Below, one piece after another: positions 1 through 28,559 of a stretch of DNA of 28,559 nucleotides. The notes beneath the pieces are model-generated. The model did not search any database, was not told the origin of the DNA, and was given only the letters and a program-made list of their open reading frames with translations. The translations under genes and the position numbers were made by a program. The stretch comes from a virus. Numbering within the stretch: the stretch's first letter is position 1; each line of letters starts with the position of its first letter. Location: positions 1 through 28,559 of IMG/VR virus record IMGVR_UViG_3300032006_000064; one strand, given 5' to 3'.

Positions 1-50
1 GGTTATTAGATTGTATAAGTAATGTTTAGGGGTTGGTAGTAGGGGTGTCA

Positions 51-299
51 CTAGGCTTTTTTACCTCTGTTTCTGGCTCTGTTTTTGGATTGGGCTTCGA
101 GGGTTGTGCCCCCGCCTTGTTTATGCGAGACATCCAAGTTATCGCCATTACCATAGGTTTTTCGCTTTCTGTTTTCGGCATTCAGTTTAGCTCTACGTTT
201 TTTTTCAGATGGTTTAGCATTATACTTTTTAGAATAAGCATACTTTACTTTTAAAGCATCTTTGTTCTTTCTATAGTACTTCGTGCTCTCGCTTGCCAT
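51..299 (-). CDS. Small basic protein, conserved cyanophage type
   Basis: An 82-residue, very Lys/Arg/Asn-rich protein beginning MASESTKYYRKNKDALK and containing a TYGNGD segment followed by DVSHKQGG. I recognise the general type from marine phages, where a short basic protein with YYRKN, KKYNAKP and YGNGD motifs lies beside terminase genes, but no function is established to my knowledge. The chosen ATG at 299 has GGAG about six bases upstream; an in-frame ATG six codons earlier lacks this. The start overlaps the end of the small terminase gene by 29 bases, so translation is probably coupled. The strong positive charge suggests nucleic-acid binding, perhaps during packaging, but that is inference from composition and neighbourhood only. 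Confidence 0.8.
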   Translation of the reverse strand: MASESTKYYRKNKDALKVKYAYSKKYNAKPSEKKRRAKLNAENRKRKTYGNGDNLDVSHKQGGGTTLEAQSKNRARNRGKKA

Positions 300-528
300 A
301 TAATCTCCGTTGTACAAGGTCTGGGTCGATTTTAGGCATTACAGCTGCCAATTTATCCAGTGCAGTGCCTTCATAGGCAATACCACTGATGTCATTTTTA
401 ACTAGCCAATCACAGGCTGCTTTCAATTCGTGGGCGGTAGCTTCTCCACTCTTAACTCTTTTAAGAAATTCAGTAGTAACGAGCCTATGTAGCTCGTTAA
501 ACTGTTCTTCCGTAGCTTTTTTAGCCAT
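271..528 (-). CDS. Terminase small subunit / DNA maturase A (T7 gp18-like)
   Basis: An 85-residue protein (MAKKATEEQFNELHRLVTTE...) of the size of T7 gp18 (about 89 residues). It is predicted mostly helical, with an N-terminal stretch EQFNELHRLVTTEFLKRVKS, a central HELKAACDWLVKND segment and a C-terminal part PKIDPDLVQRRLYG. In T7-like phages this subunit recognises concatemeric DNA and regulates the large terminase (gp19), which would be expected further downstream, beyond position 1. The ATG at 528 overlaps the TAA of the preceding 53-aa gene (TAATG), and the end overlaps the next small basic gene. The assignment rests on resemblance to annotated cyanophage small terminases and on position after the fibre and small membrane-protein genes, as in T7. 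Confidence 0.75.
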   Translation of the reverse strand: MAKKATEEQFNELHRLVTTEFLKRVKSGEATAHELKAACDWLVKNDISGIAYEGTALDKLAAVMPKIDPDLVQRRLYGKREHEVL

Positions 529-689
529 TATGTACCGGGAAATAGTTGTTTCTCTATAATTTCTACAGCCTTATCGTCTAAGGTGTTATCAGTAGTGGAA
601 ACAAGCTTTTTCAATACATCAATTAGCAATCTTTTGACTGATGTTGATGTAGCAAACTTGATAAGGATGGGTTTAATTAGTAGAATCAT
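528..689 (-). CDS. Small 53-aa protein between membrane-protein cluster and small terminase
   Basis: A short gene of 53 codons (begins MILLIKPILIKFATSTSVKR, ends EIIEKQLFPGT). Its ATG directly follows the TAA of the preceding gene (TAAATG) and its own TAA overlaps the ATG of the small terminase gene (TAATG), so it fills the gap exactly; this tight packing is the main evidence that it is real. The N-terminal third is hydrophobic/amphipathic (ILLIKPILIKFA), followed by a soluble part LLIDVLKKLVSTTDNTLDDKAVEII. It could be a small membrane-associated protein (T7 has holin gp17.5 just before gp18), but it has no clear full-length membrane span. Function unknown. Confidence 0.75.
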   Translation of the reverse strand: MILLIKPILIKFATSTSVKRLLIDVLKKLVSTTDNTLDDKAVEIIEKQLFPGT

Positions 690-1370
690 TTACTTAGTGG
701 GTTGTTTTTTTTTATCTTGTGCTGATAAAACAGCAATTGGCACTACATCATTACAAAGTGAGACAAAATCAGTCCCCGGTTTAAGTGTAAACCCTCTTTG
801 CATGAATCGTGTGCAGTTATCTATGCGAACAAGCTCATAATCAAGCCGTTGTTTTTCTAATTCTTTTGTAGCTATTTGCTTACATATATTAACAGACTTT
901 CTATCTAGTGGTACCATAAAAGACATCTGTACTCCCCAGTTATGAGTTATATTATAAGACTCAGGATCGTACGGTTTGCCTTCAGTACCTAGATAATATG
1001 GGGAAAGGCTCATAACAGGACCGTTACAAACCACTCCCCTACCATATTGTTGCCGTGAAACTCCAGAATTGTTCTGGAATTGCACAGCTTGATTGGTTAC
1101 ATTTCCTGTTGCTGCAGCTGAAGTCTGTGGATTTAATACAGTATTACCTTCACCTACTTCAGCTTTAACTGGTACTCCTATTGAGAGAAGACCGACAAGG
1201 AAGTAGTAAGCGAAGTTGTATCTATTGTTCTGTTTATATCTGTTACTTCGATTATTCCGGCTGCTCTGTTGACTATTTCTAGCTGAAAGTTCTGACCGGG
1301 TATATCTATATCGAATGTAGTTGCAGCAGCGTTTATATGCCCTGAAGGGGCTATATTGTGTCCTGTCCAA
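690..1370 (-). CDS. Secreted/membrane-anchored protein with unusual start, overlaps upstream gene
   Basis: The open frame runs from a TTG at 1370 (226 residues). The first about 50 residues look like the shadow of the overlapping upstream gene (Arg/Asn/Ser-rich, e.g. SARNSQQSSRNNRSNRYKQ); natural-looking protein begins around residue 52 with a signal-peptide-like segment FAYYFLVGLLSIGVPVKA followed by EVGEGNTV. Further on are an internal Cys (VVCNGP), the segment VQMSFMVPLDRKSVNICKQ, a helical KELEKQRLDYELVRIDNC and C-terminal FVSLCNDVVPIA. Cyanophage proteins with a similar VPLDRK...C...C arrangement exist, paired with a secreted partner as here; function unknown. No ATG, GTG or TTG exists in frame between 1370 and the hydrophobic segment. 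A GGAGG lies 12 bases before the TTG, so either the TTG gives a basic N-extension and signal anchor, or a noncanonical start or frameshift is used. Confidence 0.65.
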   Translation of the reverse strand: MDRTQYSPFRAYKRCCNYIRYRYTRSELSARNSQQSSRNNRSNRYKQNNRYNFAYYFLVGLLSIGVPVKAEVGEGNTVLNPQTSAAATGNVTNQAVQFQNNSGVSRQQYGRGVVCNGPVMSLSPYYLGTEGKPYDPESYNITHNWGVQMSFMVPLDRKSVNICKQIATKELEKQRLDYELVRIDNCTRFMQRGFTLKPGTDFVSLCNDVVPIAVLSAQDKKKQPTK

Positions 1371-1534
1371 CTGGAGTAATCGCCTCCGTATACTGTTGTT
1401 TGAATTGTTTCGACTATATTCTGTGTAGAGTTTGTAGTACTATTCATACTACCTTGGGTGAAAGCAGGGGTGACTGTATTTGCTCTAGCTGTAACTGGAA
1501 ATAGTAGCAGCAAAAATAGTAAATACTTGTTCAT
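1178..1534 (-). CDS. Small secreted protein with signal peptide
   Basis: A 118-residue protein starting MNKYLLFLLLLFPVTARANT: a short basic n-region, a Leu-rich h-region and an ARA|NT signal-peptidase-I-like site near residue 18. The mature part is rich in Thr, Asn and Ser (NSTTNSTQNIVETIQTTVYGG) and probably beta-structured, ending TTSLSVFSQ. The ATG at 1534 overlaps the TGA of the upstream gene (ATGA). The C-terminal 193 bases overlap the next gene in another frame. It is paired with the signal-bearing protein downstream, an arrangement I associate with other marine cyanophages. Export to the periplasm or outer surface of the host is inferred; a role in lysis or host-envelope modification is possible but unproven. 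Confidence 0.8.
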   Translation of the reverse strand: MNKYLLFLLLLFPVTARANTVTPAFTQGSMNSTTNSTQNIVETIQTTVYGGDYSSWTGHNIAPSGHINAAATTFDIDIPGQNFQLEIVNRAAGIIEVTDINRTIDTTSLTTSLSVFSQ

Positions 1535-1833
1535 TCTGGTTTCTTTTTAGCCATGGGACAATTTACTGGACCTTGTTTTTTATTGTTGCCTGTAGTAAGG
1601 CCAAAGGTTGCTAATGCTCCAGTAAATACACTAGCAACGAACGTGATATCAGAATTACCTGACTTTTTAACCATAGGTATTTCTACATAGTTCATTGTGA
1701 TTATAAAACCACTCCAAACTACAACACCTAAACGTACAAATGTACCAAGAATTTGTATTTGATGTTCTTGGTCCTCTGCCGCATCCTTCAATTTACCCAG
1801 AAGGTTCTTTGGTTTTTCCTGTGGGGTTTCCAT
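1531..1833 (-). CDS. Small two-span membrane protein, holin candidate
   Basis: About 100 residues from the ATG at 1833 (METPQEKPKNLLGKLKDAAE); an upstream TTG at 1860 would add nine residues but has nothing to favour it. After a soluble, charged N-terminus come two hydrophobic segments, LGVVVWSGFIITMNYVEI and ITFVASVFTGALATFGLTTG, separated by a short charged loop (PMVKKSGNSD), and a basic tail NNKKQGPVNCPMAKKKPE. Size, two spans and charged tail fit a class II holin, and the place just before small terminase genes is where T7-like phages keep their holin. No endolysin is present nearby, so the assignment remains a candidate. The start lies inside the end of the upstream gene (41-base overlap) and the stop overlaps the next start. 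Confidence 0.7.
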   Translation of the reverse strand: METPQEKPKNLLGKLKDAAEDQEHQIQILGTFVRLGVVVWSGFIITMNYVEIPMVKKSGNSDITFVASVFTGALATFGLTTGNNKKQGPVNCPMAKKKPE

Positions 1834-2269
1834 TAAATTTTTTTTGTATCCGTTTTGCAATCTGCATAATAATAGGTTTCATTATTTTAACAGTTTGCTT
1901 AAATAACGAAGTCACAGTAAGGGTGGCTATAACGCTCACTGACGCTGTAGTTCCTGCAGTCACAAGTATCTCTTCTTTGGGAACTGGAAACGTAAGGTCA
2001 GTAAATGGTATATCTATACGTTTAACTTCAGCAGCTTCTTGCTTTGGTTTGGGTGGTTTACCTTCTTGTTTTCTTTGAAGCTCCTCTTCCATTAACTCTT
2101 CAAACTCTGGTGTAATAACACCTACAGGAGGTGCTAAAGTACTAGGAGCTATAACTATAGGTGGAAACGTAGGTATTTCTGCTGTTGGTCTTTCTAATGT
2201 GGGTGTAGGTATATCCATAGCACCCGGAATAGTCAAAGCATCAGGTAAAGTTATGGATGGGAGTTCCAT
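1793..2269 (-). CDS. Pro-rich protein with C-terminal membrane segment
   Basis: A 158-residue protein in three parts: a Pro/Ile/Thr-rich N-terminal third (MELPSITLPDALTIPGAMDI, then IPTFPPIVIAPSTLAPPVGV), a charged middle with EELMEEELQRKQEGKPPKPK, and a C-terminal hydrophobic segment near residues 101-130 (EEILVTAGTTASVSVIATLTVTSLF, shown here in part) followed by basic MKPIIMQIAKRIQKK. Related proteins occur in cyanomyoviruses and cyanopodoviruses, sometimes annotated as virion structural proteins; I know of no defined activity. The layout (extended Pro-rich stalk plus one membrane span) would suit a protein bridging an envelope layer, as spanins do, but that is speculation. It directly follows the glycine-rich adhesin gene (gap 13 bases). 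Confidence 0.75.
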   Translation of the reverse strand: MELPSITLPDALTIPGAMDIPTPTLERPTAEIPTFPPIVIAPSTLAPPVGVITPEFEELMEEELQRKQEGKPPKPKQEAAEVKRIDIPFTDLTFPVPKEEILVTAGTTASVSVIATLTVTSLFKQTVKIMKPIIMQIAKRIQKKFNGNPTGKTKEPSG

Positions 2270-2282
2270 TTAAGTCTCGATA

Positions 2283-3176
2283 TTAAACATCACCAGTATT
2301 AGTAGAAGGGAAAGATCTACCTGATCCCCAAATAATACGAACGGCACCAATACCACCATGTAACAAATAGTCGTTAGTAGTATGATTTGTTATTCCTCCT
2401 GCTCCTACCACAACTGTATAACCAATACCGGGAGTAACAGTGATATTATTTTTCCAGCCAAGACCTCCGCCTCCGCCGCTAATACTATAAGTTCCAACAC
2501 CGCCACCGCCATAGTCACCAGCTCTAGATGTGCCAGTTGAATATGTAGAATGATTGTATGCGAATGTGCTTCCTCCGCCTGATCCGCCACCACCGCCGAC
2601 CTGTGGGGGTGAAGTACCCGATGGAGTACCAGTACCATTAGAACCTTCTCCTAATATTCCGACACCGCCGCCGCCACCCCATGCACCGCCGCCGCCGCCG
2701 CCGCCAGAACCATTTTGAGCTGCAATTTGGACAGTACCAGTTCCATTACCTTTACCACCATTACCACCATTACCACTATATCCACCAGCACCACCGCCTC
2801 CGTAGAAGTCATTACCATTACCATCTAAACTACTTCCACCATTACCTCCACCATCTCCTACATAACCTCCACCTGCACCTCTTCCATTTAATGGCGTAGC
2901 ACCCACACCTTGATTAGTAAAACCACCACCTTTCTTCCCTCCATATCCACAAACCGTTGAAGTATTTATAAAATAACTATCTCCACCATCTGTCATATTA
3001 CCTCCGGAAGAATCTCTTTCACCTCCTCCTCCGCCTCCTACACAGACAACAGAAACAGAAGTGACCTGAGCTGGTGCTGTCCAAGTATAAGTACCCGGCG
3101 TAGTATAGGCTTGTTGACTATCTCCTGCATAAGGCTCCTCCGCCCCTGCTCCAAGTAAAGCTTGTTGAATACCCAT
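2283..3176 (-). CDS. Glycine-rich tail adhesin / fibre-tip protein
   Basis: A 297-residue protein from ATG 3176 (MGIQQALLGAGAEEPYAGDS), one base after the upstream stop. Residues about 24-46 hold the entry motif TPGTYTWTAPAQVTSVSVVC followed by VGGGGGG; about 200 residues of Gly-rich runs follow, broken by N, S and Y, and the end closes with ITVTPGIGYTVVVGAGG and AVRIIWG. This is the phage glycine-rich domain pattern (Gly_rich_2 type), in which polyglycine-II helices are packed in a sandwich, as in the gp38 adhesin of phage S16. By analogy it is expected at the distal end of the fibre, contacting the host surface. It follows the tail fibre and an accessory fibre gene. Its GC-rich GGN codon runs stand out from the AT-rich neighbours and would be prone to slippage and recombination. 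Confidence 0.8.
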   Translation of the reverse strand: MGIQQALLGAGAEEPYAGDSQQAYTTPGTYTWTAPAQVTSVSVVCVGGGGGGERDSSGGNMTDGGDSYFINTSTVCGYGGKKGGGFTNQGVGATPLNGRGAGGGYVGDGGGNGGSSLDGNGNDFYGGGGAGGYSGNGGNGGKGNGTGTVQIAAQNGSGGGGGGGAWGGGGGVGILGEGSNGTGTPSGTSPPQVGGGGGSGGGSTFAYNHSTYSTGTSRAGDYGGGGVGTYSISGGGGGLGWKNNITVTPGIGYTVVVGAGGITNHTTNDYLLHGGIGAVRIIWGSGRSFPSTNTGDV

Positions 3177-3177
3177 A

Positions 3178-4473
3178 TTATGATAGCCCCGTTCCACCAA
3201 TATATGCAAGGTTCTGTGCTTGGTACCATACAGTAGCCATACCACGCTGTTTTAGAGTACGATTCCCCGTAGCTCCGTTTAGTGAATGGTAAAGAGTCAG
3301 ATTACTACCTTGAGTTAAAGTAATAGCAGAACCACTATGGTTGACAATTGTAACTGCATCTCCAGCTGCAAAAACATTATAAGGAATAGTAACTCCTCCA
3401 GTTGTGTTTGTTACTGTTTTACCACGATCAGAAGCTACTAATGTATAAGCAGAAGTAGTAGCGTTAGGAGGTATAGCTCTTAAGTCACCAAGTGCATCAT
3501 GTACTTCACCTTCTTCTGTAACCTTTGCTGCAGTAACATATGATCCACTAGTTTTAGTTTTAAAGTAAAGATCATTATCACCAGCAGAAGAATATATACA
3601 CCAGTAATCACCATTATCATCTCCTTCATCAGCTATAAGATAAAGGCTTGAATTATTACCTTCACCAGCTGTAATATAAAGAGAAGAGTCTGATCCAGAT
3701 GCAATTTCTATGTCCTGATTAAACGTCCAATTATCTGTAGAGTTTACCCAATTTATTGTCTTATCTGTAGCACCTTTTAAAGTAATACCACCACCATCAG
3801 CAGTTGTGTCTGAGGGAGATGAGACTTTACCTAGTTCAATGTTTTTATCTTCTACTTCAAGTGTTGCTGTATTAACTGTAGTAGTTGAACCGCTTACAAC
3901 AAGGTCACCTCCAACAGTAACATTACCTGTAGTAGTTACAGCAGATGGTGAAAGTAAACCAGTACTAGAATTAAAAGCTAAATTTGTTCCAGATTTAACA
4001 GAAAGGTTTCCTGTTGCACCATCAGCAAATAAAACATAGCAAGTTGTATCTGTAGATTCATCTACAACAGTAACGGCTGTTGCGACAGTTGCTGTATCAG
4101 CATTACCAGTAACATTACCAGTTAACGCTCCGTTAAACGATGTAGCTGTTAATAATCCTGATGAAGAATTAAAAGTTAAATTTGTTCCTGTTTTTGGAGG
4201 TAAATCTCCTGTTGCCGCAGTTGCAAATAGTGGGAAACAAGTTGTGTCTGAAGACTCATCTGCAACTGTAATAGTCGATGGGACAGGGACTACTTGCCAT
4301 GAAGACGATCCATCACCATCTGTTCTTAAGAATTTTGTAGTAACTGCTTCACCTGTTGATTTAACAGCTGTACCTTCAGGAGTAGGGTCAGCTAATACAG
4401 CTATTGTTTTTTCGACATCTGACCCAGAATTATCATAAATAATTGCGTCAGCTTTAATTTTTCCGTATGCCAT
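3178..4473 (-). CDS. Accessory tail fibre / structural protein with internal repeats
   Basis: 431 residues, Thr/Ser/Asp/Gly-rich and low in Cys and His, as in fibrous phage proteins. Two imperfect copies of a module are visible: ADESSDTTCFPLFATAATGD followed by LTFNSSSGLLTATSF (about residues 70-112), and VDESTDTTCYVLFADGATGN followed by LAFNSSTGLLSPS (about 136-176). Next is a TTGNVTVGGDLVVSGSTTTV segment typical of marine phage fibre proteins, and a C-terminal TLVASDRGKTVTNTTGGVTI part that resembles a beta-rich shaft or baseplate-fibre fold. It sits between the T7 gp17-like fibre and the glycine-rich adhesin, with two-base spacing, so it most likely forms part of the host-recognition apparatus. 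The exact receptor role is not visible. Confidence 0.8.
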   Translation of the reverse strand: MAYGKIKADAIIYDNSGSDVEKTIAVLADPTPEGTAVKSTGEAVTTKFLRTDGDGSSSWQVVPVPSTITVADESSDTTCFPLFATAATGDLPPKTGTNLTFNSSSGLLTATSFNGALTGNVTGNADTATVATAVTVVDESTDTTCYVLFADGATGNLSVKSGTNLAFNSSTGLLSPSAVTTTGNVTVGGDLVVSGSTTTVNTATLEVEDKNIELGKVSSPSDTTADGGGITLKGATDKTINWVNSTDNWTFNQDIEIASGSDSSLYITAGEGNNSSLYLIADEGDDNGDYWCIYSSAGDNDLYFKTKTSGSYVTAAKVTEEGEVHDALGDLRAIPPNATTSAYTLVASDRGKTVTNTTGGVTIPYNVFAAGDAVTIVNHSGSAITLTQGSNLTLYHSLNGATGNRTLKQRGMATVWYQAQNLAYIGGTGLS

Positions 4474-4475
4474 GA

Positions 4476-6620
4476 TTAGATTACTTTATAAATAGAATTG
4501 TTAGGTATAGTAAGAGTCGCGCCACTTGCAATGGTTACATCACCAACGCTCATAGCATTTTTACCAGTAGTTATGGTATAATTAGCTGAGATAGTACTAT
4601 CTGTTTCGGCTACAACTGTAGCTATTGGAACCCAAGAAAGAGTACCAGAACCGTTTGTTTGTAGATATTCTCCTGCAGAACCAGCTCCGGGTACTCCAGA
4701 CGCTGCACCAATGTCAGCTTTAGAAATTAAGTTACCTGTAGCTGTTACACCACCTTGCCATGAACTACCATTATATACACGTAATTCATTAGCAGAAGTA
4801 TCAAAATAAAGATCTCCAGTATCTAAACTAGAAGATGGTTGAGAACTTGAAATACGGTATCTAGCTGCAAAATCATTTACACTAGTTATATTTGTAGCTA
4901 CTGTATTAACATTAGATATAGATCCACCAACATTATTAATATTAGTAATATTAGTAGCACATGTATCTAAATCAGAAACAATTGCAGTTGTACCAAGAGT
5001 GTTTAAATCTGATACAGCATCAGCTGTTCCTAATCTTCCAATTTCTGTAGCTTTACCTGCGACGGCACCTATATCAGTTGCATCGTTAGCAACTGCTGTT
5101 ACATCACTAGCTATACCAGCTACAGTTGTTACATTAGCAGATACACCAGCAACTGTTGTTACGTTACTAGAGATGCCAGCTACTGTAGTTACATTAGCTG
5201 AAATACCAGCTACTGTAGTTACATTCCCATCAATACCTGCAACTGTAGTAATATTACTAGCATTAGACACAGCTGAGTTGATATTACTAGCATTAGATAC
5301 AGCTGCGTTAATGTTACTAGCATTAGCTACAGCAGCATTAATATTAGAACTGTTATTTGCAGCAGCATTAATATTACTTATATTACTAGCTACGGTTGTA
5401 ACCTCTGTAGCTTTAGGTGTAACCCTATGGAATGCATAAGTATTAAGTGTAGAAGTAGTCTCTACAATCATACCTAAAGTAGAACCATAAGTTGTACTAT
5501 TTTCTAAACCAGTAATGGTAACTGTTGAGTTACCGACAGTGCCGTTAGCAATTGTCGCCACTCCAGATCCATTGGAGGTAAGGTTGCTGCTGAGAGCTTT
5601 AATAGATACAAGAGTTCCAGCCCCGTTATTAACGTCAGGGTTAGCGTTAGGAAAAGATGTTTCATTTGCTATAGGTACGAATCCACCAACATCATCTAAT
5701 AAATCAACAATTCTATCATTAATAGCAGCTGTAGTAGCTATTGTTGTGTCGTTATCTGGAAATGCATCACCATCTTTAATAGTATCTCCACTACTTATAT
5801 TAAAATAACGAGCATCTGCTTCCGTTTCGGTGAAATATCTACCATCTAGAGCACCGTTAGTTAACTCAGTTTCTGTAAAGTATCTGTTATCTAATTGACC
5901 AGCATCTAATTCTGTTTCAGTGTAATATCTATTATCTAATTGACCTGCATCTAACTCAGTTTCAGTATAATATCTACCATCTAAATTATAAGAACCTATT
6001 GAAGTTACGTGACCTTGAGCAGTTATAGTTATATCTTGTAAAACTGTACCGTTACTATTGTTAACTGTACTATTAGCACCAGAAACACTATGATTAAGAG
6101 TGACTTGACCACCAGATTGAGTTTTAGCTAGATCAGTTCCAGCTAAAACATCACCTTCTATTGCTGTATCTATTTGATCAGCTATACGATTTTCAATAGC
6201 TTTCGTTGAAGCTATTCGAGTGTCATCACTTACATGCCATGCTTCAGTACTGATGATTGTTTCATCACCTGTTTGCCATGCACTATCAACTCTATTGTTA
6301 TTTTCTTGAATAACATATAGGTTTTGAGTAAAGTTATCATTCAAATCATTTGAACGTATAGCTGAACCCGGATAAAACGTAGCTTGTAATGCAGTATCAG
6401 CTGTTTCTCGATAAACTCTGACATTACTTGTACCACTAGGAGGTATATTACCACTAGTAAATTTAATTGTAGTTGGAGTATGTAAAGTGTAATGGGTGGT
6501 TACTGTCTTTAAAATACCTCCGACACTAACTTTAATGTCAGTGTCCTTAAGATATGGAAATGTAAATGCGAACGTGTCTTGTGAACCCGTTCCATTATGT
6601 AAATTTTCAGTTGTTGCCAT
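4476..6620 (-). CDS. Tail fibre protein (T7 gp17-like N-terminus)
   Basis: 714 residues. Residues 1-about 145 match the T7 tail-fibre N-terminal domain that attaches the trimer to the tail: TFAFTFPYLKDTDIKVSVGG, then VRVYRETADTALQATFYPGS, AIRSNDLNDNF and a helical end ISTEAWHVSDDTRIASTKAI. The shaft contains four copies of a 15-residue repeat around RYYTETELDAGQLDN (216-273) and about eleven decapeptide repeats of the NINAAVSNAS / NVTTVAGISA type (412-525). Near residues 600-625 is a TGDLYFDTSANELRVYNGSSW segment common in marine phage fibres, and the C-terminus ends with a beta-type TITTGKNAMSVGDVTIASGA. The role is receptor binding. The ATG overlaps the TAA of gp16 (TAATG). The C-terminal half is unlike T7, as expected for a host-range region. 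Confidence 0.92.
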   Translation of the reverse strand: MATTENLHNGTGSQDTFAFTFPYLKDTDIKVSVGGILKTVTTHYTLHTPTTIKFTSGNIPPSGTSNVRVYRETADTALQATFYPGSAIRSNDLNDNFTQNLYVIQENNNRVDSAWQTGDETIISTEAWHVSDDTRIASTKAIENRIADQIDTAIEGDVLAGTDLAKTQSGGQVTLNHSVSGANSTVNNSNGTVLQDITITAQGHVTSIGSYNLDGRYYTETELDAGQLDNRYYTETELDAGQLDNRYFTETELTNGALDGRYFTETEADARYFNISSGDTIKDGDAFPDNDTTIATTAAINDRIVDLLDDVGGFVPIANETSFPNANPDVNNGAGTLVSIKALSSNLTSNGSGVATIANGTVGNSTVTITGLENSTTYGSTLGMIVETTSTLNTYAFHRVTPKATEVTTVASNISNINAAANNSSNINAAVANASNINAAVSNASNINSAVSNASNITTVAGIDGNVTTVAGISANVTTVAGISSNVTTVAGVSANVTTVAGIASDVTAVANDATDIGAVAGKATEIGRLGTADAVSDLNTLGTTAIVSDLDTCATNITNINNVGGSISNVNTVATNITSVNDFAARYRISSSQPSSSLDTGDLYFDTSANELRVYNGSSWQGGVTATGNLISKADIGAASGVPGAGSAGEYLQTNGSGTLSWVPIATVVAETDSTISANYTITTGKNAMSVGDVTIASGATLTIPNNSIYKVI
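5046..5387 (-). repeat. Decapeptide repeat tract in the tail fibre gene
   Basis: About eleven tandem 10-codon units (residues 412-525 of the fibre). The first group follows the pattern NINAAVSNAS and the second NVTTVAGISA, with decay at the end (DVTAVANDAT, DIGAVAGKAT). The periodicity at the DNA level is about 30 bases. Such heptad-free decapeptide arrays probably form a coiled or beta-helical shaft, and copy-number change would alter fibre length. Confidence 0.85.
5802..5975 (-). repeat. Four 15-residue repeats in the tail fibre gene
   Basis: Four consecutive 45-base units encode RYYTETELDAGQLDN (twice almost identical), then RYFTETELTNGALDG and a truncated RYFTETEADA (fibre residues 216-273). 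The R-Y-aromatic-T-E-T-E pattern is a recurrent phage fibre-shaft repeat. Confidence 0.85.
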
Positions 6621-9600
6621 TACTTATCAATGCCAAGTATGTTTTTTAGGTCTTCTTTATATTCAGCACCTTTTACAGCCTCAGGTATATCACCTCGGCG
6701 TAGTGCATTTTTAATTCTAGCGTTCTGCTGACCTATAGCAGAGTGCTCTTCATGGTATCTTTCTAGGTATGAACAAGCGAATTTCATAGCTTCTCTATGA
6801 ATTCTATTTAATTCTTGATGAACTACTAGTTCTTTAATAGGAAACTCTGACTGCTTTTTCCAACCTCTTGCTTTCTTATACTCCTTTAATTTTTTGTTCC
6901 AAAAATCATCAGGGGCATCCATCATATCCTCTATCTGACCTGATAGATTCATATGCTGTGCTATCCAGTTATTAACTTTCCATCTATCTTGGGTACTAAG
7001 CATCTCTCCAGTGATAGGATTACGTTCCATAGTAGGTTGACTATCCCATCCTGTACTGATTAACCATTGTCTCCAAGGCTCCATACCACCATTAGACTTA
7101 CCAAAAGGCATAAATGCATTAATTGCAGCCGTTAATGGTTCGTAAAATCTAATAGGTTTACCTGTATAGATATCCATTTGGTCTTGTAAGAAATCCTCAT
7201 CTGTACCACTTCTATGTAAAAACTTCCATTTATTATTAATTAACGCACCCCAGTCATTTTCTACATCCTTTAACTGTGGTGTTATAGCATTGTTTAGCAC
7301 GCTTCTCATGCCAGACGGTGCGAACGGTATCATTGCATCACCTTGGTTTACAAGGAACCGTTTAAATGCACTTTCATCTCCAGAGAACATAGACACAAGA
7401 GGTTCAAATCCATTGAGGAATGTCTTGTTTGCTACGTTCATACTAATAGAAAACGCTAATTTCTGATACATCTGATCAGTAAATGATTGATCTAGACGAT
7501 TAGAATAGTATACTATATCACCAACTAAACCTAACATAGTATCAAAGGGTTCAAAACCTTTATAACTATGCCATTCACCTGTGATTGGGTTCTTAATAGA
7601 GTTAAATTTAGCACCCATATCTTGCATACGTTTACGTTCACCAGCACTATGAGGACCGTTACCAGTAAGATTACCTTCTAGTGCCCATATACCAGCACCT
7701 GTAACTACTGCACCACCCATTAACTGACGACCAATGTACTCAGATTTAAGTGTAGCAAATGCTTCATCACTATATTCAAGACCATGCTCAGCTAAAGCTT
7801 CAGTCATCTCTCCGATACTTTGTGCGGAAAGAACCTTACGAGCTTTAGTGTATACTGGTACTAAGCTACTACCCGGAGTAAATGTCCAAGCAACGTTTAA
7901 AGCATTAAGACCAGTTCTAGGGAACATGAATAAAGATCTTGCAGCTGGAACTCTTTCAATGATTTTGTTTAATCTGTTAGCTAAATCATTATCAACGTTT
8001 AAAGCGATTTCTTTTGTAGCGTGTTTAGCTGCTTTATCAGTTAAAACACCACTAGCATCGAATGCATCGTCATATAATTTTCGTTGTAATTTATTAAAAG
8101 CTGTTTTACTAAACGCACCATTATTAGATTCCATCATTTGAGCATAAGCTTTAGACCTAGCAGAACCACTAGCCATCATAGAACCAGTGAATCCATCAAT
8201 AGCATACATAGCATTTGTACCCCATCTTACAAATGGGTTATTGTTATACCATGTTAAACCTTTAGATAGGTTCCATAAAGCAAGCTTACCATTTTCACCT
8301 TCTCTCCTCCAGACCTCAGCCATGGATTCCATAGCATCGAAGTCATTCATTTTAGATTGACGTAAGTCTGCACGACCACGCATCATCGCTTCTTCTGGCT
8401 TGGTTTTAGCGAGTCTCCATTCGTCACCCATAACTTTATAGGCACGTTTAATGTTCTCTGTAAAACCACCATATGTCCACAAAGCTTTTTTAAATGTAGC
8501 AGCATCACCTGTGAGTTTTGCACCTACTAATACTGAAGCTGGTTTAAGTCCTGTTAACATCATGTTACCAGCCATAGCTCTTAGTGGAGCAAGACCAGAT
8601 AAGATATGATTATAACGTACACTGTTTAAACCTTGTACAACTGCACTAGGTATTTCAGGTTCAGCGTCATAGAAAGCTTTCTTAACTAGACCAATTCTAT
8701 TTTCCATGTAACGGTGTAGTTTGTAGATTTGATCTACTTCTCCACCAGTAGCTTCCATTGCCTCGGCAAGTGGTTTCAAATAAATAGGATTATTTTTAGC
8801 TACTTCATGAAGGATATCGAATGTTCTGTTACTTTCTAAGATAGCTTTACTAACACCTCTATTAAACGCACCTTTTTGATCTAATAACCACTGCTGTACT
8901 ACAGCTGGGTTCTGAGTTGATATACGTTTATATTCATCAGCTTTGTTAGCTATGTACTTATTGATCTTAACTTCGTTACTTAAGAACTGTAACTTATCTA
9001 ATATAATTTCATGCTGTCTACCTGTATCAGCTATATCGCCAATCATATTGATAGCTGTAGAAGTATCTGCAATCGTACCACCAGCTTGGTTAGTTACCAT
9101 AGCTGAAGCTCGCATTACAGTAGGATCATAGATATCAGTAAAGGCATCTTCAAATGCTTCTTTAACTATCTTCCATTCCTCTGGATTCATGAAGGCTTCG
9201 TGTTGATACACATTACCTTTCATGTCATCTATAATCTTCTCCATGTTACTGAGACTGATATCAGGATCAAATACCTGATCATATAGTTTAGTAACAGCTC
9301 TGTTTATTTGCTTAGGTTTTACTTTGTTACCTTTAATAATAGCACCAACTCTAGCTCCAATATTTTCGTCAAATAGTTGTTTTAGTTTACCAGCACGTAC
9401 ATCATTACCAACTCTAGTTAACGTCTTCATAAACGTTGAGTCAACAACAGGTCTTGTACGACCATTTGTTGTACCAATGTTATTTTGAATACGATAGTTA
9501 TCTACTTTAGCTCTGATAGGATCTGGTTCTAAGTCTGTTACAGCTCTCCAGTTTGGACCCGGTGAGGGTTCATTAATAAAAGCGTCGTATTTCTTACCCT

Positions 9601-10654
9601 CAGGGTCTTTCAATAAACGCTCTAAAGTTTCAGTTCTGGTAGCATTAGTTCTACTTGCTTGTCTGCTTAAGACTGCTTTAGAGATAGGGTCTTCCCCTTC
9701 AAATCCTGTAGCATGTCTAGCCATAGCCATTTCAGCAGCTTCATCAGCAGGTATAACTTTAGCAACCTTACCTAATGAAAATGCAGCTTGTATTAAATCT
9801 ACACCTACACTAAGACCAGCAGATTCATAGATATTCTTCTGACGAATAACATCAGGACTATCTGTGTCTCTGGTAGCCCATGGTATATCCCAACCTAGCC
9901 AATCGTTTAGCGTGCGTGCTATGTTATCTTGTTCCTTAGAATGAGAAGATATAGCAGTAACAGCAGTATCTACTCCAGCGTGAGCTGCAATAGTACCTAA
10001 AACTCTTTGTGCTTGTGGGATACTCCTAGCTGCAGTAGCAGTTTTTAAACTACCTGTTATAGCACCACCACCCCACATTGTAGGGATAATGATTGAAGCA
10101 GCATCTCTAGTTACTTTATGAGCTGGGTGATTAGATCGTGGGGAATTGTCATCCCACCATTCATCTAGTGGTTTTAACCACGGGACTAAGCCAGCTGTAT
10201 CAGCTACAAAGTCCATCACACCTAAAGCTGGTACAGAACCTGCAGCTACAACATTCTCTAAACCTCTAGACCACTCTGGTCTGTTATCCCAGTCTTCTTG
10301 ACTGACGTTAGCAGGTTTTTGTAGACCATACTGTTGTTTCTTTTGGTCCTCAAAGCCACCCCATGAATGGTCTCCTTCACCACCTTTGACAGCCTTATCA
10401 GTTGTAGACTCTTTAGCTTTTTTCTTATCTTCATGACCACCCCATGAGTGATCACCTTTACCACCTTTGACAGCTTTATCAGTTGTCTGAGGTGCAGCAG
10501 CAGCTTCTTGAGCTTCTTTTACCTTTTGTTCTTCAGCTGCTTTCTTAGCGTCTTCACCTTCTTGCCAAACCTGATACTTTCGATTTTCTTCTTTTTCAAT
10601 CTCTTCCTGTTCGTTTACAGGGATGTATTGTTGTCCGTCACCGTATTCAGCCAT
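6620..10654 (-). CDS. Internal virion / DNA ejection protein (T7 gp16-like)
   Basis: 1344 residues, close to T7 gp16 (about 1318), and in its exact place between gp15-like and fibre genes; both ends overlap neighbours as TAATG. The first about 110 residues are charged and low-complexity (EEQKVKEAQEAAAAPQTTDK) and contain two copies of a 20-residue unit with GDHSWGG. The N-terminal transglycosylase domain of T7 gp16 is not recognisable. The middle is largely helical, with hydrophobic stretches near SVRYNHILSGLAPLRAMAGN and RQLMGGAVVTGAGIWALEG that could insert in membranes. T7 gp16 forms part of the trans-envelope ejection channel with gp14 and gp15; the same role is inferred here from order and length. 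Confidence 0.85.
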   Translation of the reverse strand: MAEYGDGQQYIPVNEQEEIEKEENRKYQVWQEGEDAKKAAEEQKVKEAQEAAAAPQTTDKAVKGGKGDHSWGGHEDKKKAKESTTDKAVKGGEGDHSWGGFEDQKKQQYGLQKPANVSQEDWDNRPEWSRGLENVVAAGSVPALGVMDFVADTAGLVPWLKPLDEWWDDNSPRSNHPAHKVTRDAASIIIPTMWGGGAITGSLKTATAARSIPQAQRVLGTIAAHAGVDTAVTAISSHSKEQDNIARTLNDWLGWDIPWATRDTDSPDVIRQKNIYESAGLSVGVDLIQAAFSLGKVAKVIPADEAAEMAMARHATGFEGEDPISKAVLSRQASRTNATRTETLERLLKDPEGKKYDAFINEPSPGPNWRAVTDLEPDPIRAKVDNYRIQNNIGTTNGRTRPVVDSTFMKTLTRVGNDVRAGKLKQLFDENIGARVGAIIKGNKVKPKQINRAVTKLYDQVFDPDISLSNMEKIIDDMKGNVYQHEAFMNPEEWKIVKEAFEDAFTDIYDPTVMRASAMVTNQAGGTIADTSTAINMIGDIADTGRQHEIILDKLQFLSNEVKINKYIANKADEYKRISTQNPAVVQQWLLDQKGAFNRGVSKAILESNRTFDILHEVAKNNPIYLKPLAEAMEATGGEVDQIYKLHRYMENRIGLVKKAFYDAEPEIPSAVVQGLNSVRYNHILSGLAPLRAMAGNMMLTGLKPASVLVGAKLTGDAATFKKALWTYGGFTENIKRAYKVMGDEWRLAKTKPEEAMMRGRADLRQSKMNDFDAMESMAEVWRREGENGKLALWNLSKGLTWYNNNPFVRWGTNAMYAIDGFTGSMMASGSARSKAYAQMMESNNGAFSKTAFNKLQRKLYDDAFDASGVLTDKAAKHATKEIALNVDNDLANRLNKIIERVPAARSLFMFPRTGLNALNVAWTFTPGSSLVPVYTKARKVLSAQSIGEMTEALAEHGLEYSDEAFATLKSEYIGRQLMGGAVVTGAGIWALEGNLTGNGPHSAGERKRMQDMGAKFNSIKNPITGEWHSYKGFEPFDTMLGLVGDIVYYSNRLDQSFTDQMYQKLAFSISMNVANKTFLNGFEPLVSMFSGDESAFKRFLVNQGDAMIPFAPSGMRSVLNNAITPQLKDVENDWGALINNKWKFLHRSGTDEDFLQDQMDIYTGKPIRFYEPLTAAINAFMPFGKSNGGMEPWRQWLISTGWDSQPTMERNPITGEMLSTQDRWKVNNWIAQHMNLSGQIEDMMDAPDDFWNKKLKEYKKARGWKKQSEFPIKELVVHQELNRIHREAMKFACSYLERYHEEHSAIGQQNARIKNALRRGDIPEAVKGAEYKEDLKNILGIDK
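10346..10486 (-). repeat. GDHSWGG tandem repeat in the gp16-like gene
   Basis: Two direct repeats encode TTDKAVKGGKGDHSWGGHED and TTDKAVKGGEGDHSWGGFED (residues 57-76 and 84-103), with a seven-residue spacer rich in Lys. The DNA copies are nearly identical, suggesting a recent duplication. Confidence 0.9.
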
Positions 10655-13041
10655 TACTGTACCTCCTGATGTTTCTTAGTCCAATACAAAGCATCTGGAC
10701 TAAAGTTTTCTAGTTGTCTATATAAAGACCCAGAATTAAAGGTACTATAATCACCTTCAACCTTTTTAGTTTTATAGTTATTAGCTTGTGTCTTTTTACT
10801 ATAGTGTGTAGCAACTGCTATACCTTGTGGTCCAAGACCCAATAGTTTCCTAAATTCAGGTTCAATGAAACCTTCAGCTTGTCTAGCTATATCAAATAGT
10901 TCATCAGGTATAAGTTCTTTAGCTTTCTTCTCACCTAATAGTAATTGTAATTGATGTCTAGCAACTTCAGCTTCAGTAACTTTAGTAGTTCCATCAGGAT
11001 TTCTACCCATAACATTATTTACAAAGTGAGTATAGCCAGCTGGGAATCCTTTATTCATACCTGCTGCTGTGTTATGTGCCCATTGAATTGTCTGTTCAGA
11101 TGGGATAATAACTTCCTCTTTCCATATGTTAGGGTTCTCTCTAACCTTTTCCCTAAGCTTTGACATAGGGTATGGAGAACGAGAAGCTTGTAATTGGAAA
11201 TTAGTAAAGTGAGGATCTTGTATTAGTTTACCATCAACACTACGTCTTTCTGTAATATCATATTTCTTATTAGCTATATCAGCATTTAGTTCAGATATTG
11301 CTGCATCTCTAGAAGCATTAGGATCGTTAGTGGCAATGATATGTTTTTTGTAATATTTCCGTAAGGCATTAACCATATCAGCTTTAGCTAAACTAGATGA
11401 CTGAACATCTTTAGATTCAGTACCGTATCTTTTTAAAATACCTTGAACTGCTCTACCAGCTGTCTCGTCAAATACTTTATCTATTTCATCACTAGGTTTA
11501 GTTTTATCTTGTTCCTTAGCTTTTTTAATCCAATCTGCTTCTGTAGCTGGAGTCAGCTTAGCGTTCATAACAGCAGACATACTAAGCATGTTGTTGTTAT
11601 ATAGCTTTTGAAGAGTAGGTACGTTAAACTTATCGTTAACTGCAGATGGTCTCAAATTCATTGCAGCGTCAATCTTTTTAGCAGCAAATGAATTCTTAGC
11701 TTGAAGAGCTATTTGATACATCTTCTGATAATCATTTACTCCAAGTTTATCGTAGTTTTCAAAGATATAATTCTGAACATCAAAAGCCTGTGCTTTTTGC
11801 ATAGACTCAGAGTTAGCTATGTTTTGATTACGTTCTTCAGCTTTCTTAGCTTCACCTTTCTTAGCAGCTTCTATAAATCCATCTGCTTTTCTCCAGTTAC
11901 GTTCACCCCATTTAACTGTTTTCTTTTCTCCATGGGGTGTATACTCATACTCTAGTAATCTTTGAAGGAATTCTTCATTACCTTCACCTGATTCTAGTAT
12001 ATCTATATAAGTATTATAAGCTAAGTCATTAGCATATTTCCTATGTTCACCATTCTGGCCTTCATGACGTTTAACAAAACCTAAGTAACCTTCTACACTA
12101 TCTATCTCTATTTGAGTACCTAGATCACGTCTTATATTTTGCTTATATTCTTCCTTGTGTTGTTTTCTAAGAACTTCAGCTTGAGCAGTTTTCATTCTGC
12201 CCTGCATTGAAACAATAGGATCTCTTAAATGTTTTTGTACAAGTTTGAAATCATACTGTTTATATTTACCGAGGTATTCACTAAGTAAAGCACGCTGAAC
12301 CATTGCTAGTTCTTTAGGGTTACCAGATTCAATAGCACCACCTAAGGATGCTTTAAAACCACCCGGTAAATCTAATTGTCTTGGCATCTGTTCATAGTAC
12401 CAAGCTGCATAATTCTGTTTACCACGTACTAAGTCAGCCTCAGCTATACCTAAACGTTGATAACCACTTAACCTTCCAAGCTGTGCTATTACATCTTCAG
12501 GGACACCTCTATCTCTCAAACCTTTATTATAGGCATTGATATTTGTATCATCATTAGCCATTTGGCTTTTGATTTTATCATGTGCCCATAGGTCTTTCAT
12601 GCTTATACCATGATCCCAACCAAGTTCAAGACCTAATCTTCTACCATCTGCTCTACGCTTGTCATCAATACCTTTATAAGCCTTAGCTAAAGAAGGTGCT
12701 AATTCAGCAAGCTGCTGCAGCATAGGAGGTTGAGCATTTTTAGCCTCACCCTCGTAATTTTTTATCCGTATTTCCCAGTTCTTTGCACGTGCATCTTTCC
12801 AATTCTCAGCAAACTCTTTTTCAAGTCTTCTGTTAGAATCACGATTTGCTTGTTCTTTGTTGAAGTTCTCTCTTAGCTTGCCAAGATATTGATCTCTTGA
12901 AGCTTGTTCATGTGAAGAGCGTGCCCTCCACTGTTGTAAAGTCCTACGACTTTCAGCTAAGATTTTTTCTGACGGATCTTCAACTTTTATAGTGTTTTCA
13001 GAGACACTACTTCTTCGGGCGTACCCTTGGAATAAAGTCAT
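10654..13041 (-). CDS. Internal core protein (T7 gp15-like)
   Basis: 795 residues against about 747 in T7 gp15. It is highly charged and almost wholly alpha-helical, with long Arg/Lys/Glu/Gln stretches in the first 130 residues (SRRTLQQWRARSSHEQASRD, NKEQANRDSNRRLEKEFAEN) and repeated helical hairpins later, e.g. AEVLRKQHKEEYKQNIRRDL. No membrane span or signal peptide is seen. In T7 gp15 sits in the inner core on the portal and forms the periplasmic tunnel of the ejectosome with gp16. Identification is by position between gp14 and gp16 homologues, length and composition rather than a catalytic motif. The gene follows gp14-like by three bases and its TAA overlaps the gp16-like ATG. Confidence 0.82.
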   Translation of the reverse strand: MTLFQGYARRSSVSENTIKVEDPSEKILAESRRTLQQWRARSSHEQASRDQYLGKLRENFNKEQANRDSNRRLEKEFAENWKDARAKNWEIRIKNYEGEAKNAQPPMLQQLAELAPSLAKAYKGIDDKRRADGRRLGLELGWDHGISMKDLWAHDKIKSQMANDDTNINAYNKGLRDRGVPEDVIAQLGRLSGYQRLGIAEADLVRGKQNYAAWYYEQMPRQLDLPGGFKASLGGAIESGNPKELAMVQRALLSEYLGKYKQYDFKLVQKHLRDPIVSMQGRMKTAQAEVLRKQHKEEYKQNIRRDLGTQIEIDSVEGYLGFVKRHEGQNGEHRKYANDLAYNTYIDILESGEGNEEFLQRLLEYEYTPHGEKKTVKWGERNWRKADGFIEAAKKGEAKKAEERNQNIANSESMQKAQAFDVQNYIFENYDKLGVNDYQKMYQIALQAKNSFAAKKIDAAMNLRPSAVNDKFNVPTLQKLYNNNMLSMSAVMNAKLTPATEADWIKKAKEQDKTKPSDEIDKVFDETAGRAVQGILKRYGTESKDVQSSSLAKADMVNALRKYYKKHIIATNDPNASRDAAISELNADIANKKYDITERRSVDGKLIQDPHFTNFQLQASRSPYPMSKLREKVRENPNIWKEEVIIPSEQTIQWAHNTAAGMNKGFPAGYTHFVNNVMGRNPDGTTKVTEAEVARHQLQLLLGEKKAKELIPDELFDIARQAEGFIEPEFRKLLGLGPQGIAVATHYSKKTQANNYKTKKVEGDYSTFNSGSLYRQLENFSPDALYWTKKHQEVQ

Positions 13042-13044
13042 AGT

Positions 13045-14484
13045 TTAAACTTTTTTAAATTCTACGTCTACTAAAGCGTAGTTTACTTCTAAGTAACCGT
13101 TATCTCCTTCTCTAACAGCCTCTGGTAAGAGTTCTAATAAATCCTGTCCCATGACACCTTGGTATCTTTGGTTAGGTTCGTATTTATAATTAAACTCATA
13201 TATTGGGAAGCCTCGCTTAGATCTACCTTTTCTAACTATATTTTCTTTTAATTCAACGTCACTACCAAACATACTATAGATACTCGCAGCAATACCTACA
13301 CCTTGTCCTAACTGTTGTAAGAACGTTGGACCCTGATAGGTATTAATAGCCTCAGCAGGTTCAGGTGGCATGTTAGGTGCCATTGGATCTTGATACGTTG
13401 TTTCAGGTACACCGACTGGATTAATCTCTTGTGGAGGTAATGATGGTCTAGTCATTAACTGACTTGCAGCATTAATATCCTGTTGATATTTATCCATAGA
13501 AATCTTAGTCTTATTAGCTTTATGCTGTTCTCCAGCACTAATCATAGACTGTTGTATCTGTATCCTACCAAAGTCAGTAGTATCTTTAAGTTGACTAAAC
13601 TTAAGACCAATGTTTTCTTGTTGTTGTTTAGCGTCGTCTCTAGTGTTTTTTAGGTTATTAGCAATTTCATCGTATCTAATGTTAGTCATAATTGCTGTGT
13701 TACCTAAACCTTCAGCAATCTTTCGAGCATCTAATTGATATTTCGATTCAGCTCTAGAGATAGAATCAGCCATAGCAGCTTGGTTTGCACCAGTTGTTGC
13801 TAGTAATGCTTGTATAGCTTTACCTGCTGACCTACCAGCTTGACCTAAATTACGTTGTTGACCTTCTTTACCTAGATAACCAACCCTCATCTCTTGAGAT
13901 TTAAAAGCACCTTCAGCTTTGGTAGCTGCTAAACTTTCACGTAAACCTGCTTTATCTAAAGCTGCTTGAGCTTCAGCCCATGCTTTGTTTTGTTTAGTTT
14001 CTCGTACTTGTAAGTCAGCAAGATTCTGAGCTTGATTAATCTTAGTTGTTAAGACTTTGGTATCCAGCGAGGCTTGTTCACCTGCATGGAAATACTTCAT
14101 TAATAGATCTTGATTCTGGAATCCAAAGGCTATCAGCTGATCTTGATGTGCTCGATTCTCATCAGCTAAAGCTATATCTTCCGCTATATCATTATAATCT
14201 AATTGACGTTCGTATGATTCGACACTAGCATTGTAGGCTTCTACTTGCTTATCGAACTCATACATACGCATATTTTCCCTATTCAACCAACCATTGAAAT
14301 TAGTTTGGTTTTGATAATTACGCATTGCTGCGTCGTTTATCTTTTGAATAGCGATATTTTCTTGTTGGTAAGCATAATTATCTTGAGCTTGTCCCCATTG
14401 CCATGAGTGCATCTCATTATTATACTTATTCTGTGCATCAACCTGCTTTTGATATTTTTCAGATTGACCGCCACCTTTACTCAT
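13045..14484 (-). CDS. Internal virion protein (T7 gp14 position) with C-terminal S74 chaperone-like domain
   Basis: 479 residues, much longer than T7 gp14 (196). Residues 1-about 200 are Gln/Asn/Tyr-rich and helical (AQDNYAYQQENIAIQKINDA); residues about 215-270 contain a Gly/Ala-rich helical segment LGQAGRSAGKAIQALLATTG as in gp14-type core proteins that enter the outer membrane; then come more helices and a Pro-rich linker (PSLPPQEINPVGVPETTYQ). The last 72 residues, from SDVELKENIVRKGRSKRGF through GVMGQDLLELLPEAV to the end, match the Peptidase_S74 intramolecular chaperone family, including the Ser and Lys of SDxxLKENI (S408, K413). S74 domains usually end tail spikes and may self-cleave. 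Start ATGA overlaps the upstream stop. Confidence 0.85.
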   Translation of the reverse strand: MSKGGGQSEKYQKQVDAQNKYNNEMHSWQWGQAQDNYAYQQENIAIQKINDAAMRNYQNQTNFNGWLNRENMRMYEFDKQVEAYNASVESYERQLDYNDIAEDIALADENRAHQDQLIAFGFQNQDLLMKYFHAGEQASLDTKVLTTKINQAQNLADLQVRETKQNKAWAEAQAALDKAGLRESLAATKAEGAFKSQEMRVGYLGKEGQQRNLGQAGRSAGKAIQALLATTGANQAAMADSISRAESKYQLDARKIAEGLGNTAIMTNIRYDEIANNLKNTRDDAKQQQENIGLKFSQLKDTTDFGRIQIQQSMISAGEQHKANKTKISMDKYQQDINAASQLMTRPSLPPQEINPVGVPETTYQDPMAPNMPPEPAEAINTYQGPTFLQQLGQGVGIAASIYSMFGSDVELKENIVRKGRSKRGFPIYEFNYKYEPNQRYQGVMGQDLLELLPEAVREGDNGYLEVNYALVDVEFKKV

Positions 14485-14918
14485 AACACCTCTGTATTGG
14501 GTTTAAGGACTTTATATACTACGGAATGTTCATGATCCCAATCTAATTTCCTAGCTAAACCTTTACGACACCAAGCTTCTAATGCTACGCATCCTTCATT
14601 TAATGCAAACTCTCCGACATGTTCTAGCATGGTAGGATACCATTCATCTAAATCATGTCCAGTTTCTGTAGCTGTAGTTATAATTCTACAAATTTTATGT
14701 CTTGGGTAATTTATAAATTCAGTTACTATAGCTGTAAAGATTTTATTATCTTGAAAGCCTACCCACAAATGCATCTGACCATTAAGTATCATTCTTAATA
14801 CATCTGTTGTGGATAAAGCTCCTTCAGCATGATTCAAAGCTTTCTGAATTAAGGGTCTTGCCCCAAACCATAGATCTTCTATATCATCAGGTTTAATTAG
14901 GAATAGGTTGGGTGTCAT
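14481..14918 (-). CDS. gp13-position protein, GNAT-like
   Basis: 145 residues lying between nozzle and gp14-like genes, where T7 has gp13 (138 residues), a protein needed for virion assembly. The pattern is that of a small acetyltransferase-like (GNAT) fold: N-terminal strand and helices (LFLIKPDDIEDLWFGARPLI), a central LWVGFQDNKIFTAIVTEF strand pair, then helix-strand VGEFALNEGCVALEAWCRK and GLARKLDWDHEHSVVYKVL at the end. The canonical acetyl-CoA loop (RxxGxG/A) is not clear, so enzymatic activity is doubtful. Both ends overlap neighbours by four bases (ATGA). Similar GNAT-like proteins sit at this position in other podoviruses; the function here is unknown. Confidence 0.7.
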   Translation of the reverse strand: MTPNLFLIKPDDIEDLWFGARPLIQKALNHAEGALSTTDVLRMILNGQMHLWVGFQDNKIFTAIVTEFINYPRHKICRIITTATETGHDLDEWYPTMLEHVGEFALNEGCVALEAWCRKGLARKLDWDHEHSVVYKVLKPNTEVL

Positions 14919-17677
14919 GTTCTTCTATAGAATCGGGGTGAATAGTTTCCTTCCCACATCATTGATGTTAACGATACAGGAAATGGTGAGTCACTAAAGA
15001 CTCGTAATGTGAAGTTGTCTGTGCGTTGGTGGATAGGCACGGTGAATACATTTTGATCACGCATAGGTACGTCATCAGCTAAGTATTCATTAGCTTCTTG
15101 AACTGGTTGTATATCATACCAGTTGTCTTCGTATATTTCTATTGATTCTGCCGGGGTGGTTTTATTAGAAGCTGTTACTGCTCCAGATGGTGCAGAACTA
15201 AATGTAATTGTTATATGATCTGTTAAAGTAGAATGGTCTGCTATTGTATAATCAGTACCAAGTGTTTGTACTTGACCATCTTTCTTTACATGAATATCTC
15301 TTTTATCTGATACTTTATAATCAGGAGAAAAAGCTGTAGTACTACCATCTCCTGTAAAAGATTGAGTCTCGCCTTTATATCCTTTAGATTTTAATTTAAA
15401 ACCTATAGTACTAGAACGTCCTACAGAAAACTTCATTCTAGCAATAGTAAGTGTTGCTGTATAATCAGCTACACCTTGATCTAATTGGAAATAAGTTTTT
15501 GGTAATGTTATATCATAATTATAGCTAAAACCTACAACCACTTTATTAGCAATACCAGAAAAATCTTTACCAGTTACTGAAAAATAAGGTCCAGTACCAT
15601 CAGAACCTCTTTCAGGTTTAACTGTAAAACCTGAATCAGCTGTTGAAGCGTCACCTGCAATTACAACTATAGGATCAAATGTTGTTATATCTGCATAAGG
15701 TAAATAACATTTCGATAAATTATTAGCAGCATCATAAGTAACACTAGAAGCTTTAGCATAGAAATCCATGTAAGGATTCAATTGTATACCACTTTCAGTA
15801 ATCAAAATTTCATCTTCAATAGTAGTACCAAGGTTAGCACTTAACAACTGGAATCCATTAGATTGTTTAACCACAGTATATAATACATCAGAATCTACAA
15901 CTAGATCTAACACATTACCGGGTAAATCCCAGTTAAACCATGCTTGTAATACTTCCCTTTCTCCATCACTGTGGGTACGGTAAAAGTATACCTTACTATC
16001 TGTACCACCAAACATAGCAATGAATGAGTTCTGAGGACTAGCTATAAGCGTGTCTATGGTCTGTGGAACATACTCTGCCACCACTTTACCTACATCTCTA
16101 ACTAAAGGCATCTGACCCTCTCCTCTGGGAGTCATACCAAATATTTTAGAATAGGCTGGTGTTTTACTTATGAAGTTAACAACGGTACCTACATCAACAG
16201 GATCGATATTTGTATCCATCTCATAGTTAGATAGACCACGTATCAAAGCTGTTGTTGGTGATAGGTTACCATCAGCTGAATACATAAGGAATTGCTGATT
16301 CTCTGAGAATAGAATCAAACCAGATGCTACAGGGATAATCCCATGTAGTACAGCAGGTCTAATACTAGAGCAACTAAGATCAACAGGATCTGCAGCTGTA
16401 ATAGTTTGAGCTGAAATATGATAGAAGTTATAGAATTCACCTGACTGACTCATAGACACATTATCTTGTGTTAAAAATCCTAACCTATTATTATAGAAAA
16501 AGGCTTGTTGAATTTTAGAATCTTTAAAGGATGGATGTGAGTTAGTAGTATCATCCCCTACTAATCTAGCAGTCCATGTAATAGGTCTGAATGTAAAAGC
16601 ATCTGTACCAGTATTAACTAATTCATGAGGCATTGTAGAGGCTGTTAGACCGGGAGACATCCCATAACCTAGAGTTTCTTCCCAATAACCGGGTCCAGAG
16701 ACACCATTAGTTGCTACAAACTGTGAGAAATATGTATCGTTTTGATTAGATGTGTTAACAATCTTAGCTTTTCTACCATGTATAGATTCATCTGGTAGAT
16801 CTGCTACATTATTTACTTCATCTTGGAAACATGTTAATCTCCTACCATCTGTACCAGCCTCAACTGTAACTGTAAAAGCAGTGTTATGTACAATTTCAAG
16901 GGTAGATGCAGTCATAGTTACTGACATATTACTGTCAAAACCATCACCACCTGCTGATATTTTAGCTTCTATTAAACCTTTTAAACCATTTGTACTGTTT
17001 ATAGCTGACGTATTACCTAGTATATGAGCTGCATTTAACTTAGGATCAGTAACAGTATTACTACCAAATGCATCCGCTGCATATGTTGGTCTGTTAAATA
17101 CTTGCTCTGTGTTACTACCAACCTTAATTCTAATAGTATAAGGTGAGCTATACTCAATACCATGTAACCTTACTGTAGCATTCAGATTAGCAGTATAGGA
17201 AGGGTCAGCTTGAGTTGTAACAGTTTTTTGTTTATTTGTAATAATGGATGTATCTTGTACAGTTAGTACATGATAATCATTCTTAGTAAGAGCACTTAAA
17301 TAACCTTTGTTAGCAGTTATTTCAGTAGAGTTAGCACCAAAATTAATTGTAGATCTAATTTTAGTCGTAGCATTCCATACATTAATATCAGCATTAGCTG
17401 GTGTACCATGACCTACAATACACCCTATATATTTTTCATCATTATTACGGTGGATATAAAACCATTTAGCATTATCAAGAGTAGTACCTGTAATAGCATT
17501 ACCACTAGCATCTTTTAATGCTGTTAAAAATTTAAGTCCGGGTCTTTTCTGTAGACCAAAGGTAGGATCAGGGTATGAATTTAAAGCTTCTCGAACTTGA
17601 CCCGGAAACTTCTTATCATCTGGTTGTTTAGATACCCCACCTGTATAACTTTGGACACGTTGTGTAACACTTGCCAT
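14915..17677 (-). CDS. Tail tubular protein B / nozzle (T7 gp12-like)
   Basis: 920 residues versus 794 in T7 gp12. The N-terminus (SVTQRVQSYTGGVSKQPDDK, then VREALNSYPDPTFGLQKRPG) is the hallmark of gp12-like nozzle proteins, and the C-terminus has the usual FTVPIHQRTDNFTLRVFSDS and FPVSLTSMMWEGNYSPRFY. In T7 six copies form the distal tail and hold the six fibres. Beta-propeller-type segments in the middle (LSCSSIRPAVLHGIIPVASG, MLYSADGNLSP-like) fit. The extra length is partly explained by an inserted domain at about residues 772-838 that resembles the fibre N-terminal domain of this same phage. The ATG overlaps the gp11-like TAA (TAATG), and the TGA overlaps the next ATG. Confidence 0.92.
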   Translation of the reverse strand: MASVTQRVQSYTGGVSKQPDDKKFPGQVREALNSYPDPTFGLQKRPGLKFLTALKDASGNAITGTTLDNAKWFYIHRNNDEKYIGCIVGHGTPANADINVWNATTKIRSTINFGANSTEITANKGYLSALTKNDYHVLTVQDTSIITNKQKTVTTQADPSYTANLNATVRLHGIEYSSPYTIRIKVGSNTEQVFNRPTYAADAFGSNTVTDPKLNAAHILGNTSAINSTNGLKGLIEAKISAGGDGFDSNMSVTMTASTLEIVHNTAFTVTVEAGTDGRRLTCFQDEVNNVADLPDESIHGRKAKIVNTSNQNDTYFSQFVATNGVSGPGYWEETLGYGMSPGLTASTMPHELVNTGTDAFTFRPITWTARLVGDDTTNSHPSFKDSKIQQAFFYNNRLGFLTQDNVSMSQSGEFYNFYHISAQTITAADPVDLSCSSIRPAVLHGIIPVASGLILFSENQQFLMYSADGNLSPTTALIRGLSNYEMDTNIDPVDVGTVVNFISKTPAYSKIFGMTPRGEGQMPLVRDVGKVVAEYVPQTIDTLIASPQNSFIAMFGGTDSKVYFYRTHSDGEREVLQAWFNWDLPGNVLDLVVDSDVLYTVVKQSNGFQLLSANLGTTIEDEILITESGIQLNPYMDFYAKASSVTYDAANNLSKCYLPYADITTFDPIVVIAGDASTADSGFTVKPERGSDGTGPYFSVTGKDFSGIANKVVVGFSYNYDITLPKTYFQLDQGVADYTATLTIARMKFSVGRSSTIGFKLKSKGYKGETQSFTGDGSTTAFSPDYKVSDKRDIHVKKDGQVQTLGTDYTIADHSTLTDHITITFSSAPSGAVTASNKTTPAESIEIYEDNWYDIQPVQEANEYLADDVPMRDQNVFTVPIHQRTDNFTLRVFSDSPFPVSLTSMMWEGNYSPRFYRRT

Positions 17678-18291
17678 TAGCGTTCTAGAGCTTTGTAAGG
17701 TTTGTAACTTGTTTTATAAGTTGATCCATGTGGGTGTCCAAAGAAGGTGAAGTCACCTTGATTACATTCATACTCCATAGCATTAGCTCTAGATAACATC
17801 TCACGTTGTTGTAATGATGCAACTAATTGCTGATCACCTACAATACGTTGAGCTGCTATTGTAGCTGCTTTTGATACAATATAATCTTGTATTGGTATTG
17901 GTAAATCAATCCAATCAAACCACCATACTATATCAAATTCGTATTCTGATTTAGTTGTCCATTTAAAAGTATGCTCAACTCGTTCATATAATTTACCTCC
18001 TCTTTTTACAGCATCTATATCCTGATAATCATCAGTTAAATCTATTTGTAATATATTATTTGGTATTATAATTTCATCGTTTGCATCTGGAATTAACGTA
18101 TAAGCAAACTCTTTATTGAAGGTCCAGCCTTCTGCTTGTACCTCTTTAGACACCTGTAACAATGTGTCATATACAATCGCAACGTCTGGGTTGGTTTGAT
18201 CGAGGGTAGTTACAGGAGCCTGACCAACTGATGCAAGTATCTGATTGACAGCAGGTAATTCGTCTGTAGCATTAGTGGTAGGTATAGGCAT
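17677..18291 (-). CDS. Tail tubular protein A / adaptor (T7 gp11-like)
   Basis: 204 residues versus 196 in T7 gp11. Helical N-terminal half (DELPAVNQILASVGQAPVTT, then ALLQVSKEVQAEGW-like DTLLQVSKEVQAEGWTFNKE), then a beta insertion with TFKWTTKSEYEFDIVWWFDW and a helical IQDYIVSKAATIAAQRIVGD, the standard gp11 pattern. It forms the dodecameric ring under the portal to which the nozzle docks. The gene starts just downstream of a strong terminator; its leader (ACAAATATTATT before the ATG) has no Shine-Dalgarno sequence. Read-through of the terminator or a promoter inside the upstream genes is therefore needed for its expression. Confidence 0.92.
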   Translation of the reverse strand: MPIPTTNATDELPAVNQILASVGQAPVTTLDQTNPDVAIVYDTLLQVSKEVQAEGWTFNKEFAYTLIPDANDEIIIPNNILQIDLTDDYQDIDAVKRGGKLYERVEHTFKWTTKSEYEFDIVWWFDWIDLPIPIQDYIVSKAATIAAQRIVGDQQLVASLQQREMLSRANAMEYECNQGDFTFFGHPHGSTYKTSYKPYKALER

Positions 18292-18307
18292 AATAATATT
18301 TGTGAAT

Positions 18308-18332
18308 AAAAAAAAGGGAACCGAAGTTCCCC
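18308..18332 (-). terminator. Intrinsic terminator after the capsid cluster (T7 T-phi position)
   Basis: On the minus strand GGGAAC-TTCG-GTTCCC (stem 18331-18326 with 18321-18316, UUCG tetraloop) is followed directly by eight T residues (18315-18308). The stem is perfect and can extend by one base. It lies eight bases beyond the stop of the last small capsid-cluster gene and upstream of gp11, the same place as T-phi in T7, where it raises capsid expression over tail genes. Confidence 0.95.
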
Positions 18333-18339
18333 TTATAGT

Positions 18340-18702
18340 TTAAGCAGCACGGTTAGCGTCACCGCTTGCTTCATTGATAGCTGGGCTATCTGCTTCCTGA
18401 GCTGTATAAACAGTACGGAAGTTCATTGTTTCTGAGTAGACCTCAGAGGCGGCTGTTACACCGCTCTTTGTTTTAGCTACAGAGTGTCTGATAGCTGTAC
18501 CTTTACGTCCAGCAGCTGCGTTAGTAGCGTACTTATTACCAGCAGCAAGTGTGCCAGTTACAGTAGCTAGAGGCAGTGCATCAGCCGCTGCTACTGCAGC
18601 AGATGTTGTTCTAGGAACTGGAGAGGTAGGACCAGCCACGCCATTACCTTCATTAGGTGTAGCGTCTGTGTTACCCTGAGCTAAGACTGTTGCATTTGTC
18701 AT
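18340..18702 (-). CDS. Small Ala/Thr-rich protein downstream of capsid
   Basis: 120 residues, Ala/Thr/Gly/Ser-rich with no signal peptide, membrane span or catalytic motif (MTNATVLAQGNTDATPNEGN, later AAADALPLATVTGTLAAGNK and ETMNFRTVYTAQEADSPAIN). It is the last gene before the T-phi-like terminator and so is expected to be made at capsid levels. That dosage and the simple beta-prone composition suggest a head decoration or minor structural protein, but I do not recognise a family. It follows the preceding small gene by two bases. Virion proteomics would be needed to place it. Confidence 0.75.
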   Translation of the reverse strand: MTNATVLAQGNTDATPNEGNGVAGPTSPVPRTTSAAVAAADALPLATVTGTLAAGNKYATNAAAGRKGTAIRHSVAKTKSGVTAASEVYSETMNFRTVYTAQEADSPAINEASGDANRAA

Positions 18703-18704
18703 TC

Positions 18705-19082
18705 TTAGTTCTCGTATTCAAGGGATGTGACGTAACCAATTACGTCTGATGCTGTACTAGCATTAGCTGCTGTAATAGTAATCTTGTCACCAATTCGGTA
18801 ACCGTCACCATCGTTAGCAGCTGCAGCATCAACTGTGATTGCAGTAACTACATCACCACCAACAGCGAGGTCTACTTTTAAATCAGAACCTCCACCATCA
18901 GTAGCAGTTGCAGCAGCATCAACAGCTGATCCCGCACCGCTAGTACCATTATCACCTGTGGCAGAACCTAAAGCTATAGTAGCTACGGCTCCACCTGCTC
19001 TGCCCCATTCAACTGGGGGCTGGTTAAAGTAAGTCTTAGATGTAAGACCTCTAATACCAGTAATCGGATGTGCTCTTGGCAT
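18705..19082 (-). CDS. Small Gly/Ala-rich protein downstream of capsid, repeat-domain type
   Basis: 125 residues. After a short N-terminus with aromatic residues (KTYFNQPPVEWGRAGGAVAT) the rest is Asp/Gly/Ala-rich, ending with VVTAITVDAAAANDGDGYRI and GDKITITAANASTASDV. The pattern ...VTAITVD...GDGYRIGDKITI is the same as GAITGATVQTAGLGYTDNDV in the protein encoded at 22190-22606, so the two probably share a small beta-domain. The start has a good GAGG Shine-Dalgarno five bases upstream, and lies 10 bases after the capsid stop. A capsid decoration or stabilising protein is plausible from position; the function is not known. Confidence 0.75.
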   Translation of the reverse strand: MPRAHPITGIRGLTSKTYFNQPPVEWGRAGGAVATIALGSATGDNGTSGAGSAVDAAATATDGGGSDLKVDLAVGGDVVTAITVDAAAANDGDGYRIGDKITITAANASTASDVIGYVTSLEYEN

Positions 19083-19092
19083 GTTACCTCAC

Positions 19093-20106
19093 CTATGCGG
19101 TTTGGATTTCGATTGCAGCAGCAGGGTTTAATGTACCACAGCCCATAGCAAGACGACCAACGATGATATCACCTTGGTACATTGTCTTTATGTCATTACC
19201 TGTGGTTTGAACCTGAGGACCAATAGCTTCTACACATGCAGCAGCGTCTCTCTGATAGATAAGACCTGCATGGTTAGCGAATGCACCAGCGTAGTCATTA
19301 TTTTCACCGTTCACAGCTGTGATAGTACCAGCTTGGAAAGGTAGGTTGTTAGAACGCTTGATGTCGATACCTGCAATAGATACAAGACCTTCTCCAGAGT
19401 TTAGGTTGCCTTGGCTGTTACCATAATCTCTATTAAGAATGTTTGAATCAACCTGAGAAATCAGTGCGTAGTATTGACGTGGATTTAATACAGCTGATCT
19501 ACCAGACTTAGGTAGATTTTTCTCATCGAGAATAGCAGCTGCTTCAAAGAATGCATCAACTAGTTTCTGTGCATCATACTGGTTACCTGAACCAATTTGA
19601 ATCACGGAACCACCGGGTTCTGGACCGGGAGCTGCAGTGATAGGATGAGCTTCTCTTGCAGCTAGTGCAATTGTACGGAAGACTTTCTTATCATATGCTT
19701 CTGCTAAAGCGTGACCAATCTTAGCAGATATTTCAGATCTAAGTGAGTAGTGAGCAAGAGTCTCGTCTAAATCATACACGAAAGCTGAGCTAACGAGTAG
19801 GTCATCACATACGATGGTCTTCTCTGCTACTGGTGGATCACCTGAACCGAGGATTGGTGTGCCGGGTTCATGGTAATCGGCGGTCATACGACCTGTGAAG
19901 ATGAACTGTAGAGACTTACCGTTCTTTAGTTGACGGGTTTGTACAGTTCCTTTTGCTATCGTTGCTGACTCATAAGCTTTGAATAGCTCACCTGAGAACA
20001 GCTTTAGATAGGTTGCGTATTTAGTATCATAAGCAGTACCTAATGCTAGTGGTGTTGAACTAGTATTATTAACGGTACCGATACTTGATATAACGGTATT
20101 AGCCAT
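19093..20106 (-). CDS. Major capsid protein (T7 gp10-like)
   Basis: 337 residues versus 345 in T7 gp10A. HK97-fold features of the T7 group are visible: N-terminal arm, YLKLFSGELFKAYESATIAK, the strand RQLKNGKSLQFIFTGRMTAD with HEPGTPILG, long helix EISAKIGHALAEAYDKKVFR, and VLNPRQYYALISQ with DYGNSQGNLNSGEGLVSIAG in the C-terminal half. The scaffold gene lies upstream but is separated by five small genes including psbA and hli. No slippery sequence is seen at the end, so a T7-like 10A/10B frameshift is not supported. The ATG has no Shine-Dalgarno sequence but is preceded by an AT-rich leader shared with psbA and by a long structured region. Confidence 0.95.
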   Translation of the reverse strand: MANTVISSIGTVNNTSSTPLALGTAYDTKYATYLKLFSGELFKAYESATIAKGTVQTRQLKNGKSLQFIFTGRMTADYHEPGTPILGSGDPPVAEKTIVCDDLLVSSAFVYDLDETLAHYSLRSEISAKIGHALAEAYDKKVFRTIALAAREAHPITAAPGPEPGGSVIQIGSGNQYDAQKLVDAFFEAAAILDEKNLPKSGRSAVLNPRQYYALISQVDSNILNRDYGNSQGNLNSGEGLVSIAGIDIKRSNNLPFQAGTITAVNGENNDYAGAFANHAGLIYQRDAAACVEAIGPQVQTTGNDIKTMYQGDIIVGRLAMGCGTLNPAAAIEIQTA

Positions 20107-20131
20107 TTATAAAATAAAGTGTTTTAATATA
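20107..20131 (-). promoter_or_regulatory. AT-rich capsid leader shared with psbA
   Basis: Immediately before the capsid ATG the minus strand reads TATATT, AA, AACACTTTA, TTTTA, TAA. The psbA leader at 21950-21930 is the same apart from a five-base TTTTA difference and one or two substitutions. TATATT could serve as a -10 element or the AT tract as an A/U-rich ribosome-entry site in place of a Shine-Dalgarno sequence. Confidence 0.6.
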
Positions 20132-20137
20132 ATCAAC

Positions 20138-20283
20138 TTCTCGAACGTTCAAGAAAATATTCAATTTTAGTTGTGGTCTATCCCACCGTCTAGACGGCTG
20201 AGGGTATCCAAATGTGTTCTCCGTAGATAGTCATTTGGGCCAGAGCCAATTACAGAGAGGTCCGACACTGAGGTGCCTCTCTG
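20138..20283 (-). promoter_or_regulatory. Structured untranslated leader of the capsid gene
   Basis: Four adjacent inverted repeats lie in this non-coding stretch. In transcript order: CAGAGAGG/CCTCTCTG (20283-20253, with an inner CAC/GTG pair and TGAG-type loop), CCAAATG/CATTTGG (20238-20208, with inner TCT/AGA), the perfect palindrome CCGTCTAGACGG (20197-20186), and TTCTTGAACGTTCGAGAA (20155-20138, 9-bp arms with one G-U pair). No open frame or tRNA explains it. It may be an RNase III processing region, a stabilising 5' leader, or a small RNA. Confidence 0.6.
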
Positions 20284-20319
20284 CTGTGGAAGTTAACGTG
20301 TAGTACTTCTATGTGTATG

Positions 20320-20350
20320 AAAAAGGCTAAAGCCATAAAGACTATTAGCC
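20320..20350 (-). terminator. Weak intrinsic terminator after the beta-barrel gene
   Basis: Minus strand GGCTAA (20350-20345), a 14-base loop, TTAGCC (20330-20325) and five T residues (20324-20320). It is 22 bases beyond the stop of the beta-barrel protein gene and ahead of the structured capsid leader. The six-bp stem and large loop make it weak; it may only attenuate. Confidence 0.45.
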
Positions 20351-20371
20351 ATAATTCATTTATCTTTTTCA

Positions 20372-20734
20372 CTAGAAGCTAAACTTAGCTCCAAGCTTTG
20401 TACCATATGTGTTATCAGTATCTTCGTTAAATAAGTTAGCGAATGATACTTCACCATATACACCTAGCTTTTCGGTAGCTGCTACAGAACCGCCAAGCTT
20501 ACCAGTAGTTACTGATTCAGAATCAGAGCCATCAACAGCGTTAATAGTTCTACCGCCTTGGACGTAGTAAGCAAGCTTACCAGCGTCACCTTCAAACCCT
20601 AAGTGAAGATCAGTAGATCTTGACTCGTAGTTAGAAGCTGTATAGTTAGCGTTGGTCTCTACATTTACATAAGGACCAGCCATTGCAGGTGTAGAAACAA
20701 GAGTGGTTGCTAGGACAAGTGCAAGTTTTTTCAT
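20372..20734 (-). CDS. Small secreted outer-membrane beta-barrel-like protein
   Basis: 120 residues. MKKLALVLATTLVSTPAMAG is a textbook signal peptide with AMA|G cleavage at residue 19. The mature part alternates polar and hydrophobic residues in short strands (YVNVETNANYTASNYESRS, DLHLGFEGDAGKLAYYVQGG, KLGGSVAATEKLGVYGEVSF) and ends NTYGTKLGAKFSF, with the C-terminal aromatic Phe typical of BAM-inserted outer-membrane proteins. About six to eight strands could form, so a small barrel or an oligomeric pore is possible. It lies between psbA and the capsid gene. I recall similar porin-like proteins in marine cyanophages; the role is not established. Export and insertion in the host outer membrane during infection are inferred. 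Confidence 0.8.
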   Translation of the reverse strand: MKKLALVLATTLVSTPAMAGPYVNVETNANYTASNYESRSTDLHLGFEGDAGKLAYYVQGGRTINAVDGSDSESVTTGKLGGSVAATEKLGVYGEVSFANLFNEDTDNTYGTKLGAKFSF

Positions 20735-20738
20735 TAAA

Positions 20739-20795
20739 TTAATCTTTGATAGTTTTAGTGTAAGTCACACCACGATACTTTAGTTTTACAGTCAT
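20739..20795 (-). CDS. 18-residue peptide resembling the N-terminus of DUF4278 proteins
   Basis: A tiny ORF, MTVKLKYRGVTYTKTIKD, with AAGG seven bases before its ATG; its stop is four bases before the next ATG. The segment KLKYRGVTY matches the opening strand pattern K-L-x-Y-R-G-V-x-Y of the small cyanobacterial DUF4278 family, whose members are longer. It could be a genuine micropeptide, the remnant of a host gene acquired with psbA, or an upstream ORF that couples translation of the secreted protein. It has no role known to me. Confidence 0.5.
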   Translation of the reverse strand: MTVKLKYRGVTYTKTIKD

Positions 20796-20810
20796 TGTAA
20801 TACCTTAGTA

Positions 20811-20834
20811 CCTAAGCCCCGTTCCATGCTTAGG
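20811..20834 (-). other. Hairpin between psbA and the micro-ORF
   Basis: Minus strand CCTAAGC, 10-base loop, GCTTAGG (seven perfect pairs), not followed by a T tract. A second short hairpin TCCAT/ATGGA with a TTTTC loop lies at 20858-20844, just after the psbA stop. They may protect the psbA 3' end or mark a processing point. Confidence 0.5.
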
Positions 20835-20873
20835 TTTCATGCGTCCATGAAAAATGGATGAACGGACGTGGTG

Positions 20874-21929
20874 TTATGCGATTGGTGCGATCTCTTTAGC
20901 CGCTAGATCCAGCGGGAAATTATGTGCGTTGCGTTCGTGCATTACCTCCATGCCTAAGTCAGCACGGTTGAGAACGTCTGCCCAAGTGGGGACTGTTCTT
21001 CCAGCTGCATCGACGACTGACTGGTTAAAGTTAAAGCCGTTGAGATTAAAAGCCATAGTGGAGACTCCCATAGCGGTAAGCCATATGCAAACGACGGGCC
21101 AAGTAGCAAGGAAAAAATGTAAGCTGCGACTATTATTAAAAGAGGCATACTGAAAGATAAGTCTCCCAAAGTACCCATGAGCCGCAACAATGTTATACGT
21201 CTCTTCCTCTTGACCGAATTTGTATCCATAGTTTTGTGACTCTAAGCCAGTCGTTTCACGAATAAGCGAAGAGGTAACAAGACTTCCATGCATTGCAGCA
21301 AACAGAGCACCTCCAAACACACCAGCTACGCCGATCATGTGGAAGGGATGCATCAATATATTGTGCTCAGCTTGGAAGACAAACATAAAATTAAATGTCC
21401 CTGAAATACCAAGAGGCATACCATCACTAAAACTCCCTTGACCGAATGGGTATACAAGAAAGACTGCGAAGGATGCAGCAACAGGTGCTGAATAAGCTAC
21501 ACATATCCACGGTCTCATTCCGAGCCGATAACTAAGTTCCCATTGTCGTCCCAAGTAAGCTGAGATACCGATGAGAAAGTGGAATACAATGAGTTGATAT
21601 GGTCCTCCGTTATACAACCACTCGTCGAGGGTTGCAGCTTCCCAGATTGGGTAGAAGTGAAGACCGATTGCGTTAGATGAGGGAACGATTGCCCCTGAGA
21701 TGATGTTGTTTCCATAGAGTAGAGATCCTGAGACAGGCTCACGAATACCATCTATGTCAACTGGTGGTGCAGCTATGAAAGCTATGATAAATGCTGTTGC
21801 AGCGGTTAATAGTGCAGGGATCATGAGAACACCAAACCACCCCAAGTAGAGGCGGTTGTTTGTGCTCGTAACCCAGTCACAGAAACGCTGCCAGTTGTCA
21901 AATGGTTTTGTTAGTGTGGCTGTAGTCAT
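20874..21929 (-). CDS. psbA: Photosystem II D1 protein
   Basis: 351 residues, uninterrupted (no intron). D1 binds the water-oxidising cluster, P680, pheophytin and QB in the thylakoid membrane; phage copies replace photodamaged host D1 during infection. All key residues are present, numbered one lower than standard: Asp169 (D170), Glu188/His189 in FQAEHN, His197, His214 (H215), the QB loop YASFNNSRS with Ser264-equivalent and His272-equivalent, and [13 protein letters not shown] with His332, Glu333, Asp342 and Ala344 equivalents. GRQWELSYR carries Gln at the position of D1 residue 130. The C-terminal extension after the cleavage Ala is only eight residues (AKEIAPIA), against about 16 in usual cyanobacterial D1. 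It follows hli by 11 bases and appears, by eye, more GC-rich than neighbouring genes, which suggests host origin. Confidence 0.99.
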
Positions 21930-21950
21930 TTATAAAGTGTTTAAAATATA
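21930..21950 (-). promoter_or_regulatory. AT-rich psbA leader shared with the capsid gene
   Basis: Minus strand TATATTTTAA, ACACTTTA, TAA directly before the psbA ATG, nearly the same as the capsid leader at 20131-20107. Its first half is also the end of hli (the GIF-stop codons), so part of the similarity lies in coding sequence. There is no Shine-Dalgarno sequence. Confidence 0.6.
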
Positions 21951-22135
21951 CCGGGAATGATTTGCCCAGTGGTGATGTATGCGCCTAGAGCTGCGACAAA
22001 GCCAAGCATGGCTAGTTGTCCGTTTGTTCTTTCAGCTTGCTCTAGGATAAAGTCTGATTCTTTTTCGTTCATTAATCTTGGGGGTGTTTCTTTTGCAAAG
22101 ATGTTTTGCTTACCGTATTCGGTGATTGTTGTCAT
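21941..22135 (-). CDS. hli: High-light-inducible protein (Hli, chlorophyll a/b-binding-like)
   Basis: 64 residues. The C-terminal half carries the single Hli helix EQAERTNGQLAMLGFVAALG with the E-x-x-N-G-x-x-A-M-x-G-F chlorophyll-binding signature, followed by AYITTGQIIPGIF at the stromal end. Hli proteins sit in thylakoids next to photosystem II and dissipate excess energy or carry chlorophyll during D1 repair; cyanophages often pair hli with psbA, as here (11 bases apart). The N-terminal NIFAKETPPRLMNEKESDF is typical of phage versions. No Shine-Dalgarno sequence precedes the ATG; a 6-bp hairpin lies about 20 bases upstream. Confidence 0.97.
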   Translation of the reverse strand: MTTITEYGKQNIFAKETPPRLMNEKESDFILEQAERTNGQLAMLGFVAALGAYITTGQIIPGIF

Positions 22136-22155
22136 TACATTAAGAGGTAGATTAA

Positions 22156-22182
22156 TGGCGATGATGAAGGTTCAGGTCGCCA
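22156..22182 (-). other. Hairpin in the hli leader
   Basis: Minus strand TGGCGA, 15-base loop, TCGCCA (six perfect pairs), in the 54-base gap between the Gly/Thr-rich gene and hli. There is no T tract, so a leader or processing structure is more likely than a terminator. Confidence 0.45.
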
Positions 22183-22189
22183 CGAATAT

Positions 22190-22606
22190 TTACCAGCTTG
22201 ATGTAGATAGTGTACCTGCTGCACAGGTATCTTGATGTGGTGATAACTCAGTGGAAGTCTGTCCTACTGATACACCATTAACAGTTACTCTACCAGCTCC
22301 ATTGCCACCAGATACTGTTAGTACATCGTTGTCTGTGTAACCAAGCCCTGCTGTTTGTACTGTAGCTCCAGTAATAGCACCAGAACCATCAACAGTTAAA
22401 GTAGCTTTAGCACCAGAACCATTACCACCTGTAAGAGTAGCTGTACCAGCAGAATAACCAGATCCAGCTGTGATACCATCAAAAGCTAACACCGCTTTTT
22501 CATCAGGGTAAGGTAGCTTATAAATAGGATCGTTCTGAGCACTGGTTACATAAAGTGTTGTGATCCCTGATATATTTTTAGGGTCATACATTGTGGCATT
22601 AGCCAT
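22190..22606 (-). CDS. Gly/Thr-rich beta-repeat protein upstream of hli
   Basis: 138 residues. N-terminal MANATMYDPKNISGITTLYV with TSAQNDPIYKLPYPDEKAVL is followed by two related beta-units, ITAGSGYSAGTATLTGGNGS and TVQTAGLGYTDNDVLTVSGG, separated by GAKATLTVDGSGAITGA. The G-x-G-Y-x-x-G/D pattern occurs in many marine phage structural proteins. It resembles the C-terminal part of the protein at 18705-19082. The gene lies three bases before the 37-aa gene's end, in the scaffold-to-hli stretch, so a head-associated or decoration role is plausible. The C-terminus (TELSPHQDTCAAGTLSTSSW) is not repetitive. I cannot assign a function. Confidence 0.8.
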   Translation of the reverse strand: MANATMYDPKNISGITTLYVTSAQNDPIYKLPYPDEKAVLAFDGITAGSGYSAGTATLTGGNGSGAKATLTVDGSGAITGATVQTAGLGYTDNDVLTVSGGNGAGRVTVNGVSVGQTSTELSPHQDTCAAGTLSTSSW

Positions 22607-22608
22607 AA

Positions 22609-22722
22609 TTAATATCCTTTAGATTTGAATGTCATTTTTGCGGGTGATTTTTTAGTAGCTTTTTTAGCTGCTGCTTTCCCTGCTTTAGTGTAGGGATACT
22701 TTTTACCATTGACAGTTGGCAT
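22609..22722 (-). CDS. 37-aa very basic peptide after scaffold
   Basis: A short gene encoding MPTVNGKKYPYTKAGKAAAK followed by KATKKSPAK and TFKSKGY: about a third Lys, with no acidic residue. It begins two bases after the scaffold stop and ends two bases before the next ATG, fitting the tiling of the operon. Similar small proteins opening with P-x-VNGKKYPYT-x-AGK occur in many marine cyanophages and are left unannotated. Nucleic-acid or scaffold binding through charge is possible; nothing more can be said. Confidence 0.8.
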   Translation of the reverse strand: MPTVNGKKYPYTKAGKAAAKKATKKSPAKMTFKSKGY

Positions 22723-22724
22723 GA

Positions 22725-23507
22725 TTAGAATTGTAAGTTAGATCGTTCTAATTTATCGTAAACATCTTGACGGTATGCTGGATCTCTATCGTAACGTGGA
22801 TCAGACATAGCTCTAACTACTTCAGCTTGGCTACGGTATTGATCACCTTGTGCTTTAGCAGGTTTACCTGTTAGCAACTGTCCATCAACTCCTACACCAT
22901 CATTGTACTTAGCAGCTAATGCTTGCACTGCAAAGTATGCAGCATCTGGATTACCAGACTCCATTACTTTATCGTAACGATCAATCTCTGCTTCATCAAA
23001 ATTAGTTGATGCCCACTTAAGCATCTCATTATATTTCTTTTCTCCACCAACTGATTTCTGTAGATCAGTAGCTTGCTCAGCTGTTAGATCTGCAGTAGTC
23101 TCCTTAGCATTAGCACGATAGTCTAAGTATAACTGTGCTACATCACCGGGTTTGAGATCATTTAATTTATCTAGTATCTCATCCGAGTACTTTTCATTTT
23201 GTGATTCAGACCAGAGATCATCTAAGAAGGTGGAGTAATCAGGTTTTTCTTCTTCCTTTGTTTCTTTAACTTCTTCTTTAGCTTCCGTTTTTTCTTCTTT
23301 AACTGGAGCTTTCTCTTCCTTAGGTTCTCCAAGTTTTGATTGAAGTTCAATGTAAGCCTTTTCAAGAGCTTCCGCATCTTCAAATTTACCAGCTAGTTTT
23401 TTAGACTGCTCTTCTGCTAGTGCTTCACCAACTTTTAGTGAGTCTTGTTCTTCTGCACTGAACTCTCCTTCTTGAGGTTCAGTTGCATCATACGTTAGGG
23501 TTGCCAT
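22725..23507 (-). CDS. Capsid assembly scaffolding protein (T7 gp9-like)
   Basis: 260 residues versus about 307 in T7 gp9. Strongly acidic first half with alternating Glu/Lys tracts (EEKAPVKEEKTEAKEEVKET), then a conserved core around KPDYSTFLDDLWSESQNEKY, helices DEILDKLNDLKPGDVAQLYL and KSVGGEKKYNEMLKWASTNF, and the C-terminal basic motif VVRAMSDPRYDRDPAYRQDV, which is the gp9-family signature and contacts the capsid protein. It directs procapsid assembly and leaves before DNA packaging. It lies after the portal and a small overlapping gene. Separation from the capsid gene by hli, psbA and others is the notable departure from T7. Confidence 0.93.
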   Translation of the reverse strand: MATLTYDATEPQEGEFSAEEQDSLKVGEALAEEQSKKLAGKFEDAEALEKAYIELQSKLGEPKEEKAPVKEEKTEAKEEVKETKEEEKPDYSTFLDDLWSESQNEKYSDEILDKLNDLKPGDVAQLYLDYRANAKETTADLTAEQATDLQKSVGGEKKYNEMLKWASTNFDEAEIDRYDKVMESGNPDAAYFAVQALAAKYNDGVGVDGQLLTGKPAKAQGDQYRSQAEVVRAMSDPRYDRDPAYRQDVYDKLERSNLQF

Positions 23508-23715
23508 CTTGGGTGATTACTTTTAGATTACCTAGACCAACAGTTTCGACTTTAATACTACGTCCAATCTGTGGTTTGCCTACCTTCATACGAGGGGCGT
23601 ATTTGTTTTCTTTAACTTTCTCTTCAAAGAGTTCTTTATCTTCTTTGCTGAGAGGTGGCGTTACTTTTTTAGTACGCTTAGCCTTCCGTGGGCGGGACGG
23701 GTTGACCTTCTCCAC
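23488..23715 (-). CDS. Small basic protein between portal and scaffold
   Basis: 75 residues from a GTG at 23715 that has a near-perfect AGGAGG eight bases upstream, one of the best ribosome sites in the window. The N-terminus is Lys/Arg/Pro-rich (EKVNPSRPRKAKRTKKVTPP), followed by helical KEDKELFEEKVKENKYAPRM and a beta-like GRSIKVETVGLGNLKVITQD. It overlaps the portal end by 38 bases and the scaffold start by 20 bases, yet fills the only gap between them, which favours a real gene. T7 has small genes (7.3, 7.7) near here, but no clear relation is seen. Function unknown. Confidence 0.75.
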   Translation of the reverse strand: MEKVNPSRPRKAKRTKKVTPPLSKEDKELFEEKVKENKYAPRMKVGKPQIGRSIKVETVGLGNLKVITQDGNPNV

Positions 23716-25255
23716 CTTGTTGTCCTCCTAATAGTGCGGGGTTTTTACTTGGGTCCATCATTGGTGATCCCATCTGAGCCTTAGCTAGATCAACTTGTTG
23801 TTCTTGTTGAATTGCTTGACCCTGTTCTTGTTTCACCTCTTGCATACCTCGTACAAGGTTGAGTATATCTATACCTTGTGCAACTGCAAGTCGTTTAATA
23901 ACTTCCTCAGGGTTTATGTACTGCTGAGTAGCCTCTGGTCCCATGGTTTGTGAGATCATTGTAAGGAATTGTCCAAGACTCTCACGATCTTGACCTCTAC
24001 CTAATGCATTAACACCTGCAACAATTGTAGGTTGTACAATACCTTTAGGTAACTTAGGAATATCACCAGTCTTTTGGAAAACACTTAGCTTTCTATTCAG
24101 GTATGGTACAAGGAATTCTGTAGTGAGCACACTGAAGAGTCCTCCGAGTTGCTGTTCTAATTCCATCTGTGTCATCCTGACTTCCTCTGCTGTAGTACGT
24201 TCTGATTGACGCACATTCAATATGAGGAATGCTTCTGATAATCTTTTCTCTAAGGTTTGCATCATCTGATATGCCGTAGCAAAATCAGCTTGCTTACCTA
24301 CTTGTACTACACCTATGTCATCTGGTCTACCTTGAACGATAGCACCATTACCTGCAGCTGCAAGAGTCTGTGGTTTAGTAGTACTAGAAGGTGAGACAAC
24401 AAACACTACCTTAGCAGCTGCTGCACTACCTTCGGTGATAGCTTGTGACAGAGCTTCAAGTGACTTAAGATCACCCATAAACTCTTCCACTCTACCACGT
24501 CCATAAGGTTCTCCGTCTAAAGTATTGAACCTTAGAGGTAACCATGGTGTTGTATCAATAGGTGCTTTACTCATGGACTTAGGTATAACTTTATCGTTTA
24601 CCTCTTGGTGCCATAAGAATCTATTGTTATCACGTCTGACGTGTGTATATACATCCACGTCTTCACTGTCTTTCTCTCCATCTTGACCCGGTGCATTGGG
24701 CTGAGGGGTTAGCTCGCCTTCAAAATCGGGTAATAATTTTTTGCTAATTTTTTCTTTGGTAACAATTTCAATCACGTTACCGTTGCCATCTCTCTCTAAA
24801 ACATAACGATGTAGAGGGAAAAGCTTTAACCCTTCTTTACCCATGAAGACGAGAGCGTTACCTGCTACTACCAAATGCTTGAGTGCTTGGTGTATGATAA
24901 CACGATCATCTGATGCTGCGATAGCATCCATGATAGTTCTCTCTATCTTTGCAAAGGATAAATCTAATTCTGTTTTAACTTGAGGTTCTACTTCACCTAG
25001 CATACCATCGTTAACTTGTAACTTAAAGAAACTTGTGTTAACTGGTACAAGTGCGAGTTGTAGTTTAGCTGCTAGAGTAACCACTCCTTTAGCCCCAACC
25101 GATTGCCATGGTGTTGACAATGACTTAGCACTCTTATAGAAATCCTCTTCTCCACGAATTAGATAAGGTATTGTTAGCTTTGCTGCCTCTTCCGCTGTGT
25201 TTAGAAACTGTGAACGGTTGGATGATAAACTGTCATATCTAGTTTTAGCTGACAT
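23678..25255 (-). CDS. Portal protein / head-tail connector (T7 gp8-like)
   Basis: 525 residues versus 536 in T7 gp8. The N-terminus SAKTRYDSLSSNRSQFLNTA followed by AAKLTIPYLI, the WQSVGAKGVVTLAAKLQLAL segment, DRVIIHQALKHLVVAGNALV, the stem region PLRFNTLDGEPYGRGRVEEF and EEVRMTQMELEQQLGGLFSV are all typical of T7-like connectors. The Gln-rich helical C-terminus (VKQEQGQAIQQEQQVDLAKA) would form the crown. Twelve copies form the ring through which DNA is packaged and ejected and on which scaffold and core proteins assemble. The ATG overlaps the upstream TAA (TAATG). Confidence 0.96.
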   Translation of the reverse strand: MSAKTRYDSLSSNRSQFLNTAEEAAKLTIPYLIRGEEDFYKSAKSLSTPWQSVGAKGVVTLAAKLQLALVPVNTSFFKLQVNDGMLGEVEPQVKTELDLSFAKIERTIMDAIAASDDRVIIHQALKHLVVAGNALVFMGKEGLKLFPLHRYVLERDGNGNVIEIVTKEKISKKLLPDFEGELTPQPNAPGQDGEKDSEDVDVYTHVRRDNNRFLWHQEVNDKVIPKSMSKAPIDTTPWLPLRFNTLDGEPYGRGRVEEFMGDLKSLEALSQAITEGSAAAAKVVFVVSPSSTTKPQTLAAAGNGAIVQGRPDDIGVVQVGKQADFATAYQMMQTLEKRLSEAFLILNVRQSERTTAEEVRMTQMELEQQLGGLFSVLTTEFLVPYLNRKLSVFQKTGDIPKLPKGIVQPTIVAGVNALGRGQDRESLGQFLTMISQTMGPEATQQYINPEEVIKRLAVAQGIDILNLVRGMQEVKQEQGQAIQQEQQVDLAKAQMGSPMMDPSKNPALLGGQQGGEGQPVPPTEG

Positions 25256-26742
25256 TATATATTAAGGGATTTAAGTTGTAATTGTCTGCCTAATTGTTTA
25301 GTACCTAGTGCTGATTCACCAGCCTTAAACTTCTTAGATCTCTTTAGTCTAACTCCTTCTGCTGATCCACCAACATCCATAGTTTGTGCGTTACGGATCA
25401 TCATGTCTTGTAACGGTGCATCTATACCTGCAGCTGCATTATCGAATGCTGCTTTGGAAGTTCCGTATGAACTTGTATCTTTTACGTCTGATGTAAGTTC
25501 AGGTGTGTAGTCAACGTCTTCGTTGGTTACTACGATACCGTCATCTGTAGTATCATCATCTGTAGTATCATCATCTGTAGTATCATCATCATCTGTAATA
25601 TCATCAACGACATCATCGACATCATCTTGATTGTAATCCTGAGTACCTGCTTTCAATAGACTCCATACATTAGACTCAGTTGTTGATGTTATGTTACCAT
25701 CTTCATCGTATGTATGTTCAACACTTGGTAAGTAATCAGCTGAAGTCTTAGCTAATGTAGTAGGATCTGATACCCATTTATCTCCAGTAGCTTCACTAAC
25801 AACTGTACCCATCTCTTGGTTAGCAAGCATCCTATGAATGTTAGTAGCTCCAACGTCATCAACGCCACCACCATAGTCACCCATAGATTGGGCTGCTGTT
25901 TGCATCTTAACTTTATCAGCAACTTCGGATGCACCTAAGTCACCTGCTGCCATCATGCGATAGACATCAGTTTCAGATGCGTCAGTAAAGATGTCATCAG
26001 CTGTACCTGCAACACCATCAGCTCCGTGAAGTGATGTGTCAGCCAAACGTTGAGCATCACTAGAGTGTAAACCTAGCTCAGCTGATAGTCTATTTCTAAC
26101 TGAAGTTTCTTTCTGTTCGTTAGCATCTCCAGTGTGTTGTAGTATTCTATTGAAATCAGCTGAAGTATCACTAGCTCCATGGTGTTCAGTACCACCACTG
26201 GTCATCCAGTAATCTAGTCCAGCTTGGTCTGCATCTCTACCATAATTTTCATGGTAACCAGTACGGTATGTAGCTTCTTCACTAGAGACAAAAGATTTCG
26301 CTATGTCTTGTATACTCTGACCACTTTCAGTCCAGTAGTCTAAACCCTCTTGATCTGATGCCCTACCAAATCCTGTTTGATAAAGATCTTCTACTGAAAT
26401 ATTAGATGTATCTACATCACCAGCTACAATCTTCTCTAACCAACTCTTACCCATGGTGTCATCGGAACCACCCCATTTATCGCCTCTAGCTACAGCAGTA
26501 TCTGATTCAGATAAGCCAGCTACGTTTTGAAAAAGCTCAACTTGTGAATCAGCTTGAAGATCAGGTAGACCAGCCATGACAGCATTAGTTGAGTCTGTAC
26601 CAGCTGTTAAACCTTTAGCTTCAAGTAAAGCATTGACCATGTTATTACTGTCAGCTGTACCTGCTACTTCAGATAAAGGTTTGAAGTTATTGTTAGTAGT
26701 GTTGGCACTCATCAAGGCACCATAATTATATCTGTATGCCAT
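25255..26742 (-). CDS. Acidic protein with two DUF4214-like segments, upstream of portal
   Basis: 495 residues, Asp/Ala/Thr-rich. Residues 118-160 (EDLYQTGFGRASDQEGLDYW ... IAKSFVSSEEATYR) and 160-200 (RTGYHENYGRDADQAGLDYW) follow the DUF4214 pattern LYxxxLGRxpDxxGlxYW...I...F..S.E. Residues about 373-402 are an Asp/Thr tract (DDITDDDDTTDDDTTDD) encoded by 15-bp tandem repeats. The C-terminus is basic (RLKRSKKFKAGESALGTKQL). No signal peptide or membrane span is visible. DUF4214 is often found in secreted or surface proteins of cyanobacteria and other bacteria. Place between RNR and portal suggests a late, possibly virion protein; function unknown. Both ends overlap neighbours by TAATG, so it is coupled with the related gene upstream. 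Confidence 0.85.
   Translation of the reverse strand: MAYRYNYGALMSANTTNNNFKPLSEVAGTADSNNMVNALLEAKGLTAGTDSTNAVMAGLPDLQADSQVELFQNVAGLSESDTAVARGDKWGGSDDTMGKSWLEKIVAGDVDTSNISVEDLYQTGFGRASDQEGLDYWTESGQSIQDIAKSFVSSEEATYRTGYHENYGRDADQAGLDYWMTSGGTEHHGASDTSADFNRILQHTGDANEQKETSVRNRLSAELGLHSSDAQRLADTSLHGADGVAGTADDIFTDASETDVYRMMAAGDLGASEVADKVKMQTAAQSMGDYGGGVDDVGATNIHRMLANQEMGTVVSEATGDKWVSDPTTLAKTSADYLPSVEHTYDEDGNITSTTESNVWSLLKAGTQDYNQDDVDDVVDDITDDDDTTDDDTTDDDTTDDGIVVTNEDVDYTPELTSDVKDTSSYGTSKAAFDNAAAGIDAPLQDMMIRNAQTMDVGGSAEGVRLKRSKKFKAGESALGTKQLGRQLQLKSLNI
25541..25585 (-). repeat. Three perfect 15-bp tandem repeats
   Basis: Three identical head-to-tail copies of TCATCTGTAGTATCA (plus strand), followed by a degenerate fourth, encode the repeated Asp-Asp-Thr-Thr-Asp linker. 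In-frame copy-number change is expected between strains. Confidence 0.95.
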
Positions 26743-28034
26743 TATGTACCTCCTTTGACTGGTGCTTCAGTTGGGAATGAAGCATCTTTACGTGGTTTTC
26801 CAGTTGATACTCTCTTACCTTTAGACGCATCCCATCTAGTACTCCGTGTATCAACACTAGAATCTGTCCAGACTGTATCATTTAAAGCCATGTAATGTCT
26901 AGTAGGTTTCTTAGGTTCACCAATGTTTCTAATTGTAATAGAAGGTGCTTGGATTTTAGGTGGTGCAGCAGTCATCTTAGCTGTGATACTTTCAGGTGAA
27001 CCATACTCTTGTGGGTTGTAGTATGTTCTACCAAAATCTTTGTTACCTAAAGCGTTAGCCTCATCTGACTTCATAATGTTATGCTGTATCTGTTCAAATG
27101 ACATACCTTTACCTACTTCACCCATCCAATGAGCTAAACCATCAGCATCAGGTGTACGATTTAAGTACTGTTTATACCAACCAGTAATGTCACCTTCGTT
27201 AGCAATCCTTACACCATCATTATTAAATGAAGGTGTTGGTGCATCACCCTTAACAATCTTAAGAGACTGTGGTGGTGCTGGGGGTAACCAAGTTTTAGAT
27301 TCACCTGTTGGTTGACCAGTTAAATGGTTGTAGTATGTTGTAGTATTAGAACCAGCATCAAACTTTCTAGTTGGATAGTATTCAATCCAATCATCATCAC
27401 CTTTTTTATTAGGAGTGACATTTTTCGCTGCCCAGTCTAATGCTTCTTGCTTCTCTTCTTCAGACCAATTGTTTATAATACCTTGAGCTGTACGAACTTC
27501 TTTAACAGTATCGTACTTATTCATATAATTATCTCCAAAGAATTCCGAGTGTTGTTCAACCATCGTCTTCCTTGCAGCATCATATAAATTATCATCATTA
27601 TAACTAGCCCAATCTATCTTAGAATCTGCGGGATAGATCTCACTTGATGCCATGTGATTAAAGAACTGGTACGCACCTTCCCAATCAGCAGCACTGCCAC
27701 CATCAGAGTCAGAGGTACGTCTAATATCTAGACCCCACTCTTCACTAGCTCTATCATCTTCACCCCATGGAAAGTTTTGTCTGTCTCCATGGTATGCGTT
27801 TTGATATTCTTTTATAACATCAATACGTTTTCTATCATCCAAGGCTTCCCATTCAGGTGTGTCGTATAGATCAGCAAGCTCTTGTAAACTACCGATACCT
27901 ATCTTCTCCCATTCACCACCGTCTATGCTATCTAAAAGATCACTTGTACTTTTATGGTCTAGCCAATTGTAACCAGTCTCTGCATCGTAGCCATCATCAG
28001 GTGGTATCCATCTATTATATTTATCATAAGGCAT
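26742..28034 (-). CDS. Protein with DUF4214-like segment, upstream of portal
   Basis: 430 residues. The N-terminal half is Trp/Asp/Glu-rich (RWIPPDDGYDAETGYNWLDH, then EKIGIGSLQELADLYDTPEW). A DUF4214-like segment lies at about residues 282-330: GDITGWYKQYLNRTPDADGL, AHWMGEVGKGMSFEQIQHNI and KSDEAN. The C-terminus carries PPKIQAPSITIRNIGEP and ends with basic WDASKGKRVSTGKPRKDA. No signal peptide, membrane span or enzyme motif is recognised. The same segment type in the next gene suggests that the two proteins act together. The ATG lies within the end of the preceding small gene (11-base overlap). Minor virion protein or host-surface interactor are both possible; neither is proven. Confidence 0.85.
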   Translation of the reverse strand: MPYDKYNRWIPPDDGYDAETGYNWLDHKSTSDLLDSIDGGEWEKIGIGSLQELADLYDTPEWEALDDRKRIDVIKEYQNAYHGDRQNFPWGEDDRASEEWGLDIRRTSDSDGGSAADWEGAYQFFNHMASSEIYPADSKIDWASYNDDNLYDAARKTMVEQHSEFFGDNYMNKYDTVKEVRTAQGIINNWSEEEKQEALDWAAKNVTPNKKGDDDWIEYYPTRKFDAGSNTTTYYNHLTGQPTGESKTWLPPAPPQSLKIVKGDAPTPSFNNDGVRIANEGDITGWYKQYLNRTPDADGLAHWMGEVGKGMSFEQIQHNIMKSDEANALGNKDFGRTYYNPQEYGSPESITAKMTAAPPKIQAPSITIRNIGEPKKPTRHYMALNDTVWTDSSVDTRSTRWDASKGKRVSTGKPRKDASFPTEAPVKGGT

Positions 28035-28224
28035 CGCTTCTCACCTCTTCCATTCTATGGACAATCCACTCAACCACAGAGCGTTGTCCAGATCTGTACA
28101 TAATTTTTTGCATTGAATCCTCTGGGTTTGGTGTGGTTGGTGGAAAGTTCTCCTCTAATTCTTCGAGGATGTATTTTATGTTGGGACCAGCGATGGCCTC
28201 AAGCATATTGTGGGAGGTTGACAT
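28024..28224 (-). CDS. Small conserved helical protein before the structural genes
   Basis: 66 residues from ATG 28224 (MSTSHNMLEAIAGPNIKYIL); a second ATG at 28206 would give 60 residues and a smaller overlap with the RNR gene (8 instead of 26 bases); neither has a clear Shine-Dalgarno sequence. The core IKYILEELEENFPPTTPNPE followed by DSMQKIMYRSGQRSVVEWIV resembles a small protein found before the portal in many marine podoviruses (MYR-x-GQRSVVE motif). It is predicted helical and soluble. Function unknown. Confidence 0.75.
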   Translation of the reverse strand: MSTSHNMLEAIAGPNIKYILEELEENFPPTTPNPEDSMQKIMYRSGQRSVVEWIVHRMEEVRSDAL

Positions 28225-28559
28225 TGTTGTGTTCAAAAAAGGCTGGCATTCTGGATGCTTTGGTAGCAGAAAGTTCTGGAGCCTTGCCTTCATACATTAA
28301 GCGATCGCTTGTATCTAGCCAGAATTTTTTGTCCAAATATTTATCGTAAGTATTTATACCTAGGGGTTCGAGTACCCAGTTAATGGTGGCCTTCCTAAGT
28401 TTATCCAAAGATTGACTAGGAGAAAAGCCCAACTCGTGACATACAAGGCTATTAGCGGCCACGTGTATTTGTTCGTCTCTGGAAATATCAGCTGATACCG
28501 TTCTGAGACCAGCATCACCAGAAAAGCGAAAGAAAGGCAATAAAACAAAGAATATAGCA
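28199..28559 (-). CDS. nrdB: Ribonucleotide reductase class I small subunit, 3' part
   Basis: The open frame runs to the window edge, so about 119 C-terminal residues are seen and the true start lies outside. The segment LRTVSADISRDEQIHVAANS carries the E-x-x-H metal-ligand motif (RDEQIHV) of the class I beta subunit second half, followed by a helix with WVLEPLGINTYDKYLDKKFW. The end, SRMPAFFEHNNVNLPQYA, is a typical beta C-terminal tail with a Tyr close to the end, which binds the alpha subunit. With the large subunit (expected upstream) it reduces ribonucleotides to supply dNTPs for phage replication, often from degraded host RNA. A TTG at 28540 is inside the domain and is not the start. 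Confidence 0.88.
   Translation of the reverse strand, partial: AIFFVLLPFFRFSGDAGLRTVSADISRDEQIHVAANSLVCHELGFSPSQSLDKLRKATINWVLEPLGINTYDKYLDKKFWLDTSDRLMYEGKAPELSATKASRMPAFFEHNNVNLPQYA

Follow-up and report, generated by a model that had tools for sequence, protein, structure and literature searches.

How a T7-like phage comes to produce capsid protein in far greater amounts than any other product is the question raised by the interval directly upstream of that gene in the DNA examined here. The window, that is, the whole stretch of DNA analysed, is a single virus record of 28,559 bases from a marine T7-like cyanophage, and the structural and auxiliary genes examined in it (scaffold, hli, psbA, a small PHROG 417 protein, the major capsid protein and tail genes) are carried by the minus strand, as are all late genes. 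On this strand the leader runs from 20371 to 20107, between the PHROG 417 gene and the capsid gene, and its RNA presents, from 5' to 3', P1, a UUG, P2 with P3 nested in it, a linker, P4, an A-rich stretch, P5 and the capsid AUG (Table 1). About 560 nt upstream of the leader, a Glutamine-II riboswitch (Rfam RF01704, 54.7 bits) was found at 20811-20867 (-), in the gap that separates psbA from the PHROG 417 gene. In P-SSP7 one occupies 20522-20575, again with psbA on one side and the capsid gene on the other, upstream of the capsid leader.

Table 1. Features of the leader and its neighbours in the window, and T-arm units between early genes of isolates
Feature	Position	Strand	Description	Relatives or database match
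PHROG 417 gene	20372-20734	-	upstream of leader	
Small ORF	20250-20372	-	40 aa, one hydrophobic stretch, unannotated	frame kept in ~20 distinct relatives
P1, hairpin form	20253-20283	-	stem CAGAGAGG/CCTCTCTG, 15-nt loop CACCTCAGTGTCGGA at 20261-20275	109 distinct homologues; loop near-invariant
Predicted cleavage point (inferred)	20250/20249	-	downstream RNA would start UUGGC	mature tRNA 3' end (after discriminator base) in tRNA-carrying relatives
P2, 5' strand	20240-20249	-	UUGGCUCUGG	covariation
P3 hairpin	20208-20238	-	CCAAATG...CTACGG...CATTTGG, long form, CUACGG apex	33 different stems in 129 leaders, pairing intact in each
Junction and P2, 3' strand	20196-20207	-	AUA (20205-20207), CCCUCAGCC (20196-20204)	GC..[P3]..AYAAC also in Syn5, P-SCSP1q and pelagiphage groups
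P2-P4 linker	20187-20195	-	GUCUAGAC plus one purine	variants GUCAUGAC, GUCGAC, AUGAC, GUCUAUAGAC
P4 hairpin	20173-20186	-	GUGG-GAUAGA-CCAC	stem swapped, loop GANAGA kept
P5 near-palindrome	20138-20155	-	UUCUUGAACGUUCGAGAA, no spacer, one G-U pair	position conserved, sequence variable
Major capsid protein gene	19093-20106	-	downstream of leader	PHROG 267 major head protein, E=1.4e-78
Early-gene T-arm units	9515-10a 7365, 6711, 6038; P-SSP7 1027; NATL1A-7 23743			
Early-gene T-arm units	S-TIP37 1015, 1468; P-SSP2 8821; S-RIP2 39632; Syn5 2728			

Conserved RNA structures upstream of the capsid gene

The transcribed minus strand of the leader folded at -69.3 kcal/mol (z -4.2), a stability reached by none of 200 shuffled sequences, and the fold of the plus strand was weaker (z -2.2). 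When the interval was compared by blastn with phage records, only short blocks survived (in P-SSP7, S-RIP2, P-SSP2/3, 9515-10a and others). A scan of IMG/VR for ACGGTGGGAWAGACCAC returned at least 120 loci with an exact match; among the matches listed, the motif lay 29-116 nt upstream of the capsid start in every locus with sufficient downstream DNA, and the encoded capsid proteins were down to 48% identical to that of the window. Freshwater and estuarine relatives retained the architecture of the leader with different letters. Scanning genome contigs for a 15-base core yielded chance-like matches alone, in unrelated phyla.

Covariation in P2, P3 and P4 was then evaluated after 31 marine relatives had been aligned with MAFFT, blind to structure. 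Paired cells amounted to 91%, compared to 77% after shuffling, a percentage favoured by the fact that the structure was proposed after the sequences had been read, which does not favour double changes. The covariation score was 0.405 versus 0.126 in shuffled alignments, none of 500 being as high (because the loci are related, shuffle controls should not be read as probabilities; nor should distinct leaders be counted as independent events), and it did not exceed 0.115 when the 3' partners were slid. On 51 distinct rows, with the alignment fitted to a covariance model, the values were 0.478 and 0.142. Compensatory changes, whose absence from relatives would have refuted the first-pass annotation by its own test, were present in the 31 relatives, and they strongly support its suggestion of selection at the RNA level.

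The nested P2-P3 hairpin has a UACG loop and an unpaired C facing the AYA. In P3, pairing was preserved through all the stem sequences, the loop being mostly UACG (UACG/UAAG-type in the short forms), and the long forms, that of the window included, retained a CUACGG or CUAAGG apex. Likewise, the P4 stem of relatives was GUGG/CCAC, GUCG/CGAC, GUCUG/CAGAC or UGCAG/CUGCA around a near-invariant GANAGA loop. The covariance model found exactly one copy in each of the complete genomes of P-SSP7, 9515-10a, NATL1A-7, S-TIP37, P-SSP2, S-CBP1 and S-RIP2, and P60, outside the training set, gave a weak match (E 0.003) at the right place; the position of the element is constant, once per genome and directly upstream of the capsid gene. 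P1, P2-P3 and P4 are conserved RNA structures with compensatory changes, located directly upstream of the capsid gene. No family of Rfam 15 matched P1-P4 when the window was searched at E values up to 5, the sole sub-threshold match in the window being a chance-like one to psRNA6 (20106-20145, 15 bits versus a cut-off of 60), and the leaders of Syn5, P-SSP7 and HTVC011P had no gathering-level Rfam match.

The two long hairpins listed in the first-pass annotation correspond to P1 and P3. The 12-bp palindrome that it also described is present (CCGTCTAGACGG, 20186-20197) and does not hold as a unit: P2 takes its left CC and P4 its last G, and the palindrome is broken or replaced in relatives, freshwater ones included (S-CBP1 CCGTGACGG; GTCGAC; ATGAC). 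The weak terminator was not supported: a terminator scan found no GC hairpin followed by a U run, and the 8-bp TGAAAAAG/CTTTTTCA repeat sits within a small ORF.

The reported 18-nt near-palindrome (TTCTTGAACGTTCGAGAA, 20138-20155, minus strand) is present and corresponds to P5. At a similar position, about 160 relatives displayed some 40 different perfect or near-perfect palindromes without spacer, with centres such as AACGTT, AGCGCT, AGATCT, ATCGAT, CAGCTG, TACGTA and others, G-U pairs being allowed. Self-complementarity was retained as the sequence changed and the centre itself was self-complementary in most relatives, a property that an ordinary hairpin loop does not require. P5 may serve RNA dimerisation or have a role at the DNA level. 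In some loci (L006, L013, L020, L091, L098 and freshwater loci), GAGAG-like letters just 3' of P5 are complementary to CUCUC-like letters just 5' of the capsid start codon; they could possibly form a further stem, P6, whose strands vary together.

The slot occupied by P1

The P1 loop of the window (CACCTCAGWGTCGGA) is near-invariant and shared with most relatives. As a lead only, we take the loop CACCUCAGUGUCGG (20261-20275, -) to resemble a segment of the 23S rRNA peptidyl-transferase region, CACCUCGAUGUCGG. The hairpin is, nevertheless, just one of the occupants of this slot, which in relatives holds a D-armless tRNA-like fold, an intact tRNA (Gly, Trp, Leu, Cys) or a hairpin. ARAGORN detected a tRNA (Cys, Trp, Leu or Gly) in the slot of ten IMG/VR relatives, its 3' end touching the UUG of P2 or overlapping it by one base, and isolate NATL1A-7 has an annotated tRNA-Gly there. 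P-SSP7 and others exhibited a T-arm, a short acceptor and one further hairpin, but no D arm. No CCA is encoded after the discriminator in the tRNA-like forms, and the acceptor-stem pairing of degenerate forms was just moderately above shuffles. In the window, ARAGORN found no tRNA cloverleaf, and its P1, being of the hairpin form, lacks the T-arm and acceptor strand ending at the predicted cut that were found in 67 of 206 relatives.

Despite this diversity, the 3' end of P1 was at a fixed distance from P2 in 201 of the 206 distinct leaders. Hairpins (134 leaders) had 11 nt (120) or 12 nt (14) from the loop end to the UUG, and T-arm forms (67 leaders) had 13 nt (45), 14 nt (21) or 12 nt (1) from the T-loop to the UUG, 13 nt being the tRNA value (5 of the T-stem, 7 of the acceptor and 1 discriminator). 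Among the 5 leaders outside both patterns, two resembled weaker T-arms and two resembled loop variants. The same two types alternate in the Syn5 group. Pairs 2-5 of the hairpin stem were 100% paired in the 109 distinct homologues, with double changes far above shuffles; the stem remained paired for about 9 positions, after which pairing fell off.

P1 also overlaps the small ORF of Table 1, so the description of the interval as non-coding, given in the first-pass annotation, does not apply to 20250-20372, where a 40-codon frame is conserved. Its GTG overlaps the stop codon of the upstream gene (TAGTG) and its TAA falls at the P1/P2 boundary; the last 11 codons traverse the P1 hairpin, which encodes the C-terminus APQCRTSL. 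The conserved product (VKKINELWLIVFMALAFFIHIEVLHVNFHSREAPQCRTSL) follows in relatives the pattern VxKxNELWxVVFxLLAFFI..HxNYHRSETPQCRISD, and its best match in PHROG had an E value of just 0.033. P1 encoded the end of the small ORF in about 29 of the 134 hairpin leaders, indicating that part of the conservation of P1 is coding in those leaders.

Reach of the design and proposed processing of the capsid message

A strict T-arm scan of 2.38 Mb of loci retrieved 96 motifs on the coding strand (68 in capsid leaders and 28 more) versus 1 on the opposite strand. In complete genomes, the extra units were mostly located between early genes; most of them fold as D-armless tRNA-like structures and are followed, no more than a few nt past the predicted cut, by a hairpin that is often perfect, of 6-7 bp (e.g. 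TTGCTACTCACTGAGAGTAGC). Four further T-arm matches inside large annotated genes were treated as chance. Moreover, contigs L192 (~1060, -) and L377 (122, +) carry a second copy of the P1 hairpin upstream of another gene, of unknown function, with a long hairpin directly 3' of it.

P2-P3 reaches further. Taken as GC-C[stem UNCG stem]G-AYAAC plus a P2 that supports it, the motif was found in leaders of the group of the SAR11 phage HTVC011P (31 of 46), the P-SCSP1q group (39 of 47) and the Syn5 group (24 of 35); the motif having been defined after one leader per group had been seen, these within-group counts are not independent, and the agreement between groups is. Shuffled leaders gave 0 matches. 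In T7 the covariance model found nothing, and neither P1 nor P2-P3 was seen in the gene 10 leader. As an RNA family, the P2-P3 motif has no entry in Rfam 15 and is common to phages whose hosts belong to different phyla. No described tRNA-like or capsid-leader RNA of cyanophages was found in the open-access literature, and tRNA-like punctuation in a phage would be, to our knowledge, new.

We consider it fairly probable that the leader, with the structures described above, acts in cis as a cleavage cassette followed by a 5'-end structure of the capsid mRNA; the cleavage itself, like every step past a conserved RNA structure at tRNA geometry, is what we infer. The long late transcript would be cut after P1. 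In the tRNA-like relatives the nuclease would probably be host RNase Z, cutting past the discriminator base, and in the hairpin form it would be the same or an equivalent one. The capsid mRNA would then start with UUG and the P2-P3 hairpin, which may shield its 5' end from RNase E-type decay. With less certainty, P2-P3 and P4 would probably also be bound by a ribosomal or phage protein tuning capsid translation, since junction and loop are conserved beyond the need of a plain stabiliser.

Several observations bear on this proposal. The Syn5 RNA polymerase has two promoters only and transcribes more than 37 kb from one of them (PMC3950665), so that a discrete, abundant capsid mRNA must come from processing or differential stability; these promoters are at 4929 and 44797, neither at the capsid leader. 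RNase Z makes its cut immediately 3' of the discriminator, and CCA inhibits it (PMC7479834); a paper that appears there as a citation describes a Synechocystis RNase Z. That tRNAs, tRNA-like folds and a hairpin share one slot at a fixed spacing to P2 suggests a cut after P1. Against a tRNA nuclease acting in the window, its P1 is a hairpin and not a tRNA-like fold, and acceptance of the hairpin by such a nuclease is putative. In addition, the P2-P3 junction is kept in SAR11 phages without a tRNA-like P1, and P2-P3 cannot therefore serve this cut alone.

More tentatively, and with more doubt than belief, these elements might together represent an undescribed RNA code of marine T7-like phages: tRNA-derived or tRNA-mimicking cassettes, each directly followed by a hairpin, would punctuate very long transcripts, the P2-P3 motif of cyanobacterial and SAR11 phages would mark the capsid message for high, regulated output, and the variable, self-complementary P5 would let leader RNAs pair mutually. 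The hosts of this phage group are the most abundant marine cyanobacteria. If true, a processing site combined with a stabilising or regulatory leader would answer how the output of capsid protein comes to far exceed all else.

Translational control alone, in which capsid synthesis is adjusted by a protein bound to P2-P3 and P4 (the capsid protein, some other phage protein or a ribosomal one) and P1 is incidental, seems to us unlikely, though it is compatible with a cut after P1. It would agree with the near-invariant GANAGA loop of P4 and with the P2-P3 loop and junction kept in four phage groups of cyanobacterial and SAR11 hosts, in two of which the capsid proteins are just 32-35% identical to that of the window; however, it leaves unexplained both the swap of tRNA and hairpin at a fixed distance from P2 and the tRNA-like and hairpin units upstream of early genes.

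We regard as improbable a site for RNase III in the style of coliphage T7. T7-like phages use this enzyme, and P1 offers a GC-rich stem of about 9-10 bp upstream of a structural gene, but the stem is short, with a 15-nt loop, and does not form the long, almost perfect duplex, spanning about two helical turns, of an RNase III site; furthermore, one third of the leaders have instead a tRNA or tRNA-like fold, neither of which RNase III needs. The first-pass annotation had suggested an RNase III processing or stability element: processing or stability is still the best reading, and RNase III is not the likeliest nuclease because tRNAs and tRNA-like folds can take the place of the module at the presumed cut.

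An independent promoter, also suggested there, can hardly be maintained. A late promoter for the phage RNA polymerase would fit a 17-nt stretch near-invariant in marine relatives, but the element is present in a single copy in each of eight complete isolate genomes, with no repeated consensus upstream of several operons, co-varies as RNA, swaps letters and retains pairing in freshwater relatives, and has no counterpart among the Syn5 promoters. Least credible of all is an attP remnant, left from integration at a tRNA gene: the 3' ends of tRNAs are classic att sites and several of these phages carry an integrase, but the slot is shared, at a fixed P2 spacing, by tRNAs of differing identity and by hairpins that are not tRNAs, T-arm units are found again between other genes and are confined to one strand, and the annotated integrases belong to the early region, a long way from the capsid gene.

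Comparison with known systems

Like the families of Rfam 15, the leader elements are structured cis-regulatory RNAs, although none of those families matches P1-P4. Like the RNase III R sites of phage T7, the leader is a folded intergenic RNA in a T7-like phage, at which a long polycistronic message would be cut to leave a structured end; it differs in that a tRNA, a tRNA-like fold or a short hairpin (conserved 15-nt loop) forms the cassette, and in that the downstream message would keep the structure at its 5' end. In T7 gene 10, the capsid message also begins with a stem-loop, which arises by transcription start at promoter phi10, but P1 and P2-P3 were not seen in its leader. In mitochondria, intergenic tRNAs or tRNA-like folds (t-elements) mark the cuts of transcripts, and here too an intergenic tRNA or tRNA-like fold stands at the predicted cut; the phage leaders differ in belonging to bacteriophages, in their D-armless forms and in the hairpin that lies directly past the predicted cut.
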